From Fibrobacter sp. (lineage in GTDB: Bacteria; Fibrobacterota; Fibrobacteria; Fibrobacterales; Fibrobacteraceae), in NCBI GenBank assembly GCA_024399015.1, contig JAKSIC010000001.1:372001-436000 (forward strand): a stretch of DNA of 64,000 nucleotides. The letters are read 5' to 3'. The notes beneath the pieces are model-generated. The model did not search any database. It was not told where the DNA came from and saw only the letters and a program-made list of their open reading frames with translations. Each line of letters begins with the position of its first letter. Within the stretch, counting starts at the first letter, position 1. Below, one piece after another: positions 1 to 64,000 of the stretch. The position numbers and the translations under genes are program-made.

Positions 1-404
1 GGCAAAATCTGGGTCACTTCCACAATGGCAACCGTGGGACGGGGCAACGCACCCGTACGAATCCAGTAACCCATCTTACCCAGGTGAGCGTCAATGTACT
101 TGATGGAACCGGAGTTGATAGCCTTGCGGAGAGCGGGATTGGACTGGTAAGGCATACGGAAGCTGACTGCGTCTGCTCGGGCAAGTGCTCCATCGCAGGA
201 ATCACCGGTAGAAGCTCCGGAGAAAAGCGTCACCTGAAAAGGCTTTCCCTCAGCATGAAGTCGCTCGGCACGGGCAGCAAGTGCAGTAGGCACCACCTTC
301 GGGTATCCGGCCAGCGTAAACCCGGAAACGCCAAGAACATCACCATCGTTAATAAGGAGAGCCGCTTCTTCTGCGGTGCACTTTTTGTCTTCAATCCAAT
401 TCAT
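1..404 (-). CDS. Acetyl-CoA hydrolase/CoA-transferase family protein, N-terminal part (cut by window edge)
   Basis: An open frame starts at the ATG at 402-404 and runs off the left edge without a stop, giving 134 residues. It begins MNWIEDKKCTAEEAALLI and contains SGFTLAGYPKVVP and, further on, DAVSFRMPYQSNPALRKAIN. These match the N-terminal half of the acetyl-CoA hydrolase/transferase family, which moves CoA between succinyl-CoA or propionyl-CoA and acetate (ScpC/Cat1-like) in the cytoplasm. In a succinate- and acetate-producing fermenter such an enzyme fits acetate formation or CoA recycling; that role is inference. The catalytic glutamate lies in the missing C-terminal part, so substrate cannot be judged. 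The gene is divergent from gtrA, whose ATG is 28 bases away, so the two promoters must overlap each other's coding ends. Confidence 0.85.
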   Translation of the reverse strand, partial: MNWIEDKKCTAEEAALLINDGDVLGVSGFTLAGYPKVVPTALAARAERLHAEGKPFQVTLFSGASTGDSCDGALARADAVSFRMPYQSNPALRKAINSGSIKYIDAHLGKMGYWIRTGALPRPTVAIVEVTQIL

Positions 405-432
405 GATACGACAAAATAAATATTTTTCGCAC

Positions 433-852
433 ATGCTTCACTTCATTAAGTACAACATCATCGGCATCATGAACACCCTAATCACCCTTTTGGTGGTCTG
501 GGTACTTCATCAGCTGCTGGACTGGAATTTGGAACTGTCCAATTTCCTCGGTTTCGTGGCCGGAGGTTGTAATAGTTACCTCTGCAACCGCACTTGGAAT
601 TTCAAAAGCCATAACGACAAGAAATCCGAAATCATTCGATTCCTGGTGGTGTTCGTCTGCGCCTATGGAGTGAACCTCGCCGTATTGGAAGGCTGCGTCT
701 ACGCCCTCGCCCACTTCAGCTGGCTTGCTGGTTTCAACGAGTTCGTATCAAAATTTATGAAGCCCAGCTATTTCGCCAACATCGTTGCAAATGTGGTCTA
801 CGTTCTTGTAAGTTTCACTATGTACAAGAAATGGGTTTTTAAATCCAAATAA
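433..852 (+). CDS. GtrA family membrane protein
   Basis: A 139-residue hydrophobic protein with about four membrane segments. It starts MLHFIKYNIIGIMNTLITLL and carries the GtrA pattern of an N-terminal F-x-K-Y-x-x-x-G helix, an N-x-x-W-x-F loop (NRTWNFKS) and a C-terminal K-x-W-V-F (YKKWVF). GtrA proteins are small inner-membrane proteins thought to help flip or present undecaprenyl-linked sugars for glycosylation of surface polysaccharide. I chose the ATG at 433 because the earlier in-frame ATGs at 376 and 403 would overlap the divergent CoA-transferase gene and add a non-membrane tail. No glycosyltransferase sits next to it, so the sugar it serves is unknown. Confidence 0.85.
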   Translation: MLHFIKYNIIGIMNTLITLLVVWVLHQLLDWNLELSNFLGFVAGGCNSYLCNRTWNFKSHNDKKSEIIRFLVVFVCAYGVNLAVLEGCVYALAHFSWLAGFNEFVSKFMKPSYFANIVANVVYVLVSFTMYKKWVFKSK

Positions 853-874
853 AATTTCGGCTTTATATACAACA

Positions 875-902
875 AAAACGCCCGCCAGATGGCGGACGTT
901 TT
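875..902. terminator. Bidirectional terminator between gtrA and ompA-like gene
   Basis: Ten-base stem AACGCCCGCC/GGCGGACGTT with loop AGAT, flanked by A and T runs on both sides. Read on the minus strand the single mismatch becomes a G-U pair and a T run follows, so it best fits the end of the minus-strand ompA-like gene, but it can serve both convergent genes. Confidence 0.75.
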
Positions 903-932
903 CATTTTTAATTCCTTTGAATCTCGCGAGAA

Positions 933-3299
933 TTAGTCGAAGAACGGAACCAGTTCCACGCGGCGGTTCTTAGCGCGACCCTGCTTGCTCTTGTTGTCGG
1001 CAATGGGCTTTTCGGGACCATAACCCACAGCGCGGACGCGTTCTGCAGCAATGCCCTTGCTAATGAAGTAGTTCACAACAGTTTCTGCACGATCCTGAGA
1101 GAGCTTCTTGTTGGTTTCCGCAGAACCAGTGTTATCGGTGTGACCCTGAACTTCAAGCTTTGCATCCGGAATCTTGTTCATCAAGCGAACAATGTCATCC
1201 AAAGTTGCATAGCTGGGCTTGGTGAGCTTAGCGGAGTTGGTCTGGAAGGCAATACCCTTCTTCAACTGATCCGGGTCTTCCTTCTTGTTGACCGGGCAAC
1301 CCTTCTTGTCGATCTTCACACCAGCCACAGTGTTCGGGCACTTGTCTTCGTAGTCAGGCACGCCGTCGCGGTCGGTATCAAGGAAGCAACCAGTGGAATC
1401 AACCGGAGCATCCTTCGGAGTATTCGGGCACTTGTCGTAGCCATCAGGTACGCCATCCTTGTCTTCGTCAAGAGCGCAACCAGTGGAGTCAACTGCGAGA
1501 CCAGAAACGGTGTTCGGGCACTTGTCCTGAGCATCAGGTACGCCGTCCTTATCGAAGTCGAGAGCGCAACCGGTTTCATCAACAGCAGTACCTTCAGCAG
1601 TGTTCGGGCACTTGTCAAGACCATCAGGTACGCCATCCTTATCGCCATCGAGAGCGCAACCAGTAGAGTCAACCTTCACACCCTGCTTGGTGTTCGGGCA
1701 CTTGTCCTGGGCATTGGGAACGCCGTCAGCATCAAAGTCGTCATCGCAGCCATGTTCATCAACCTTGGCACCTTCACGAGTGTTAGCGCAAAGATCAATA
1801 CCATCAGCAACACCATCCTTGTCAGAGTCAACCGGGCAACCCACAGAGTCAACCACAGCACCGTTCGGAGTGTCAGCGCACTTATCCTGAGAATCAGCAA
1901 TGCCGTCCTTGTCAGCGTCAGCAACGCAACCAGTAGAGTCGACTACTGCACCCTGCAGAGAGTTCGGGCACTTGTCGAGGCCGTCAGGTACGCCGTCCTT
2001 ATCAAAGTCAGCAACGCAACCATCCTGGTCAACAGGAACGCCAGCCGGAGTGTTGTCGCACTTATCAATACCATCGTAAACGCCATCCTTATCGGAATCC
2101 ATCGGGCAACCGGTGGTATCAATGATAGCGCCCTTCGGAGTGTTAGCGCACTTATCGAGGCCATCGAACAAGCCATCCTTGTCGGAGTCGATCGGGCAAC
2201 CGGTAGAGTCGACAACTGCGCCTTCCGGAGAATGATCGCACTTATCCAGTTCGTCCTTCACGCCGTCCTTGTCGGTATCCTTGTCAAGCTTGCCACCAAA
2301 GCGCCAAGTAAGAGTAGCAGTACCAGCATAGTTCGGAGTCGGAACATAACCGTAGCGAACATCCTTGTTCTTAGAGTCCTGATAATGGATTTGATACTTA
2401 TCAGCTGTTTCCATTTCCTTCTTGTAATCGAAGGTGAAATTCTTCAGAGCGCGAACGGCAACATCCAAACCTGCAGAGAATTCAAGATTCCACGGCAAGT
2501 GGAAACGGAGACCCGGGGTCAAGCGCATAGGGTCTTCCATAATGTTGCGTTCGTAGTAATCACCTTCTATACGGAATTCACCGGAATATTCCACAAATGC
2601 TTCCAGCCAATCGGTTGCAACGAAGTTCAAACCAGTACCATAGGTCAAGGTGCTGGAACCTTCGTCAGCATAGACAATACCGACATTGGTATTCCAGATC
2701 AAGGGAACACCCTTGTTGGTGAAATTCAAGGTGAACACCAAAGTGGCGCCGATGTTCAAGTCTGCAGAGGTATACGGGTTTGTAAGACCACCATTATCAC
2801 TCAGGAACCAAGCATGACGGGGACGCATACCCACAGAGACGTCACCAGTGGGGAGATACAAGTCAATCACTGTAGCCAAGGCGAAGACAGTACTTTCGTC
2901 ACCTACAGGGTTGATTTTCATCCACAGGTTCACGTCACCACGGGAAGCCTTCATCATATCCATAGGATCCATACCCTTGGTATTGGTATGGTCATAGTAC
3001 AGCGGCAAGGACATACCAATGTCCAAGAAGTCGCTCAAACCGATTGCACCATTCAGGTTGCCAGCGATAGAACCAGCCCATTCGCTAATAACGCCCTTTT
3101 CACCATCACGGGTAACAACACCACCACGAGAAAGTGCCCAAGAGTCCAAAGCGATATCGCCGCCGGTACCGACTTCAATACCCCACTGACCCAACGTGTA
3201 AGCGTTGTGCTGGTGAATACCAGAGGTTCCACCCATCAAGCCGGACTGAGCAAAAGCCATTCCGCCTGCGAGTAATGATAATGCAACGAATTTTTTCAT
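933..3299 (-). CDS. OmpA family outer membrane protein with eleven TSP3-type calcium repeats
   Basis: A 788-residue secreted envelope protein. I start it at the ATG at 3299, which follows an AGGAGAG site and opens a clean signal peptide (MKKFVALSLLAGGMAFAQ); the longer frame to 3410 adds an unlikely leader. Residues about 20-340 are rich in alternating aromatic and polar strands and look like an outer-membrane beta-barrel. Then come eleven back-to-back 30-residue repeats of the form DxDKDGVxD..DKCPNT..G..VDSTGC, the thrombospondin type 3 calcium-binding motif. The last ~110 residues are an OmpA C-terminal domain (LEVQGHTDNTG, NRRVEL) that binds peptidoglycan. The protein should anchor the outer membrane to the wall across a stiff calcium-loaded spacer. 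Similar OmpA proteins are abundant in Fibrobacter envelopes; a direct role in cellulose adhesion is only a possibility. A hairpin at 875-902 terminates it. Confidence 0.9.
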   Translation of the reverse strand: MKKFVALSLLAGGMAFAQSGLMGGTSGIHQHNAYTLGQWGIEVGTGGDIALDSWALSRGGVVTRDGEKGVISEWAGSIAGNLNGAIGLSDFLDIGMSLPLYYDHTNTKGMDPMDMMKASRGDVNLWMKINPVGDESTVFALATVIDLYLPTGDVSVGMRPRHAWFLSDNGGLTNPYTSADLNIGATLVFTLNFTNKGVPLIWNTNVGIVYADEGSSTLTYGTGLNFVATDWLEAFVEYSGEFRIEGDYYERNIMEDPMRLTPGLRFHLPWNLEFSAGLDVAVRALKNFTFDYKKEMETADKYQIHYQDSKNKDVRYGYVPTPNYAGTATLTWRFGGKLDKDTDKDGVKDELDKCDHSPEGAVVDSTGCPIDSDKDGLFDGLDKCANTPKGAIIDTTGCPMDSDKDGVYDGIDKCDNTPAGVPVDQDGCVADFDKDGVPDGLDKCPNSLQGAVVDSTGCVADADKDGIADSQDKCADTPNGAVVDSVGCPVDSDKDGVADGIDLCANTREGAKVDEHGCDDDFDADGVPNAQDKCPNTKQGVKVDSTGCALDGDKDGVPDGLDKCPNTAEGTAVDETGCALDFDKDGVPDAQDKCPNTVSGLAVDSTGCALDEDKDGVPDGYDKCPNTPKDAPVDSTGCFLDTDRDGVPDYEDKCPNTVAGVKIDKKGCPVNKKEDPDQLKKGIAFQTNSAKLTKPSYATLDDIVRLMNKIPDAKLEVQGHTDNTGSAETNKKLSQDRAETVVNYFISKGIAAERVRAVGYGPEKPIADNKSKQGRAKNRRVELVPFFD
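1290..2279 (-). repeat. Eleven tandem 90-bp units (TSP3 repeats in the OmpA-like gene)
   Basis: The region encodes eleven consecutive 30-residue units with no insertions or deletions between them: each has the DxDxDGxxD calcium loop, a first cysteine in DKC and a second in the TGC or GCx position. At DNA level the units share long identical stretches, so the array is a likely site of copy-number change by recombination. Confidence 0.9.
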
Positions 3300-3523
3300 C
3301 GTCTCTCCTATGAAAATGGCAATCCGCATGCTAGAACAAAGAACCAAACCCACACGGACCACTTTTATTAAATTTCGCTGCAAATTTAGCATTTTATGAA
3401 ACCGTGTCAAAGAGCATATTTTTTTGATACAACATAAAAAAGCCGTTAATTAACAACAAATTCACAATTTTTTGAAAAAATCTCGCAACTTTTTGCCTAT
3501 CATAGGCATCCAATAGTCCGAAT

Positions 3524-4291
3524 ATGCAAGAAAAAGACCCCATCCTTTCCATACAAAGTCTTAAAAGAGACTTCAAAATGGGCGACGAAACCGTCCATGC
3601 CTTAAAGGGTGTAAGCTTCGATATCCATCGAGGCGAATTCGTAACTATCATGGGTACTAGCGGATCCGGCAAGTCCACGATGCTGAATATACTGGGTTGC
3701 ATGGACAAACCGACCAGTGGACACTATATATTAGATGGGGAACACACAGAAACCCTTTCCCGGGACGCTCTTGCCCGTATCAGAAACAAGAAAATCGGTT
3801 TCGTTTTCCAAAGCTACAATCTTTTGAGCAGAACCACCGCATTGGAAAACGTGGAACTGCCCTTATTGTATAATTCAAAAGTTTCTGCCACGGAACGTCG
3901 CAAGCGCGCCATAGCGGCCCTGGAAATGGTTGGACTTTCTGACCGAATGAACCATTTGCCAAACCAGATGTCCGGCGGTCAGCAGCAACGTGTGGCCATT
4001 GCCCGCGCCCTGGTCAATGATCCCGTCATTATTCTTGCAGACGAAGCCACAGGTAATTTGGACACCCGTACCAGTTACGAAATCATGATGATATTCCAGG
4101 AATTGCACAGGCAAGGGAAAACCATCGCATTCGTGACTCACGAACCCGATATCGCAACCTTCAGCCAGCGGACAGTCACCCTACGCGACGGCTTACTGAA
4201 AAAGGATGCAATCAACGAAAACATTCAAGATGCTCGCGCGGCATACGAAGCTTTGCCTCCGCCGGAAACCTTTGATGAGGAGGGAAATTAA
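3524..4291 (+). CDS. ABC transporter ATP-binding protein, MacB/LolD type
   Basis: A 255-residue ATPase of the MacB/LolD/FtsE class. All motifs are present: Walker [10 protein letters not shown] at 44-52, Q-loop Q96, signature SGGQQQR at 150-156, Walker B VIILADEA at 168-175 and the switch histidine H206 in FVTHE. The class usually has DEP after Walker B; here it is DEA. It overlaps the downstream permease by one base (TAATG), so the two are translated together and form the transporter. This class does not import solutes; it uses ATP to drive mechanotransmission from the inner membrane, for instance exporting macrolides, peptides or lipoproteins with a periplasmic adaptor and TolC. No adaptor gene is adjacent; the TolC homologue is 17 kb away. 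Confidence 0.93.
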
Positions 4292-5505
4292 TGAGCCCGT
4301 TAACTCTTATCAAAATGGCTTTGAAGGCTCTGTTGCGCAACCGCATGCGCACAGTTCTTTCCGTTCTCGGCATCGTCATCGGCGTGGCTGCAGTTATTAC
4401 CATGGTCGCCATCGGTGAAGGCTCCAAGCAGTCGATTAAAGATCAAATGACATCCATGGGCACCAACGCCATCATCATCATGCCCAATCGTGATCGCCGT
4501 GGCGGCGTGCAGATGGACGCCAGCAATTCTGCAGCCCATTTGGAAGAAGCCGACCTCAAGGCTCTCAAGGCCGAAGCCCAATACATTGACGCCATCTCTC
4601 CCATGATTTCCGCCAACGGGCAAGCAATTGTCGGCAACAACAACTCCCCCACCCAATTGAGCGGCGTTTCTAGCGACTATCTGACAATCCGCAATTACGC
4701 CATCGAAGACGGAGTGATGTTTGACGACGAAGCAGACCGTATGGCTAAAGTCTGTGTCATCGGCCAATCCGTGGTAAAGAACCTTTTCCCCGACACGGAC
4801 CCCATCGGCAAAACTATCCGTTACAAGAATATCCCTCTTAAAGTTATTGGAACTTTGAAGGCCAAGGGTTCCGGCGATTTTGGGCAAGATAACGACGACG
4901 TTATTTTCGCACCCTACCAGACAGTAATGCGCCGTTTCAATGCAACCAACGAAATTAGAACCATCTATGCGAATGCCATTGGCGAAGGCTACGCCGAAAA
5001 AGCATCCGACGAAGTCATGACAATCCTAAAGGAACGCCGCGGTTGGAACAAACCCAACGACCCTTTCCGAATTTTCGCACAAGAAGAAATGATCGCCACA
5101 ATGACATCCACTTCCGACATGCTGTCTCTTGTCCTTACTGCAATTGCAGCAATCAGTCTTCTGGTTGGTGGCATCGGCATCATGAACATCATGTACGTTT
5201 CCGTTACAGAACGTACCAAGGAAATTGGTTTGCGAATGGCCATCGGCGCCCGCGGCCGCGATATCCTTCTGCAGTTCCTTTTCGAATCTGTCATGATTAG
5301 TCTACTAGGCGGCTTTATTGGTATTGCCCTTGGTTTTGGTGCTGCGCAAGCCGTGAAATCCATTTTGAACTGGCCGACAATCGTTTCTATCTCTAGCGTT
5401 ATTATAAGTTTTGCGGTCTGCTTTGTTACTGGCGTGTTTTTCGGCTGGTATCCGGCACGAAAGGCAAGCAGGCTTGATCCTATTGAAGCCCTGAGATTTG
5501 AATAA
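4291..5505 (+). CDS. ABC transporter permease, MacB/FtsX type
   Basis: A 404-residue permease with the MacB layout: one transmembrane helix near the N-terminus (about 21-42), a large periplasmic MacB-PCD domain (about 50-260) and three C-terminal helices (about 275-300, 325-350, 365-390). Family signatures include RTVLSVLGIVIGVAAVI at the start, VTERTKEIGLRMAIGARGRDI before the last helices and the ending WYPARKASRLDPIEALRFE. It pairs with the ATPase whose stop codon it overlaps. The periplasmic domain has the usual ISGVSSDYL-like segment (QLSGVSSDY). It is probably an efflux or lipoprotein-handling half transporter; substrate cannot be read from sequence. A perfect seven-base hairpin (GAGATTT/AAATCTC, 5493-5510) covers its stop codon. 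Confidence 0.93.
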   Translation: MSPLTLIKMALKALLRNRMRTVLSVLGIVIGVAAVITMVAIGEGSKQSIKDQMTSMGTNAIIIMPNRDRRGGVQMDASNSAAHLEEADLKALKAEAQYIDAISPMISANGQAIVGNNNSPTQLSGVSSDYLTIRNYAIEDGVMFDDEADRMAKVCVIGQSVVKNLFPDTDPIGKTIRYKNIPLKVIGTLKAKGSGDFGQDNDDVIFAPYQTVMRRFNATNEIRTIYANAIGEGYAEKASDEVMTILKERRGWNKPNDPFRIFAQEEMIATMTSTSDMLSLVLTAIAAISLLVGGIGIMNIMYVSVTERTKEIGLRMAIGARGRDILLQFLFESVMISLLGGFIGIALGFGAAQAVKSILNWPTIVSISSVIISFAVCFVTGVFFGWYPARKASRLDPIEALRFE

Positions 5506-5549
5506 ATCTCCCATTAGCAAAAAATCGCCGGCATTTTCTTACATTTTGC

Positions 5550-5577
5550 TTGCATAATTTGGATGTGATTTTATATT
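5550..5577 (+). promoter_or_regulatory. Putative housekeeping promoter of the GH9 gene
   Basis: A TTGCAT box at 5550-5555 and TATATT at 5572-5577 are 16 bases apart, with transcription expected near 5584 and a GAGGAG ribosome binding site at 5592-5597 before the ATG at 5610. Prediction from pattern only. Confidence 0.45.
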
Positions 5578-5609
5578 TCCTCTTATATAGCGAGGAGATT
5601 ACGGCAAGT

Positions 5610-8600
5610 ATGAAGAAAAAGCTTTTTACAACAGCCTCAACCATTGCAGCACTTTCTGCCACTGCAGCTTTTGCAGCCACCACACCTTATGACCTGATTC
5701 GCCCCACATGGCCCCTGACCTGGGACGACAAGGCCATGGACAAGTTTGACACTACCGTTACCAAAAAGCTCGGGGTCCTCGATATCCCTAGGACCCCTGA
5801 CAGTTTCAAAGCCGGCGCCTTGATGCCCGATACCTTGGACCAGGCCTATCTTGACGCCATCAATACCAAGATTTCCCCTATCCGCGTAAACCAGGCAGGT
5901 TACCTGAAGAAGGATACTGAACGCCAGTTCTACTTTGTAGGTTCCGCCGAGGAATTCGAAGTGGTTGACGAAATGGGCAAATCCCTGAGCCCCAAGGTCA
6001 CGGGAACCTTTAAGAACAGCGAAGAAGAAACTTCTTCCGACTGGACCATTATTGCGGGCACAAATACCGCTTCAATTGATCAAAAACGCTATCAGGTAGA
6101 TTTCACCGGAACTTCCGGAAAAATTCTTATCGGAAACATTCCCCAGTCCGTTCCTGCCGAAAAGCGTCTACGCATCAAGGTGGGCGACGAGATTTCCAGC
6201 ACCTTCATTGTAAGCGATGACGTCTACACCATGGTGAAGGACGCCTCCCTGAAATTCTTCGGCATCCAACGTAGCGGCAATTCCCAATCCTGGTTCCACG
6301 GTCCCAGCCACACCAAGGATGGATCTGGCAAAGTTGTTTTAGGAGAAAAAGAAGTCAGCGACATTTCATTCAAAACAGGAGACTTGCAGGGAGGCTGGTA
6401 CGACTGCGGCGACCATTTGAAGGAATCACAGACCCAGGCATTTGCCTTTATGACTTTGGCCGTAATGTCCGCCACCAATCCCGCAAAGGATGTGGACCAT
6501 TACGCCTACAACCAGAGCGAATTTGTAAAGACAGACGATGTGCCCGACGTTCTTCGCGAAGCAGCCCATGGAGCAGCATTCTTTGTCAATTCCTATCGTG
6601 CCGCCAAGGGTGTAATTGACAACATGGTTGTTTCTGTAGGTAGATTCGGCTCCGATCATGGCTGGTGGGGCCGCCCAGAAGCTCAGGATGCCTTGACCGT
6701 CACTGGTCGCGGAGGCTCTGCAGAGCGAGACCTGCGCCTTGGTGAGATCGGTTCGAATATTGGTGGCGAAATTGCCGCAGGCCTTGCCATCGTGGGAAAG
6801 CTGTACGCCAAGTATGATAAGGATTTTGCAGACAGCTGCCTTACCGTTGCCGAAAAAATGTATGGTTTTGCAAAAGCCTTGGCACAGGGCAAGGACACCT
6901 ACGACAATGGCAAGAAGTTCGTGTACAACAAGGAAGCTGCCGGCTGGAGTACACCTGCTTATAACGGAAATAACGAATATTTCGATGACATGGCCCTGGC
7001 TTCTGTAGCACTTCTTTACGCTACCGGCAAGAAGGAATATCTGAACGACGCCTTGTTCAATGAAGAAATCAATAAAGGCGATTATGAAGGCGCCGGGTAC
7101 TTTGAGGGCGGCTGGTTTGCTGATGAAAAGGGCGCTTTTTTAAAAAACAGCAAAAACACTTCTTGGTCAAATAGCTACACGTATGCCTTGTACGCTCTAT
7201 ATAAGCTAATTCTTGCAGATAGCAAAACAGCGCAATCCTACGGTCTTACCGAAGAACAGCGTCTGGCCGCTATCGAAGACTGCGTTGCAGACATGGTAGC
7301 AAACCTTGGAGACGTAAGTGGTAGTGGAATAGGCTCCATTACACTTCCCCAAAGTGATATTGGCTGGAAAAGCAATACCGTCAACTATGACCCTACCTGG
7401 TACTCCATGCAGACCGACCAGGCCTGGATTTACAACCGCTGGCAAGCAGGCAACATCTTTGAAGTTCTGGCCTACGCCGACGTGGCTGCAGACATTGAAA
7501 AACAGGGCTTGAAACTACCAACTTTAAACAGTTCCGGTTTGAATTCCAAGGAAATGTTCCAGTTAAGCATCAACCAATTGAACTACATGCTGGGCGTAAA
7601 TCCCTGGGATATTTCCTTTGTCTATGGCGTGGGTGACAAGAACGACAACCATCCTCACCATAGGGCATCCAATCCCGAAGGCAAGAACACTCCTGCTTGG
7701 AATTACAAGTATGTACGTCCTGTCGGAGGACTGTTTGGCGGCGTAACCCCCGACAGCAAGAATTCCATGGTTCCCTATAACATGAGTTGGGAGGATTATC
7801 ACATTTCCGAAACTTGTCTTGACGCCTCCGCAGTCCTTACGTCAGCCCTCACCATCGTAAGCAATGGCGGAAACGACTACTACGAAAAGAAGTGCGACAA
7901 CTGCAAAACTACCGACGCAACACCGTTTAGCGTGGATATGATTCAGGCAGAATTATATCACTACGTTTGGGGTGGTATGGACGTATATAATGTGGGCTTC
8001 ATCAACCATACCTTGGAACAACTGGATAGTGTGGTGGCGTACATCTATTTCGAGGCTCCCGAAGAGGAAGTTTCCAGTTGCAACATCATGTTTGATTTGA
8101 ATATTTGTCAGGCTTTTGACCAAGCCGGGTTCAACAAACCGTGTCCCAATGACAAGGCCATAATAAATGCCATTCGCGGCAACAAGTCCTTGCAAAAGGT
8201 CGAGGACTCCTACGATTCAAAGACAAAGAACTACACCTGGGCCCTTCCCATCGTGCTTGATTCTGTAGTGGCTGGAGGTCGTGTACGACTGGACATCTCT
8301 ACAAGCTCAGGCGAAAACTCGGGTGAAGGATGCGAAACTTTACTTGAGCCAGCCAAGTATGATGTTTCTAAGAGCTGGAGTTTCGGTATTCACAAAGCAG
8401 ACAAGAATATGCCGGCCTACGCAGGCGCCCCCACCTGGCCTAAGGACCAGGGAGATATCCAGGAAGCCCCCGCTAATCCCTATATCGTTATCCGCAGCAA
8501 GGGCAAGCTGATTTGGGGTTACGGTCCTGTAAACGAAACTGCAGATCGCGTCATCGAAACGCCAATCGATAGCTCCGAAGCAATCAAGGTTGCCGCCCCT

Positions 8601-8834
8601 GCAGCAAGCGCCAAGATGTTCGTTACCGGCCAAAGTCTTTTTGTCCATGCTAATGCTCAAGGCGTAAAGTCCCTCAAGATCTTCGACCTGCTGGGCAACC
8701 AGCTGATGAGCAGGTCTTTCGAAGGCACTCATGGCGAAGTCCGCTTCGAGGAACTTCCCAAGCGCGGAACCCTTATTGCAAAGCTGGTTTCTGGCAACAA
8801 GGTTCTTGCCTCCAAGGCTTTCAAGGTGAAGTAA
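5610..8834 (+). CDS. Secreted glycoside hydrolase family 9 cellulase with C-terminal sorting domain
   Basis: A 1074-residue secreted enzyme. The start is the ATG at 5610 with a GAGGAG site 12 bases upstream and a signal peptide (MKKKLFTTASTIAALSATAAFA). Residues about 88-210 form the Ig-like CelD_N module (ISPIRVNQAGYLKK). Residues about 215-750 are the GH9 catalytic domain: GGWYDCGDH at 261-269 supplies the base/nucleophile aspartates D265 and D268, GVNPWDISF at 662-670 starts the family signature that ends in HPHHR, and E734 (YHISETCLDAS) is in the position of the acid glutamate. GH9 enzymes cleave beta-1,4-glucan with inversion. A ~200-residue beta-rich domain follows, then a last ~75 residues resembling a type IX secretion sorting domain (SLKIFDLLGNQLMSR...AKLVSGNKVLASKAFKVK). 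The protein is therefore likely exported to, and possibly anchored on, the cell surface. Most family members have DAGDH; cysteine here is a small deviation. Confidence 0.93.
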   Translation: MKKKLFTTASTIAALSATAAFAATTPYDLIRPTWPLTWDDKAMDKFDTTVTKKLGVLDIPRTPDSFKAGALMPDTLDQAYLDAINTKISPIRVNQAGYLKKDTERQFYFVGSAEEFEVVDEMGKSLSPKVTGTFKNSEEETSSDWTIIAGTNTASIDQKRYQVDFTGTSGKILIGNIPQSVPAEKRLRIKVGDEISSTFIVSDDVYTMVKDASLKFFGIQRSGNSQSWFHGPSHTKDGSGKVVLGEKEVSDISFKTGDLQGGWYDCGDHLKESQTQAFAFMTLAVMSATNPAKDVDHYAYNQSEFVKTDDVPDVLREAAHGAAFFVNSYRAAKGVIDNMVVSVGRFGSDHGWWGRPEAQDALTVTGRGGSAERDLRLGEIGSNIGGEIAAGLAIVGKLYAKYDKDFADSCLTVAEKMYGFAKALAQGKDTYDNGKKFVYNKEAAGWSTPAYNGNNEYFDDMALASVALLYATGKKEYLNDALFNEEINKGDYEGAGYFEGGWFADEKGAFLKNSKNTSWSNSYTYALYALYKLILADSKTAQSYGLTEEQRLAAIEDCVADMVANLGDVSGSGIGSITLPQSDIGWKSNTVNYDPTWYSMQTDQAWIYNRWQAGNIFEVLAYADVAADIEKQGLKLPTLNSSGLNSKEMFQLSINQLNYMLGVNPWDISFVYGVGDKNDNHPHHRASNPEGKNTPAWNYKYVRPVGGLFGGVTPDSKNSMVPYNMSWEDYHISETCLDASAVLTSALTIVSNGGNDYYEKKCDNCKTTDATPFSVDMIQAELYHYVWGGMDVYNVGFINHTLEQLDSVVAYIYFEAPEEEVSSCNIMFDLNICQAFDQAGFNKPCPNDKAIINAIRGNKSLQKVEDSYDSKTKNYTWALPIVLDSVVAGGRVRLDISTSSGENSGEGCETLLEPAKYDVSKSWSFGIHKADKNMPAYAGAPTWPKDQGDIQEAPANPYIVIRSKGKLIWGYGPVNETADRVIETPIDSSEAIKVAAPAASAKMFVTGQSLFVHANAQGVKSLKIFDLLGNQLMSRSFEGTHGEVRFEELPKRGTLIAKLVSGNKVLASKAFKVK

Positions 8835-8860
8835 GCACCTCGATACTTTAAAAACATCAA

Positions 8861-8890
8861 AATGCCGGCGATAAAACGTCGGCATTTTTC
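8861..8890 (+). terminator. Terminator of the GH9 gene
   Basis: Stem AATGCCGGCG/CGTCGGCATT with an ATAAAA loop followed by TTTTC, 26 bases after the stop codon. Confidence 0.85.
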
Positions 8891-8972
8891 ATTTCCTGTA
8901 AAGCATTCACTTCTTCGGAAACGGATAAAGTCAAAACATCTTTTTATAGTTTTCGCCTTCTATTTTTTCTTG

Positions 8973-8978
8973 TATATT
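8973..8978 (+). promoter_or_regulatory. -10 box placed for a leaderless mRNA of the aldolase gene
   Basis: TATATT lies six bases before the ATG at 8985, so the normal distance to the transcription start puts +1 on the start codon. The only SD-like stretch (AGGGC) is too close to the ATG to act as one. The -35 region is weak (TTTTCG at 17-base spacing). Confidence 0.45.
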
Positions 8979-8984
8979 TAGGGC

Positions 8985-9623
8985 ATGGATTTACTTGAAT
9001 TTTTAAAAGACATGCCGGTCATCGGCATCCTCCGCGACATCCCGCGCGGTTCTGAAGAACTTTGTGCAAAGACTGCTGCCAGCTGCGGTCTCAAGGCTAT
9101 CGAAGTCACCATGAATACCGATAGCGCTGCAGAAATCATCACCGCTCTTAAAGACGCCTGCAAGCCCTATGGCATCACTGTCGGTGCAGGCACAGTCCGT
9201 CACGACAAAGATCTGGAAAAAGCATTGCTCGCTGGTGCTAGTTTCATTGTAACGCCCAACACCCGCAGCAACATCATCCGCACGGCAGCAGCAGAAAAAG
9301 TACCAATCATTCCTGGTGCACTGACCCCGACCGAAGTACAGAAGGCTTACGACTTGGGTGCTACTGCCGTGAAGATTTTCCCGGTGGATTGCGTAGGCGG
9401 CCCGAAATATATCAAGGCGCTCCGCGGCCCCTTCCGCGACATCCCGCTTCTTGCCTGTAGCGGCGTCAGCGCAGAAAATGCCGGCGACTACCTGAAGGCT
9501 GGAGCCAACCTCCTTGCCTTTGGCGGAAGCATCTTTAGTGCAAAGCTTATGGCCGAAGGCAACTGGGACGAAATCGGCAAGCGTCTCACCGCCCTGCTGG
9601 ACGCCGTCCGTAAAGCTATATAA
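8985..9623 (+). CDS. eda: 2-dehydro-3-deoxy-phosphogluconate aldolase family protein
   Basis: A 212-residue class I aldolase of the KDPG/KHG family, which splits 2-keto-3-deoxy-6-phosphogluconate into pyruvate and glyceraldehyde-3-phosphate. The Schiff-base lysine is K130 in TAVKIFPVD, and the helper glutamate is E40 in AIEVTMN. The family motif normally reads EVTLRT with a substrate-contacting arginine; here it is EVTMNTDS, so an asparagine (N44) replaces it, as in some KDPGal-type members. GAGTV and the phosphate-binding LLACSGVSAENA and FGGS segments are present. Length is typical. It stands alone between two terminators with no other Entner-Doudoroff genes nearby, so the physiological substrate (KDPG, KDPGal or hydroxyketoglutarate) is uncertain. 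Confidence 0.85.
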   Translation: MDLLEFLKDMPVIGILRDIPRGSEELCAKTAASCGLKAIEVTMNTDSAAEIITALKDACKPYGITVGAGTVRHDKDLEKALLAGASFIVTPNTRSNIIRTAAAEKVPIIPGALTPTEVQKAYDLGATAVKIFPVDCVGGPKYIKALRGPFRDIPLLACSGVSAENAGDYLKAGANLLAFGGSIFSAKLMAEGNWDEIGKRLTALLDAVRKAI

Positions 9624-9667
9624 AGACGTGAGGGTCTCCCCTTCCAAGTGAACTCCTGAAAAAAATT

Positions 9668-9694
9668 AAAGCAGGCCAAACGGTCTGCTTTTTT
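9668..9694 (+). terminator. Terminator of the aldolase gene
   Basis: Stem AAAGCAGGCC/GGTCTGCTTT (one G-U pair) with a four-base loop and a T run, 45 bases after the stop. Confidence 0.85.
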
Positions 9695-9757
9695 CAATAA
9701 AATCTAGGGGGAAGGGTTCAGCCCATCATCGCTTCATTACCTAACTCTATTGGGGTT

Positions 9758-9833
9758 GAGGGGAATGCCCCTCTATCGGAAATGTGCATCGCACATTTTC
9801 GTAGGGGTTCCAAGGGGGATCTTGTCCCCCTTG
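9758..9833. repeat. Array of three perfect hairpins in an intergenic region
   Basis: Three perfect inverted repeats stand in line: GAGGGG/CCCCTC (9758-9773), AAATGTGC/GCACATTT with a three-base loop (9780-9798) and CAAGGGGGA/TCCCCCTTG with a five-base loop (9811-9833). None is followed by a T run on either strand, so it is not a plain terminator. It looks like a REP-type palindromic unit next to the 3' end of the response regulator gene. Confidence 0.7.
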
Positions 9834-9837
9834 CATC

Positions 9838-10704
9838 TCATCGACCAGCTTTCATCTTCTTCTTGCACTCGTACATGGACACGTCTGCACTATGCATCAT
9901 GTCGTCCATTTCCTTGTAGTCTTCAGAAGAATGCGCTACACCGTAAGCGAAGGAAACCTTCTTGTCCACAATGGTGATTTCCGAGATTGCCTTCTGCATA
10001 CGATCCACACAAATGAATGCACCCTGCTTGTCAGTTTCCGGACAAATCACCATGAACTCATCACCGCCCATTCGGAACAGCAAATCAGATTCACGAAGGA
10101 TGCCCTTGGCTGCGCTAACCACAGAACGCAACAGCAAGTCTCCAGCCTGATGTCCGTAAACGTCATTGATCACCTTCAACCCATTCAAGTCAAAATAGAT
10201 CAAGGCAAACTGGGTTCCGTAACGCTTGCTGCGAGCAAACCATTCGCGCAAGGAATACACACCATGACGACGATTGAAACAACCAGTCATATCGTCGGTC
10301 AAGGAAATTTCGCGAAGGTAGCGCAAGGAACGAGAAAGGCGAATATGCACATTCACGCGAGCAAGCAAAATGTCGGAAAGAGCATTCTTGCTAACAAAGT
10401 CAGAGGCGCCAGAGCGGAAGCCCTTGGAAATACTGTCTGTATCTTCGCGGCTAGTCAGGAAAATCACCGGAAGATCATCCAACGCATAAGTCTGACGAAT
10501 GCGCAGGCAGACTTCATAACCATTCAGACTGGGCATATTGATATCCAAGATGACCAAGTCCACACGATTGTCTTTCAGGAATTCCAGAGCGTCTTCGCCG
10601 CAGTGGCATGCAGTTACATTGTAACCCACTTGAGTCAACAACTCGCGGGTCTTTTCAAGAACTTCTGCGCTATCATCAACAATAAGAATCTTTTCTTCTA
10701 CCAT
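9838..10704 (-). CDS. Response regulator with GGDEF diguanylate cyclase domain
   Basis: A 288-residue soluble REC-GGDEF protein, PleD/WspR-like. The receiver domain (1-120) has the acidic pair D10-D11, the phosphorylation site D54 in LVILDINMP and K106 in FVSKN (the usual proline after this lysine is absent). The cyclase domain (about 135-288) has SLTDDMTGCFNRR, an intact GGDEF active site at 213-217 and an RxxD inhibitory site (RESD, 204-207) five residues before it. It should make cyclic di-GMP from GTP when phosphorylated and be shut off by product. No histidine kinase is adjacent; the nearest are at the right end of the window. It lies 45 bases downstream of mqnA on the same strand and may be cotranscribed. 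Confidence 0.93.
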   Translation of the reverse strand: MVEEKILIVDDSAEVLEKTRELLTQVGYNVTACHCGEDALEFLKDNRVDLVILDINMPSLNGYEVCLRIRQTYALDDLPVIFLTSREDTDSISKGFRSGASDFVSKNALSDILLARVNVHIRLSRSLRYLREISLTDDMTGCFNRRHGVYSLREWFARSKRYGTQFALIYFDLNGLKVINDVYGHQAGDLLLRSVVSAAKGILRESDLLFRMGGDEFMVICPETDKQGAFICVDRMQKAISEITIVDKKVSFAYGVAHSSEDYKEMDDMMHSADVSMYECKKKMKAGR

Positions 10705-10749
10705 AACCTAACCTAAGCCTTTTTTAATTTGGCGAATCAATAATAGAAA

Positions 10750-11565
10750 TTAAAGAAACTCAAGCAAAGGGACTTCTTGCACAAGGCCCTTCTTTTGTGC
10801 GTATTCAAAGAATAGTTTCAATGATTCCTTTCGTTCATCAGTAAAACGATAGTCCAAGGCCGTGTAATAATCGTCAATTACGGAACGAGGCAATTTCACC
10901 GGATACTTTGCAAGCCACTTGTCCAAGGCCTGCTTGGGATTAGCCTTGAAGTTTTCGACACTTCGCTTGGTTGCTTCCATGTAGTTCACAAGAGTTTTTT
11001 CCAAACCTGGCTGCAATGCAGACTTGGAAATAATCCAGGCACCAAAAACAAAAGGCAACCTTTGCCAGTCCAGCCACAAGGAACCCAAGTCGTAATTGAA
11101 ATTGAAACGGCGGCGTTCATTTTCTTCAAGAGCCTGATCCCCAATCAAAAGACAAGCATCATCGGAATCTTGATAGGCACCATTCAAATATTCCGGGCGA
11201 AGACCGTAGCGTTCTTCCAAAAGAATTCGCAACAACGTTACCGAAGTCATGCTTTGTGCTGTCATACGAATTTTGCAACCATCCAGTTCCTCAATAGGAC
11301 GTTTTGCAAACAACTTAACAGAACGGACTTCAAAAGAGCAGGACGTACAAATTTCAGGAGACAGGACAAAAGCACCGGGCTTTTGAGCAAAGGTAATGGA
11401 CGATGCTGGAGACAAATGAATAGAACCTTCCTTTAGTCCCGCGCAGTGTACACTGGGAGGACCATCCAGAAACTCCACATCCGGATATTCCGATTCACGA
11501 CCTAAAAAGTCATGAAAAAACGGCGCACAGACCAAAAAAGGGATTCGACCAACTCGTAAAGTCAT
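10750..11565 (-). CDS. mqnA: Chorismate dehydratase-like protein, MqnA family
   Basis: A 271-residue cytoplasmic protein with the MqnA/MqnD periplasmic-binding-like fold. Recognisable segments are MTLRVGRIPFLVCAPFF at the start, LSPASSITFAQ, CLLIGDQALEE and YDLGSLWLDWQRLPFVFGAW. MqnA dehydrates chorismate to 3-enolpyruvoyl-benzoate, the first step of the futalosine route to menaquinone. Menaquinone fits a fumarate-reducing, succinate-forming anaerobe. Other mqn genes are not in the window. The sequence is somewhat diverged from textbook MqnA (RIPFLVCAPFF instead of RIPYLNxxPLF), so a related but different ligand cannot be excluded. It is divergent from the small gene at 11649. Confidence 0.75.
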   Translation of the reverse strand: MTLRVGRIPFLVCAPFFHDFLGRESEYPDVEFLDGPPSVHCAGLKEGSIHLSPASSITFAQKPGAFVLSPEICTSCSFEVRSVKLFAKRPIEELDGCKIRMTAQSMTSVTLLRILLEERYGLRPEYLNGAYQDSDDACLLIGDQALEENERRRFNFNYDLGSLWLDWQRLPFVFGAWIISKSALQPGLEKTLVNYMEATKRSVENFKANPKQALDKWLAKYPVKLPRSVIDDYYTALDYRFTDERKESLKLFFEYAQKKGLVQEVPLLEFL

Positions 11566-11648
11566 GTAAAAAAGTTAACTTTTATCCCACGCCAATTTGT
11601 GGCTTCAAGATAATTAACTGATGAATAACTGATAATGGCTAAGGAATA

Positions 11649-11939
11649 ATGGCTGTATTTCACGTGAAAAAGACTTCGCTGGGCGACGATCAGACAAGCC
11701 TGGTGTTCAAAGGCAAGATTATTGAAGGTCCCATCAGCAAGGGCATGACTATCGAAATTCCTGTGACTCAAGAAGCTGTCGTCAAAATGAAGATTTACGA
11801 CGTTGTCCAGTTCGATAAGCAGAAAGACGAAGACAAGAAGGTCGGCTTGGTGGTCGACTTCTACAATCTTCCGGACGATATGGAAGTCATTATGGACTTG
11901 AACATCGCCGACGAAGACCTGAACATCGTCAACGAATAA
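11649..11939 (+). CDS. Small conserved protein, possible translation-factor-like beta-barrel
   Basis: A 96-residue soluble acidic protein, start MAVFHVKKTSLGDDQTS, with no signal peptide or cysteine. The order of short strands with FKGKIIEGPISKGMTIEIP in the first half and KKVGLVVDFYNLP in the second recalls domain 2 of EF-Tu-like translation factors, a six-stranded barrel; this resemblance is by eye and weak. I do not recognise a named family. The codon pattern (third-position bias, charged K/E/D blocks) is that of a real gene, and a hairpin follows at 11953. The GH5 gene begins 53 bases later, so the two may share an mRNA. Confidence 0.6.
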   Translation: MAVFHVKKTSLGDDQTSLVFKGKIIEGPISKGMTIEIPVTQEAVVKMKIYDVVQFDKQKDEDKKVGLVVDFYNLPDDMEVIMDLNIADEDLNIVNE

Positions 11940-11952
11940 CTTTCAAACAAAA

Positions 11953-11974
11953 ATGCGATCAATTCCGATCGCAT
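11953..11974 (+). other. Perfect hairpin between small gene and GH5 gene
   Basis: ATGCGATC and GATCGCAT are separated by AATTCC. No T run follows, so it is more likely an mRNA stabiliser or processing stem, or a protein site, than a terminator. It ends 18 bases before the GH5 start, close to its AGGATGA ribosome binding site. Confidence 0.5.
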
Positions 11975-11992
11975 AAGTATGAGGATGACACA

Positions 11993-13066
11993 ATGAAAAA
12001 AGAAAGGCTGCGTGGAGTGAATTTGGGTGGCTGGTTCAGTCAGGTCGACTGCATTCAGGAAAAAGATCCTGTAGGTTTTCCGGGTCTTGTCCCTCACATT
12101 AAGTCGTTCCTCGACGTAAGCGATTTCAAGCGCATCCGCGAGGCGGGGTTCAACCACGTTCGCCTGCCGGTGGACTACTTTAACGTCTTCGATGGCGCCG
12201 AACTGAAGCCCAACGAAGAAGTTTTCGGTCTTCTAGACAAGGCCCTGAAGGAAATTCAGGCAGCCGACCTGGATGTCATTCTGGACCTCCATAAGTGCCC
12301 GGGCCACGACTTCCACCTGGGATGTTCCGAGGAACAGGCTTTCTTCACCAGCGCCGAAGCACGCAAGGACACCAACAAGGTCTGGGCCTACATGGCCGAA
12401 CGCTATAGCGGTGAATCCCGTGTGATGATGGAACTGTTGAACGAACCCTCCTGCAGCGACTCCAAGATTTGGGACAAAGTAAAGGACGAAATTTTCTGGA
12501 CTATCCGTAAGCACGCTCCCAAGAACACCATCGTGGTGGACAGCAACAAGTGGAATAGCGCTCGCGAATTCGAGTTCCTCACTCCGCTGGACGACGACAA
12601 CACCATCTACAGTTTCCATACCTACACTCCGGTGACATTCACTCACCAGGGCGCCGCATGGATCAACGACCCGTTCTTCAAGATCACCCGCCCCTGGCCC
12701 GGTGACTACGCCGCACCTCAGGAAGGCGCTACCACACGTCTCGACGTTGAATTCGGCAAGTGGGACAAGGCCCGTCTCCAGGCAAGCATCCAGAACGCTC
12801 TGGATTTCCGCGCCAAGTACGACCTGCCCGTTGCATGTAACGAATTCGGCGTGTACGTTCAGGTGCCCCGTCAGTACCAGATGGCCTGGATGCGCGACTT
12901 CATGGATATTCTCCGTGAAGCTGACGTAGGCTACAGCTACTGGAACTACAAGAACCTGGACTTCGGTCTGGTTTCCAAGGGCGAATCCCTGCACAACAGC
13001 CTTGCACAGTACAACAACGCTGACCGCCTGGACAGCGAGCTGATGGATCTGCTGGCCAAAGGCTAA
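11993..13066 (+). CDS. Cytoplasmic glycoside hydrolase family 5 protein
   Basis: A 357-residue GH5 (clan A) enzyme. It starts at the ATG after AGGATGACACA and goes straight into the barrel: RLRGVNLGGWF is strand 1, FNHVRLPVDY follows, MMELLNEPS carries the acid/base glutamate at the end of strand 4, YSFHTYTP and VACNEFGVY carry the conserved histidine and the nucleophile glutamate, and YSYWNYKNLDFG the stacking tryptophan. There is no signal peptide, so it should act inside the cell on imported cellodextrins or other short beta-glucosides, in contrast to the secreted GH9. The LNEP and NEFG signatures resemble the exo-beta-1,3-glucanase-like GH5 branch; substrate is not certain. Confidence 0.9.
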   Translation: MKKERLRGVNLGGWFSQVDCIQEKDPVGFPGLVPHIKSFLDVSDFKRIREAGFNHVRLPVDYFNVFDGAELKPNEEVFGLLDKALKEIQAADLDVILDLHKCPGHDFHLGCSEEQAFFTSAEARKDTNKVWAYMAERYSGESRVMMELLNEPSCSDSKIWDKVKDEIFWTIRKHAPKNTIVVDSNKWNSAREFEFLTPLDDDNTIYSFHTYTPVTFTHQGAAWINDPFFKITRPWPGDYAAPQEGATTRLDVEFGKWDKARLQASIQNALDFRAKYDLPVACNEFGVYVQVPRQYQMAWMRDFMDILREADVGYSYWNYKNLDFGLVSKGESLHNSLAQYNNADRLDSELMDLLAKG

Positions 13067-13078
13067 TGTTTAAAAATG

Positions 13079-13109
13079 AAGGCTCGCATTTGCGGGCCTT
13101 TATTTTTTG
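13079..13109 (+). terminator. Terminator of the GH5 gene
   Basis: Stem AAGGCTCGCA/TGCGGGCCTT with a two-base centre followed by TATTTTTTG. Confidence 0.85.
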
Positions 13110-13149
13110 AATTTCAAATTCATCAACCACTTCATCATAGGACTTCAAA

Positions 13150-13956
13150 ATGGAAAAATTCGAAGCCGTAAAAAATTTTGTCATCGAGAACAACTTGATC
13201 TACAAGGTTATCGCTATCGCGGTAGTTTTGGTTGTATTCAAAATCGCCAAGATGATCATCCACAGAATGCTGAACCACGCCGAGTCAAAGGGCTTGGATT
13301 CCTCAGCAAGGCCTCTTGTTGAATCTCTCGCACGCTATGCGGTCGCAATCGTCGCCCTGCTGATCATCTTGAACATCCTTGGCGTAAATACTGCAAGCCT
13401 CGTTGCAATGGTCGGCGCCGCCAGCTTGGCCGTCGGTATCGCATTGAAGGACATGCTGACCAACATCGCCTCTGGTTTGCTGCTTCTCTTCTTGCGCCCC
13501 TTCAAGGCTGGTGACTACATTGAATGCGGAAGCATCAAGGGCAAGATCACCGGCATCGGCCTCTTCAACACAATCTTCGAAACCCTGGACGGTCTCTACG
13601 TTTCCGCTCCTAACGGAAGCCTCTGGGGAGCACCCATTACCAACTTCAGCAGAAACGAAAAGCGCCGTATCGACCTGGTCGTTGGCATCGGCTACGATTC
13701 CAATACCGACAAGGCCATGGAAATCATTCGCAACCTCATCGCAAGCGAACCCAAGTTCCTCAAGGAAGGCTCCGACGTATTTGTTTCTGAACTGGCAGAC
13801 AGCTCCGTCAACATCAACATGCGCGTGTGGGTGAACAACGCCGATTTCTTCCCTCTCAAGGCTAAGTACACTGCTCTTATCAAGGAAGAATTCGACAAGG
13901 CCGGCATCGAAATTCCGTTCCCCCAGCGTGTAGTTCACATGGTAAGCTCCAAGTAG
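13150..13956 (+). CDS. Small-conductance mechanosensitive channel, MscS family
   Basis: A 268-residue inner-membrane channel of minimal MscS size. Two hydrophobic helices (about 18-36 and 58-80) are followed by the pore helix TM3 with the glycine/alanine pattern VAMVGAASLAVGIALKDMLTNIASGLLLLFLRPF, then the beta-domain start FKAGDYIE, the YVSAPNGSLWGAPITNFSRNEKRRIDL segment and the cytoplasmic alpha/beta vestibule. Such channels open under membrane tension and release solutes after osmotic downshock. It has its own terminator on each side, so it is probably monocistronic. Confidence 0.95.
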   Translation: MEKFEAVKNFVIENNLIYKVIAIAVVLVVFKIAKMIIHRMLNHAESKGLDSSARPLVESLARYAVAIVALLIILNILGVNTASLVAMVGAASLAVGIALKDMLTNIASGLLLLFLRPFKAGDYIECGSIKGKITGIGLFNTIFETLDGLYVSAPNGSLWGAPITNFSRNEKRRIDLVVGIGYDSNTDKAMEIIRNLIASEPKFLKEGSDVFVSELADSSVNINMRVWVNNADFFPLKAKYTALIKEEFDKAGIEIPFPQRVVHMVSSK

Positions 13957-13977
13957 TTTTTACAGATAAAAAAAATC

Positions 13978-14011
13978 AAAAAGGTCGCGCGTTGGTGCGG
14001 CCTTTTTCTTT
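13978..14011 (+). terminator. Terminator of the MscS gene
   Basis: AAAAAGGTCGC pairs with GTGCGGCCTTTTT around a short loop and is followed by CTTTTT; it can also serve the convergent minus-strand gene that ends at 14058. Confidence 0.75.
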
Positions 14012-14057
14012 TTAATTGAAATGCAAACTTGCGACGTAAATTCTGCAGCGCGTAGTC

Positions 14058-14522
14058 TTAAATCTCTACAAGTACACCGACCTGCAAAAAGACGTAGCCC
14101 TTGCCGAAGTTATCTAGGAACTGGTAACCTGCAGTAGCCAGCAACGAGGAATTGTCACCGCACTTGATATCGGCACCACCTGCGGCACGCCAGAACATCT
14201 GGTGATGTTTCCCAATGAGGTAGCCCCAGTCCGCAAGCATCACTGGCATCACATGAGTTCCCACCGGCAGGCGCATCCAGAAACTTGCAGAAACAGGAAC
14301 AAGACTTTCGTTATTGATTTCCTGGTAACCGCTTCCCACACCCACAAAGAACATCTGGTCGATGGGATACCACCAGTGTCCAAAAACGTTCAAGTTGAAC
14401 TTAGTAATTTCACTAACATGATTTACCACCCCGCCTTGTAAATCCATGGTGAAGGGGCGGGCGCAAGCAGCGGACGCTCCAACAAAACAAAAGATCAGCA
14501 AAGCCTTGAGGAGGTTTCTCAT
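14058..14522 (-). CDS. Exported hypothetical protein, probable small outer-membrane barrel
   Basis: A 154-residue protein with a signal peptide (MRNLLKALLIFCFVGASAACA). I start it at 14522, after a GGTGGTG site, not at the longer 14579 frame that overlaps the glycosyltransferase. The mature part is rich in glycine and aromatic residues in alternating strands (FGHWWYPIDQMFFVGVGSGYQ, SFWMRLPVG, LLATAGYQFL) and ends in ...VFLQVGVLVEI, a pattern of small beta-barrel outer-membrane proteins. I recognise no named family. It is the last gene of a tight run behind the family 2 glycosyltransferase (16-base gap). Confidence 0.7.
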   Translation of the reverse strand: MRNLLKALLIFCFVGASAACARPFTMDLQGGVVNHVSEITKFNLNVFGHWWYPIDQMFFVGVGSGYQEINNESLVPVSASFWMRLPVGTHVMPVMLADWGYLIGKHHQMFWRAAGGADIKCGDNSSLLATAGYQFLDNFGKGYVFLQVGVLVEI

Positions 14523-14538
14523 ATCACCACCGTGAACC

Positions 14539-15696
14539 TTATGCATCGTCATCACTACGAGCTTCACGGGCCCAGCCACCGCTCTTTTCGCGGGTGAAGG
14601 CCAGGAAGAATCCCTTGAGCATAGCGAAATTCATAGACAAGAAATAATATCCACTAGGCACAATCTTGAACAAGGCTACCAGAAGAGCCAAGGTGAATGC
14701 ACCAAAAGAAAGCTGGTAAATCAGGCCTCTGGTCAAGAGCAAGGCATTTGCAACATAGAGCAAAATCAAGATATGCGGTGAGAACCAGCGAAGGATCTTG
14801 TGGGAAAAAAACAAGTAGGCGGTCAGGGGGCGGAACGGATTCAATAGCGGCAAGTATGAATGCAAGAAATTAAAGTTTGCACGGCCGATACGCACCTTGC
14901 GACGGAATTCACCGCTGGATTCCTTGGATGTCTGTTCTGTACCAATGGCGCTGGAAACGAACGTGCAGAAATAACCTTTCTGCAGAACCTTCGTTGCAAT
15001 GAAGAAGTCGTCCATGACGCTCTTCTTTACCGGAAGTTCCGTATAGAGTTCTCGACGAATTGCGTACAAGGCGCCATTACCGCCAATAAGCCTATCTAGA
15101 ATTCCCTCGAACTTCTTGATTTCGGATTCCAAATCCCAGTAGGAACTTTCACCACGTCCAAGAACGCTGCCGCTCTTATCGGACAAAATCAAATGACCAC
15201 AGGCACAACCAATCTTCTTGTCCTGAAAAGGCTGCACCAACTTGCGGACCACATTGGGGAAGAACATGGTATTCGCATCGCAAAGCACCAGGATATCATT
15301 TTTCGCGATACCGTTCAATCGATTCAGCATGGCGGCCTTACCTGCATTCTTGGGAGCCTTCACCAAGGTGATTCCCTGGTCTGCATAACGGGCCACGATT
15401 TCAGCAGTACGGTCGGCAGAGCCATCATCACCAATCAACACCTCAAGTTTATCCTTGGGATAGTCAATTTCCAGAATATTCTGAATCTTGCGTTCAATGA
15501 CAGCTTCTTCGTTGTACGCAGAAATCAGGATGGACACGGTCGGAAGTTCGCCATTGGAGTCAGCGACCTTTTTCTTGCGCTTGAAAATTTCACTGACAAA
15601 CGGAAGCGTCACCGGGAACAGCAAATAGCAATGCAACGTCAAAACGAGCATCACCCAGAAAACAATCTGAACTACAAAAAGGAATTCTTCACTCAT
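14539..15696 (-). CDS. Membrane glycosyltransferase, family 2
   Basis: A 385-residue inner-membrane GT2 enzyme. An N-terminal helix (about 4-30) precedes the catalytic domain with SILISAYNEE, VLIGDDGSADRT, ILVLCDANTMF (metal-binding DxN), IGGNGALYAIRR and the acceptor-site MDDFF region near the end, then KVRIGRANFNFL in place of the QxxRW box. Two or three helices close the protein (ILILLYVANALLLTRG, FTLALLVALFKIVPSGYYFL). It should add sugars to a lipid or polymer at the membrane, for instance in capsule or LPS synthesis. The ATG at 15694-15696 overlaps the stop of the thioredoxin-like gene (ATGA), which decides the start over the one at 15708. Acceptor and sugar are unknown. Confidence 0.88.
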   Translation of the reverse strand: MSEEFLFVVQIVFWVMLVLTLHCYLLFPVTLPFVSEIFKRKKKVADSNGELPTVSILISAYNEEAVIERKIQNILEIDYPKDKLEVLIGDDGSADRTAEIVARYADQGITLVKAPKNAGKAAMLNRLNGIAKNDILVLCDANTMFFPNVVRKLVQPFQDKKIGCACGHLILSDKSGSVLGRGESSYWDLESEIKKFEGILDRLIGGNGALYAIRRELYTELPVKKSVMDDFFIATKVLQKGYFCTFVSSAIGTEQTSKESSGEFRRKVRIGRANFNFLHSYLPLLNPFRPLTAYLFFSHKILRWFSPHILILLYVANALLLTRGLIYQLSFGAFTLALLVALFKIVPSGYYFLSMNFAMLKGFFLAFTREKSGGWAREARSDDDA

Positions 15697-16193
15697 CGCG
15701 CAATCCACTCCTTCTCTTTTTCTAGAAATTCATAAAGTAAATATTGCATTTCCTGCGGGGTCATGGACTGAGTCACAGTCAAAATAGACATTCCCTTAGG
15801 CGCCAGCAACTCAAATGCAGGCAAGGCTTCCAATTCCCACACATCAAAATAACAGCGCTGGACCGTATTTTTCTTGCCATCGCATACAATGGAGTCTTGG
15901 GATTCGGCATCAAGCTTTACCGGATAAAAACGGTTGTTCAAAAGAGAAGCCACCGTCGGGTCGGTATAGACGCTTTGATCCATCACACGGCAAGGTACAC
16001 ACCAATCCGCATACATATCCACAAAAATGAGCTTAGGTCCTTCCTTGGCCTTTGCCAGGGCGTCCTCATACTTCATCCAATGAACCATGTGTTGAGGCAT
16101 GGTTTTTCTTTTCTTTGCCATTTCCCCGATATTTTCAACAGCAAACAACTGTACAACAAGCAAAAGGCACAAGGCGACAACACTCTTTCGCAT
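15693..16193 (-). CDS. Exported thioredoxin-fold protein with CxxC motif
   Basis: A 166-residue periplasmic protein with a signal peptide (MRKSVVALCLLLVVQLFA) and a thioredoxin fold of the DsbD-gamma/thioredoxin_7 type: KLIFVDMYADWCVPCRVMDQSVY holds the redox pair WCVPC at about residues 64-68, followed by a typical VKLDAES strand and the cis-proline loop ALPAFELLAP. Two extra cysteines (IVCDG, QRCYF) may form a second disulfide. It probably reduces or relays electrons to periplasmic disulfides. It shares its first base with the stop of the upstream lipoprotein and its end with the glycosyltransferase start, so all three are cotranslated. Confidence 0.85.
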   Translation of the reverse strand: MRKSVVALCLLLVVQLFAVENIGEMAKKRKTMPQHMVHWMKYEDALAKAKEGPKLIFVDMYADWCVPCRVMDQSVYTDPTVASLLNNRFYPVKLDAESQDSIVCDGKKNTVQRCYFDVWELEALPAFELLAPKGMSILTVTQSMTPQEMQYLLYEFLEKEKEWIAR

Positions 16194-16546
16194 TAGTCAT
16201 CTCCCCTGCCGGTATTTGCCGCATGCGGTACGCTAGGCGCAACAGTTTTTTTCGCGTTGTTGAGTTCAGCAATCAACGAATCAATGCGAACTGTTACGGC
16301 CTTCTGAAACGGGACCCACATTTTTTCATCTTCCAAAATTTCATCTGTCTTGGAGATAAACTTTTCAATGGTGTACCCATGTTCTTTCAGAACCTTCTGA
16401 TGAGACATTCGGGCAATAGGTGATGTAGCACCATACGTCGCATCAATAACACGAAGTTCGACAAACGTATCTACGTAATTTTGATCTACGGACACTTCTC
16501 CAGAACAGCCGATCATTACAGCTACAACGAAAGAAAGGGCAAACAT
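16193..16546 (-). CDS. Small hypothetical lipoprotein
   Basis: A 117-residue protein. I start it at 16546, because AGGGGAGGG lies just upstream and the result is a compact lipoprotein signal MFALSFVVAVMIGCSGE with the lipid cysteine at residue 14. The mature part is helical and charged (MSHQKVLKEHGYTIEKFISK, MWVPFQKAVTVRIDSLIAEL) and ends in a flexible tail. It resembles small DUF4296-like lipoproteins of Bacteroidota in layout (short helical bundle after the lipid cysteine), but the match is not firm. It lies between ftsY and the thioredoxin gene, with which it overlaps by one base. Confidence 0.65.
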   Translation of the reverse strand: MFALSFVVAVMIGCSGEVSVDQNYVDTFVELRVIDATYGATSPIARMSHQKVLKEHGYTIEKFISKTDEILEDEKMWVPFQKAVTVRIDSLIAELNNAKKTVAPSVPHAANTGRGDD

Positions 16547-16606
16547 TTGCCCTCCCCTTATTTTTCTTGCAATGTTCGGCAATGCACTCATCGCACGCTT
16601 TCCAAA

Positions 16607-17527
16607 TTACGCTTTTTCGTCCAAGGCGTTTTCAAAGAGGCCTTCCACGTATTCAGCCTTGCTAAACGGAACCAGCTGATCGATGCGTTCACCCATGCCA
16701 ATCCAACGAATAGGAATCTGGAGGGAGCTTGCAATGGAAAGGACCGCGCCACCACGGGCTGTACCATCCAGCTTCGTCACCACGAGACCGGTCAGCGGGA
16801 AACTCTGGTTGAAGATCTTAGTCTGGTTGATGGTATTCTGTCCGGTGTTGCCATCAATGACAAGCCACATATCCTGAGGCATTTCCGGAGAAACCTTCTT
16901 GATAACGCGGACAATCTTCTTCAATTCTTCCATCAGGTAGTCCTTATTATGCAGACGACCTGCGGTATCAATCAGCACCACATCGCAACCGCGAGCCACG
17001 GCGGCGCTGCAGGCATCAAAGGCAACGGCAGCGGGATCAGAGCCTTCCTGATGCTTCACGAATTCGGCACCGGAACGTTCAGCCCAAGTTTCCAGCTGGT
17101 CGATGGCAGCCGCACGGAATGTATCGCAGGCCGCAATCATTACCTTCTTGCCTTCGCCGATGAGACGGGCGGCAAGCTTACCGATGGTTGTGGTCTTTCC
17201 GGCACCATTCACGCCGATTACGAGAATCACATGGGGCTTACCCTTCAGTTCAAACGGAGGAGGATCCTTCAGCAAGCGTTCTGCTTCGGAACGCATGATA
17301 TCCAGCACCTGTTCTGTGGTAAGGGACTTACCCAGGGCGCTTTCGCGGAGAGCATCCGTCAAAAGGAAGGCGGCTTCTACACCCACATCAGCCTTGATCA
17401 GGTGTTCTTCCAATTCCTCAAGAGTTTCATCAGTGATCTTGCCGGCACCGACAATACCCTTCAATTCGCCCATGAGGGCGTCGCGGGTCTTGGCCAAACC
17501 ACTTTTAATTGCAGAAAAAAGTCCCAT
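16607..17527 (-). CDS. ftsY: Signal recognition particle receptor FtsY
   Basis: A 306-residue SRP-family GTPase. Residues 1-90 are the four-helix N domain (KITDETLEELEEHLIKADVG). The NG domain has P-loop GVNGAGKTT at 105-113, the insertion-box start DTFRAAAIDQLETW from residue 135, DTAGR at 187-191 and TKLDG at 250-254, ending GMGERIDQLVPFSKAEYVEGLF. It lacks the long acidic A domain of E. coli FtsY, as in many phyla. It docks ribosome-SRP complexes at the membrane for cotranslational insertion. The gene follows clpP by 41 bases on the same strand, with an envelope lipoprotein gene 60 bases on. Confidence 0.97.
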   Translation of the reverse strand: MGLFSAIKSGLAKTRDALMGELKGIVGAGKITDETLEELEEHLIKADVGVEAAFLLTDALRESALGKSLTTEQVLDIMRSEAERLLKDPPPFELKGKPHVILVIGVNGAGKTTTIGKLAARLIGEGKKVMIAACDTFRAAAIDQLETWAERSGAEFVKHQEGSDPAAVAFDACSAAVARGCDVVLIDTAGRLHNKDYLMEELKKIVRVIKKVSPEMPQDMWLVIDGNTGQNTINQTKIFNQSFPLTGLVVTKLDGTARGGAVLSIASSLQIPIRWIGMGERIDQLVPFSKAEYVEGLFENALDEKA

Positions 17528-17568
17528 TATATATCTCGCAAATCAAGGCGGCAATAGCCGCCGTTCAA

Positions 17569-18150
17569 TTAAAGCTTGCTTTCAACCACGTCGATAAGGC
17601 CGTAGGCCTTGGCCTGTTCAGCGGACATAAAGTTGTCGCGTTCCGTATCCCGGTCAATTTCTTCCATAGTATGACCAGAAGTTTCGGCGAGAATCTTACC
17701 CGTAATGTTACGAATACGCAGCATTTCCTCGGCCTGGATCTGGATATCGCTGGCGGGAGCCACGATTTCGCCATGAATCAGGGGCTGGTGAATCATGATG
17801 CGGGCATTGGGCCATGCGTAGCGCTTGCCCTTGGCACCAGAAGTCAAGAGAACTGCACCCATGGAGGCGGCCTGGCCACAGCAAACAGTAACCACGTCAC
17901 TCTTGATGGCATTCATGCAGTCATAAATAGCGAGACCGCTGGAAATTACGCCACCCGGGCTGTTGATGTAAAGAGTAATATCGTCATGGTTCAAGGAATC
18001 CAGGTACAAAAGCTGCTTGACAATACGTTCGGCACTTTCGTCGTCCACACCACCCCAGAGGAAAATACGGCGGTTGCTGGCCAGGTATTCTTCGGCCTTT
18101 TTCAGCATGTCCGGAGTCTGAGCTTCTTTCTTTTCGTTACAATCTGCCAT
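17569..18150 (-). CDS. clpP: ATP-dependent Clp protease proteolytic subunit
   Basis: A 193-residue serine peptidase. The catalytic triad is S97 (CGQAASMGA), H121 (IMIHQP) and D168 (DRDTERD). The oligomerisation and handle segments [18 protein letters not shown] and [14 protein letters not shown] are typical. ClpP forms a 14-subunit chamber that degrades proteins unfolded by ClpX or ClpA. The N-terminus is short and charged ([16 protein letters not shown]) without an obvious propeptide. The ATG follows AAAAAAGGATG, and a good housekeeping promoter lies 50-80 bases upstream. No clpX is adjacent; instead ftsY follows, an unusual pairing. Confidence 0.97.
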
Positions 18151-18202
18151 GATAGCATCCTTTTTTTGTTCAAGAGTAATTTAGAAATGTTTTCCTATGA
18201 TA

Positions 18203-18231
18203 TATATCGAGAAACATTTGGTAAATGTCAA
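18203..18231 (-). promoter_or_regulatory. Promoter of clpP operon
   Basis: On the minus strand TTGACA (18231-18226) and GATATA (18208-18203) are 17 bases apart, about 50 bases before the clpP start. A perfect -35 and good -10 match to the sigma-70 consensus; no CIRCE or heat-shock element is visible. Confidence 0.6.
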
Positions 18232-18278
18232 AAAAAAGGCAAATTGCACAACAATTGAGAGCGTTTTCAGGCACAAAG

Positions 18279-18303
18279 CAAAAAAGCCCGCCGAAGCAAG
18301 CTT
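18279..18303 (-). terminator. UUCG-capped terminator after the lipoprotein gene
   Basis: On the minus strand AAGCTTGC and GCGGGCTT pair fully (two G-U pairs) around a TTCG tetraloop and run into TTTTTT. It separates the lipoprotein at 18362-19171 from the clpP promoter. Confidence 0.85.
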
Positions 18304-18361
18304 ATTTCTATTAGGTACTTTGGTAAAAGGTTTGTAATTTCAACAAGCGAACTAAAATTCA

Positions 18362-19171
18362 TTACTTGAATACAGACGTCATCAAAAGCGAATCACTTCG
18401 TCCATACTGGTCTGTATATTTCAAAGTCCAATGAACAGTTGTGTCAACGTTCACAGGTTTAAAGTTCTCACTAATTAAGCGATAGCCATAGTTTTTTAAA
18501 CGGGGCGGATAGTACTTGAGTTCATAAACATCTTCATTCGACGGAGGTGCTATATAAACTTCCCCAGGCTTTCGAACAGAACAAACCTCTACGCTATCCA
18601 CCGAATCCGGTACCATTGAATGTTCAAGGCAATCCGCAATATTTTTACCTTCGCAAGCACTTCTTGCGGAATCTAAATTTGCAGTCCAGTAAAATCCTTT
18701 AAATTCCGGACTGTATTCAATAAGTTCGGGAGCAAACGGATTATTTCCCACTACCTCAAGTTGATAGTTGCTAAAAATAGAGTCTAGAATCACTCCGCAT
18801 CGACCCATAGGAATCTCGGCAAATATTTTTTTCGCCCAAAGCGTATCAAATGCAGGAACATCTGCTGCAACCGTGGTCGCGTCATAAGACTTTTTCGAAT
18901 AGTTAATCTTAATTGTATCGCCACGATATTTCGTCGTATCAAAACGCACCTCGTATCCTTCACAGGAATAAAAGCCTTTTTCCATTACGCAAGCGTCTAC
19001 GGTATCCGCCGGATATTTTGAAATATTAATGGTATCCAAGATTCCCCATGTGTTTTTCTGAATAAAGCTGTAAACCGTAATCGTAGATCGATTATCTACC
19101 CCTGATTCCGAAGGAGACTCAGAGCAGGCCACAAGTGTCCAAGCAAGAAGTAAAAGAATAAGGAGACTCAT
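18362..19171 (-). CDS. Hypothetical lipoprotein
   Basis: A 269-residue protein with a lipoprotein signal: MSLLILLLLAWTLVACSES, lipid cysteine at residue 16. The mature part has several cysteines in pairs, many Tyr/Asp/Ser residues and short beta-strand-like stretches; I find no catalytic motif and no known family. Such lineage-specific lipoproteins are common in Fibrobacter and usually face the outer membrane. A TATATT box eight bases before the ATG suggests an mRNA with almost no leader. It is divergent from aroD (60-base gap). Confidence 0.75.
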   Translation of the reverse strand: MSLLILLLLAWTLVACSESPSESGVDNRSTITVYSFIQKNTWGILDTINISKYPADTVDACVMEKGFYSCEGYEVRFDTTKYRGDTIKINYSKKSYDATTVAADVPAFDTLWAKKIFAEIPMGRCGVILDSIFSNYQLEVVGNNPFAPELIEYSPEFKGFYWTANLDSARSACEGKNIADCLEHSMVPDSVDSVEVCSVRKPGEVYIAPPSNEDVYELKYYPPRLKNYGYRLISENFKPVNVDTTVHWTLKYTDQYGRSDSLLMTSVFK

Positions 19172-19231
19172 ACCTACTAAATATAAGACATTCTGTCGTG
19201 ACTCTACTCTCTATTTTCTATCTTATGCTCC

Positions 19232-19990
19232 ATGAACGAGACGAAGTACCTGGTAGGCCTTGTTGGCCCTGAAGTTCTGGAAGCCGCAGAAAAAGACCCA
19301 TTCCACCCTGTCCGCCTGGATTTGGAATCCTGTGGGGCCCTGGAAATCCGCTACGACTTTTTCGATACAGCCCTTTGGCCGAAGCTTTCCGAACGAGTCC
19401 GCAAGATTGCACCCCAGCAGCTGCAAATCGGCACCATCCGTCTGAAACACGATGGCGGAACCTTCGACGACGCCCGCGCCGTGGAACGCCCCGCCCTGTG
19501 GGATGCCATCTTGGACGCCAAGGAAGTCCCGGAATGGCTGGACCTGGAACGGGACTACCTCTGCAATTTCGAACAACTTAACGATAAGGCCCGTAGCCGT
19601 GGCGTGGGGATCATCGTTTCCGAACACAACTTCGTCCGAGTCCCAGGCGAACAGGAACTGGAGGCCTTCGCCAAGGACGTGAAGCGATTCAAGGCCCACG
19701 GTCTAAAGATCGCCGCCATGAGCAACGACCAGGACGATTGCAGCAGACTCTACAAGTTCATCAAGAAGCAAGCCAAGTACTTCGAAATGTTCGCCGCCTT
19801 CGGTATGGGTGAAACCGGCAAGGTCAGCCGAATTTGGTCCCTCAAGGAAGGCGCCAACCTGACTTACGGAGCCATTGGAAAGGTGGCCGCCCCCGGTCAA
19901 ATCGATGTCTGCACCTCAAAAAAGGCCCTGGATCAGCTGGATTATATCAATTCGGAATTTGAATTATTGGCGTTTTTGAGCAAATTTTAA
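19232..19990 (+). CDS. aroD: Type I 3-dehydroquinate dehydratase
   Basis: A 252-residue enzyme of the shikimate pathway; it removes water from 3-dehydroquinate through a Schiff base. The active-site pieces are all visible: EIRYD at 38-42, TIRLKHDGGTF, H132 in IVSEHNFVRVP, Schiff-base lysine K159 in GLKIAAMSND, then FGMGETGKVSRI and the closing NLTYGAIGKVAAPGQID. Length is standard. The gene stands alone with no other aro genes. The first residues (MNETKYLVGLVGPEV) lie directly behind a TATCTT box seven bases before the ATG and no SD sequence is seen, so the message may be leaderless. Confidence 0.93.
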   Translation: MNETKYLVGLVGPEVLEAAEKDPFHPVRLDLESCGALEIRYDFFDTALWPKLSERVRKIAPQQLQIGTIRLKHDGGTFDDARAVERPALWDAILDAKEVPEWLDLERDYLCNFEQLNDKARSRGVGIIVSEHNFVRVPGEQELEAFAKDVKRFKAHGLKIAAMSNDQDDCSRLYKFIKKQAKYFEMFAAFGMGETGKVSRIWSLKEGANLTYGAIGKVAAPGQIDVCTSKKALDQLDYINSEFELLAFLSKF

Positions 19991-20095
19991 GGGTTTTTAT
20001 TATTTTCATAATACAAATGCACTAGCCCCCTCGTAAAAGCGGGGATTATTTGCTAAATATCCTTTACAAAGAATTTCATAAGGAAAATTAAATCT

Positions 20096-20560
20096 ATGCG
20101 TCTTTCCGAAAGGTTTGTAGACAATTGCATCTTGATCAACTCCTCTAGCACGACCAAGGAAGCAATCCTGAACGAACTGGTAGACACCCTCTGCAGTGCC
20201 TACAAGCTGGATCATCGCGCCGAAATTTTTGACGCCGTATGGAATCGTGAACAGAGCCGCTCCACCGGTATCGGTTGCGGTCTGGCCGTCCCCCACGCCA
20301 AGATTGACTACGTCGACCGTATGTGCATGGTGGCAGCAACCATCGAAAACGGCCTGGATTTCGCCTCCTTCGATGGAGAACCGGTTTACCTGATCATCCT
20401 CATCGTTAGCCCGGGCAACACCGTTGGACCGCACCTCAAGGCCCTGTCCTCCGTCAGCCGTCTCCTGGCCGATGGCGGTGTCCGCAAGGATTTGATCGCA
20501 TCCAAGACCCCGGCCGACTTCCTCACCATCCTCAGAGCTGCTGAAGACAAGTATTTGTAA
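20096..20560 (+). CDS. PTS EIIA-type protein (PtsN/fructose IIA family)
   Basis: A 154-residue cytoplasmic EIIA domain of the fructose/mannitol/Ntr class. The phosphorylated histidine is H67 in GCGLAVPHAKID, preceded by WNREQSRSTGIG, and the C-terminal PHLKALSSVSRLL segment is typical. No EIIB or EIIC genes are nearby, and Fibrobacter relies little on sugar PTS uptake, so a regulatory role like that of PtsN is more likely than transport; this is inference. The ribosome binding site is AAGGAAA. Two perfect hairpins follow the stop codon. Confidence 0.88.
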   Translation: MRLSERFVDNCILINSSSTTKEAILNELVDTLCSAYKLDHRAEIFDAVWNREQSRSTGIGCGLAVPHAKIDYVDRMCMVAATIENGLDFASFDGEPVYLIILIVSPGNTVGPHLKALSSVSRLLADGGVRKDLIASKTPADFLTILRAAEDKYL

Positions 20561-20572
20561 GGCGAGTGAAGC

Positions 20573-20626
20573 GGCCAAGCGAGCTTGGCCATTTCCGAGC
20601 CGAAAAATACGCACCCGCCAGGGTGC
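20573..20626. repeat. Two perfect hairpins after the EIIA gene
   Basis: GGCCAAGC/GCTTGGCC with a two-base loop (20573-20590) and GCACCC/GGGTGC with loop GCCA (20611-20626). Neither has a T run on the plus strand. They look like palindromic repeat units that fill the gap before the tRNA promoter. Confidence 0.6.
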
Positions 20627-20660
20627 CAGTATCTGTAAGGAGAACCTTTAGGCCCGTCTC

Positions 20661-20689
20661 TTGACAAGTTACCCAAAGGTTTATATATT
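20661..20689 (+). promoter_or_regulatory. Promoter of tRNA-Val
   Basis: Perfect TTGACA (20661-20666), 17-base spacer and TATATT (20684-20689); transcription should start about five bases before the mature tRNA. Confidence 0.75.
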
Positions 20690-20701
20690 TGGTCTCACCT
20701 C

Positions 20702-20776
20702 GGACGGTTAGCTCAGTTGGTTTAGAGCGCTGCTTTCACACGGCAGAGGTCATTGGTTCAAATCCAATACCGTCCA
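20702..20776 (+). tRNA. tRNA-Val (anticodon CAC)
   Basis: A complete 75-base cloverleaf. The acceptor stem GGACGGT/ACCGTCC, D stem GCTC/GAGC, anticodon stem CTGCT/GGCAG around loop TTCACAC, and T stem ATTGG/CCAAT all pair (one G-U). The anticodon at loop positions 3-5 is CAC, which reads GUG valine codons. The discriminator base is A, and CCA is not encoded (next bases are CTT), so CCA must be added by the nucleotidyltransferase. It has its own promoter and terminator. Confidence 0.95.
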
Positions 20777-20780
20777 CTTG

Positions 20781-20811
20781 AAAAGGTCTCCAGAAATGGA
20801 GGCCTTTTTTT
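20781..20811 (+). terminator. Terminator of tRNA-Val
   Basis: AAAGGTCTCC/GGAGGCCTTT stem with loop AGAAAT and a seven-base T run, directly after the tRNA. Confidence 0.9.
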
Positions 20812-20852
20812 ATATTTTGCAACCAAACTAAAACCTCAGGCATCAAAAAAGC

Positions 20853-22220
20853 ATGATTAATCAGAAATCAATCGTTTTTGGACTTCTAGTCAGCACCTCC
20901 GCACTCTTTGCCGGGGGCACCTGGACTCTGGAAGACTGCCTGAAGCAGGCAAAGGCCAAAAGCCTTTCCATGGAAATTGCAAGCCTCCGCGAACAGGCTG
21001 CCGATATTTCCATCCAGCAGACCAAGGCAAACCGCTATCCGTCTGTTAACGCAAGCATCAACAACACACTTTCCGACAATCCGTTCAACGATGGAGCCAA
21101 GGACCACTACAGTCTGAGCTTCGGTCTGAACGGTTCCTGGACCATTTGGGATGGTGGCGTTAACTCTTTGAGCACCGAAGCCAGCGAATTGAATAAGCAG
21201 GCAGTTCAGCAATCCACCAAGCAGGCAGAACGAAACGTTCAGGAGAACGTCCTTAACGCCTATATGAACCTGCTTGCCGCCCAGGAAAAGCTGATTACCG
21301 CCAACGCCTCCGTGGAACTTTCCCAGGCAGAATTTGAAAACTACACCAAGCTTTTCGAAGCAGGTTCCATCACCAAGAAGGACTTGACCCAATCTCAGTC
21401 CAGCGTAATGCAAAAGCAGGTGGCCAAGCTTAGCGCGGAACTCAGTGTGAACTCCGCCAAAACCACCCTTCGCCAATTAATGGAATTGCCTGCCAACGAA
21501 GAAATTGAAATTACCGACCCCGATGCAGACTTGACCTCCCCCGATTCCCTGGAAGCCATTCCTCCCTACGACCAACTGCTTGCCGACATCCGCAAGGTTA
21601 ATCCGGGTCTGAAGTCCGATAGCATCGCCATCCAGGTCGCCCAGAAGAACACAAAGGTTGCCAGCAAGAACAGCGCCATCACCGTGTCCCTGGGAGCAAA
21701 CGCAGGTTCCGGCATCCGCGCATGGCATACCGAAGGTACTGCAACCAACACAGGTTCCATAAGCACCGGCATCACCACCGATACCGACCAGAAAAATGAA
21801 AACCGTTTTGTAAGACAGCTCAAGAGCAGCTATCAGCATTCCATTTCTCTCGGCATCAACATCCCGTTGGTAGACCGAGGCGCCACCACCAACAAGGTTC
21901 TCCAGGCTCAAATCAACGAAGCCGAATCACAGATGGCCTTGATAGAAACATCAAAGTCCCTGGAAAACAACGTGGAAAAACTTTACCTGAATGCCGTAAG
22001 TGCCGATATGCAGTGGAAGGCTGCTGCGCTTCAAGTTGAAGCAGAAACCGAGGCTATGGCAGTTGCTGAAGAACAACGTAACGCAGGCGCCTTGACCTAC
22101 ACGGATTATCTCTCCCAGAAGAACAGCCTGGAGAACGCAAAGGTCACCTTGACCAACGCCAAGTACACAAGCCTCCTGGCACGAAAGCTTATCGACCTGT
22201 ACTTGGGCAAGATGGATTAA
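20853..22220 (+). CDS. TolC family outer membrane efflux protein
   Basis: A 455-residue outer membrane factor with a signal peptide (MINQKSIVFGLLVSTSALFAGG). The two OEP repeats are visible: each has a long amphipathic helix pair (NKQAVQQSTKQAERNVQENVLNAYMNLL, then AQINEAESQMALIETSKSLENNVEKLYLNAV) and a strand pair (SLSFGLNGSWTIWDGG, HSISLGINIPLVDRG). The typical DYLSQKNSLENAKVTL segment is near the C-terminus. It should form the trimeric exit duct of a type I or RND/MacB efflux system. Neither adaptor nor pump is adjacent, and the gene is bounded by terminators on both sides, so it likely serves several pumps. Confidence 0.92.
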   Translation: MINQKSIVFGLLVSTSALFAGGTWTLEDCLKQAKAKSLSMEIASLREQAADISIQQTKANRYPSVNASINNTLSDNPFNDGAKDHYSLSFGLNGSWTIWDGGVNSLSTEASELNKQAVQQSTKQAERNVQENVLNAYMNLLAAQEKLITANASVELSQAEFENYTKLFEAGSITKKDLTQSQSSVMQKQVAKLSAELSVNSAKTTLRQLMELPANEEIEITDPDADLTSPDSLEAIPPYDQLLADIRKVNPGLKSDSIAIQVAQKNTKVASKNSAITVSLGANAGSGIRAWHTEGTATNTGSISTGITTDTDQKNENRFVRQLKSSYQHSISLGINIPLVDRGATTNKVLQAQINEAESQMALIETSKSLENNVEKLYLNAVSADMQWKAAALQVEAETEAMAVAEEQRNAGALTYTDYLSQKNSLENAKVTLTNAKYTSLLARKLIDLYLGKMD

Positions 22221-22242
22221 CTAAAAGGTTTTGAACAAACAA

Positions 22243-22274
22243 AAAAAAGGTCCGCTTTCAAAGCGGCCCTTTTT
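22243..22274. terminator. Bidirectional terminator between tolC-like and HD-GYP genes
   Basis: A 15-base stem (AAAAAGGTCCGCTTT with AAAGCGGCCCTTTTT, one G-U pair) with a one-base centre; A and T runs on both sides let it stop both convergent genes. Confidence 0.85.
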
Positions 22275-22302
22275 GTTTAATGCGACTAGGCGTTCTTGCG
22301 TC

Positions 22303-25300
22303 TTAGGAAACAGACAGTCTAGAACGGCCACCTTCCTTGGACTTGTAAAGTCGCTTATCGGCAAACTCGTAAAGTTCATTGAAGGAGTTAAGTTCATTAT
22401 TCGCGATGACGGCACCCATGGAGAGGCTGGTCGCATTGGGATTCATGGTGAGCACCATATTGACTTTGTCGAATATCTGCTGCGCACGCTGATACATGAA
22501 TTCGTCGGAGCATTCCTTCGAGAAGAAGAGGGCGGCGGCAAACTCATCACCGCCCATACGGCCGGCAATATCATCACGACGTAGCGTTGAGTTCAAAGTC
22601 TGCCCCACAAGCGCCAGGAATTCATCACCGGCAACGTGACCGTAGGTATCGTTGTATTCCTTGAAATGGTCCACATCGATCATCAGGAGCATGACCTTAG
22701 TCTTACCTTCAAGCAGCTTGAACTCCGTATCGTTCTTGAAAGCCGGGCGGGTAAGCACGCCCGTTAGGGAATCCCTACGGAACGCATTTTCAATTTCACT
22801 TTCGCGGCGCTTAGCCTTATTACGTTCCACGTCAGCCATGACTCGCAGGCTATACGTTGTAGACGCGTCTGTCACGACAATTTCAGAACGACCGGCACGG
22901 GCTGCCGAGTCATAGAACTGGCGACCAATGCAGAACACATAGATAATGGTTCCGTCCTTACGGACAAGACGATGTTCAAAGAACGCCTGGGGACGCTTTG
23001 CAGTTTCTTCCATCACAAGACCCATGTATTCCGTACGGTCTTCTTCAGGAATCAACTGCATGTGGTTCATGTGATCGTTCATTACTTCATCTTCAGAATA
23101 ACCCGTCAGTTTTTCAAAGGCCTTGTCTACACTTACAATGTTGAACTGTTCGTCTACAACGTAGCGACAGAAATTCAAGTTATGGACAGTGTGCGTTCTA
23201 GAAGGCTCGATACCTTGGTTCAATTCGTCACGAATCAAAGACTGCGCTTCCGCAGAAACCTTCTTGGTGGATTCAGCCTTCTTCGGGAGAGTCTCCAGCA
23301 GTTGAATAAACTCGGAGACAATGCCCGGATCGAACTGGGAGCCCGCACAGCGCTTCAGCTCATTGACAGCCACATCCTGGGGCAGCGCAGGGCGATAGGC
23401 ACGATCATTGACCATGGCATCGTAAGCATCCACCACGGCGATAACGCGAGAAAGCAAGGGGATGGATTCACGACTCAAGCCATCTGGATAGCCGGCACCA
23501 TCCCAACGTTCGTGATGATGCAAAATCATTTCTGCGATGCCGCAAAGTTCGGTAGAACTATTGGCAATTTGGTAACCCTTGGTGGCGTGTGAACGAAGCA
23601 CGTCCCATTCCTCGGAAGTAAGCTTGCCCGGCTTATTCAAAATTTCCAGAGGAACGCCAATTTTGCCGATATCATGGAGCAAGCAAAGCAGGGAGAGGTC
23701 ACTTTGCTGAACATCGCTGAGGCCAATGCGTTTTCCAAGGGCTGCACCCATAGCCTGGGTTCGACGGACGTGTTCCTCGGTATCCGGGTCGCATTCCTGC
23801 AGTGCCTGCACCAAGGAATTCAAAATCACGGAATGGCTGGAGCCCTTGTCCAAAAGTTTCTTCTGCTTCAGGCCCTTGATAGCCTCGGCAATGCCATCTG
23901 CAGTATCCATCTTTTCAGGCACATAACTTGAGGAAAACTGGATGGACAAGTCAAATTCCGCTTTGACCTTTTCTATGCGTTCAATGGCTTCCTTTTCATC
24001 ATCAGCCATCTGAATAACAATCAGGTTCGCATCCTGGCCACGGACAAAGTAGGAATCCTTCGGATAATACTTCCTGAGCAAGTCTGACAGCGCCTTGAGC
24101 TTCTGGTCACCATAATGACGTCCCTTCGTAGAATTCAAAAAAGAAAGCCCCATGATATCACACGCAGTGACAACAAGAGATTCCGTTTTTCTGCCCTTGG
24201 TTTCGTTCATGAAATAGCAGAAGTCATCCCAGTTATGGAAACCAGTCAGCGGGTCTGTTGCAAGAGTTGCATTGGAGAAAGTAAACAAACGACCAAGAAC
24301 CCGCTTTCGCTTATTCTTCAAGGTTCTATACTCGCAACGTAAGGGTTTATTTTCGCCATTGACGTCAACGTAACATTGCAACACACAAGATTCCACCTTG
24401 GGGTCGATCTCGATGTTACACAACTTCTTGAAATCTTCGATCTTCATCAATTCAGTCATTTTGACATCAGGCCACTGGCGGTCGGCCATGTCATTATGCA
24501 AAATCAACTGGCCTACATAATCAAACAACACCAAGCCCTGGTCGATGTTCTCGAACACGCTCATCTTGAACAATTTCATCATACCCTTGGTGGAATACTG
24601 GAAACAAGCCCAATAGAAAACATACGCGCCAAGGCTATAGCCAAGAATGGAGTAGTCCAGGAAGTTGTAAACAGAAAGACCCGGCAAGAATAGGAATACG
24701 CCATTGATTGCAACGATAGCGACAACGCCAAACACGGCATACAAATACTGCCTCTTGTATTCCAGAGGAACCCTGACCAGCTTATAAATCAGGAAATAAA
24801 CACAGGTCGCCACCATAGCATAGCAGAACGCCAAATGTGCATAGAACCAGAAATGCATATCATAGCTGAACTTGGCAAACTCCGTATCGCGAGGCACAAA
24901 GCTAATGGCCACATCCCAGAACGGATTGATGACAAAGAATACAATATCAAGGGCAATGAAGGCGTGAGCAAGTTTAAAGTGGCCCGCACCAACCATGGAT
25001 TGTTTCAACTTACAAAAGTCACAAACAAATATCACAAGACTGATCAGCATGATGTCTATGCACACAAAGTAGATGCTGGACATGCAGGAGAACACGAAAT
25101 AGTTGTCGCTGAGGCAGCTGACTAGATAGCTCAGGTCCACCAGGGCGCAGCCGACGCAGGTGGAACCCAAGGCACGACCCTGGACGCCACCCTTTTTAAA
25201 GGACATAGATGCTAAAATGACATCGATGGCGGCAATCACCAAAGATGCAATTATATACTCAACCAAGAAAAGAGACAAAGGGGCCTCCAAAACAAAATCA

Positions 25301-25305
25301 CACAC
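22303..25305 (-). CDS. Membrane cyclic-di-GMP signalling protein: degenerate GGDEF, HD-GYP, PAS and active GGDEF
   Basis: A 1000-residue inner-membrane protein. Residues 1-230 contain about seven hydrophobic helices, like the 7TM sensor of histidine kinases. Residues about 345-480 form a GGDEF fold whose active site is lost. About 500-690 is an HD-GYP phosphodiesterase domain with HDIGKIGVP near residue 543 and HHERWDGAGYPDGL near 595, both complete. About 715-825 is a PAS domain (FEKLTGYSEDEVMNDH). The last 165 residues are a GGDEF domain with an intact AGRMGGDEF near residue 917. It can thus in principle both hydrolyse and synthesise cyclic di-GMP, with PAS and membrane sensor setting the balance. 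This domain order is uncommon. The MATE gene lies 50 bases upstream on the same strand. Confidence 0.9.
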   Translation of the reverse strand: MCDFVLEAPLSLFLVEYIIASLVIAAIDVILASMSFKKGGVQGRALGSTCVGCALVDLSYLVSCLSDNYFVFSCMSSIYFVCIDIMLISLVIFVCDFCKLKQSMVGAGHFKLAHAFIALDIVFFVINPFWDVAISFVPRDTEFAKFSYDMHFWFYAHLAFCYAMVATCVYFLIYKLVRVPLEYKRQYLYAVFGVVAIVAINGVFLFLPGLSVYNFLDYSILGYSLGAYVFYWACFQYSTKGMMKLFKMSVFENIDQGLVLFDYVGQLILHNDMADRQWPDVKMTELMKIEDFKKLCNIEIDPKVESCVLQCYVDVNGENKPLRCEYRTLKNKRKRVLGRLFTFSNATLATDPLTGFHNWDDFCYFMNETKGRKTESLVVTACDIMGLSFLNSTKGRHYGDQKLKALSDLLRKYYPKDSYFVRGQDANLIVIQMADDEKEAIERIEKVKAEFDLSIQFSSSYVPEKMDTADGIAEAIKGLKQKKLLDKGSSHSVILNSLVQALQECDPDTEEHVRRTQAMGAALGKRIGLSDVQQSDLSLLCLLHDIGKIGVPLEILNKPGKLTSEEWDVLRSHATKGYQIANSSTELCGIAEMILHHHERWDGAGYPDGLSRESIPLLSRVIAVVDAYDAMVNDRAYRPALPQDVAVNELKRCAGSQFDPGIVSEFIQLLETLPKKAESTKKVSAEAQSLIRDELNQGIEPSRTHTVHNLNFCRYVVDEQFNIVSVDKAFEKLTGYSEDEVMNDHMNHMQLIPEEDRTEYMGLVMEETAKRPQAFFEHRLVRKDGTIIYVFCIGRQFYDSAARAGRSEIVVTDASTTYSLRVMADVERNKAKRRESEIENAFRRDSLTGVLTRPAFKNDTEFKLLEGKTKVMLLMIDVDHFKEYNDTYGHVAGDEFLALVGQTLNSTLRRDDIAGRMGGDEFAAALFFSKECSDEFMYQRAQQIFDKVNMVLTMNPNATSLSMGAVIANNELNSFNELYEFADKRLYKSKEGGRSRLSVS

Positions 25306-25355
25306 TCAATTGTAAGAGAAATATAAACTTTTTTAGGGTGGGAAGTAGCCCTGGG

Positions 25356-26702
25356 CTATTTTATATGTGATTTAGGCGACTTTATGGAAAAATAGACAAC
25401 CACACAAATAACCACCGACAGGAAAGAACCGGTCAAGGTGGCGATACCCATGGGGAAAAGGGTATCCGGATACCAAACGGAGGCAAAATAGGCCCCCGGC
25501 ACACGCAAAGTGACAATGGAAATGGCGTTGTGGACGAAGGATATGATGGATCGTCCGCAGGCGCAGAAGTATCCGCTGAAGCAGAAATGAATGCCGGCCA
25601 CCATGCAATCAAAGACGTAGGCGTGAAGGTACTGGGTGCCGAAAACGATAACCTTGGGGTCTTCCGTGAACAGGGCCAGCACCGGTTCGGAAATGAACTG
25701 GAAGAGTATTCCACAGAAAAGGCCGAAGCCGGCGGCAATACCCATACCGCAGTAGAGGGTTTTGCGGGCGCGGTCGAAGCTTCCGGCGCCGATGTTCTGT
25801 GCGCTGACGGCGGAAACTGTCGAGAGCATGGCGGACGGGACGAGGAAAAGGAAGCAGATGATCTTTTCCACCACACCGACGGCGGCCGCAATTTCCAGGC
25901 CACGGGAGTTTGCGATTAAGGTAATGAACAGGAAGGAAACCTGGATGAAGCCGTCCTGGGCGGCGACCGGAATGCCAATTTTTGCAATGGCGGCCAGGAG
26001 GGCTTTGTGAGGTTTGAAGTCCTTGCGGGAAAGAGTAACCCCGAAATTCACGCGGCGGGAGTACTTGATCGCCCAAAGGGACAGGCCCACGCTGAAGGTC
26101 TGTGCCACCACCGTTGCAACAGCGGCACCCGAGGCGCCCATCTGCAGCCCCCCGATGAAGAGGTAATCCAACGCAATATTCAAGACGCAGGCTACCGTAA
26201 TAAAGTACATAGGGCTCTTGGTATCGCCTAACCCGCGGAAAGCTGCGGCAATTACGTTGTATGCAGTAATGAAAGGAATCCCAAGGAAACAGATAATCAA
26301 GTAGTTTACGGTACCTTCAACGGCCTCGGTGGGCGTCGAAAGCAAGGAAACAATCTGGGGGCAGAATGCAAGCAGCACCGCCATCAGCAAAACAGCCAAA
26401 ACGCAGAACACAAGAGTAGTGTTTCCAAGAATTCTGGAAATGCTGCGGTTGCGTTTGGCGCCCACCGCCTGGCTGATCAAAACCGTGGAGCCCATAGTAA
26501 GGCCCACCAGGATCACCGTCACAAAATGCATCACCTGGCTGCCAACAGCAACGGCGGTAATGCCAGCAGCATCCGTAAACTGGCCTACGATAAAAAGGTC
26601 TGCCATGCCGTAAAGAGTCTGAAGGAAATTGGAAATCAAGAACGGGATGGAAAAGATCCCGATGTTCTTGAGAATACTTCCTTCATATAAGTTGCGCGGC
26701 AT
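25356..26702 (-). CDS. MATE family efflux transporter
   Basis: A 448-residue, 12-helix inner-membrane protein of the MATE class (NorM/DinF). Characteristic parts are LPFLISNFLQTLYGMADLFIVGQF-like first helices, GLTMGSTVLISQAVGAKR after helix 2 and the mirrored second half with SAMLSTVSAVSAQNIGAG. MATE carriers extrude cationic drugs and metabolites in exchange for protons or sodium. It follows no regulator; the HD-GYP gene is 50 bases downstream and may be read from the same promoter. The 284-base stretch upstream belongs to hsp20 control. Confidence 0.93.
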   Translation of the reverse strand: MPRNLYEGSILKNIGIFSIPFLISNFLQTLYGMADLFIVGQFTDAAGITAVAVGSQVMHFVTVILVGLTMGSTVLISQAVGAKRNRSISRILGNTTLVFCVLAVLLMAVLLAFCPQIVSLLSTPTEAVEGTVNYLIICFLGIPFITAYNVIAAAFRGLGDTKSPMYFITVACVLNIALDYLFIGGLQMGASGAAVATVVAQTFSVGLSLWAIKYSRRVNFGVTLSRKDFKPHKALLAAIAKIGIPVAAQDGFIQVSFLFITLIANSRGLEIAAAVGVVEKIICFLFLVPSAMLSTVSAVSAQNIGAGSFDRARKTLYCGMGIAAGFGLFCGILFQFISEPVLALFTEDPKVIVFGTQYLHAYVFDCMVAGIHFCFSGYFCACGRSIISFVHNAISIVTLRVPGAYFASVWYPDTLFPMGIATLTGSFLSVVICVVVYFSIKSPKSHIK

Positions 26703-26770
26703 ACCATAAATTTAGAATAAAACAACGGGCTTTGGATATTTTCAAACAATCGCATAATTAAACGCGGCTT

Positions 26771-26809
26771 GTTTCGCAGGTGAAACACCTCGTGTTTCTG
26801 AATGAACAC
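26771..26809. promoter_or_regulatory. Two dyads upstream of the sigma-54 promoter (candidate activator sites)
   Basis: GTTTC-N6-GAAAC at 26771-26786 and GTGTTT-N6-GAACAC (one mismatch) at 26792-26809 have centres 22 bases apart, two helical turns, and sit about 85-115 bases before the -24 element. Within the first lies the perfect AGGTG-AAA-CACCT palindrome. This arrangement is what an enhancer-binding protein needs; the protein itself is unknown. Confidence 0.5.
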
Positions 26810-26892
26810 CCCCGACATCAGGACAATCATAATTTTATAAAAACCCCTAAAAATTCATCATTTTTACCATTTTTCAACGTCATTTCGAAAAG

Positions 26893-26909
26893 TTGGCACG
26901 GGGTTTGCA
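26893..26909 (+). promoter_or_regulatory. Sigma-54 promoter of hsp20
   Basis: TTGGCACGGGGTTTGCA matches the -24/-12 consensus TGGCACR-N4-TTGCW at every fixed base, with the GG and GC doublets 12 bases apart. Transcription should start near 26920, 67 bases before the hsp20 ATG, which has an AGAGG ribosome binding site. Confidence 0.85.
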
Positions 26910-26986
26910 ATAGGTAGGGCGTAAAGCAAAAAACAATGGGCAACGGCGAATGCCAAGCCCGCAACTCAAACAAGAGGTAAAATATT

Positions 26987-27400
26987 ATGATTAACGCAAA
27001 CGTCATCCCCACCGCATTCTACAGCCTTCAGAACATCATCGACAGCCTGAACAGCGTAAGCAACGCTGCAACAGAAAAGGCCGACAACGCTGAATGCGTT
27101 AAGCGCGAATACACCTACTGCCCCAAGGCCGACTACTATGAAATCGAAAACGGTTTCATGTTGGAAGTGGAACTTCCGGGCGTCAAGAAAGAAGCCCTCG
27201 ATGTGCAAGTGGAAAAGAACATCCTTACCGTCAAGGCTTCCCGCGAACGTAAGGATAACAAGGTCAACTACGAACGTAGCTTCCGCCTTGCCGAAGACAT
27301 CGACTTGGAAAACATCCAGGTTGCCTTGGAAAATGGCATCCTCGCCTTCACCTTGACCAAGAAACAGCAGGCAGGTGCCCGTAAGTTGAATATCGCATAG
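26987..27400 (+). CDS. Small heat shock protein, Hsp20/alpha-crystallin family
   Basis: A 137-residue chaperone. Residues about 45-137 are the alpha-crystallin domain: YCPKADYYEIENGFMLEVELPGVKKEALDVQVEKNILTVKASR, then YERSFRLAEDIDLENIQVALENGILAFTLTKK with the conserved A-x-L-x-N-G-I/V-L motif. The C-terminal IxI tail is short (KLNIA). These proteins form oligomers that bind unfolding proteins without ATP. The most striking feature is its promoter, a consensus sigma-54 site with upstream dyads, unlike the heat-shock sigma or HrcA control usual for hsp20. A small hairpin (AAGGTT/AACCTT, 27411-27427) follows. Confidence 0.95.
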   Translation: MINANVIPTAFYSLQNIIDSLNSVSNAATEKADNAECVKREYTYCPKADYYEIENGFMLEVELPGVKKEALDVQVEKNILTVKASRERKDNKVNYERSFRLAEDIDLENIQVALENGILAFTLTKKQQAGARKLNIA

Positions 27401-27472
27401 TCCCCCAACAAAGGTTAGCGCAACCTTAAAAGCGCAGATTTACTCCTTTCATCGTACTCCTTAAATACATCA

Positions 27473-27511
27473 GAGGTTCCGTAGGCGACTACGGAGCCTC
27501 TTCTTGTTTTT
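27473..27511 (+). terminator. Terminator after hsp20
   Basis: GAGGTTCCGTAG pairs with CTACGGAGCCTC (one mismatch) around GCGA, followed by TTCTTGTTTTT. Confidence 0.85.
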
Positions 27512-27550
27512 ACATCCAAAAATTGAAAAATGCATATACTGCGTCCGTTT

Positions 27551-27566
27551 GTAAACGGGTGTTTAC
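27551..27566. promoter_or_regulatory. Operator-like dyad upstream of the esterase gene
   Basis: Perfect inverted repeat GTAAAC-GGGT-GTTTAC, with a further GTTTAC at 27589-27594. It lies about 125 bases before the start codon, as expected for a repressor or activator site; GTAAAC half-sites are typical of LacI-family operators. The binding protein is not known. Confidence 0.4.
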
Positions 27567-27688
27567 CAACAGTTTCGTTCTTACACAGGTTTACACACTT
27601 TGAGCAAAACGAAACGCCAAAAATAGTGGAAAAACATAGCCTCAAGGTTATTTTTTCGCTGGAGTTTTGGAAAAATAAAGGAGTAAAA

Positions 27689-28990
27689 ATGAAAAAGCAA
27701 TTTGGCATTGCTGGTGCAGCATTGCTGGCCTCTGCTATGTTTGTCGCCTGCGGCGATGATTCTGGCAACAACAACCCCATCATTCCTGGCGATATTTCCT
27801 CTTCTTCTGGAATCTTGGATCCCTATTCCAGCGCAAACGTTCTGGCTCCGGTTTCCAGTTCCGACGCCTTGATTCCTGGTTCTAGCGCAGTCGCTCCCAT
27901 CCCCGGTTCCAGCGCAACTCTCGAATCCAGCTCTAGTGCAGCAATTCCTGTCAGTTCCAGCGCAAAGGCTCCGAAGAGTTCTTCCAGTGCAAAGGCTCCT
28001 GTCAGTTCCAGCAGCGAAATTGCAGCTCCCTCTAGTTCCAGCGTGGCAGTTCTTGAACCGGGTGAAAAGACCTACAAGTTCGGTTACGCTCTAAAGAACA
28101 AGCCCCGTCCCAGCGCAGGTTGCGGCAAGAATTCTACCTTGGTGAAGACCAAGAGCGTTGAAAATGGCGATCGCTTTACCATGAACGTAGCCGGCTTGGA
28201 TCGTGAATATTTCATCACGTTACCCAAGAATTACGACAACAAAAAGCCATACAAGTTGCTCTTCGCCATGCACTGCATGGGTTCCAACGCAGAAGACTTC
28301 GTCCACCACTACGCAGATCAGGACCATCCGTCTCCCTACTATGGCCAGCAGAAGTTGGACACCGAAGGCAATTACATCTTCGTTTCTCCTCGCGGCGATA
28401 CACAGGAACCCGGAGCCATGTGGCAAGCCCCTTGGCGTGGAGGTGATGACAAGGACCACCTGTTCTTCGATCAGTTGCTGACCACCATGGAAGACAACTA
28501 CTGCATTGACACCTCCCGCGTGTTCGTCACCGGCTTTAGCTTCGGTTCCATGTACAGCTACTCCCTGGCAGAAGAATTCCAGGAAAGGATCCGCGCCGTT
28601 GTAACCTACGCTGTAGCAGATTACAACATTTACGAGCCCCACAGCAGCGGCAAGGAAAAGCAGTTGCCCATCGCCTGGATGAACGTTCACGGAAAGAACG
28701 ACGGCACCTGTCCCTACAAAAACGCTATTGAAAGCGCATTGCCCAGAGTCCTTAAGAAGAACGGCAAGGCTTCTGATGGCGACAGCAAGTTCACAGATGC
28801 TAGTTCCGAAAAGCCCCAGGAAGTAGGTGGTTCCGGTCACCTCTGCTATGACTTCAAGCAGGTCGACGAACGTTTCCCTGTGAAGTGGTGCAGCTGGAAT
28901 GGCCCTCATCAGTGGACTGCTTTCGATAACGGCAACTGGCAGAACACCTGGGTTCCTGACGAAGTTCACAAGTTCTTCGAACAGTTCTAG
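27689..28990 (+). CDS. Lipoprotein carbohydrate esterase (CE1/feruloyl-esterase-like) with poly-serine linker
   Basis: A 433-residue surface lipoprotein. The start is the ATG at 27689 after AAAGGAG; the signal MKKQFGIAGAALLASAMFVACG puts the lipid cysteine at residue 21. Residues about 30-125 are a repetitive Ser/Ala/Pro linker (SSSA, PVSSSAKAPKSSS), the low-complexity spacer typical of Fibrobacter enzymes. The rest is an alpha/beta-hydrolase esterase like acetylxylan or feruloyl esterases and PHB depolymerase: REYFITLPKNYDNKKPYKLLFAMH, nucleophile S284 in GFSFGS, probable acid D338 in HGKNDGT and H407 in GPHQW. It probably removes acetyl or feruloyl groups from hemicellulose at the cell surface; which group is uncertain. 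Several cysteines likely form disulfides. Confidence 0.85.
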   Translation: MKKQFGIAGAALLASAMFVACGDDSGNNNPIIPGDISSSSGILDPYSSANVLAPVSSSDALIPGSSAVAPIPGSSATLESSSSAAIPVSSSAKAPKSSSSAKAPVSSSSEIAAPSSSSVAVLEPGEKTYKFGYALKNKPRPSAGCGKNSTLVKTKSVENGDRFTMNVAGLDREYFITLPKNYDNKKPYKLLFAMHCMGSNAEDFVHHYADQDHPSPYYGQQKLDTEGNYIFVSPRGDTQEPGAMWQAPWRGGDDKDHLFFDQLLTTMEDNYCIDTSRVFVTGFSFGSMYSYSLAEEFQERIRAVVTYAVADYNIYEPHSSGKEKQLPIAWMNVHGKNDGTCPYKNAIESALPRVLKKNGKASDGDSKFTDASSEKPQEVGGSGHLCYDFKQVDERFPVKWCSWNGPHQWTAFDNGNWQNTWVPDEVHKFFEQF

Positions 28991-29011
28991 ATTTTCTCTC
29001 TAGCACACCTT

Positions 29012-29066
29012 AATCCCTGCGGTTTGCGTCAACGCGCAATATACCTCGCAGGGATTTTTATTTTTT
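29012..29066 (+). terminator. Terminator of the esterase gene
   Basis: AATCCCTGCG pairs with CGCAGGGATT; the loop carries a second small hairpin (TTGCG/CGCAA). TTTATTTTTT follows. Confidence 0.8.
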
Positions 29067-29070
29067 CCGC

Positions 29071-29147
29071 TTGTTAACCAAATCGTTAACAAACAACCGT
29101 CAAAACAAAGAAATTTCGCAATTCTTAGTTAACCAAAACGTTAACAA
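29071..29147. repeat. Twin operator-like dyads TTGTTAAC-N6-GTTAACAA
   Basis: Perfect eight-base inverted repeat with spacer CAAATC at 29071-29092, and a near copy (TAGTTAAC-CAAAAC-GTTAACAA) at 29126-29147, exactly 55 bases on. They lie between the 3' ends of two convergent genes, not in front of either. Confidence 0.7.
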
Positions 29148-29193
29148 GCGCTGAAAACAACATTGCGGGCATTCATTTCGTCAAACTTCTTCG

Positions 29194-29553
29194 TTATACA
29201 GCGATCCCCGGAAATTCTAACATTCCCACTTTACCCTTTATTTCACTAGGTTCGACCTCCTTTCTGAAATATTCAACGAATTGCTTAATTCGATTGCGAT
29301 CCAAAGAATATTTCTTATGAGTCCAACTTGTGATAGAATGTACAAGGCCTGCCTGTTCCATGATTCTCAAATGCTTGGACAGGGTCCTTAACTTCACATC
29401 TTCATCATAGATATCGAGTTCCTGCTGAATTTCGTAGGTATACATATCTCGTTTATTCAGCAAGTTCACAATGCAAAAGCGAGTTAAATCACCCAATACC
29501 TTGCATAAATCAACAACTTCTAAAAAGTTCATTTCGTTACTCAAATCAACCAT
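29194..29553 (-). CDS. ArsR-type winged-helix transcription regulator
   Basis: A 119-residue DNA-binding protein. LCKVLGDLTRFCIVNLLNKRDMYTYEIQQEL is the helix start of the ArsR winged-helix fold, LRTLSKHLRIMEQAGLVHSI the recognition helix, followed by a short wing (HKKYSLDR). The metal-binding ELCVCDL box of classic ArsR members is missing; there is DIYDEDVK at that place, so it probably does not sense arsenic or zinc by that site. The gene stands alone between two terminators with no target gene beside it. It might bind the twin GTTAAC dyads just past its own 3' end, a guess based only on proximity. Confidence 0.85.
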   Translation of the reverse strand: MVDLSNEMNFLEVVDLCKVLGDLTRFCIVNLLNKRDMYTYEIQQELDIYDEDVKLRTLSKHLRIMEQAGLVHSITSWTHKKYSLDRNRIKQFVEYFRKEVEPSEIKGKVGMLEFPGIAV

Positions 29554-29607
29554 ACATGCCTCGCTTTTTTAGATATTAATACAATGGTTGTTACTTGCAT
29601 AAGCATA

Positions 29608-29646
29608 AAAAAATCGACTGCCAAAATATGACAGTCGTCTTTTTTC
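29608..29646 (-). terminator. Terminator of the glmM-like gene
   Basis: On the minus strand ACGACTGTC pairs with GGCAGTCG around ATATTTT and runs into ATTTTTTT. Confidence 0.8.
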
Positions 29647-29662
29647 AAATATTTTTCGCTGA

Positions 29663-31003
29663 TTAAATAAGTTTTTCCACCTTGGAGCAGAGAGCTTCGG
29701 CTTCTTCTGCGGTGGGGGCTTCTGCAATCACGCGGATCACAGGTTCGGTATTGCTTGCTCGGACATGGACCCAGGACTTTTCAGAACCAAGCCAGAGGCC
29801 GTCGCGTTCATCCATGGTCCAGCCAGCAAATTCGGCCTTGACCTTGGGGAGAATTTCAGCAACGCTCTTGTTGCCAAGTTCAAACTTCTTCTTGGGCATG
29901 GCGTAGGACGGATTTTCTGCAACAAACTTTTCCGGACCACCATCGTGATGTGCCATCCAGCTGAGAACGAGGGCTGCAGCCACCAGGGAGTCGCGACCGT
30001 AATGAAGAGCCGGCAGAATCACGCCGCCGTTACCTTCACCACCGATAACGCAACCATTTTCAATCATCTGGAGGCTAACGTTGATTTCGCCCACCTTGGC
30101 ACGGCTGAATTCGCAACCGTACTTGGCTGCAACATCTTCGTTCATGCGACTTGTAGACAAGTTAACGCAAACGGAACCCTTCTTCTGGGAAAGGACTTCT
30201 TCGGTTGCAATGGCGAGGGTGTATTCTTCACCGATGCTCTGGCCAAGACCATCCACCAGGGCGCAGCGGTCTGCATCCGGGTCTACGGCAAAGCCAACAG
30301 CGCAGCCGTTAGCCTTTACAGCAGTACGGAGGTCAGTGAGGTTTTCAGGAATGGGTTCTGCGCCACGGGGGAATGTGCCGTTGGGTTCGCAATGAATGCG
30401 GACCACTTCACAACCCAGCTGTTCCAAAAGGCGGGGTACAATGTAGGAGCCAGCACCATTCACGGCATCCACGGCAACCTTGAACTTCTTGGCACGAATT
30501 GCTTCCACATCTACAAAGGGAATCTTCAAAGTGCCATCGATATGAACGCCATCGGCATCGGGAGTCACTTCGTACTTACCCATGGTGCGGTAGTCAGGAT
30601 AGTCGAACTGATTTGCGTCAGCCAACTCAAAAAGTTTCTTCACGTCATCGGGACCCAGGAAAAGGCCCTTGTTGTTCAAGAACTTCAGAGCGTTCCATTC
30701 CAGGGGATTATGGCTAGCGGTAATGATGATACCTGCATCAGCCTTCATTTCAGTGGTAAGGATTTCCACAGAAGGAGTAGTGCTGAGACCAACGTCAACC
30801 ACATCCACACCAGCCAAGCGGCAAACACCAGAAACAAACTGCACGATGGCATCGCCAGTGGGGCGGCTATCGCGACCAATTACGATTCGCTTGGCCTTGG
30901 TAATTTCAATAAATGCACGAACGTGGCTCTGCAAAACTTGCGGGGTGAGAGTATCGCCAACAATACCGCGGATACCCGAAATAGAACGCATCAATTTAGA
31001 CAT
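29663..31003 (-). CDS. glmM: Phosphoglucosamine mutase/phosphomannomutase family protein
   Basis: A 446-residue alpha-D-phosphohexomutase. Active-site serine S97 in TASHNP, metal loop DPDADRC, sugar loop GEGNGG and phosphate loop RASNTEPVIRV are all present. The family isomerises hexose 1- and 6-phosphates; GEGNGG and the short length fit GlmM (glucosamine-1-phosphate for UDP-GlcNAc, hence peptidoglycan) or archaeal-type bifunctional enzymes better than PMM/PGM with GEMSG. I assign GlmM with moderate certainty. It is bounded by terminators on both sides and is probably expressed alone. Confidence 0.8.
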   Translation of the reverse strand: MSKLMRSISGIRGIVGDTLTPQVLQSHVRAFIEITKAKRIVIGRDSRPTGDAIVQFVSGVCRLAGVDVVDVGLSTTPSVEILTTEMKADAGIIITASHNPLEWNALKFLNNKGLFLGPDDVKKLFELADANQFDYPDYRTMGKYEVTPDADGVHIDGTLKIPFVDVEAIRAKKFKVAVDAVNGAGSYIVPRLLEQLGCEVVRIHCEPNGTFPRGAEPIPENLTDLRTAVKANGCAVGFAVDPDADRCALVDGLGQSIGEEYTLAIATEEVLSQKKGSVCVNLSTSRMNEDVAAKYGCEFSRAKVGEINVSLQMIENGCVIGGEGNGGVILPALHYGRDSLVAAALVLSWMAHHDGGPEKFVAENPSYAMPKKKFELGNKSVAEILPKVKAEFAGWTMDERDGLWLGSEKSWVHVRASNTEPVIRVIAEAPTAEEAEALCSKVEKLI

Positions 31004-31051
31004 ACGTAATCCTTTTTGTTTTTACAGATACAAAATAACAAACTCTCGCAA

Positions 31052-31080
31052 AAAGAACGCCCCCGTTTTGTCGGGGGTGA
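31052..31080 (-). terminator. Terminator of the metallo-beta-lactamase-fold gene
   Basis: On the minus strand CACCCCCG and CGGGGGCG pair around ACAAAA, followed by TTCTTTTTG. Confidence 0.85.
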
Positions 31081-31101
31081 TATTAAACAATACGTTTCTT
31101 T

Positions 31102-32169
31102 TTATTCCAGGTACACGACCTCGCCCATTTGCGGCATCAGCACCGGCTTGCCGGATTCCTGGGCCGCGCGCTTCGCATTTTCAAGGGGCTCGCGATAATC
31201 ATGTTTTGAAAGAGCGAAACGGGAATGATGAACAGTCAAGTAACGTTTTGCATTCAGCTCCACCATTTCCTTTCCAAGGTATTCAGGCATCGTGTGCACA
31301 AATTCCCAGTCCTTGTTGTACTGACCATTTTCCATAATGGCTAGGTCAATGTCCGTGAACTTTTCTCCTATCATGGCAAAGTGCTTTCCATAGCCAGAGT
31401 CACCACCAATCCAAACAGTACGTTTTGGTGTTTTCAGAGCATAGGAACACCAAAGAGTTTTGTTTTGATGCAAATCGCGTCCGGAAAAATGGCGGGCTGG
31501 TGTTGCCGTTACTTCAAAGTTCTCAACTCCAAGACTAGACTTATCCCACCAATCCAATTCAATCAGTTTTTCCTTAGGATAGCCCCAGTATTCAAAATGT
31601 TCGCCCACACCCAGGCCAAGAATCACCTTGCCCACATGCGGCTCCAATTCCACAACGGCTTCGTAATCCAGATGATCCCAATGATCATGGCTTATGACCA
31701 AATAGTCAATATCCGGAAAATCCTTAGGCTTATAGACATCCGTTCCCTTGAACATCTTATTTACGAAACTTACCGGAGAACCTGCATAAAGAATGGGATC
31801 CACTAAAAAGGTTTTTCCGGACAAATTCATCAAATAGCTGGAATGTCCAAACCACACAAGCCAATCTTTATCCTTAGGAAGAGACTTCAAGTCCGTACGG
31901 AGAACCTGCAAAGGTTCATCAGGAGCCAATTGAACATTGGAACCGTCACCAAACAGAAATTCCTTCCATACCTGGAGTTTGCTTTTTTCGTAGACGATAT
32001 TGACAGTGGAATCCAAACTCTTAAACTGTTTTCCATCGTAGTTAGGAGACTGCTTGATTCGTTCCAAACGTTCGCCTTGAGGTAAGCGGCCAAAACATTT
32101 CTGACTTAAGAAAAGAACTCCTGCATTACCAAGTGCAAAAATAATCGAGAAAATAATCGCTGTAACCAT
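31102..32169 (-). CDS. Metallo-beta-lactamase fold hydrolase, NAPE-PLD/UlaG-like
   Basis: A 355-residue protein with an N-terminal hydrophobic helix (MVTAIIFSIIFALGNAGVLFL) and a metallo-beta-lactamase domain from about residue 100. WFGHSSYL opens it, SHDHWDHLD at 160-168 binds the metals, ARHFSGRD, GDSGYGKHF and the C-terminal TVHHSRFALSKHDYREP supply the other ligands. The layout is that of the NAPE-phospholipase D / UlaG branch, often anchored to the membrane and acting on phospholipid-like substrates. The actual substrate is not evident. The helix could be an anchor or uncleaved signal. Confidence 0.9.
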   Translation of the reverse strand: MVTAIIFSIIFALGNAGVLFLSQKCFGRLPQGERLERIKQSPNYDGKQFKSLDSTVNIVYEKSKLQVWKEFLFGDGSNVQLAPDEPLQVLRTDLKSLPKDKDWLVWFGHSSYLMNLSGKTFLVDPILYAGSPVSFVNKMFKGTDVYKPKDFPDIDYLVISHDHWDHLDYEAVVELEPHVGKVILGLGVGEHFEYWGYPKEKLIELDWWDKSSLGVENFEVTATPARHFSGRDLHQNKTLWCSYALKTPKRTVWIGGDSGYGKHFAMIGEKFTDIDLAIMENGQYNKDWEFVHTMPEYLGKEMVELNAKRYLTVHHSRFALSKHDYREPLENAKRAAQESGKPVLMPQMGEVVYLE

Positions 32170-32272
32170 AATTCACTCACTATTGTTTCCAAGAAAATAC
32201 AAAAAAAGAATTCCTAGACTATAATTATCCACATTTTTTTATCTTTGTGAAAGAAAATAAAGTAGGCTAATT

Positions 32273-33217
32273 ATGATTATTGATGAAATTTTGAGCAAGG
32301 CAAAGACCGTCGCAATTTTCGGTCATGTTCGTCCGGATGGCGACTGCGTTGGATCCACCCTCGGCATTTATAATTACATAAGAGACAACTATCCCGAAAT
32401 TGACGCTACTGTTTTTGTTGAAAAATTTCCCGACAGTTACAAACTAATCAACGGTGCTGAAAAAGTCTGCCATGAATATGACGGACGCGAAGTTGATCTA
32501 GCATTTTTGATGGACACCCCCACCTTTGAACGTGTGGGAGCAAATGGTGCAGAATGTTTCAAGAATGCAAAGTTCACTTGCAACATCGACCATCACATCA
32601 GCAACCCACTGAACCTTTGCAACGTGAACATTGTTGAACCCGAAGCAAGTTCTGCCAGCGAAGTTTTGTTCTATCAGCTCGACAAGGAAAAGGTCAGCAA
32701 GAACACCGCCAACAGTTTGTATCTGGGTATCGTCCACGACACTGGCGCATTCAAGTTTAGCTGCACCAGCAAGCGCACCATGAACGCCGTAGGCGACTTG
32801 ATTGACAAGGGCGTTGACTTTGCACGCATCATCAACGACACCTACTACACCCGAACCTACAAGCAGACCCTGGCTACCGGCTACGTAATGCAAAAATGCA
32901 AACTGGCATTGGATGGTAAAGTCGTTCATGCTTTTATGACTGAAGCAGAAATGCAGCAGTTCAACATCACTGCTCCAGAACTGAGCAATGTTATCGACAC
33001 CATCCGCGAAGTGGGCGGAACCGAGGTGACCATTTTCCTGTATCCGGTAAACGGCAAATACAAGATTAGCATGCGCTCCAACTATGTAGTCGATGTCAAT
33101 GCAATTGCAAGAGAATTTGGTGGCGGCGGTCATGTGCGTGCCGCAGGTGGAGATACCGAACTTGCTCCGGAAGCGGCCATCGAAAAAATCGTCGAGCTGG
33201 TCAACAAGCAAATCTAA
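32273..33217 (+). CDS. DHH/DHHA1 phosphoesterase, NrnA-like
   Basis: A 314-residue cytoplasmic phosphoesterase. The DHH domain has GHVRPDGDCVGS (H18, D22, D24), LMDTP (D81) and NIDHH (D106-H107-H108) for two manganese ions; the C-terminal DHHA1 domain ends with GGGGHVRAAGG. NrnA-type enzymes degrade nanoRNAs and also turn pAp into AMP; related ones cleave pApA or cyclic-di-AMP products. In the absence of a visible oligoribonuclease gene, a role in finishing RNA decay or cyclic dinucleotide breakdown is likely but not proven. Confidence 0.92.
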   Translation: MIIDEILSKAKTVAIFGHVRPDGDCVGSTLGIYNYIRDNYPEIDATVFVEKFPDSYKLINGAEKVCHEYDGREVDLAFLMDTPTFERVGANGAECFKNAKFTCNIDHHISNPLNLCNVNIVEPEASSASEVLFYQLDKEKVSKNTANSLYLGIVHDTGAFKFSCTSKRTMNAVGDLIDKGVDFARIINDTYYTRTYKQTLATGYVMQKCKLALDGKVVHAFMTEAEMQQFNITAPELSNVIDTIREVGGTEVTIFLYPVNGKYKISMRSNYVVDVNAIAREFGGGGHVRAAGGDTELAPEAAIEKIVELVNKQI

Positions 33218-33245
33218 ATCCGGCTAAATTGCGGAAAATTGCAGA

Positions 33246-33270
33246 AAACACCCGAATTTCGGGTGTTTTT
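33246..33270 (+). terminator. Terminator of the NrnA-like gene
   Basis: AACACCCGAA/TTTCGGGTGTT-type perfect stem with a minimal loop and TTTTT. Confidence 0.9.
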
Positions 33271-33359
33271 CTTGTAAAAACGTGCGAAAACGCAAACTTT
33301 TCGCCCTTGTGAAACTTTTTGCAGCCCAAAACGCAATTGTAATGTTATTTTCTACATCA

Positions 33360-34421
33360 ATGAGAATATTGCCAAAAGATATTGATGCACAAGACTTTTA
33401 CCAGTCCAAGTTCGAATTCTATAGACGCTTTTCTTTTTGGGCTGTCATTTTTGCAGCCGTAGGAACACTTTCCTATTTCGTTTCCGATTGCCAGTTGTTC
33501 GGTGGACGCTTCGCCTGGGAAACCCTCCCTGCAAGACTTACCCCTCTTATTCCCATGACAGCCTTTATTCTTCTGAGCAAGAAGACAAAGAATTATAAAA
33601 TCATGGGGTACGCCACCTACTTTGTAATCCATTGTTGTATATGGTGTACCATGTGGTCTGTTTACTACCTCCCGGACAAGACTCATTTCTCGGAAGGAAG
33701 TATCGTGCTGCAGCTGGCATTCTTCGCGGTAAACTTTGCATTCCCGTGGACAATGGCTGTTCCCATGCATACTTTGCAGATCGTCACTATTCTGCTGACA
33801 CATCCGCTCATCCATTACCCCAACATTGATCTCCTGCTTTCTTTGAACATTCCTTGCTGGGCAGCCATCTGCCTTGCCCACTTCGTAATGCAGAATCTCT
33901 ACGTCAAGCACTATCAAACTACGAAAAAGCTCCAGTACATTTCCATGTTTGACGCACTCACCGGCGCTCACAGCAGAAACATCACCAAGGATCTTCTCAA
34001 GCCGGACTCTACCGAGTTCAAGGAAAAGTACCGTCAGCCTCTGTGCGTTGCCATGTTCGACATCGATCTGTTCAAACAGGTGAACGACCAGTACGGCCAT
34101 GCCAAGGGTGATATCGTCCTCAAGGATTTTGCCAACATCGTTCTGGAATCAAAGACAGATACAGACGTGTTCATTCGCTGGGGCGGTGAAGAATTTATTC
34201 TCCTCATGCCCAATACGGAACTGGGCGCTGCAGTGGCTACTGTAGAATCTATTCGAAGAAAGGTGCAGCGCTTTGACCAGGGCGTATGCCCCATAACAGT
34301 TTCCGCCGGTGTTGCAAAGTATGATGGAAAGGATTACAAGCTTGTTATTGACAGCGCAGACAAGGCTCTGTACACCGCCAAGAACAACGGTAGAAACCAG
34401 GTGGTAGCCTACCAGAAATAG
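33360..34421 (+). CDS. Membrane-bound diguanylate cyclase (GGEEF)
   Basis: A 353-residue inner-membrane enzyme. The N-terminal half has about six helices (from RRFSFWAVIFAAVGTLSYFV to IPCWAAICLAHFVMQNL), the C-terminal ~170 residues a GGDEF domain: MFDALTGAHSRN, MFDIDLFKQVNDQYGHAKGD and the active site WGGEEF. The inhibitory RxxD is absent (TDTD at that place), so product feedback by that site is unlikely. I use the ATG at 33360. The frame opens at a GTG at 33282 directly behind the terminator of the previous gene, and another ATG lies at 33342; none has a clear SD sequence, so the start is uncertain. Confidence 0.85.
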   Translation: MRILPKDIDAQDFYQSKFEFYRRFSFWAVIFAAVGTLSYFVSDCQLFGGRFAWETLPARLTPLIPMTAFILLSKKTKNYKIMGYATYFVIHCCIWCTMWSVYYLPDKTHFSEGSIVLQLAFFAVNFAFPWTMAVPMHTLQIVTILLTHPLIHYPNIDLLLSLNIPCWAAICLAHFVMQNLYVKHYQTTKKLQYISMFDALTGAHSRNITKDLLKPDSTEFKEKYRQPLCVAMFDIDLFKQVNDQYGHAKGDIVLKDFANIVLESKTDTDVFIRWGGEEFILLMPNTELGAAVATVESIRRKVQRFDQGVCPITVSAGVAKYDGKDYKLVIDSADKALYTAKNNGRNQVVAYQK

Positions 34422-34440
34422 GCTCTAACAATTTTATTCG

Positions 34441-35505
34441 TTAATCGCGAAGTTCCAAAATTTCCGCTTCAATAGTCTGGTCCGAGGGATAGAAACCTTG
34501 GGCCTTTTCCAATAGGCGGAGAGCTTCTTCGTTACGCTTCTGGGAGCGGGCTTCGAAAGCCAGGTTCTTGAAACCGTAAACAGCTTCCTGGCTTCCAGAC
34601 TTGGCGGCCATTTCGTAGGCATTTTCAGAACGTTCCCAGAAATGGGCGTCGTAGGCAAGGTTTCCCAGGAAGATGGCGGCGTCGGCAAAATCCGGCTTGA
34701 TGGAAAGGATGTTGGTCAGCAGGTCCATGGCCACAAAGTTCTTGCCGTCTTCCACAAGGACGTCAGCAAGCTTGTACATGGTAGCTACGTCATCGGAGCG
34801 TACGCTAAGGGCCTCACGGTACGCGCCTGCACTCTGGTCGTAGTCCTTTTGCAATCGGTAGACGTCACCAAGATAGACGAGGAAGTCGACTTCCTCGGGA
34901 TGGTTGGCATAGCCTTCGCGAATCACCGCTACGGCCCGGTCAAAATCGTCCATGGCGATGTTTGCTTCCGAAAGCTGGTACACCACGCTGATATCGGACT
35001 TGTCCAGCTGATAAGCTTTTTCAATGGCTCGAAGGGCGCCCACCTTGTCGCCGGTGCGGGTGTAGGCTTCGCCCAGGAAGAGCCATGCGGAAACATTGTC
35101 CGGTTCCAGCTTGAGGGCGCGGTGGTAGGCGGCGACACATTCCGGATATTGCTTGAGGCGGTAGTAGACGCTTGCCATGTTGAAGAGGGCGGGCGCAAAC
35201 TTTCCGCTGGAGAAATCTACGGCCTTGCGATAGCTGGCCGCGGCCTCCGCATACTTTTCCATTTGATAGTAGCTATTGGCAATATTGAAACTTACGGCAA
35301 CAGGATCTGCCCCGCGTTCAAGGGCCTTGCGGTAGAGAATCACCGCCTGCTTGAATTTTCCATCACGATAAAGATTGTTGGCGCGGTCCACAATGTCTGC
35401 GGCCTGCTGGGCTGCGAACGCCGGGACAATCGCAAAAAAAGCCAGGACCAGAGCAACAAGGAATCGCTCTCCTTTAAACTTTACGCTTTCCCAAAACCTA
35501 GTCAT
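34441..35505 (-). CDS. Periplasmic TPR protein of the TonB operon
   Basis: A 354-residue exported protein (signal FLVALVLAFFAIVPAFA after a 14-residue start) made of about eight to nine tetratricopeptide repeats, for example AVSFNIANSYYQMEKYAEAAASYRKAV and AWLFLGEAYTRTGDKVGALRAIEKA. TPR proteins are scaffolds. As the last gene of a DUF3450-TtpC-ExbB-ExbD-TonB run, and overlapping the tonB stop by eight bases, it matches the TPR partner (TtpB-like) of the TonB2 systems of Vibrio and Shewanella, thought to help the complex reach the receptor. The start at 35505 is taken from that overlap. Confidence 0.85.
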   Translation of the reverse strand: MTRFWESVKFKGERFLVALVLAFFAIVPAFAAQQAADIVDRANNLYRDGKFKQAVILYRKALERGADPVAVSFNIANSYYQMEKYAEAAASYRKAVDFSSGKFAPALFNMASVYYRLKQYPECVAAYHRALKLEPDNVSAWLFLGEAYTRTGDKVGALRAIEKAYQLDKSDISVVYQLSEANIAMDDFDRAVAVIREGYANHPEEVDFLVYLGDVYRLQKDYDQSAGAYREALSVRSDDVATMYKLADVLVEDGKNFVAMDLLTNILSIKPDFADAAIFLGNLAYDAHFWERSENAYEMAAKSGSQEAVYGFKNLAFEARSQKRNEEALRLLEKAQGFYPSDQTIEAEILELRD

Positions 35506-36169
35506 GGAACTTCACCTCGAACGGTTGTTCCATACCGCAGAAGGGCACCGCCTTGCCGTCTTTTTCTGCAGGTTCAAAAGTCATCCTGGCTAAGGCATCC
35601 TTACCCGCCTGGGCAAGGCCTGTTCCCGCAGGAGTTTCCTCGATAATGCGAATATCATAGGCGCGGCCGCTGGCATCCACGCAGAAACTCAAGCGAAGCA
35701 TTGCATCAATTTCACGGTCACGGATCTGGGCAGGCACCTGGAAGTTGGGCATGCTGCGGCCACTCGGCTTTTTATCCACTTCACCATTTTCTGTACTGAA
35801 GTTTCCACCACGGAATTCAGCCACAAGTTCTTCGTTGATGGCGGCGCCACCGGTACCGCCAACGGTGCCCAGATTCATCGCCATGCGGGGGCCCGCCTTA
35901 GGCGAACGGGAATTGGATTTTTGACGATTGGGCTTGCGGGAAGGCTTTTTCTTTTCAACCTTCTTTTCCACTTCATCCACCTTCTTCACGGCCACTTCGG
36001 TCTTGACGAACTTCTTTTCATGGAACACCTTGCCTGTAAGAAAAAGGTTTGCCATAGTCACGGAGAACACCAGCAGAAGACTGCTGCAAACCGCCACGGT
36101 AAGCACCGTGAACCGCTTGAAGATTTTCAAGATACCCTTTATAATCGCCTTAATCAAATCCATCATCAA
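35498..36169 (-). CDS. TonB energy transducer
   Basis: A 223-residue inner-membrane protein. One helix (about 18-42, LTVAVCSSLLLVFSVTMANLFL) is followed by a Lys/Glu/Val-rich periplasmic spacer (EVAVKKVDEVEKKVEKKK, SRKPNRQKSNSRSPK) in place of the usual Pro-Glu/Pro-Lys arm, a glycine stretch, and a C-terminal TonB/TonB2 fold with LRLSFCVDASGRAYDIRIIEETPAGTG and DALARMTFEPAEKDGKAVPF. The two cysteines in the C-terminal domain (SFCVD, PFCGM) could form a disulfide. It should couple the proton motive force from ExbBD to the receptor encoded in the same operon. The ATG could be any of three in a row. Confidence 0.88.
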   Translation of the reverse strand: MMMDLIKAIIKGILKIFKRFTVLTVAVCSSLLLVFSVTMANLFLTGKVFHEKKFVKTEVAVKKVDEVEKKVEKKKPSRKPNRQKSNSRSPKAGPRMAMNLGTVGGTGGAAINEELVAEFRGGNFSTENGEVDKKPSGRSMPNFQVPAQIRDREIDAMLRLSFCVDASGRAYDIRIIEETPAGTGLAQAGKDALARMTFEPAEKDGKAVPFCGMEQPFEVKFHD

Positions 36170-36176
36170 TTAACAA

Positions 36177-36581
36177 CTACTCCGCCTGGGCCGCGATAGA
36201 AACTTTCTTGACGCCGGACATGTTGCAAGCATCGATCACCTGGACAAGCACGCCTGTTTCTGCACCCTTGTCGGCAATGACAACCGCCTCCCGATCCGGA
36301 GTCTTCGCCAAGGTCTGCTTGAGAATATCCTGAAGGCTGGCCAAGTCCACCTGGCGTTCGTTAATGTGAATCGTCCCTTCACGGGTGATGGCAATCAGGA
36401 TGTTTTCCTTTTCCAGCTGGCTTGCGCTCTGGGCCTGGGGCTTTGTCACATCCACGCCGGTTTCGCGGGTAAAGCTGGAGGTCACCACAAAGAAGATCAG
36501 CAAGATGAACACGATGTCCATCAGCGGGCCCATGTCGATGCCCATATCCTTCTGTTTACGTTGCGGTAAGTTAAAATTCAT
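36177..36581 (-). CDS. ExbD biopolymer transport protein
   Basis: A 134-residue ExbD/TolR protein. A short cytoplasmic start (MNFNLPQRKQKDMGIDMGPLMDIVFILLIFFVV) includes the membrane helix with the proton-carrying aspartate (PLMDIVFILLIFF), then the periplasmic domain (ITREGTIHINERQVDLASLQ, DREAVVIADKGAETG, VIDACNMSGVKKVSIAAQ). It forms the proton-driven motor with ExbB. Gaps of eight or nine bases separate it from exbB and tonB. Confidence 0.95.
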   Translation of the reverse strand: MNFNLPQRKQKDMGIDMGPLMDIVFILLIFFVVTSSFTRETGVDVTKPQAQSASQLEKENILIAITREGTIHINERQVDLASLQDILKQTLAKTPDREAVVIADKGAETGVLVQVIDACNMSGVKKVSIAAQAE

Positions 36582-36589
36582 TTTTTCCT

Positions 36590-37255
36590 CTAGTTCATCG
36601 GCGGGCGATTGGAGATATAGTTTTCTATAACCGTTGCGCCCAGCTGCAATTGCTGAGACAAAATATCAATACGTTCATCAAGACGCTGTTTCAAAAGCGT
36701 CAGCGGAAAGGCCACCAAAAGTCCACTCTGGGTAGAAATCAGGGCTTCGGAAATACCATCAGCCATCAGAACCGGATTCTGGTTTCCATACAAGGTAATC
36801 ACATCAAAGGTGGATACCATGCCGGTCACCGTTCCCAAAAGCCCCAGAAGAGGGGCGGCCGCAGCCATCATGGAAACAATGTGGTTTCCCTGCTGCATGT
36901 AGCGCAAAGTCTTGATCATGCGCACCTGCATATAGTCTTCATATTCCGCAGGTGTTTCCACAGCCACCTTCAAAGCCAAGTGCAATTCGCGGGCGAGAAT
37001 ACCGCCACGTTTCTTGAGGCGGCCACGGGCAGTTCTGGCGCGACCGCTGGTGCTATTTTCCAGATCCTTGCGAAGGCGTTCCACCACCTTGCCGGAATCC
37101 TTGCGGAAATAGTCCCTGCCGATGCGGAACCAGGCACTGTACAGGAAATAGAAACCGATAACACCGCACAGAAGGATAGGCAGCATCACCACACCGCCGG
37201 CCTCGTAGGTGTTCTGCAACGATTCTATGAATACGTACAGGTTATTGTCCATCAT
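36590..37255 (-). CDS. ExbB/TolQ proton channel protein
   Basis: A 221-residue MotA/TolQ/ExbB protein with three helices. TM1 lies at about 17-38 (GGVVMLPILLCGVIGFYFLYSAW), the conserved pair at about 130-200 (NHIVSMMAAAAPLLGLLGTVTGMVSTFDVI; DGISEALISTQSGLLVAFPLTLLKQRL). It forms the pentamer around ExbD. It is the second, short ExbB of the operon; the long one is the next gene upstream. Confidence 0.94.
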   Translation of the reverse strand: MMDNNLYVFIESLQNTYEAGGVVMLPILLCGVIGFYFLYSAWFRIGRDYFRKDSGKVVERLRKDLENSTSGRARTARGRLKKRGGILARELHLALKVAVETPAEYEDYMQVRMIKTLRYMQQGNHIVSMMAAAAPLLGLLGTVTGMVSTFDVITLYGNQNPVLMADGISEALISTQSGLLVAFPLTLLKQRLDERIDILSQQLQLGATVIENYISNRPPMN

Positions 37256-37288
37256 ATTTTATCGGTCTATTTCTGTTCCGTTTGTGAT

Positions 37289-38866
37289 TTAGCTCTTGGG
37301 GAAAATCTTGTTCAAAAGGGCGGTACTCTGAACGTAAAGTTCACTGGTGACCTTTTCAATCTTTTCACTCAAGAGGCCATGGAGAATCATCACAGGAATT
37401 GCAATGATCAAACCAGTTTCCGTAGTGACCAGGGCTTCGGAAATACCGCCGGCAAGAACGCGGGCATCGTTGGTACCCACTTCCGTAATCACCGTGAACA
37501 AGGTGATAATACCCGTCACCGTACCAAGCAAACCAAGAAGCGGAGCGATGGAACCCATGGCGGCGAGCAAGCCCATGCGACGTTCCAATTTCGGCTGTTC
37601 TCTGAGCAAAGCTTCTTGCAAAGATTTTTCCGCAGAGTCGCGGCCGTCCTTGGCCTTGTTCAGCACAGCAAAGAGAACCATGGAAAGGCCGGTATCTCGC
37701 TTGAGGCAAAGATTTGCGGCTTCTTCAAATTTTCCGTCGGCGACAAACTTGTCAATCTTCTTCAGGAAACGGCGGCCGACGCGTCCGCGGAACATCAATA
37801 CAAGGAAACGTTCCAAAGCCAGCAGCAGCGCGAGCAGGGCGCACAGCATCAACGGATACATCACGATGCCGCCTTTCTTGAAGAAAGCCTGCAGTTCCTG
37901 CTGCCAGGTGAGTTCCTCTACGTCGGAAATAGAATTCTTTACGGCCTTGTTCTGCAGAACGTCCAGCGGGATCGTCACAGAAGATGCGGTAGGAGCTTCG
38001 CTCACTGCCTTGCTGATAGAAGCAGACATGTCCTGAGGCAAAGTGGTGGTCCATTCAAAAATCTTGCCCTGTAGTGCACCAGAACGAATCAAAGCCTGAA
38101 CTTCTCCATTATCTGTAGCCACTTCACCAAGAAAAACTGTGCCCAAGCGCAAGCGATTCACGTTCACATCAGGGCGGGTTCCCACCTGGGAAATCTCCTT
38201 GCCTGCAGACTGGGTATAAGTCAGCTGATGACGCAGCAGCAAGTCTTCAAGATAAGTGCGCGCCACGGCAACCGTGTTGGGATTCTTCTTGTCGGACTCA
38301 TCCTGGGCCTTCTTCAGGGAAAGAAGACGGTTATTCATTCCCACAGGATAGTCGCCGGTAATTTCGCCCAGGGACTTTTCCAGGGAAAGCTTCACCTGGG
38401 TATGCAAAGCATCATAGCCGGATTCGTCGGACTTGGCCTTTTCTTCTGCATCATTGGTCACGTCCTTACTAGCCATTACTTCTTCGTTAATGCGGCCGAG
38501 GTCTGTGGAAAGCTTGGAGTAGCGACCATCAAGTTCGCGGGTTTCCACCTGATGTTCTTCGGTCAACTTGGTTTCGTTATAACGCTTGCGCCAATGTTCC
38601 GCTTCCAGCTTTTCGAGGGAATCGGCCTTCTGCAAACGCATACGGGTAAGGGCGTCCACTTCGCGCTGCAAGTTCTTGAATTCCTCGCGTCGCAGGGAAT
38701 CCTTAATCTGGGCCTGTTTTTCGGCTTCGTCCTTCTTGTTGTCGGACCAGGGCCACGCAAAGGCGCAAGGAGCCACAAGCGTGATGACAAGGAACATAAA
38801 GGCAACGACGCTTCGATTGCCACGGCTCTGCGAGCCTCGCAATGACTTTTCAATAAACTTCTTCAT
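37289..38866 (-). CDS. Long ExbB-like protein with periplasmic coiled coil (TtpC type)
   Basis: A 525-residue protein of the TtpC class. The signal peptide ends near residue 38 (VITLVAPCAFAWPW). Residues about 45-150 form a charged coiled coil (EFKNLQREVDALTRMRLQKADSLEKLEAE), then a beta-rich periplasmic region, and from about residue 330 an ExbB/TolQ domain with ALLALLLALERFLVLMFRG, GSIAPLLGLLGTVTGIITLF and AGGISEALVTTETGLIIAIPVMILH. TtpC couples to DUF3450 and the TonB2 motor. Its first 20 residues are odd: KSLRGSQSRGNRSVV comes from a palindromic repeat inserted between the start codon and the hydrophobic core (see repeat at 38807). It shares the A of its ATG with the stop of the DUF3450 gene. 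Confidence 0.88.
   Translation of the reverse strand: MKKFIEKSLRGSQSRGNRSVVAFMFLVITLVAPCAFAWPWSDNKKDEAEKQAQIKDSLRREEFKNLQREVDALTRMRLQKADSLEKLEAEHWRKRYNETKLTEEHQVETRELDGRYSKLSTDLGRINEEVMASKDVTNDAEEKAKSDESGYDALHTQVKLSLEKSLGEITGDYPVGMNNRLLSLKKAQDESDKKNPNTVAVARTYLEDLLLRHQLTYTQSAGKEISQVGTRPDVNVNRLRLGTVFLGEVATDNGEVQALIRSGALQGKIFEWTTTLPQDMSASISKAVSEAPTASSVTIPLDVLQNKAVKNSISDVEELTWQQELQAFFKKGGIVMYPLMLCALLALLLALERFLVLMFRGRVGRRFLKKIDKFVADGKFEEAANLCLKRDTGLSMVLFAVLNKAKDGRDSAEKSLQEALLREQPKLERRMGLLAAMGSIAPLLGLLGTVTGIITLFTVITEVGTNDARVLAGGISEALVTTETGLIIAIPVMILHGLLSEKIEKVTSELYVQSTALLNKIFPKS
38807..38846 (-). repeat. Palindromic repeat inserted in the ttpC-like signal peptide (copy A)
   Basis: On the minus strand GTCATTGCGAG is followed by the stem GGCTC-GCA-GAGCC and CGTGGCAATCGAAGC. 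The same outer ends with a different but still fully paired stem occur at 43403. It keeps the reading frame open and adds about 13 residues to the signal peptide n-region. Confidence 0.75.
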
Positions 38867-39726
38867 TATTCATTCCCTCCCGTCACAGAAAGGCTTACTG
38901 GCAGCGATACCATCTGAGGTGGCTTCTTGGCCTGCTTCACATCCAAGGCAAAACGAACCGCTTCGCGTTCTGCCAAAGTCAATTCTTCATTCCATTCATA
39001 AACGACCTTGGTTTCGGCCTTGCCATCTGCGGAACCGCCATCCAGCTTGCGGACAAGGGCTCCGTAAACCGTTCCGTTTTCATCGCTGTAAACCATCCAC
39101 TGGTTTCCAATACGCAGAATCTGGGCGTTAATCAGTTCACCATTCTTACGGGTCAGCGGAGAATTGATAATAGCCACTTCGTCACCGAAGCGGGTCTCTT
39201 CGGCAATCAGGGATTTCAAGCGGGAGAAAGCTTCTTCTTCGGAAGCATTGCCGCTCTCAATATCGCGGGTCAGGGACTTTGCGCGATCCAGGCGGGTTTC
39301 ACGGTCCCAGGGCAAGGTCTGCTCAATCTGCTTTTCGAACTGCTTGCAGATAAGGGTCAGCATGGTGCTCAAGGCCTTGCGCTTGGCCTTCACATTGTCG
39401 CTACGGTTCTTGGCGCGGGCCTGCTTGTTGCGTTCATCCTGCAGCTGGGCGGCCACATTGCGGATCTTTTCGTTCAAGGAATCGATTTCTGCGGAACGGC
39501 GGCTTTTGTCGGCCTTGTAACGGTTCACCAAAGTCTTGTAGCGGTTGTCATCCGCTCTCAACATGGAATCCGTTGCAGAAATCTGCTTGGAAAGTTTCTG
39601 AATGTCGGAATTCAACTTTTCCTTTTCCAACTTCAAATCCTTAATATCGGATTCTACATCGGCAAAGGCAAAAGTCGATAACAGTAGAACCATCAAAGTA
39701 CAAAATATGGTTTTCTTCTTAATCAT
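38866..39726 (-). CDS. DUF3450 family periplasmic protein
   Basis: A 286-residue exported protein: signal MIKKKTIFCTLMVLLLSTFAFA, then a long coiled coil (about 25-120: LKLEKEKLNSDIQKLSKQISATDSMLRAD, RAEIDSLNEKIRNVAAQLQDERNKQ) and a compact C-terminal domain (PWDRETRLDRAKSLTRDIESGNASEEEAFSRL, NAQILRIGNQWMVYSDENGTVYG). This is the DUF3450 family, always found beside TtpC-type ExbB proteins; Vibrio and Shewanella homologues lie in the same place of TonB2 operons. It probably binds TtpC's periplasmic coiled coil and bridges to the outer membrane. Confidence 0.9.
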   Translation of the reverse strand: MIKKKTIFCTLMVLLLSTFAFADVESDIKDLKLEKEKLNSDIQKLSKQISATDSMLRADDNRYKTLVNRYKADKSRRSAEIDSLNEKIRNVAAQLQDERNKQARAKNRSDNVKAKRKALSTMLTLICKQFEKQIEQTLPWDRETRLDRAKSLTRDIESGNASEEEAFSRLKSLIAEETRFGDEVAIINSPLTRKNGELINAQILRIGNQWMVYSDENGTVYGALVRKLDGGSADGKAETKVVYEWNEELTLAEREAVRFALDVKQAKKPPQMVSLPVSLSVTGGNE

Positions 39727-39741
39727 ATTCTTGTTCCTTCC

Positions 39742-41385
39742 TTAAAGTCTTGCGCATTGTTTGTCATCAGAATGTTCTTCACACCAACCTTCAACAACAC
39801 GCTCTAAAATACTCGAATTCATCTTTTCAATAACGTAACGGCTAACCAAGCCCGTCCCGCACTGGGGATGTTCTTCCATATCCCAGTCACGGTCGGAGCA
39901 CCATTGCCACAAATATTTCTTGCAGTAATTCTTCTCGGGAGCCACCTGGCAATCTTCGTAGATCTTATCACAATTTGCAAGGGAATTGTTCTTGAAATTG
40001 TTGGCAACACAATAGCGTTTCAGTCCATCGGCGTAAGCCTCGTCCTTCTTTTTCTGTGCCAAGGTATCTGGCAAGAAAAGGGACCACTTGTTGGTATCCA
40101 GGGACATGGCAAGTTTTACGGCCATGGGATAGCACATGCCCATTTCCTGATTCACCTCATACTTGTAGCCGCACCCTTCAACGCATTGAACGGTATCAAT
40201 GCATACGCTTTCACCTAAAAGGCGGCAGACCTTGGAACTTACACTGTCCGGGTCGTAGGAGGTATTAGCACAGTTGACCTTCTGTATATGGTCAAAGGGA
40301 ACATAGTCCTCCGCAGTCACCTCCATCAGCAGGGAGTCCTTGTACATACCGCTAAATACGCCCATTCCGTTTTCAACATTGGACTTGGGTTTTATTCGGG
40401 GATCGTCAAGAGCCTGGAGAACCGTATTCCTGTAATCGGAATAGGCCTGGTCTGTTGCATAGAAGCGAATTACCATTTCGCCAATAGGAGTGGTCATCCC
40501 GGTAAATTCGAAGGTATCCAAGGTACTTGAGCCGTTAAGGGACATACGAGTAGTAAAGCCCAGACTCGTCGTGTTATATGCGGGAGAAATCAAGGAAAGC
40601 CCCGTGTACCCCATGGAATCGGGTTGCAGCAGAGAACCCATCATGGCATTGATGGTATTGTTCATGGATTCGCCCCCGTTTACGTTGTCGTAAACCATGG
40701 TAACCAAAAGGCCTCTCACGCTTTCGTCGTAATCCAGGGGAACTTTGTAGGGGTTGACGTCAAAAGGAAATCCCAAATGCTCGAAAGAGTGGTACTTGTA
40801 GTCATTTTCAACAAAGGCGCCGTTACCCATCATGGCAGGCGGCACCACCCCCTTGGCTTTCAACTTAGTGGGAATGGTTGCAACGGCCTTGAATTCACTT
40901 TTCACCGTATGACCGGCGCTATCCCACTTGAAGAATGCTTTCAGCGTGTAGCTTTCACCAGGAATTCCGGTGCTTGAAACATAGGTGTGGAAACAGTTAG
41001 GCTTACTATACCGATCCACGGGTCCCATATCCACTTCAGTCTTTCCATCGCTGAACTTTCCAGAAATGATCACGTTGGCGCTATCGTAGAAAGCGAAGTT
41101 TTCCGCAGAACTTTCGTCTAACTTATACACCTTGGAGAAGCAAACGTAGGGAGATTCTTCTGCCACGATATAGCCGTAAGTATAAATGCCCTGGTAAACA
41201 GCAGTTTCTTCCGGATAGTAGCTCCACGGTCCCTGGAAATCACAGGCAGAGAAAATAATGGACAGCAGGAAATAGACAGTAGGAAGTAGAATGCGAGCCA
41301 ACGCATTCCCGCCCCGGGAAACCCTATGCCTCAAAGTGCCGCATGCGCGACCTTGTACCTCATACCTACTAGAAACGATATTCAT
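39742..41385 (-). CDS. DUF4249-like lipoprotein partner of the TonB receptor (start region disturbed)
   Basis: Up to 547 residues. The mature part is a lipoprotein with a beta-rich N-terminal domain (YTYGYIVAEESPYVCFSKVYKLDE, GESYTLKAFFKWDSAGHTVKSEFKAVATIP) of the DUF4249 kind, which in Bacteroidota accompanies TonB-dependent receptors, and a C-terminal half with many cysteine pairs. The first ATG at 41385 overlaps the receptor's end by 17 bases but yields a leader of repeat-like residues. The real signal is LLPTVYFLLSIIFSACD. It can be entered from a TTG at 41301, or, if one copy of a 14-bp tandem repeat at 41261-41288 were removed, from the ATG at 41306 as MRWLAFYFLLSIIFSAC. So the gene may be switched or damaged at its start. 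Function: probable surface ligand capture for the receptor. Confidence 0.7.
   Translation of the reverse strand: MNIVSSRYEVQGRACGTLRHRVSRGGNALARILLPTVYFLLSIIFSACDFQGPWSYYPEETAVYQGIYTYGYIVAEESPYVCFSKVYKLDESSAENFAFYDSANVIISGKFSDGKTEVDMGPVDRYSKPNCFHTYVSSTGIPGESYTLKAFFKWDSAGHTVKSEFKAVATIPTKLKAKGVVPPAMMGNGAFVENDYKYHSFEHLGFPFDVNPYKVPLDYDESVRGLLVTMVYDNVNGGESMNNTINAMMGSLLQPDSMGYTGLSLISPAYNTTSLGFTTRMSLNGSSTLDTFEFTGMTTPIGEMVIRFYATDQAYSDYRNTVLQALDDPRIKPKSNVENGMGVFSGMYKDSLLMEVTAEDYVPFDHIQKVNCANTSYDPDSVSSKVCRLLGESVCIDTVQCVEGCGYKYEVNQEMGMCYPMAVKLAMSLDTNKWSLFLPDTLAQKKKDEAYADGLKRYCVANNFKNNSLANCDKIYEDCQVAPEKNYCKKYLWQWCSDRDWDMEEHPQCGTGLVSRYVIEKMNSSILERVVEGWCEEHSDDKQCARL
41261..41288 (-). repeat. 14-bp imperfect tandem duplication in a signal peptide
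   Basis: On the minus strand TACTTCCTACTGTC is followed directly by TATTTCCTGCTGTC (two mismatches). Fourteen is not a multiple of three, so each gain or loss of a unit changes which upstream start codon is in frame with the lipoprotein. Confidence 0.85.
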
Positions 41386-43912
41386 AATTCAGCATAATGG
41401 GCAAAAAGGGAAACTGACTCATAGTCTTATACTCTGGCGGGTTCTTCGAAGTATCGTAGTAGGAATAGAACATGTTCTCGTGATCAGTCAAGTTGATGAT
41501 GGTCCAGCTGAAATTCCACTTGTCCTCGCGTCCCACGTCGATGGCTTTCACGTCAATGCGGAAATAGGGCGTCTGGCGGCCGGCATTGCGAGAGCCCGGT
41601 ACTACAGTCACCGATTCCGCGTACTTCTTTTCCACAAAGTTACTTTCATAGAAGTAGCCAAGATATTCACTAATAGGCATACCTGCAGAGTACTTCAATA
41701 CCACAGAGGATCTGAAATAAAAATCCTTGTCCTTCTTTTTCTTGTACTGCCAAATGCCGTCTTCGCCCTTCCAGTTGATGCCCATGTCGGCCTTGAGGGC
41801 GTATGGTTGGTGCCAGCTGGGGAAATAGGCTTTGGAACCATCGTTGCTCTTCAGAACACTAAGGCTTTGGCTCCAGTTGACGCCACCAAAAACGGCTCCT
41901 TTTTCACGACGAAGGGAAAGTTCATAGCCCAATGAGTAGCCTTCCGCCGTTCCAAAATAATCGGCCAGCAGGAAATCTGCAGCAGAAGTTTCAGCCGTAG
42001 AATCCTGGCTCATGACGTATGTGTTCAAATTATTCTGGGTCTTGAAATAGGCGCCTGCAATAAAATCGTACTGGTCCTTAATCTGAGCCTGCTTGTATTC
42101 CACCGCAAAGAGGTTGGAGCTGGCAGGCTTCAAGTGTGTGCCCTTGGACGTCGTCACCGACGGATAATAGAATTCATTCAAGGATTCCCCGTCGCTGAAC
42201 ATGATGGAGTTCATGTACTGCAGATAATGGCCGCCATAAAATTCAAGAGTTTTCTTCTCATCAATGTTCCACACCAGGGAGAATCGCGGTTCAAAGCCAA
42301 AGTCGTTGGAAAGGGTCTGGTAATTCAGGCGAAGCCCGTAAGTCAATAGCCAATCGTCATTGAGGCGCCAGGCATCCTGTCCATAAAGCACATGATGGAA
42401 GGGTTTCTGGTAATCAGACACCTTGATGGTAGAAATGTATTCATAGAACTTGTCCCAGTCATATTCAAGCTCGTAGCCCGCCGTAATGGTGTGACCAGGA
42501 ATTCCCCGGAAATTCAACCACTGCTTTGCCGACCAGGTGTAAAGATCCTGCCCCAGGTTAATGAGGTCCGTCAGTTCCATGGTCTGATAGAAACGGCTGA
42601 AGGCGAGAGTGGCGTTGTAATCCCAGTTGTCATTGATGCGGTGGAAGAAATTGATAGGTACGGCAATGTTTCCCCAATCCACATACAAGGGGTCAAACGA
42701 CAATTCATCGTGACCCACATAGAACCCGATTTTCAGGCGGGTATCCTTGGAGAAGTCGTAAACAAAGCCACCCTGTAAGTCCGTAAACTCGTAATCGATA
42801 GACAAGTCTAGAATGCCAAGGGTGCGGCAAAGGTCCAGCATATAACCGATGTAAGTTGTACGGCCGGCAATCACCCAGCGGGCGTTTCCCTTATGGCCTT
42901 CGGTATGGAGCTGGGTGGCAAAGGTACTGACCTTGATACTGGACTTGCTGAACCATTCTTCAACGGTATCCTGACCACCGGCACGGCCATCCATCTTGAG
43001 CACAGAACTGAGGCGGTTGCCGTACTGGGCCGGGAACCCGCTCTTGTAGAACTGAACATCATCAATGGTTTCCACCAGGAAGGTGCTGAACAATCCGAAG
43101 AAGTGGGTGGGAGAATAAACCACGGCGTTATCGTACAGGAACAGATTCTGGTCTGCGGCGCCTCCACGAACATAGATCTTGGTACTGAAATCGGAGCTAG
43201 CAACAACACCGGGCAACTGCTGGATACTGCGGATCACGTCGGCTTCACCAAGGCCCGGCATACGCTTGATGCTCTTGGTACTTACAACAGATTCACCGGC
43301 GGTGCGCTTGGGGCGACGGCGCAACTGCACCACCACCTTCTTCATTTCCGTCACCTTGCCATTGTTTCCTGCGGCAAGAAGCGCATCCACATCCACATCA
43401 TCGTCATTGCGAGAACTCGAAGAGTTCGAAGCAACCGAAGCAGGCTCTGCTGCAGTACCAGAGCTATCATTGCGAGCCACCTGTTTGTCATCCCGGGCCT
43501 GCCCCGGGATCTCCCCTTCACTGCCAGCCGAATCAACAGCACTGGAATCCGTCAAGCCGGCATCCCCCAGCACATGGCTGAAGGTTGAATCGCTACCCGT
43601 GTAAACCAGCTCGTAGCATTTTTCCTTGGCAGCACCCGCCGTATCTGAATTTGTCACGCAGACATTCCACAAGGTATCATCGGGAAGGACAACAGAAAAA
43701 GGCGAACCAACCACCGTCTCAACCGCTTCGCCCGATTCAAGAATTTCTACGTAAAGTTTTTCGCCTGCAGCGAAAGCGGTATCCTGCACAACACCGTTAA
43801 AGAGAATACCCTTTGGACCCGCTTGAGCCAGCGAGTCACTTGTTGCATTTTGCGCAGCCGTCCAAACCGGGAGCAAAAGCAGCATAAAAAGGCTTGTCAG
43901 TAGTCTTTTCAA
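41369..43912 (-). CDS. TonB-dependent outer membrane receptor
   Basis: An 847-residue receptor. No ATG precedes the signal peptide; I start at the TTG at 43912 behind AGAGAG, which gives MKRLLTSLFMLLLLPVW. The first mature ~100 residues are a beta-domain (GILFNGVVQDTAFAAGEKLYVEI), then a repeat-derived low-complexity linker. The plug domain begins near TEMKKVVVQLRRRPKRTAGESVVSTKSIKRMPG and has the typical QQLPGVVASSDFSTKIYVRGG; the barrel ends in the aromatic terminus NYEYRF, as outer-membrane porins do. It should import a ligand too big for diffusion, driven by the TonB system of the same operon. No Cys or heme motif reveals the ligand. The lipoprotein gene overlaps its 3' end. Confidence 0.9.
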   Translation of the reverse strand: MKRLLTSLFMLLLLPVWTAAQNATSDSLAQAGPKGILFNGVVQDTAFAAGEKLYVEILESGEAVETVVGSPFSVVLPDDTLWNVCVTNSDTAGAAKEKCYELVYTGSDSTFSHVLGDAGLTDSSAVDSAGSEGEIPGQARDDKQVARNDSSGTAAEPASVASNSSSSRNDDDVDVDALLAAGNNGKVTEMKKVVVQLRRRPKRTAGESVVSTKSIKRMPGLGEADVIRSIQQLPGVVASSDFSTKIYVRGGAADQNLFLYDNAVVYSPTHFFGLFSTFLVETIDDVQFYKSGFPAQYGNRLSSVLKMDGRAGGQDTVEEWFSKSSIKVSTFATQLHTEGHKGNARWVIAGRTTYIGYMLDLCRTLGILDLSIDYEFTDLQGGFVYDFSKDTRLKIGFYVGHDELSFDPLYVDWGNIAVPINFFHRINDNWDYNATLAFSRFYQTMELTDLINLGQDLYTWSAKQWLNFRGIPGHTITAGYELEYDWDKFYEYISTIKVSDYQKPFHHVLYGQDAWRLNDDWLLTYGLRLNYQTLSNDFGFEPRFSLVWNIDEKKTLEFYGGHYLQYMNSIMFSDGESLNEFYYPSVTTSKGTHLKPASSNLFAVEYKQAQIKDQYDFIAGAYFKTQNNLNTYVMSQDSTAETSAADFLLADYFGTAEGYSLGYELSLRREKGAVFGGVNWSQSLSVLKSNDGSKAYFPSWHQPYALKADMGINWKGEDGIWQYKKKKDKDFYFRSSVVLKYSAGMPISEYLGYFYESNFVEKKYAESVTVVPGSRNAGRQTPYFRIDVKAIDVGREDKWNFSWTIINLTDHENMFYSYYDTSKNPPEYKTMSQFPFLPIMLNYEYRF
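43403..43441. repeat. Palindromic repeat in the receptor linker (copy B)
   Basis: GTCATTGCGAG, stem GAACTC-GAA-GAGTTC, then GAAGCAACCGAAGC on the plus strand. It shares both flanks with copy A at 38807 while the stem is changed on both sides so that pairing is kept. In the receptor (minus strand) it encodes the Ser/Asn-rich linker. Confidence 0.75.
43468..43514. repeat. Second palindromic repeat in the receptor linker (ATCCCGGG type)
   Basis: A TCATTGCGAGCCAC half-element is followed by GTC and a perfect eight-base stem ATCCCGGG-CCTGC-CCCGGGAT (43490-43510) and CTCC. It encodes the unusual stretch EIPGQARDDKQVARND in the receptor. Confidence 0.75.
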
Positions 43913-44007
43913 ATTCTCTCTATTCCTATGCTCCAAATGTAGAAAATAACACCCATCCAACACAGCAGTAAAACACCTTGGCAACTAGGAAATGTCACCT
44001 AAAATTC

Positions 44008-44040
44008 AAAAAATCTGTCAAACTAGCGTCGACAGATTTC
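44008..44040 (-). terminator. Terminator of the caspase operon
   Basis: On the minus strand AAATCTGTC and GACAGATTT pair perfectly around an 11-base loop and run into TTTT, 35 bases after the caspase stop codon. Confidence 0.8.
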
Positions 44041-44074
44041 CATAGTTTGTAATAAAAACTTTATTTACAATTTT

Positions 44075-46267
44075 TTAGAAATGTCCAAAAGTGAAACCGG
44101 CAAATACCCCGGGCCAAGCTCTCACTTTTCGATCCTTCACTTCGAAGTTTCCATGCCATTCACCACGAGGTTCCAACTGGATTTCGCTAGTGTAACCTTC
44201 GGTCACCACATTCATGGAAAAACCACTGGTCATACCGAATCCCTTGACGAATTCATAAGTTCCGTAAAGACGCAAGCGGTGATGGAATGAAGTTTCACCC
44301 TTCACATAATCCAAGGAATTTCTCTTGAAATGTTTATCCACAATTTCAAAAGTATTCAGGAACGTGTAATCCAAACTGAAGTGAGTTCCGTAGCGTCCAA
44401 ACTGAGTACCCAAACCTAAGCCAGACAGGAAACGATCTTCGTATTCAAATTTCTTTTTCCGATCCAAAAGACGACCAAATTCAAAACTGGTATAAAAGGC
44501 TGCAGTACCCAACTTCAGGTCTATAGATGTGTTACCCATTTCATCGACACCCATGGTGGTAGACCACACGCCGTTGCCCACAATGTTGATCAAACCGATA
44601 GGAGTCTTTTCACAGTGGCCACAGACATTGAACACGCCAATCTGACGACCCTTCATCTTTCCACCTATGTTCAACGCACCAACTTGAACCTTGTCCGTAT
44701 TGCCGCCAATATTCAAGCCACCAACAACCACATCGGCCTGCTTGGAAAAATTCAGCACACCGACCTGAACTTTGGCTTCTTCAGCTACATTTATCTCAGA
44801 AAGTTGGACAGTCGCTTTCTTAGCCACGTTGAATCCGGAAGAAACCTGGACGCCATCCAAATCCCTGGCTACGTTTCCGATGCCTGTCACCTGAACACCG
44901 GCAAAATCCTTGTGAGCCACGTTAGCGATCAAGCTCACCTGAGTACCAATCATGTTTTCCTTTGCATTTGCCACAAAGAAACCGATTTGCACACCCTTAC
45001 GAGGATTCAAATCGCGATCCACTGCATTGAAAGTCACACGGGTTCTGCCGTAACGATCCAGAGAATCCATAGAAGAACCTTCGGTGAAAATTTCACCATT
45101 TGCCTCCACTTCTTCGCTACCGCGGGAAACAGTCTTTTCTGCAGCCACCATCTTAAAGTTGTTGCCACTTACTTTTTCACGACGACCATCCACCAAGGCA
45201 ATGGAAGTTTCCTTAAATTCTGCAGGACGTTCCAAGCGAATCACATACTTGCCAGCAGGAAGGCCAAGGCTCATGGTATGTCCAGCCTTCTTGTTCAGTT
45301 CAGCCACCAGTTCGCCGTTGGCATCGCGAATGAACAAGCGTCCATCCACATTTTCATCCAAATCCAGGCCCGCATTGGTGCTGCGCAAATCCGTCATGAC
45401 CACATCACCAGTGCCTGCCAGATTCATATCGCGGCTAGGATGCTGAGCGCCGCCCATGGTAGCTTCCGTCTTCTGCAAAGTCTCGTTAAAGGCAAACTGG
45501 TAGGCTTCAGACAGAGTCACTTTTCCGTCACCACTGGCATCGCCAGCGCCCCGGAGGCCGCTGACCAGAGAATGTGTGAAGAAGCTTCCGCGAAGCTTAT
45601 CGCTTTCCTGGCTGGATTCGTCTTGAGTGCTGCTGGTAATGAAAGCATAGCCACGCATATCGCTGCTCTGGTCTACCATGAAAGCAGGCACCGCCACACC
45701 GCCCTTGGAGCGAGTAATAGCGCCGGAACCGCAGGCATCGATCACAGCAATTTTCACGTCGGCGCCCAATTCGTCTACACGCTTACGCAGTACAGTCCAG
45801 GGGTACACCTCGTTACCCAGGCGCAGGCCCTTTTCATCGGCGTGACCGCTGTAGTAAACCAGCACTTCATCACGACCGCTCTGGCCCTTCTTCAGATTAA
45901 TGATCTTATCGAGATTGTCAAAATGATTTTCCAGGTAGCTAACGCTAGGTTCCTGCACCAGGAAAATGTTATTGCGGGGAACCCCACCCATTTCCTTAAG
46001 CACTGCGGCGAAAGCCTTGGCATCGCTTTCAGCATAACGAAGCATGGGGCGACCCTTACCACCATTGTTAGCGCTAATGGCAATGACATAACGGTCAATG
46101 GATTTTTTCACATCAGGCGCCGCATTACCCGCAGAACCTGTAGCAGCATGAGCGTTGGTCACCATGGCAAAGAGCATGACAAAAGCCAGAATAGAAAGGC
46201 AAACCATGCTAGTCCACGGGCTAGATTCCATGACGTGATCAAAAACCTTACTCAAAGTCTTATTCAT
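44075..46267 (-). CDS. Caspase-family protein with PEGA-like domain, surface repeats and C-terminal barrel
   Basis: A 730-residue exported protein; a hydrophobic stretch at about 18-40 (SMVCLSILAFVMLFAMVTNAHA) serves as signal or anchor. Residues about 57-290 are a caspase/metacaspase (C14) domain: catalytic H142 in VYYSGHAD and C179 in AVIDACGSGA, plus an EF-like GDASGDGKVTLSEA loop after it. A PEGA-like domain follows (GRLFIRDANGELVAELNK, LPAGKYVIRLERP). About 440-590 holds roughly ten 14-16-residue units of the form GVQVSxxxNVAxxx, as in LA_2272-type surface repeats. The end (600-730) looks like an outer-membrane barrel finishing in AGFTFGHF. The protease is probably arginine/lysine-directed and periplasmic or surface-exposed. 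It follows the anti-sigma gene by 11 bases, so the sigma/anti-sigma pair likely controls it. Confidence 0.88.
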   Translation of the reverse strand: MNKTLSKVFDHVMESSPWTSMVCLSILAFVMLFAMVTNAHAATGSAGNAAPDVKKSIDRYVIAISANNGGKGRPMLRYAESDAKAFAAVLKEMGGVPRNNIFLVQEPSVSYLENHFDNLDKIINLKKGQSGRDEVLVYYSGHADEKGLRLGNEVYPWTVLRKRVDELGADVKIAVIDACGSGAITRSKGGVAVPAFMVDQSSDMRGYAFITSSTQDESSQESDKLRGSFFTHSLVSGLRGAGDASGDGKVTLSEAYQFAFNETLQKTEATMGGAQHPSRDMNLAGTGDVVMTDLRSTNAGLDLDENVDGRLFIRDANGELVAELNKKAGHTMSLGLPAGKYVIRLERPAEFKETSIALVDGRREKVSGNNFKMVAAEKTVSRGSEEVEANGEIFTEGSSMDSLDRYGRTRVTFNAVDRDLNPRKGVQIGFFVANAKENMIGTQVSLIANVAHKDFAGVQVTGIGNVARDLDGVQVSSGFNVAKKATVQLSEINVAEEAKVQVGVLNFSKQADVVVGGLNIGGNTDKVQVGALNIGGKMKGRQIGVFNVCGHCEKTPIGLINIVGNGVWSTTMGVDEMGNTSIDLKLGTAAFYTSFEFGRLLDRKKKFEYEDRFLSGLGLGTQFGRYGTHFSLDYTFLNTFEIVDKHFKRNSLDYVKGETSFHHRLRLYGTYEFVKGFGMTSGFSMNVVTEGYTSEIQLEPRGEWHGNFEVKDRKVRAWPGVFAGFTFGHF

Positions 46268-46278
46268 TTTCTCCTCCC

Positions 46279-47070
46279 CTAATTCTTGGCCTGCTTACGA
46301 ACGGTAAAAGAAATTACCTGAACGTTCGGCTGCTTTAAAGACTTATCAAATTCCTTTTCATCCACACTGAATTCTTCCTTAGAAGTAAGCAGGAAGAACT
46401 TTTCGAAGTGAGGAGCATTATCCAAACGGTAGGCGAAAGGCAAAGTATTCATCTTGCCCGGTTCCAAGGCAATTGCCTGTGCGCCCTGGCCCACATGAAC
46501 CGTGACCACACCGTTACCATCCATACTGATCAGCATACCAAAGCACTTTTCAGGAACCGCATAACGAAGCTGTAGTTCGTCACCTTCGCTGGCTGTGCCC
46601 ATTTCTTCAAGCTGCACCACGCCCTCGTCGGACTTCTTCCAGACTTCCATGCGGGATTGCAAGCCCTTAATGCGAGTTCCATAATCGGCGTCGCTAACCA
46701 TGGCCACATCTGCGCCAGCAGCCTGCTGGCTTGCATCCATCTGCACCAATTCGCTGCGGCCACTGATGACTACCGCGGAGAAAATTCCCAAGGCAATCAC
46801 CAAGGCTGCAGCCACCTTCAAGAAAAAAAGGTTGGAGGGGCGGCGGTTTTCCACCACATCCACAAGACCCAACTTCTCTGCCAGATCATCAAAAGGATGA
46901 TCCGACAAAATGGATTCATTCTGTTCACGGAGCGCAGCGACGCGGGCAGCGAAAATTTCGTCAGAAGCTTCGCGATCACGAAGTTCCTTCATTTTATTTT
47001 CGGGCAAAGCACCAATCAGGTACCGCTCCATCTCGAAGTCCGATACAGGACCATTCTTTCTGGAATTCAT
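46279..47070 (-). CDS. Single-span anti-sigma-like protein
   Basis: A 263-residue inner-membrane protein. The cytoplasmic part (1-80) is helical with the MERYLIGALPENKMKELRDREASDE segment that resembles the sigma-binding start of anti-sigma proteins, though without the zinc HxxxCxxC site. One helix lies at 83-103. The periplasmic part has a beta domain (DELQLRYAVPEKCFGMLISMDGNGVVTVHV) like the DUF4384 domain, which is often found with caspase-type proteins. It shares the A of its ATG with the stop of the sigma gene and is followed 11 bases later by the caspase gene. It presumably holds the sigma factor until a periplasmic signal arrives. Confidence 0.8.
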   Translation of the reverse strand: MNSRKNGPVSDFEMERYLIGALPENKMKELRDREASDEIFAARVAALREQNESILSDHPFDDLAEKLGLVDVVENRRPSNLFFLKVAAALVIALGIFSAVVISGRSELVQMDASQQAAGADVAMVSDADYGTRIKGLQSRMEVWKKSDEGVVQLEEMGTASEGDELQLRYAVPEKCFGMLISMDGNGVVTVHVGQGAQAIALEPGKMNTLPFAYRLDNAPHFEKFFLLTSKEEFSVDEKEFDKSLKQPNVQVISFTVRKQAKN

Positions 47071-47573
47071 TACTTTACCTCCAAGTTCTTGACTTTCTCC
47101 TGCAAAGTGCGGAGACGTTTACGGACGCCGCTAACGGAAAGCCCAACGGCTTCGGCGGTCTCTTCTAAAGTCATGTTGTCGACATAATGCAACACAGCCA
47201 TGGTGCGGGTAGATTCAGGTTCCTTGGCGAAAATCTTAACGAGAACGTTGGCGGACTCGTAGGCATCGAACTCGTCGTCCGCTACAGCGATCTGCAAGAG
47301 CATTTCGCCGCAGTCCACATTCAGGCCCCTACGTTTCTTGTCACGGATGCGGTTCAGGCAAAGCCTGGTGGCCGTATTCCACAGAAGGCTGGATGGATTC
47401 GACAAGTCCAGAGTATTACGATGAGCGTAAATTCTCAGGAAAACATTCTGCATCATATCGCTAGCTTCGGCCTCATCCTTCAGGAGAGCAAGACAACGAC
47501 GCATCACCATAGGTGCGAAGGTCTCGTAAACCTTTGAAAAAGCCATTCTGTCTGCAATATCTTGCCTATTCAT
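47070..47573 (-). CDS. ECF-type RNA polymerase sigma factor
   Basis: A 167-residue sigma-70 family protein of ECF length. Region 2: FSKVYETFAPMVMRRCLALLKDEAEASDMMQNVFLRIY, with LLWNTATRLCLNRIRDKKRR after it. Region 4: ESTRTMAVLHYVDNMTLEETAEAVGLSVSGVRKRLRTLQEKV, the helix-turn-helix for -35 binding. The start at 47573 is chosen because region 2 begins there; the frame is open much further upstream without sense. The gene leads a three-gene operon with the anti-sigma-like and caspase proteins, each overlapping or nearly so. Whether it transcribes its own operon is not visible: no clear AAC-type -35 box could be picked out in the 73-base upstream gap. Confidence 0.92.
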   Translation of the reverse strand: MNRQDIADRMAFSKVYETFAPMVMRRCLALLKDEAEASDMMQNVFLRIYAHRNTLDLSNPSSLLWNTATRLCLNRIRDKKRRGLNVDCGEMLLQIAVADDEFDAYESANVLVKIFAKEPESTRTMAVLHYVDNMTLEETAEAVGLSVSGVRKRLRTLQEKVKNLEVK

Positions 47574-47678
47574 ACCTGTAAAACACCACAGGGAAGTAAA
47601 AGTGTTACCACAAATGTAGTTTTTTTGATTTTTATATTTGAACCCGTGAAAATAGGCGTCAAGACATCCTCCGGATCC

Positions 47679-48587
47679 ATGGCCATTTGGCACATTCTTG
47701 CCATTTGTACTATCATGTTCTGGGGCACAAGCTTTGTGAGCACCAAGGTGCTGATCAACCACGGATTCTCCGCGGTACAGATTTTCACCATCCGGTTTGC
47801 AGCCACCTACCTCATGCTTTTTCTGGCAGGGCTTCGCCACATCCGATTCCGCTCCAACTCCCTGAAGGACGAATTGTTCTTTTTATTGGGCGGTGTCACC
47901 GGCTGCACCATTTATTTCTGGGCGGAAAATACGGCACTGACCATATCCCAGAGCAGCAACGTTTCTCTCATCGTTTGCACAAACCCGCTGTTGATCATGC
48001 TGGTGGGCATCTTCATCTTCAAGCGCGAGAAGCTTTTACCACGGCAGATTGCAGGATCCCTCATCACCTTTATGGGAATGATCCTGGTGGTGCTTAACGG
48101 AAAATTCATCTTGAAGCTTTCTCCCGTGGGTGACATGCTGGCCTTCTGCGCCGCCATAGCCTGGACGGTCTACGCCTACAGTACCGAAAAAGTCCGCAGC
48201 AAGTATTCCACACTTTTCGCCATCCGAAAAATTTTCTTCTACGGATTTTTGACATCCCTTCCCATTTTCGCATTGGACTACTTCGGCCTTGGAACCGAAG
48301 GCCATTTTGCAGCACACCCCATTCCGTGGAATGCCTTCAAGGAACCAGTGGTCATAGGCAATTTCCTGTGCCTCTGCATTTTCTGCAACCTCTTTGGCTA
48401 CCTGATTTGGAATAAAGTAATGGAAAAGTTGGGAACGGTTCTTGCCTCCAACTACATTTTTGCACTGCCCCTCATTACCATCATTACGGCAGCCATCACT
48501 ATCGGCGAACACATTTCCGCAGTGGCAATCATAGGGGCTGCAGCCATCGTTACCGGCATGATTATGGCGGAATACAAGAAACATTAA
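47679..48587 (+). CDS. EamA/DMT family transporter
   Basis: A 302-residue ten-helix inner-membrane carrier with two EamA halves: MAIWHILAICTIMFWGTSFVSTKVLI...FRHIRFRS in the first and GDMLAFCAAIAWTVYAYSTEKV...LPLITIITAAITIGEHIS in the second. The family exports amino acids or other metabolites or exchanges nucleotide sugars. I use the ATG at 47679, since the protein starts at once with helix 1; a GTG at 47646 in the same frame adds 11 residues. It is divergent from the ECF sigma gene. Confidence 0.88.
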   Translation: MAIWHILAICTIMFWGTSFVSTKVLINHGFSAVQIFTIRFAATYLMLFLAGLRHIRFRSNSLKDELFFLLGGVTGCTIYFWAENTALTISQSSNVSLIVCTNPLLIMLVGIFIFKREKLLPRQIAGSLITFMGMILVVLNGKFILKLSPVGDMLAFCAAIAWTVYAYSTEKVRSKYSTLFAIRKIFFYGFLTSLPIFALDYFGLGTEGHFAAHPIPWNAFKEPVVIGNFLCLCIFCNLFGYLIWNKVMEKLGTVLASNYIFALPLITIITAAITIGEHISAVAIIGAAAIVTGMIMAEYKKH

Positions 48588-48614
48588 AGCTGCAGATTTC
48601 AGGCACGACTCTGC

Positions 48615-48647
48615 GAGAAGGGATTTCAGTACCCTTCTCTTTTTTTA
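48615..48647 (+). terminator. Terminator of the EamA gene
   Basis: GAGAAGGG and CCCTTCTC pair around ATTTCAGTA, followed by TTTTTTT. Confidence 0.9.
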
Positions 48648-48674
48648 TTTTTTTCAATCAAATTAGGAGGATTT

Positions 48675-51600
48675 ATGAGGAAGTTTCTTCTCGCACTGTC
48701 TGCATTGCTCCCTGTGGCACCTTTTGCGGCCAACGCCACCATGGTTGGTGACGGCACCCAGGAAAGCCCATGGCAAATCGAAGATTACGAAGACCTAAAG
48801 GCCATCGGTAAAGGGCCCTATCTTTATAAAAATCATTACGTGCTGACAAAGGACATTGACGCCTCGGCCTCCGAACACGAAATGTGCAACGAAGACGGAT
48901 GTAACGGTTTCATTTCTATTGGTAAATCAAAAGACGCCGAAGACAGTACAGTATTCCACGGAAGCTTTGATGGTCAAAACCACACCATCAGCAATATGAC
49001 CATTTGGCTTCCTTGCGAAAGTGCCGTAGGATTTATTTCCAAACTTGCAGGCTCTCTTTCCAACATAAAATTTGACAAGATCAATATTACCGGCCGAGTT
49101 TCCGACTCCTATCACGTGGGTCTTGTTGGAAGAGCTTGGGGCCCAATCACTAATGTCCATGTGACCAACGGCTTTGTTCAAGGTGAAAAAAATATCGGCG
49201 GCATCGTCGGCAATATGGAAGCTCCGTACGGTTACAAGTCCAAAGGTCTTTTAGAGGACGTATCCTTCCAAGGTACAGTGAAGGGCGTTTTTTATGTAGG
49301 CGGCATCGTTGGCTATGCCGAGAATACAATTACACATGCCGACGCCAACGTAAACATTCTTGTTTATAGCGTTTCAAGGTACGACTCAGAACACATCGGA
49401 GGCATCGCAGGTTATTCAAAAGCTACTATCGGATACAGCAGTGCTAAAGGCAGAATTTCTCCCGACGCAGCCGAATCTAGCGATGCAAGAAGCATTGGCG
49501 GCCTTGTAGGAACAAATCGCGGATATGTATTTGCAAGCTACGCGCAAATGAACATTACCGGACCTTCTCAAAACCCCACATCAAAATATGCGGCAGAGGG
49601 GTTCAATTATTATATAGGCGGACTTGTCGGTGACAATCAAGGTCCCATTTCCTCCTCTTATTTTGCAGGAAACGTTGTTGGAGAAAGTTGTGTAGGCGGT
49701 ATCGCTGGAAGAAATAAAAGCCGCATTCAACATTCTTATTCTATTGGAACCGTCATAGGAACCGACGGCGTTGCAGGTGTTGCAGCTTGTAGCAATGACG
49801 ATGCAACCATCAGCCACACCTATACAGCAACCATCATCAATGGCGAAGAAGACGTAAACAACATTACAAACAACACCAAGAGCACCGTAGAACATTCCTA
49901 TTGGAATACCGACTATTCCAGCATTGAAGGCAACAACATTGGTAAGGGTCTTTCTTCTACAGAAATGAAATCCTTTGCAAATTTCGATACTTGGAAAGAC
50001 CAACACGACTCCGATTTTGTCTATTGCGAAGGCGAAAGCTCCCCTAACTACTACGAATCATACTACCAATGCGACAGTCTCGACTATTATTATGCTGAAC
50101 CTGAAGAAGGCTATACTTGTTCACTTATTCACTTTTGCCGTCAGTTCAAATATATATGGGATATTGATGAAGGCAAGACATTCCCTTATATCCGCTTATT
50201 ACCCCAAACAACGGTTCTGCCCATCGCCAAGCCCACTGCAGCACCCGCATGGCAACCGACTCCTATTATCGCTACCCTGGAAAATACAGGCGCAACACTG
50301 GTTGGAAAATGGACAGACTGGTCTCAGCTGAATACGGCAGGAGACTCCATTTACTACAACTACCAGGTTGGAGTTCTCAACGGCAAGGATACCATTTGGG
50401 GAACCACCAGTTATATGGCCGTTCCTAACAAAATTGAAATCAGCAGTTTGAACGACCTGAAAAAAATCGGCAACGAAACCAGCCATCCGTTAATGGCAAC
50501 CTACGAACTTATGGCCGATATCGATGGTAACAACACCACGTTTAAGCCCATTAGCGACAGTGTTACCGCATTTACAGGAAAGTTTAACGGCAACAATCAC
50601 ACCATCAGCAATCTCATCATCAATGAGCCCATTAGAGATTTCACAGGTCTATTCGGTTATCTTTATAACGCCACTATTGAAAATCTTATTCTGAAAAATA
50701 TCCAGGCAAACGGCTCCTGGTGCGTAGGCGCCTTGGCTGGTGAAGTAGATAACTCCATTGTACGTCGAGTCGTTTCCTACAACGGCAACGTCACTGGAAC
50801 TGAATTTGTTGGTGGTTTGGTTGGTGCTTCAAAGAACGCAAAATTCGACATGATTGGCGCAACCGGTTATGTCACGGGTAAAACAACCGTGGGAGGCGTG
50901 TTTGGAGCCTTCGCATCCATAGCCAACAATGTTTACTCCGTCAGCATGGTTAAGGGTATTGAAACCGTAGGCGGTATCTCTGGCCACGGTCAAGAATTTG
51001 ATGTGGAAAGTTCTTTCAACAAGGTTTATTCAGCAAGTATCATCAAGGCAAGATACTCCGACGAATTCGTCAATAACGGGAGCCTCATGGGATCAGCCGA
51101 TGTTTATGATGGTTACTTCGACAACACTCTTTACACTCAATCAGGCGGTAGCAAAGCAGGTCATTCTACAGAAGAATTGCAGCAGCAAGCAACGTTCAAA
51201 AACTTCGACTTTGATTCAGTATGGACTATCCAGGAAGGAAAAACCTACCCCTACTTCCAGGGAATGGACCCCGTTCTTCCAGGAACTCTTATCAATGACA
51301 GTACCGCATTCGCTCTTGCCGGAAACGGAACTGCAGACAATCCATACCTCATCGAAAACTACGACGACTTGAAATATATCGGCACCCATGAATACGCCAC
51401 CAATCTCTATTACAAGCTTACAGACAACATTAACGCACGTAATTCACAAAAGGAAAACTGCGACGCAAATGGTGAAAACTGCAAGGGATTTACACCCATC
51501 AAGGAATTCAGCGGTGTATTGCTCGGTAACAGCAAAACAATTTACAACTTGACCATCAACCATCCGGAAGAAGATTCCGTTGGTTTGTTCAAGTCCTTAA

Positions 51601-53948
51601 CGGCAACAGCAAAGATTTCCGCACTCCGTTTGGATACACTGAAGATTATCGGCAAGAACTACGTCGGTGGCCTCGCCGGTGCTGATGAAGGTGCAAGCAT
51701 TGATAGCCTTGACGTAAGAGGCTCCATCTCCGCCCAGAACTACGCAGGCTCTGCAATCGGCGAAAAAGTTAGCGGTACCATCACTATCGCTAATACAACC
51801 GGTTCCATTACAGCCAAGAATTTTGCAGGCGGTATCGTAGGGAACTTGAAAAATTCTGAAATCAAGAATTCTTCCTCCACCACATCTGTTGTGGGCGAAA
51901 GCAATTTGGGTGGCCTAGTTGGTAACGCTATCAACGCCAAAATCACTTACACATTGGCCGCAGGAAATGTGGAAGGAACAACAAATATTGGCGGCCTCGC
52001 AGGAAACGGCAGCAACACCATTTGGACAAATTCCTACTGCGACAGTACCACATGGCACATGCACCAAACCGCGGGCGGTGAAATGAGAAACTCTGCCCAA
52101 ATGGTAAATTCCTCGACTTTCGAAAACTGGGATTTCGATAAGGCATGGTATGCATGGGATGGGTTAAGCTATCCAAGACCTACCTGGAGTAAAATCAAAA
52201 TAAATGTCTTTGGCGACGAAGTTACATTGATGAATGGCTCCGGAACTGACGCCGATCCGTTCCTTATCACTAATCAAGATGATCTTCTTTCTATCGGTGC
52301 AAGCATCTACACCATGAATTCCGTCTACAAACTGACAAGCGATATTAATTTATCTAACGGTTATAGCTACAATTCTATTGGTCGGAGAAAAAACATTATC
52401 TGGGGCAGCCCTGAACTATTCGGACCTAATACAGGAGAAACAACTGTATTTTCAGGAAAACTCCACGGAGCAGGACATTCCGTTTCTGGTTTCCGTTGCA
52501 GTGACAATTTCAGTTTAGTTGATACCCTTTCGGCAACTGGTGTTATTGACAGCTTGAACATTACAGATTTCCTTTGCTACAGCGACGACGCTATAAGCTC
52601 CTTTGTTGGCATCAATAAAGGCACCATCAATAATGTCAATGTATCTGCAGAAATTCATGCTTTATACGCAGCAGGTATCACCGGTAAAAATTACGGGCAC
52701 ATCTCCAACAGCTCCTTCTCTGGTTCCGTTTCCAGTGATTCCATCGCAGGCGGCATCACTACAGAAAACTGGGGATTTATTGAAAACAGTTCTGTTGACG
52801 CAGAAGTAAACGCTGATTACTATGCCGGCGGTCTCGTCGCAATCGATCACAAGGGTACTTCAAATTCCAAATTTAGTGGTACAGTGGCTAGCGGAAAATA
52901 TGGTGGCGGCGCATTTGCCATCGTTGACAAGGCCACCATCAACAACGTTTCTGCAAATGCTTCCGTGTTCTGCAGAGGAAATAATTCTAATGATTTAACT
53001 CTTGGCGGTTTCGTCGGCGAAAACAATGGTTACATCTTCAATTCCTATGCTGATGTAAAAATCAATGACGGAAGCGGATTCGCCAGCGTCAATAACGGAA
53101 CAATCAGCAGCTGCCGCTCCTCCGTGGACATGGAAATCCGTTATACCCCACAACCTCTCGGCGGTTTCGTTGGTACCAATCTTGAAAAGGGCGTCATCAC
53201 CGATGTCTATGCAACAGGTTCTTCCCTGGCACGAGCATACAATGTTGCAGAAACGAAAACTTTTGACGCATTGGTCGCTAAACAGCAAGGATCCATCAAG
53301 AACGCATACAGCACCTGGTACACAACCCGTAACCAAGGCGAAAACATCTGCAGTAACGTTCAATGGGAAAAGGCAGGCGAAAACGTCTACTACAGTTCCA
53401 GCGAATGCGCCTTGTCTAGCGACAACATGAATCTGAAAGCTTTGACAGGCGACCAAATGATTCACGCCGCAAGCTTCAACGGATTTGACTTCCAGAAAAT
53501 CTGGACAATCGAAGAGGGCGTTTCCTACCCAACCCTCCGATTCAATGCAGATACTACAGTTGTAAAGGAAGAACCGCAGGATACAACCATCACGATTCCC
53601 GAAGACCCCAAGGATACAACCGATAAGAAGGATTCCACACAGACTCCCGACGATTCCAAGAAAGAAGAATCCATTGGTAGCTCTCGTGCAACCGCAAACA
53701 CCGGGCTCAAGGCTATTTTGAACGGCAGCTTTGCAGAGTTCCAATTCACCGTTCCTAGAAGAGGTGAAGTCAAGTTCTCCCTGCTGAACATGCAGGGCAA
53801 CGTCGTGTACTCCGCAAACATGGGCGTCACGGCCGCAGGATCCCACATCAAGACCCTTGGACTCTCAGGCATCACTAACGGCCGTTATATCGGAATCTTG
53901 CAGTTGAACGGACAACCGGTCGATCGCACTATCCTCACAAAGAAATAG
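48675..53948 (+). CDS. Giant secreted GLUG-repeat protein with C-terminal sorting domain
   Basis: A 1757-residue secreted protein with signal MRKFLLALSALLPVAPFAANA after an AGGAGG site. At least four modules open with the phrase G(x)GTxxxPWQIxxYEDLKAIG (residues near 25, 595, 880 and 1195), each followed by strings of GLUG motifs such as VGGIVG, IGGLVG, AGGIVG with interleaved beta-strands; these build a beta-helix-like fold. Near the end lies a Pro/Asp/Thr/Lys linker (about 1630-1670: PQDTTITIPEDPKDTT) and an ~85-residue type IX-like sorting domain (VKFSLLNMQGNVVYSANMG...GRYIGILQLNGQPVDRTILTKK). GLUG repeats occur in adhesins and surface-sheet proteins; adhesion or carbohydrate interaction is likely. 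It is one of the longest genes here and uses more A/T-rich codons than the enzymes beside it. Confidence 0.85.
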   Translation: MRKFLLALSALLPVAPFAANATMVGDGTQESPWQIEDYEDLKAIGKGPYLYKNHYVLTKDIDASASEHEMCNEDGCNGFISIGKSKDAEDSTVFHGSFDGQNHTISNMTIWLPCESAVGFISKLAGSLSNIKFDKINITGRVSDSYHVGLVGRAWGPITNVHVTNGFVQGEKNIGGIVGNMEAPYGYKSKGLLEDVSFQGTVKGVFYVGGIVGYAENTITHADANVNILVYSVSRYDSEHIGGIAGYSKATIGYSSAKGRISPDAAESSDARSIGGLVGTNRGYVFASYAQMNITGPSQNPTSKYAAEGFNYYIGGLVGDNQGPISSSYFAGNVVGESCVGGIAGRNKSRIQHSYSIGTVIGTDGVAGVAACSNDDATISHTYTATIINGEEDVNNITNNTKSTVEHSYWNTDYSSIEGNNIGKGLSSTEMKSFANFDTWKDQHDSDFVYCEGESSPNYYESYYQCDSLDYYYAEPEEGYTCSLIHFCRQFKYIWDIDEGKTFPYIRLLPQTTVLPIAKPTAAPAWQPTPIIATLENTGATLVGKWTDWSQLNTAGDSIYYNYQVGVLNGKDTIWGTTSYMAVPNKIEISSLNDLKKIGNETSHPLMATYELMADIDGNNTTFKPISDSVTAFTGKFNGNNHTISNLIINEPIRDFTGLFGYLYNATIENLILKNIQANGSWCVGALAGEVDNSIVRRVVSYNGNVTGTEFVGGLVGASKNAKFDMIGATGYVTGKTTVGGVFGAFASIANNVYSVSMVKGIETVGGISGHGQEFDVESSFNKVYSASIIKARYSDEFVNNGSLMGSADVYDGYFDNTLYTQSGGSKAGHSTEELQQQATFKNFDFDSVWTIQEGKTYPYFQGMDPVLPGTLINDSTAFALAGNGTADNPYLIENYDDLKYIGTHEYATNLYYKLTDNINARNSQKENCDANGENCKGFTPIKEFSGVLLGNSKTIYNLTINHPEEDSVGLFKSLTATAKISALRLDTLKIIGKNYVGGLAGADEGASIDSLDVRGSISAQNYAGSAIGEKVSGTITIANTTGSITAKNFAGGIVGNLKNSEIKNSSSTTSVVGESNLGGLVGNAINAKITYTLAAGNVEGTTNIGGLAGNGSNTIWTNSYCDSTTWHMHQTAGGEMRNSAQMVNSSTFENWDFDKAWYAWDGLSYPRPTWSKIKINVFGDEVTLMNGSGTDADPFLITNQDDLLSIGASIYTMNSVYKLTSDINLSNGYSYNSIGRRKNIIWGSPELFGPNTGETTVFSGKLHGAGHSVSGFRCSDNFSLVDTLSATGVIDSLNITDFLCYSDDAISSFVGINKGTINNVNVSAEIHALYAAGITGKNYGHISNSSFSGSVSSDSIAGGITTENWGFIENSSVDAEVNADYYAGGLVAIDHKGTSNSKFSGTVASGKYGGGAFAIVDKATINNVSANASVFCRGNNSNDLTLGGFVGENNGYIFNSYADVKINDGSGFASVNNGTISSCRSSVDMEIRYTPQPLGGFVGTNLEKGVITDVYATGSSLARAYNVAETKTFDALVAKQQGSIKNAYSTWYTTRNQGENICSNVQWEKAGENVYYSSSECALSSDNMNLKALTGDQMIHAASFNGFDFQKIWTIEEGVSYPTLRFNADTTVVKEEPQDTTITIPEDPKDTTDKKDSTQTPDDSKKEESIGSSRATANTGLKAILNGSFAEFQFTVPRRGEVKFSLLNMQGNVVYSANMGVTAAGSHIKTLGLSGITNGRYIGILQLNGQPVDRTILTKK

Positions 53949-53959
53949 CGAAATTCTTC

Positions 53960-54433
53960 ATGAATTTTAATATCCGCAAATACAAGGCAAAGGATCACGA
54001 AGAGTTCTTCCAGATGATGAAGGAGTTCTTCGCAAGTCCTGCCGTTTTGCACAACGTGCCCGAAAGCCATTTCGAGAAAACCTTGCAGGAACTGGAAAAC
54101 GGCAGTCCATATTTTGACGTGTACATTTTTGAAGTCAGCGAAGGTTCAACTTGCGACGATTCTTGCGAACACATCGCAGGCTACGGCGCCGTCACCAAGA
54201 CATACTCCAACGAGGCCGGCGGTTTATGTTTCTGGTTCGATGAAATCTATATACGCGAAGAATTCCGCGGGCAGGGTCTCGGCAGCGCCTTCATCAAACA
54301 GGTCATAGAAAACCATCCCGAAGTCAAGAGGTTCCGCCTGGAGACGGAACCGGAAAACGAAAAAGCCGCACGACTCTATAAAAAACTAGGCTTTGAAGAA
54401 CTGGGGTACAACCAATTCACCCTGGATCGGTAG
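53960..54433 (+). CDS. GNAT family N-acetyltransferase
   Basis: A 157-residue cytoplasmic acetyltransferase with the GNAT fold: MNFNIRKYKAKDHEEFFQMM start, FWFDEIYIREEFRGQGLGSAFIKQVI with the acetyl-CoA loop RGQGLG at 103-108, and the C-terminal RLETEPENEKAARLYKKLGFEEL. It starts 11 bases after the stop of the GLUG protein and may be cotranscribed with it. The substrate cannot be told. Confidence 0.92.
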   Translation: MNFNIRKYKAKDHEEFFQMMKEFFASPAVLHNVPESHFEKTLQELENGSPYFDVYIFEVSEGSTCDDSCEHIAGYGAVTKTYSNEAGGLCFWFDEIYIREEFRGQGLGSAFIKQVIENHPEVKRFRLETEPENEKAARLYKKLGFEELGYNQFTLDR

Positions 54434-54533
54434 AATCTCGCACCAACTTGTACTCTAAAAACATTCAATTTTTGCATAAAATTAAAGAATTTCAATATTT
54501 TTAAACTTTTTTAATATTTTTGTACTCCAACTA

Positions 54534-54562
54534 TTGCCTTTTTGGAAATTTTAGTTTATATT
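54534..54562 (+). promoter_or_regulatory. Promoter with leaderless spacing upstream of the TIGR02147 gene
   Basis: TTGCCT at 54534-54539, 17-base spacer, TATATT at 54557-54562. The start codon ATG is at 54570, seven bases after the -10 box, so transcription should begin on it; there is no SD sequence in the few bases between. Confidence 0.6.
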
Positions 54563-54569
54563 CATTTCC

Positions 54570-55409
54570 ATGAAGCAAGTGACAGAGTACAAAGATTATC
54601 GCCTGTTCATTCAGGAGTACTACGAGGACCGAAAGCAGAAATCCGCATTTACCTGGCGCGATTTTGCAGCTCAAGCCGGATTTTCCTCTCCCGTGTACCT
54701 GAAAGATGTAAGCACAGGCAAAAAGAACCTGAGCGCAGCAGCCGCTGAACGCGTCGCCAGCGCCACAGGCCTTACCGACCACGATGCCGACTATTTCTGC
54801 GCACTAGTCGCTTTCGCAGGCGCAAAGACCGACGACGACAAGAAAAAGGCATTTGACAACATGCAAAATATTGCAAACGCCCTCAAGGTTAAAATCCTTG
54901 GCGCCGACGAATTCGCCTACTTCGACTCCTGGAAAAATCCGGTGCTCCGCGAAGTGGCCCCTGCAATGCCCGGCGCAAAGCCTTTGGAAATCGCCCACGC
55001 TTGCAAACCGAAAATTACCGCAGCCGAAGTGACTGAGACTCTCCAGTTCCTCACCAAGGCAGGCTTGTTGCAGAAAGATGAAAACGGGAACTACCGCCAG
55101 ACCGACAAGATTCTGAGTTCCGGTAAAGGTGAAATGGTTCCGCTAGCCATTCGCAACATGCACCGTCAAATGGGAACGTTCGCCCTGGAATCTCTCGAGA
55201 ACGATCCCATCAACGAACGAAAGTTTACAGGTCTCACCTTGGGCGTGTCCGAAAGCGCCTACGGCGAAATCCTTGAAGAACTGGACCAATGCCGCAAGCG
55301 CATCGCAGCTATCGCATCAAGGCCCCAGGAAGTAGAAAAAGTTTTCCGCGTGAATATGCAAGTGTTTGCGCTAACAAAGAATTTAAACGAACGCGGTTCC
55401 AACCGCTGA
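54570..55409 (+). CDS. TIGR02147 family regulator-like protein
   Basis: A 279-residue soluble protein of the family first described in Fibrobacter succinogenes (TIGR02147): it begins YKDYRLFIQEYYEDRKQKSAFTWRDFAAQAGFSSPVYLKDVSTGKKNLS, which reads like a helix-turn-helix with a target-lattice segment, and continues with mixed helices (EVTETLQFLTKAGLLQKDENGNYRQTD, a winged-helix-like part). A role as transcription regulator is inferred from that winged-helix resemblance. The family typically lies next to a serine-rich lipoprotein gene, as here with a 10-base gap. It probably controls that lipoprotein. The mRNA looks leaderless. Confidence 0.88.
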   Translation: MKQVTEYKDYRLFIQEYYEDRKQKSAFTWRDFAAQAGFSSPVYLKDVSTGKKNLSAAAAERVASATGLTDHDADYFCALVAFAGAKTDDDKKKAFDNMQNIANALKVKILGADEFAYFDSWKNPVLREVAPAMPGAKPLEIAHACKPKITAAEVTETLQFLTKAGLLQKDENGNYRQTDKILSSGKGEMVPLAIRNMHRQMGTFALESLENDPINERKFTGLTLGVSESAYGEILEELDQCRKRIAAIASRPQEVEKVFRVNMQVFALTKNLNERGSNR

Positions 55410-55419
55410 GGAGAGCACC

Positions 55420-56418
55420 ATGAAAAGCATCAACTTCAAAACAATAACCACACTTTCCGCCATAGCCATGGCAGGTGTTTTCTCCGCTTGCAGCGACAAC
55501 GGCCCAACTCAAGGAGCTGGCGTCAGCATTGACGAAGACGGCATTATCGCCGACAACAACATCTCCTCCGACAGCCAGGAACCTTCCAGCAGCGAATCCG
55601 GACCACTCGGCAGCAGCGATTCCCAATTGCCGAGCATCAGCAGCTCCAGCATGTACACCCAGGATAACCCGCCGGTTTCCAGTTCTTCCGTAATAATGTT
55701 TTCCAGTTCTTCAAGTTTTGTATTTTCCAGCTCTTCACAGGCCCCAGTACTTTGCAAGGCTGCTAACGCATGGGGAGGCTGCGGCATGGGCATTGATGGA
55801 GACTACGTCTGGGAAGGTTACGACGAAGTTTACATGGTGGAAACCGGCCTGGACAACGGCAGCGAAACCGGCGGTACCTGGTTTGAATTTAACGACAACG
55901 GAAATGGGGGCGGATCTACCATCAAGTGGCCTGTAGACAAAGGAAACAGCTATGACGAGGAATCCTTCGATCCGGTTATTGACTTTTGCGACGGCATATG
56001 CGGAGAGATTTCCTTTGACAAGGGAAGCCTGGATTTCTCGCCATTCGCAGGCATCGCCTTCTCCATCGCAGGCAAGAAGAAAGACGGCACCCTTGAACCC
56101 GCCGACATTTCCAACTGGGAAAACATCTGCATCATGTACGAATCCCAAGTTGCATTTACTATGGAGCTGGGCGTAACAGATTCTCTAATGATCAACGTAC
56201 TAAAATATGACCGTCCAAAAGTCGCTTTACCACGCAACGGCGGAAACAAGTGCTTCAACTTCAGCGACTTCAAGCAGACTGGTTATGGCGAAAAAATGGC
56301 AATCGGTGAAGTGCTGAAGCAAGTGACCAGTATCGAGTTCATGTTCTCGCAACCCACATCCTCTACAAAAACGGCAACCTTCAACATTCGGGCTATAGCA
56401 ATCGGCCTAAAAGAGTAA
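55420..56418 (+). CDS. Serine-rich-linker lipoprotein, possible carbohydrate-binding
   Basis: A 332-residue lipoprotein: signal MKSINFKTITTLSAIAMAGVFSACSD, lipid cysteine about residue 24, then a poly-serine spacer (about 45-110, SSSES, SSSSVIMFSSSSS) of the Fibrobacter type. The C-terminal ~200 residues form a beta-rich domain with many aromatic residues and cysteines (WGGCGMGIDGDYVWEGYDEVYM, GGTWFEFNDNGNGGGSTIKWP, TATFNIRAIAIGL) that resembles family 11-like carbohydrate-binding modules by eye. There is no catalytic motif. With its TIGR02147 neighbour it forms a two-gene unit, closed by a terminator at 56443. Confidence 0.8.
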   Translation: MKSINFKTITTLSAIAMAGVFSACSDNGPTQGAGVSIDEDGIIADNNISSDSQEPSSSESGPLGSSDSQLPSISSSSMYTQDNPPVSSSSVIMFSSSSSFVFSSSSQAPVLCKAANAWGGCGMGIDGDYVWEGYDEVYMVETGLDNGSETGGTWFEFNDNGNGGGSTIKWPVDKGNSYDEESFDPVIDFCDGICGEISFDKGSLDFSPFAGIAFSIAGKKKDGTLEPADISNWENICIMYESQVAFTMELGVTDSLMINVLKYDRPKVALPRNGGNKCFNFSDFKQTGYGEKMAIGEVLKQVTSIEFMFSQPTSSTKTATFNIRAIAIGLKE

Positions 56419-56442
56419 AACCTAAACGCCATTAAAAGCAAC

Positions 56443-56475
56443 AACTCCCGCGATTGTACGTCGCGGGAGTTTTTT
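56443..56475. terminator. Terminator of the lipoprotein gene
   Basis: AACTCCCGCGA and TCGCGGGAGTT pair perfectly around TTGTACG, followed by TTTT. Confidence 0.9.
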
Positions 56476-56477
56476 GG

Positions 56478-56512
56478 GATCCTATCGGGTGCGCTGCACC
56501 TCCAGGATGACG
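56478..56512. repeat. Palindromic repeat between terminator and metY
   Basis: Outer ATCCT/AGGAT and inner GGTGC-GCT-GCACC inverted repeats around a short asymmetric part, ending in GATGACG. It resembles the ATCC..GGATGACG type of bacterial palindromic element and lies 8 bases from the metY stop codon. Confidence 0.6.
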
Positions 56513-56520
56513 TTTCGTGC

Positions 56521-57798
56521 CTAGACCTGTGCCAGAGCCTGTTCCAGGTCGGCGATGATATCTTCGATGTTTTCGATACCGACGCTGAAGCGGATCAGGT
56601 CAGGAGCAACGCCTGCTTCGATGAGCTGTTCGTCGGAAAGCTGACGGTGGGTATGGCTTGCGGGGTGCAGCACGCAGCTGCGGGCGTCGGCCACATGGGT
56701 CACGATGCAGATCATCTTGAGGGCATCCATGAACTGGATGGACTTATCGCGACCACCCTTGATACCAAAGGTGAGCACGCCGCACGGGAGGCCGCCCTTG
56801 AACTGCTTCTGGGCCAGAGCGTAGGAAGCGTTGTCTTCGAGACCTGCGTAGTCCACCCATGCAACCTTCGGATGGTTCTTCAGCCACTTGGCAGCGGCGA
56901 GAGCGTTTTCACAATGACGGGGCATGCGGAGGAACAAGGTTTCAAGACCAACGTTCAGGAGGAATGCATTCTGCGGAGACTGGATGGAACCCAGGTCGCG
57001 CATGAGCTGCACGGTAGCCTTGGTGATGTAGCAGAGCTTGCCGAAGGCTTCGGTGTAGCGAAGGCCGTGGTAAGACGGATCCGGTTCGGTAAGGCCCGGG
57101 AACTTGTCGTGATGAGCTTCCCAGTCGAAGTTACCGCTATCGACCACTGCGCCACCCACAGCCATAGCGTGACCGTCCATGTACTTGGTGGTAGAATGGG
57201 TCACGATGTCTACGCCGAATTCAAAAGGACGGCAGAGGATCGGAGTGGGGAAAGTGTTGTCCACGATCATGGGAACGCCATGCTTGTGAGCCAAATCTGC
57301 AAAGCGCTTCAGGTCAAGAATCTTGCCTGCGGGGTTTGCAACGGTTTCGCCGAAGACGCACTTGGTGTTGGGGCGGAAAGCCTTCTCGATTTCTTCGTCG
57401 GAAGCATCCTGGTCGATGAAGGTGCATTCGATGCCCAGCTTCTTCATGGTAACGCTGAAGAGGTTGCTGGTACCGCCGTAAATTGCGGAAGTAGAAATGA
57501 AGTGGTCGCCAGCTTCGCAGATGTTGAACACGGCGTAGAAGTTTGCAGCTTGACCGGAGGAAGTGAGCATGGCACCTACGCCACCTTCCAGCTGGGCGAT
57601 CTTGGAAGCCACAGCGTCGTTGGTGGGGTTCTGGAGACGGGTGTAGAAGTAGCCGGATTCCTTCAGGTCGAACAGGTCTGCCATCTGGGCGGAAGTGTCG
57701 TACTTAAAGGTAGTGCTCTGGTAAATGGGGAGCACGCGGGGTTCACCCTTCTTCGGGGTCCAGCCAGCCTGCACGCAAAGAGTTTCAAGATTTGCCAT
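56521..57798 (-). CDS. metY: O-acetylhomoserine sulfhydrylase (Cys/Met metabolism PLP enzyme)
   Basis: A 425-residue PLP enzyme of the gamma family. PLP lysine K205 in HSTTKYMDGH, SSGQAAN and YGGTSNLF before it, the PLP aspartate in VDNTFPTP, and RFSVGIENIEDIIADLEQAL at the end. The length and the sequence FDW.AHHDKFPGLTEPDPSYHGL fit O-acetylhomoserine sulfhydrylases (MetY), which make homocysteine from O-acetylhomoserine and sulfide, more than cystathionine gamma-synthase. The AGGAA-like site precedes the ATG. No methionine riboswitch is visible upstream. A terminator separates it from the GGDEF gene upstream. Confidence 0.92.
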   Translation of the reverse strand: MANLETLCVQAGWTPKKGEPRVLPIYQSTTFKYDTSAQMADLFDLKESGYFYTRLQNPTNDAVASKIAQLEGGVGAMLTSSGQAANFYAVFNICEAGDHFISTSAIYGGTSNLFSVTMKKLGIECTFIDQDASDEEIEKAFRPNTKCVFGETVANPAGKILDLKRFADLAHKHGVPMIVDNTFPTPILCRPFEFGVDIVTHSTTKYMDGHAMAVGGAVVDSGNFDWEAHHDKFPGLTEPDPSYHGLRYTEAFGKLCYITKATVQLMRDLGSIQSPQNAFLLNVGLETLFLRMPRHCENALAAAKWLKNHPKVAWVDYAGLEDNASYALAQKQFKGGLPCGVLTFGIKGGRDKSIQFMDALKMICIVTHVADARSCVLHPASHTHRQLSDEQLIEAGVAPDLIRFSVGIENIEDIIADLEQALAQV

Positions 57799-57879
57799 AA
57801 TTTATTCCTTTCTGTGTTATATGGGCTTAAATATAGATACACCCTATTACTTTTCCCATAATCAACCCTGTACAAAATG

Positions 57880-57903
57880 AAAAAGGCGGAGAAATTCCGC
57901 CGT
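57880..57903 (-). terminator. Terminator of the GGDEF operon
   Basis: On the minus strand AACGGCGGAA pairs with TCCGCC around TTTC and runs into TTTTTC, about 60 bases after the GGDEF stop. Confidence 0.85.
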
Positions 57904-57959
57904 TGCTATAACTAAAGCCCTATAATGAGCAATAGGTAAAACTTATAACTAGAACCAAT

Positions 57960-59141
57960 TTAGCGCTTGCGACGGTCCATGCTAATGTTTTCTGCGTAGT
58001 AGTCCCTCTTTTCTTCGTACATGCGACGGTCGATTTCGTTGATGAAAGCATCCACACGCATTTCAGAGAAATCCAGCTTACAGGAACCCATAGCCGCAGA
58101 CAGCACATAAACCGCACCGGATACTTCATTGAACTTTCGCAAAGCGGTTCTAGCACGATTCATAACATCCTCAATAACAGCATCGTCCTGGCTATTGACG
58201 AAAATGATGAACTCGTCACCGGCATAGCGGATCACAAGTCCCAATTCGCCCACCACCTTCTTCAATATGGAAGCGGCGTTGATCAAGGCTTCATCACCCA
58301 CAGCATGGCCAAATTCATCATTGATGCGTTTAAAGTCATTCAGGTCCAGCATGATGCCAGAAACCAGATTCTTCTTACGACGGGAATATTTTTTCAGGAG
58401 GTAATCAAGATAGGCACGGTTGTACAGGCCGGTCAGGGAATCCCTGAAAATCCGTTCGTTCTGCAAGCTGGCAAGAACGCCTGCCACAGCTACAGCCAGG
58501 CTAACATAGGAAACCGACACACCGTAGAACAAAGTCTGTGCGACGCCGCCTGCAAAAACAGGCAAGATATACACCCATATCGGGAAGAACTTGAGGGAAC
58601 CACCACGGTACTTGCTGTGAAGATAGGACACCAAAGAATCCATCATGAACAGGTAGTCTACCGCAACATAGTAGAAGAACAAGCTTTTACGATGGTACAC
58701 ATTATTGGCATCCACTTCAAACACGATGGGAACAAAGAAGTTCACAACCATCAAGGCCGCACCCACAATAACAAACGCCTTAAGCGTCCACAAATGACGC
58801 TTGGAAATGGAGCCATTCAGATGGACTTCTACAAAATGCACCCAGAATTCCGCAGCCATCATAAGAGCGATATACAACCAGGCGTTTCCAAAAGTAACAA
58901 GGAACCTATTCAATGCACCCGGGTGGCCATCGAGGGAGTAGGATACCGGATCGATCAGGCAATTGGTAAAGGCGAGGACCATCATGACCATAAGGCAACG
59001 GTTTTCCTCGCTGCGTTCACGCAAGCGCCACACATTGGTCGCCATCAAGATAATCAACAGGAACGCGCCGATAACATTCGCCACGTACACAGACGCCAGG
59101 TTAAAAGTACTGATCATTAAAAACCCACTTAACAACCCCAA
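57960..59141 (-). CDS. Membrane diguanylate cyclase with AGDEF motif
   Basis: A 393-residue protein with about seven or eight N-terminal helices (ANVIGAFLLIILMATNVWRLRE to VSLAVAVAGVLASL) resembling the 7TM histidine-kinase-type sensor domain, and a GGDEF domain from about residue 235: DSLTGLYNRAYLDYLLKK, MLDLNDFKRINDEFGHAVGD and the active site YAGDEF. Alanine for the first glycine is found in some active cyclases, so activity is possible. The inhibitory site is not RxxD (GLVI at that place). The gene is the last of a five-gene run (two hybrid kinases, NUDIX, DUF1653) with gaps of 9-14 bases. A second start at 59117 is possible. Confidence 0.88.
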   Translation of the reverse strand: MGLLSGFLMISTFNLASVYVANVIGAFLLIILMATNVWRLRERSEENRCLMVMMVLAFTNCLIDPVSYSLDGHPGALNRFLVTFGNAWLYIALMMAAEFWVHFVEVHLNGSISKRHLWTLKAFVIVGAALMVVNFFVPIVFEVDANNVYHRKSLFFYYVAVDYLFMMDSLVSYLHSKYRGGSLKFFPIWVYILPVFAGGVAQTLFYGVSVSYVSLAVAVAGVLASLQNERIFRDSLTGLYNRAYLDYLLKKYSRRKKNLVSGIMLDLNDFKRINDEFGHAVGDEALINAASILKKVVGELGLVIRYAGDEFIIFVNSQDDAVIEDVMNRARTALRKFNEVSGAVYVLSAAMGSCKLDFSEMRVDAFINEIDRRMYEEKRDYYAENISMDRRKR

Positions 59142-59155
59142 AACACCGGCACCAA

Positions 59156-59404
59156 TTATAACAAATCTATTTCGGTAAAGCGGTCTGCCACCGTTCCATC
59201 GGGCAAAATTACCTTGCTTTCAAAGTCGGATTTTGCGCGAACCCAAATGGTACCCTTGGGGTGATCCGGAGTTTCGTACTCACTGCGGTAAATCACCAGG
59301 GGCTTCACATCCTCGCAATCCAGGGCGTTGGCCTCCACCACCGTGTAGACCATGGTTTCCTTTTTGTAATGACGATAGCGGTGACCGGTAATAGCCTTGG
59401 ACAT
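59156..59404 (-). CDS. DUF1653 family protein
   Basis: An 82-residue soluble protein matching DUF1653: GHRYRHYKKETMVYTVVEANALDCEDVKPLVIYRSEY, then GTIWVRAKSDFESKVILPDGTVADRFTEID. These small proteins are widespread and occur fused to or next to NUDIX and other enzymes; their function is unknown. The neighbour here is a NUDIX gene 11 bases upstream, the GGDEF gene 14 bases downstream. Confidence 0.85.
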   Translation of the reverse strand: MSKAITGHRYRHYKKETMVYTVVEANALDCEDVKPLVIYRSEYETPDHPKGTIWVRAKSDFESKVILPDGTVADRFTEIDLL

Positions 59405-59415
59405 GGAGCTCCTCC

Positions 59416-59946
59416 CTAGCCGTTTTCAAGCCAGGCAAAATCCTTCGGGTGATCTACGAACTTTTCAGGGTTCAGCTTATGCTTGGCAAAAAATTCCTGG
59501 CGGGTCATCCACACGAAGTCATCCACTTCGCCCGGCTGGGGCACCAACGCGCCCGCCTCCTCATCGGACAAACTAATTCGATAAACGTCGTAATATTCGT
59601 TGTCCAGATACTCGCCGCCGTTCAGCACGCTTTCGTGGGTAGACTCGAAAAGATATTCCAGTTCATCGGCGTTCTTCACCACGCCAAGCTCTTCCCGAAG
59701 TTCGCGAACTGCAGCATTACGGCTGTCATCACCTGCAGAAATATGGCCAGCGCAACTAGTGTCCAAAAGTCCAGGATTATTTTCCTTGACCTTCGCACGT
59801 AACTGGAAAAGGATTCTGTCATCTTTATCAAAGGCCCAGATATGCACGGTGCGGTGCCAGAGTCCCTTGGAGTGAACCTCGGTTCTTCCACGGGCATAAC
59901 CAGCAGAAGTTCCATCCGGATTCAAGACATCAATTTGTTCTTCCAC
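59416..59946 (-). CDS. NUDIX hydrolase, isopentenyl-diphosphate-isomerase-like
   Basis: A 176-residue enzyme. The Nudix box runs GHISAGDDSRNAAVRELREELGV, with aspartate instead of the first glutamate but the metal-binding REL-x-EE complete. The surroundings (WHRTVHIWAFDKDDRILFQLRAKVKENNPGLLDTSCAGHISAG) resemble the Nudix subgroup of isopentenyl-diphosphate isomerase and YfcD-like proteins. The reaction is unsettled: nucleoside diphosphate derivatives are the usual substrates. It sits between a hybrid kinase gene (gap 9) and DUF1653 (gap 11). Confidence 0.9.
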   Translation of the reverse strand: MEEQIDVLNPDGTSAGYARGRTEVHSKGLWHRTVHIWAFDKDDRILFQLRAKVKENNPGLLDTSCAGHISAGDDSRNAAVRELREELGVVKNADELEYLFESTHESVLNGGEYLDNEYYDVYRISLSDEEAGALVPQPGEVDDFVWMTRQEFFAKHKLNPEKFVDHPKDFAWLENG

Positions 59947-59955
59947 GGTATCCTC

Positions 59956-61662
59956 TTAAAGTGATTCGTTCAACGCACTCATTAAATGATTATAATCGCG
60001 AATAAAATCTTCGTGATGCATCTGCACATAATCATAATGGCCATCCTTGCAGGCAAATTCCATAGCCTTCGCGCGGCTAGCCATGTCGACGGCACCGATG
60101 GTCAGGGCAGCACTTTTCAGCGATCTGATTTCAATGCGATAAAGTTCAAAGTCTTCGTTATCCATAGCGGCATCAAGAGTTTCCTCACGATTCAGCTTAC
60201 GGAAATCAGAAAGCAAGTTGCGGTACAAGTCTTCGTCGTTCTGACAGAAATTCAAGCCCACATTGACATCCACAAAACCCGAGGCAGAAAGCTTCAGCAA
60301 ATCCGACGGAATCTTGGACTCCTGAATCAAAGCGAGCAAGGTCTTTGCATCGAACTCCTGAGAGGTTGCCCCCGGAACATCCGCGGAAGTATTTTTGGAT
60401 GCCATTTTCGTTTTCACAGCAGATTCCGCGTAACCCAGGGACTCTATAAGATTTGTGGGAATGAACCTGTTGAACAACGCAAAAAGTGATTCTTCACGCA
60501 CCGGCTTCAGCAGGCAATCCGCAAAACCTATTTTCTGACATTCAGAAGCGGATATATTTTCATCTTCCGCGGCCATTAGGACCACGGGAGTATTCCTGTT
60601 GAAGTTTCCCGCGAGAGTCTTCAGAATATCCAAAGTCTCTTCCGCATTCATGACAGGCATACCCTTGTCCAGGAAAATCAGATGGTACTGCGTTCTCTTG
60701 ATTTTCTCAAGGGCGTCCATGCCATTGCTGGACTCGTCAATGGTGATTCCGGTATCCTTAAGGAAGCCCTTCATCACACGCAAGTTCGTAGGCAATTCGT
60801 CGGCCACGAGAATGCGGACCTTAGGCGCATGGAACCTGCTCATTTCCGTTTTGACGGAACTTGCGTATGTCTTCTGCCGGCTCCAAAAATCACCCATCAG
60901 GACTTCTTTTTTCACCAACGTGGGAATTGTGATTTTAAAAGACGTACCGCGTCCAAAGTCGCTATCAACCTGGATGGTTCCCCCCTGTAAATCTACAAGG
61001 CGCTTAACCAAGTTAAGACCAAGGTCGGTGCGCTCAATGTCACGCAACTGTTCAATTCTTTCCGAGATATCAAACAGATGTTCCATGGCTTCCCTGGGAA
61101 TACCGTCACCAGAGTCCTTCACAATAATGACAAGGTCGATCATGTCACGGGAGCCATCGGCGATGCGGTCAAAGGTCACTTCAAGGGTAACGAACCCTTT
61201 CTTGGTAAAACGGACGGCAAAGAAAAGCAGGCTATTTATAATCTGACGAACGCGCTTTTCGTCACCATACAATTCTACCGGCAAGCTGGAATCGATCTTG
61301 AAATTGAATTCAAGATTCTTTTCCTGGATACGCGTAGCATACATATTGTAGCATTCATTCAATGTCAGGAACAAGTCGTAGTTGACCGGAGCGTAAACCA
61401 TTTCACCGGATTCAATTTTCGAAAAGTCCTTCACATCGTTCACCAGCGACAAAAGGTTTCGGCCCGCATCCTGAATATTAATCGCAAACTCCTTCATTTC
61501 AGGAGTTTCGCATTCCTTGAGAAGCATCGCGTTCATGCCAAGGATTTCATTGATGAGCACACGGAACTCATTGCTCATACTGGAGGACAATCGATAGTTC
61601 GTCCTCCCTATGGCCTGACCTTCAACAGGAACTTTATCTTTCTTACCAACGTTAATGCTCAT
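59956..61662 (-). CDS. Soluble hybrid histidine kinase-like protein lacking phosphoacceptor histidines
   Basis: A 568-residue protein with the order HisKA-like helix pair, HATPase, receiver, Hpt, and no sensor or membrane part. The H-box reads SSMSNEFRVLINEILGM, so asparagine N31 stands in place of the phosphorylated histidine. The ATPase keeps the G1 motif (KDSGDGIP, 182-189) and G2 (DLGLNLVKRLV), but the N-box asparagine is phenylalanine (NSLLFFAVRFT). The receiver retains D332 (FLDKGMPVMNA) and K386 though its acidic pair is changed to ADE. In the Hpt domain IRSLKSAAL has R513 instead of histidine. The protein overlaps the upstream paralogue by 11 bases and probably acts together with it. 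Confidence 0.85.
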   Translation of the reverse strand: MSINVGKKDKVPVEGQAIGRTNYRLSSSMSNEFRVLINEILGMNAMLLKECETPEMKEFAINIQDAGRNLLSLVNDVKDFSKIESGEMVYAPVNYDLFLTLNECYNMYATRIQEKNLEFNFKIDSSLPVELYGDEKRVRQIINSLLFFAVRFTKKGFVTLEVTFDRIADGSRDMIDLVIIVKDSGDGIPREAMEHLFDISERIEQLRDIERTDLGLNLVKRLVDLQGGTIQVDSDFGRGTSFKITIPTLVKKEVLMGDFWSRQKTYASSVKTEMSRFHAPKVRILVADELPTNLRVMKGFLKDTGITIDESSNGMDALEKIKRTQYHLIFLDKGMPVMNAEETLDILKTLAGNFNRNTPVVLMAAEDENISASECQKIGFADCLLKPVREESLFALFNRFIPTNLIESLGYAESAVKTKMASKNTSADVPGATSQEFDAKTLLALIQESKIPSDLLKLSASGFVDVNVGLNFCQNDEDLYRNLLSDFRKLNREETLDAAMDNEDFELYRIEIRSLKSAALTIGAVDMASRAKAMEFACKDGHYDYVQMHHEDFIRDYNHLMSALNESL

Positions 61663-64000
61663 ATTCAGATAAACCCTTCCTGATCTTTTCGATACTTTCT
61701 ACATAGGCTGCAACAAAGGAATCATGCAAACCTTCGACCTCGTCAAACCTTGATTCCTTGCAGGCGACCTCAATATTTCGTGAGCGCAAGGAAAGGTTTT
61801 CTGCACCAATAGCAGAGGCCACTCCACTTACAGAGTGAATCAAGGCCAGATAGTCGCTCCAGTTCTTCGCAAGGAATGCTCGTTGGAATGCGGGAGACTT
61901 ATCCTCGCGAACAAACTCCTCAAGAACTTCGCAATAGCAGCGAATATCACGTGAAAAATATTCCAAGCCAACGCTTACATTCAAAACGTTTTCAAAGACC
62001 ACCAATTTTTCTTCCGGGGTCAAGACTGAGTGGAACTCCAGTTCCTCATTGTCGTCAACAAATGTTTCTGTTGATTTTTTCGTAGACTTCTTCTTGACTT
62101 TAGCCTGGGGGAATTCCAGCAAGTCATCTCGAGTCAACACCAAGTCCTTGGGCAAATACCAGGCAAGCATCCTCTTCAGGTCCTGTTCCTGGTAGGGCTT
62201 TGAAATAAAGTCCGTCAAACCAAGCTTCAAGTAGGAATCGCTAAAGTCAATGGTTTTCGCCGTACCCATGATGACCGGAGTCTCCTTATTGGGAGAATCC
62301 TGGATTTTCTTCATTCGTTCAAACGTCTTGATGCCATCCATTACCGGCAGGGAATAATCCAGAAGAATCAAGTCGTAGCGTCTGATGGCCACTAGCTCCA
62401 GGCATTGTGTCGCATTGACCGCAGTATCGATCTGGATCTTGGTGTCCTTCAGCAAACCGCAAACCACCTTCAGGTTGATGTCAACATCATCCACCACCAG
62501 GATTCTTGCAGAAGGAGCAAACAACGTATCGTAAGCCTTCGATTCTGTAAATTCAGACTCGTTGTACCTTGTGAGGAAATCGCCCATAGGCTCCACATTC
62601 AGGACAACCTGCGGGATTGTAATCATGACGGTGGTACTTTCGCCATATCTGCTCTTGATTACCAGATCGCCACCACAGGCCGCAATCAGCAACCTCGCAA
62701 GGCATAGCTCAGCACTGGTACCATCCCAGCCACGGTCCTCGGAATCGTAGTCAACGCTGACCGATTCACCAGTATCACGAATTGAAATTTTCAGGACAAC
62801 CGTATCCTCTGAGGAATTCTTGGACTTGGCCAAGGAATCAAAACCAACGGAAATCAAAATGCCGCCGGCATCAGTGCGCTTGACTGCGTCAGTCAATAGG
62901 TTGTTAATCGCCTGACGAATCCTCTTAAGGTCGCCCCACAGGCTCGACGGGAGGTCAGGATCACATTCCACAGAAACCTGCAGGTTCTTCATCGTGGCCT
63001 TGGGAAGCACGTTCTTATAGCACTCGGAAAACAGAACAAACACATCGTATGCTTCCGATTCCTGCACAGAGTTTCCCCTTTCAAAATCAGAGAAGTCCCT
63101 GGCATCGCTAATCAAGGAATTCAATTCCTTCACGGCCGAGCCCACGCTGTCAACGAACTTTCTCGTACTCGCATCGCGGATGCTCTTCGCAAGCACCGCA
63201 TTCATGCCGAGAATTCCGTTGATGGAAGCCAGCATCTCATGATTCATCTTACGCTGGATGATTTTTTTCGTCCTCATGATTCTTGCAACTTTACGATGAC
63301 GGAAAAATCCAAAGATTGCAACTAGAATCATGACAACAAACAGCAGCAGAATGATCATAATGTTGCGAGCCATGATCCAACGGAGATCTTCCGTGGCGGT
63401 GGCTTTGTCTACGATGGACACGAGCAGCCAATTTCGTTGAAGAGGAGCCACAAAGGCAAAGGATTCCTTGCCGGCGTGAATAATTTCCACCATACCGGAC
63501 CTTGTGCGGGTCACCTTACGAGCAAGGCTTTCCTTTTCAGTACCCCAGAACGCATCAGACAGATAGTTCTGGCCGATTTCAATTTCATCATGATGGTCAA
63601 TTACCGTTCCGTTCACGTCCAGGATTACCCAATGGCAATCCTGGTTCTTTACCAACTTGGAGAATTTTCTCAGATTCTTAAAAGGAATGTTCAGTGCCGC
63701 AACGCTACGCTTACTGTCAAAAGCCCTGCTTATGGAAACAGCATGAACACCATTTGCAATATCGTTATAGGCAACAAACTGGGCGCTATCATCCCTTGCC
63801 TGGATGGCGCTCTTGTACCAAGGGCGTTCCTGGACATTATAACCCTCAGGAGGAACCCAATGACCTCCATCAATATAATGGCCATTGATATAACCATAGA
63901 CACCCGAAAATTCAGACTCCGTCGCAATACGGAAACGAGAAGTTTCCTCACGGAACAATGAATCTACGTCGGCAATAGAAGCACCATCCTTAATAAGATG
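61652..64000 (-). CDS. Membrane hybrid histidine kinase with Cache-type sensor (5' end outside window)
   Basis: At least 782 residues; the frame is open to the window's right edge (the first codons read HLIKDGASIADVDSLFREE), so the N-terminus is missing. A periplasmic Cache-type sensor (ERPWYKSAIQARDDSAQFVAYND, GTVIDHHDEIEIG) is followed by one helix (IMIILLLFVVMILVAIFGFF), an H-box with the histidine present (RKMNHEMLASINGILGM, codon at 63239-63241), an ATPase domain whose G1 and G2 motifs are badly changed (DTGESVS, ELCLARLL), a complete receiver (VVDD, LILLDYSLPVMDG, SKPY) and an Hpt with histidine (LIHSVSGVASAIGA). It is the first visible gene of the five-gene cluster. Confidence 0.88.
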   Translation of the reverse strand, partial: HLIKDGASIADVDSLFREETSRFRIATESEFSGVYGYINGHYIDGGHWVPPEGYNVQERPWYKSAIQARDDSAQFVAYNDIANGVHAVSISRAFDSKRSVAALNIPFKNLRKFSKLVKNQDCHWVILDVNGTVIDHHDEIEIGQNYLSDAFWGTEKESLARKVTRTRSGMVEIIHAGKESFAFVAPLQRNWLLVSIVDKATATEDLRWIMARNIMIILLLFVVMILVAIFGFFRHRKVARIMRTKKIIQRKMNHEMLASINGILGMNAVLAKSIRDASTRKFVDSVGSAVKELNSLISDARDFSDFERGNSVQESEAYDVFVLFSECYKNVLPKATMKNLQVSVECDPDLPSSLWGDLKRIRQAINNLLTDAVKRTDAGGILISVGFDSLAKSKNSSEDTVVLKISIRDTGESVSVDYDSEDRGWDGTSAELCLARLLIAACGGDLVIKSRYGESTTVMITIPQVVLNVEPMGDFLTRYNESEFTESKAYDTLFAPSARILVVDDVDINLKVVCGLLKDTKIQIDTAVNATQCLELVAIRRYDLILLDYSLPVMDGIKTFERMKKIQDSPNKETPVIMGTAKTIDFSDSYLKLGLTDFISKPYQEQDLKRMLAWYLPKDLVLTRDDLLEFPQAKVKKKSTKKSTETFVDDNEELEFHSVLTPEEKLVVFENVLNVSVGLEYFSRDIRCYCEVLEEFVREDKSPAFQRAFLAKNWSDYLALIHSVSGVASAIGAENLSLRSRNIEVACKESRFDEVEGLHDSFVAAYVESIEKIRKGLSEYEH

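Follow-up and report, generated by a model that had tools for sequence, protein, structure and literature searches.

What controls the transcription of a small heat-shock gene in Fibrobacter that is preceded by a sigma-54 promoter, and is that control peculiar to this gene? As described to date, heat-shock control in bacteria is exerted mostly by an alternative sigma factor (for example sigma-32) or by a repressor (for example HrcA). A preliminary description of the locus had contrasted hsp20 with chaperone genes under sigma-32, CIRCE or ROSE control, and had proposed that an enhancer-binding protein (EBP) couples it to a special signal. We have examined these proposals in the window, i.e., the whole 64,000-nucleotide stretch of DNA that was analysed, in the genome from which it comes, and in related genomes of the phylum.

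The hsp20 promoter region

The hsp20 gene (26987–27400, forward strand) encodes a small heat-shock protein of 137 amino acids (PF00011, E = 3e-14, 54.6 bits), the sole match to this profile in a genome-wide search. All the nearest hsp20 loci in a collection of named genomes are from Fibrobacter, and the relatives in named Fibrobacter MAGs are 60–81% identical. From a reading of the sequence, a TolC-type gene apparently ends just 5′ of hsp20 in relatives such as L051; in the window, a GGDEF/HD-type gene and a MATE-type transporter gene (20853–22220 and 22303–26702) separate the TolC-type gene from hsp20.

The sigma-54 core TGGCACG-GGGT-TTGCA (-24/-12) lies at 26894–26909 on the forward strand, as the element TGGCACGGGGTTTGCA. 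It has no mismatch to TGGCACGN4TTGCW, with the GG of the -24 part at 26895–26896 and the GC of the -12 part at 26907–26908 in correct phase, confirming the spacing reported initially, and no other exact match occurs in the window. Transcription is predicted to start at 26920, 12 bp 3′ of the -12 GC and at the position proposed before, giving a putative leader of 26920–26986 (forward strand) that contains a Shine-Dalgarno-like GAGG at 26974–26977. No sigma-70-like promoter was found in 26690–27010 by a simple scan. No Rfam family, thermometers included, matched within 26700–27500 at E ≤ 1, and a ROSE-type thermometer was not found in the leader. The sigma-54 core is present at 19 of 19 loci of the genus (this genome and 18 Fibrobacter relatives); the GG is intact throughout, and the -12 part carries at most one change, in a few loci.

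Two dyads, to which no strand is assigned, lie upstream. Dyad 1, TGTTTC-GCAGGT-GAAACA (26770–26787), is an exact inverted repeat and the proposed EBP site, or enhancer. Dyad 2, GTGTTTCTGAATGAACAC (26792–26809), is imperfect, with two mismatches to GTTTC-N5-GAAAC, and would be a weaker EBP site. The symmetry centres at 26778.5 and 26800.5 are 22 bp apart, about two helical turns, as first described, and the pair is located 85–124 bp 5′ of the sigma-54 element. EBP enhancers are typically tandem sites some 22 bp apart and about 100 bp upstream. Tandem dyads, some of them imperfect, occur at all 19 hsp20 loci with a spacing of 21.5–22.5 bp, the first beginning 89–178 bp upstream of the -24 element, and they persist while the flanking upstream DNA diverges. 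Dyad 1 is kept 5′ of hsp20 in the 18 relatives, mismatched in some, and an N5–N6 dyad with at most one mismatch is found at 18 of the 19 loci. Its core half-sites recur 5′ of dnaK and groES. A search for such dyads beside sigma-54 promoters, as had been suggested, finds them at dnaK and groES; by itself, the pattern occurs at 42 places genome-wide, and so does its control. We dropped it as a stand-alone genome-wide signature, and since it is no commoner than the control its case stands on position and conservation.

Sigma-54 sites and HrcA at chaperone genes

The genome has a single copy of rpoN (one PF04552 match, 168 bits, with the RpoN box ARRTVAKYRE in the open reading frame). The pattern TGGCACN5TTGCW occurs 21 times genome-wide, compared with once for a reversed-pattern control. 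There are 14 exact TGGCACGN4TTGCW sites, five of which directly precede hsp20, groES, clpB, htpG and dnaK, and a site with one mismatch precedes grpE. The genes were identified from their translations, and in the case of hsp20, groES, dnaK and clpB also by curated models; the results for htpG and grpE refer to this genome. In this genome the exact dyad of htpG is on the downstream side, 52 bp beyond the start of the promoter. In the genus, the dyad at dnaK is near the promoter, about 36 bp 5′ of the -24 element here. When the rpoH model was applied, two sigma-70-family proteins of the genome scored 126.5 and 105.2 bits against a cut-off of 323.1 bits.

Other genes behind sigma-54 sites are of the nitrogen type (glutamine synthetase, glutamate synthase, PII). 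There are three TTTAC-N7-GTAAA dyads at the sigma-54 promoter of dapF (L017) and two at that of gltB (L031), which suggests a separate EBP for nitrogen and amino-acid genes. A nitrogen EBP is disfavoured as the activator of the chaperone genes because gltB and dapF carry these dyads, and not the GTTTC dyad. The gene for a sigma-70-family factor of 270 amino acids (L024, G000:C23:168976) has an exact sigma-54 promoter as well, and the repeat upstream of it, TTAGTCACAAATAAATGACTA, is of another kind; a sigma cascade is possible. The sequence TAGCACGGAATTTGCA found shortly 5′ of a GAF-type EBP gene on contig C8 (G000:C8:7260; L277, L316) is possibly the sigma-54 promoter of that gene.

We extended the comparison to the family of this genome, f1, which we infer to be the Fibrobacteraceae since all the nearest named loci are Fibrobacter. 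Sigma-54 sites are present in f1 at hsp20 (19/19), groES (24/24), dnaK (16/16) and clpB (14/14). GTTTC-N5/6-GAAAC lies within 250 bp upstream of hsp20 in 18 of 19 cases, groES in 24 of 24, dnaK in 16 of 16 and clpB in 3 of 14, where dinucleotide shuffles lead one to expect about 0.6–0.8 loci per gene set; clpB of the genus Fibrobacter has a perfect sigma-54 core, mostly without a good dyad. A blind scan for spaced dyads, in gene sets that also took in four f10 loci (left out of the f1 counts), ranked GTTTC-N5-GAAAC top for dnaK, GTTTC-N6-GAAAC for hsp20 and the nested TGTTT-N7-AAACA for groES.

None of 26 f1 genomes had a match to HrcA (PF01628), compared with four of four genomes in f2, the sister family; for the phylum the count was 21 of 61. 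The CIRCE operator, TTAGCACTC-N9-GAGTGCTAA, was not detected at f1 groES within three mismatches; f2 retains both HrcA and CIRCE, and lacks both dyad and sigma-54 site at groES and dnaK. CIRCE precedes groES in 12 of 17 genomes with HrcA and in 1 of 34 without it (Fisher p = 4e-7), and for the sigma-54 site the corresponding figures are 3 of 17 and 30 of 34 (Fisher p = 1e-6); neither p value is corrected for phylogeny, and the counts take no account of shared descent, the HrcA-negative genomes coming mostly from f1. Four HrcA-less genomes of family f7 (genera g14 and g15) likewise have a sigma-54 site at groES, and in one f7 genome, G010, dnaK and groES both carry sigma-54 sites with dyad-like elements. 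A sigma-54-like site is also frequent at hsp20 elsewhere in the phylum. In three further HrcA-less f7 genomes (G018, G036 and G040) the groES copy tested showed no CIRCE and no sigma-54 site, whereas G030 (f9) had CIRCE at groES with HrcA undetected; these exceptions possibly reflect incomplete assemblies or other control. The phylum shows CIRCE-only, mixed and sigma-54-only states, so that the replacement of a global regulator can be traced gene by gene.

The contrast originally drawn between hsp20 and chaperone genes under the classical regulators therefore does not hold: the same class of promoter is found at dnaK, grpE, groES, clpB and htpG, HrcA is missing, and neither CIRCE at f1 groES nor an Rfam thermometer was found. 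These comparisons suggest that the sigma-54 system is the family's general heat-shock switch, and not a special signal for hsp20; most of the Fibrobacteraceae heat-shock regulon appears to have moved to sigma-54.

A candidate activator

Strong EBPs (PF00158) number seven in this genome and two in the distant genome G010; three smaller f1 genomes have three each. Since dyad-like elements accompany the sigma-54 sites at dnaK and groES of G010, an activator that it shares with f1 is expected among its two EBPs, and only one of these (C37) has clade members in f1. The clade is represented exactly once in each of 15 sampled genomes, with a support of 0.999, in a tree built from the AAA+ and helix-turn-helix (HTH) regions; the tree is incomplete, lacking for example G012_C31, G058_C56 and G027_C32. 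Pairing of EBPs by best match of the whole protein was abandoned, the AAA+ core being too alike among paralogues.

The member of the clade in this genome is a candidate EBP of 485 amino acids encoded on contig C39 of G000 at about 51015–52472. Its AAA+ domain (PF00158, 237 bits) contains GESGSGKE (Walker A), GTLFLDE (Walker B) and KGAYTGS, a GAFTGA-like loop, and its HTH is of the Fis type (PF02954, 58 bits). The HTH core, ISRATLWRK in this protein, is near-invariant as ISR[SAT]T[LI]WRK in 12 aligned orthologues. The match to a receiver-like domain is marginal (PF00072, 33.7 against a cut-off of 30.2). At the phospho-acceptor position the residue is E in this genome and E, S, N or D across f1; f2 has S or A there, and f7 has D. 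The domain is missing in G010 and G003. Such variation speaks against a signal that all the orthologues would receive by simple phosphorylation.

In f2 the orthologue follows dnaJ in the order hrcA-grpE-dnaK-dnaJ-EBP in four of four genomes, with the cluster split over two contigs in G025. This is a direct physical link of the EBP to heat-shock genes. In f1 the gene lies behind genes for a histidine kinase with PAS and HATPase domains and for a single-domain response regulator that is intact, so that a two-component input to the EBP is possible there. The response regulator before the EBP is 124–128 amino acids long in L284 (G000:C39) and L289, and in L291 the kinase precedes the EBP. An adjacent EBP, for which a search in related genomes had been suggested, is found beside chaperone genes in f2 and, for this clade, not in f1. 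The EBP is present also where CIRCE governs groESL and the dnaK operon, so that the regulon cannot be predicted from the EBP gene alone.

We assign the C39 EBP to the GTTTC-N5/6-GAAAC dyad by elimination and linkage, and its binding there is predicted. Comparative genomics gives strong support to the earlier suggestion that an EBP controls hsp20. It also names a putative activator gene, and a motif for its binding, both open to direct testing.

Proposed mechanism, known systems and alternatives

We consider it probable, on comparative sequence data, that hsp20 of the window belongs to a sigma-54 heat-shock regulon that includes dnaK, grpE, groES/EL, clpB and htpG, driven by an EBP of the C39 type and successor to HrcA/CIRCE. 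This brings together the observed promoters and dyads at chaperone genes, their conservation, the absence of HrcA, and an EBP that is present in single copy and linked to dnaK-dnaJ in f2. RNA polymerase with sigma-54 would lie as a closed complex on the -24/-12 element, and a dedicated NtrC-family AAA+ activator would occupy the GTTTC-N5/6-GAAAC enhancers. Upon protein misfolding the activator would hydrolyse ATP and so remodel the closed complex. This system would have replaced HrcA/CIRCE in a lineage from which hrcA was lost.

The switching of the activator is the least certain part of the model. The dnaK-dnaJ-EBP order in f2 suggests chaperone feedback by DnaK/DnaJ. One may imagine, with more doubt than confidence, that the HrcA-less family conducts its cytoplasmic heat-shock response through sigma-54 and one dedicated EBP that is held inactive by free DnaK/DnaJ and released by misfolded protein. 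If such titration is true, the heat-shock switch is ATP-gated, and the gene order in f2 reflects the feedback.

The main heat-shock factor of Escherichia coli is sigma-32. In that species the small heat-shock gene ibpB, which resembles hsp20 of the window in having a sigma-54 promoter, is transcribed by sigma-54 besides sigma-32 according to work cited in PMC4370416; in contrast to E. coli, Fibrobacter has sigma-54 sites on nearly the whole chaperone set. The hrcA-grpE-dnaK operon of Chlamydia, also a heat-shock operon, has tandem sigma-66/sigma-54 promoters and an AtoC/NtrC-type activator (PMC7482065, PMC8762339), but Chlamydia keeps HrcA/CIRCE, whereas HrcA was not found in f1. In a study of RpoN in Geobacter, chaperone genes changed, with no RpoN element detected at them (PMC2725144). 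For Bacteroidota and Planctomycetota, sigma-54 promoters of chaperone genes have already been predicted: a recent survey describes enrichment of such predicted promoters at genes for GroEL, GroES, GrpE, DnaJ, DnaK, IbpA, Hsp90 and ATP-dependent proteases, and states that sigma-54 dependence applies to GrpE in B. thetaiotaomicron and F. psychrophilum and to GroES in B. thetaiotaomicron (Carrera-Reyna, Cruz-Flores, Merino 2025, PMC12316311). Its main text does not mention Fibrobacter, and we found in the survey neither an activator or enhancer for the chaperone cluster nor an exchange with HrcA.

A search of the mostly open-access literature found no paper that treats sigma-54 together with heat shock for Fibrobacter, and in the literature searched we found no prior report of a near-complete regulon, a regulator swap and a candidate activator in the Fibrobacteraceae. 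HrcA/CIRCE, still present in the sister family f2, has the same targets (groESL and the dnaK operon); control in f1, where HrcA is absent, would be by activation, not repression. If the model is correct, the Fibrobacteraceae run the same chaperone set through promoters that are silent without an ATPase. A usual textbook stress response would then be wired unusually in a gut bacterium, with activator-dependent promoters at hsp20 and nearly all the classic chaperone genes.

Other readings of these data must be weighed. The chaperone promoters could be genuine sigma-54 promoters at which another EBP occupies the dyads, for instance one of the C34 type, which has an N-terminal domain of its own, or of the C6 type, which is short and resembles PspF. 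Both are conserved too in the f1 genomes examined, and in f1 the EBPs of the favoured clade sit in a kinase–response regulator–EBP operon away from the chaperone genes. Yet both types are absent from G010, which has its sigma-54 sites and dyad-like elements at dnaK and groES with two EBPs only; moreover the HTH of the C34 type is more variable between genera, and the dnaK-dnaJ linkage is exclusive to the favoured clade. We therefore regard another EBP as unlikely. It is quite improbable that the dyads are sites of an unrelated repressor or architectural protein, and that the EBP activates from solution or through weak sites. The joint occurrence of dyad and sigma-54 site across genes and families, and their joint absence at f2 groES and dnaK, speak against this, as does a tandem layout that is generally that of EBP enhancers. 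The position of the htpG dyad downstream of its promoter and the scarcity of good dyads at clpB would fit the unrelated protein better. So would the similarity of the dyad to parS, TGTTTCACGTGAAACA, spacer excepted, but an N5–N6 spacer without CACGTG is a poor fit to parS.

The sigma-54 consensus is short, and the hsp20 promoter is known here from its sequence, so that the -24/-12 match might be coincidental and transcription carried out by a sigma-70-type holoenzyme. We find this scarcely credible for a site kept at every one of the 19 loci, of a pattern found 21 times against once for its control, shared in similar form by five more heat-shock genes, and with no sigma-70-like site in the region scanned. 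The C39-type EBP acting at sigma-54 promoters is thus the reading that we prefer.

Separately, four GTTTCACGTGAAAC sites were observed within about 5.3 kb on contig C24 (G000:C24:8139-13461, L314). They match the parS core of ParB, differ from the heat-shock dyad in their N4 spacer and CACGTG, and probably mark a partition region.
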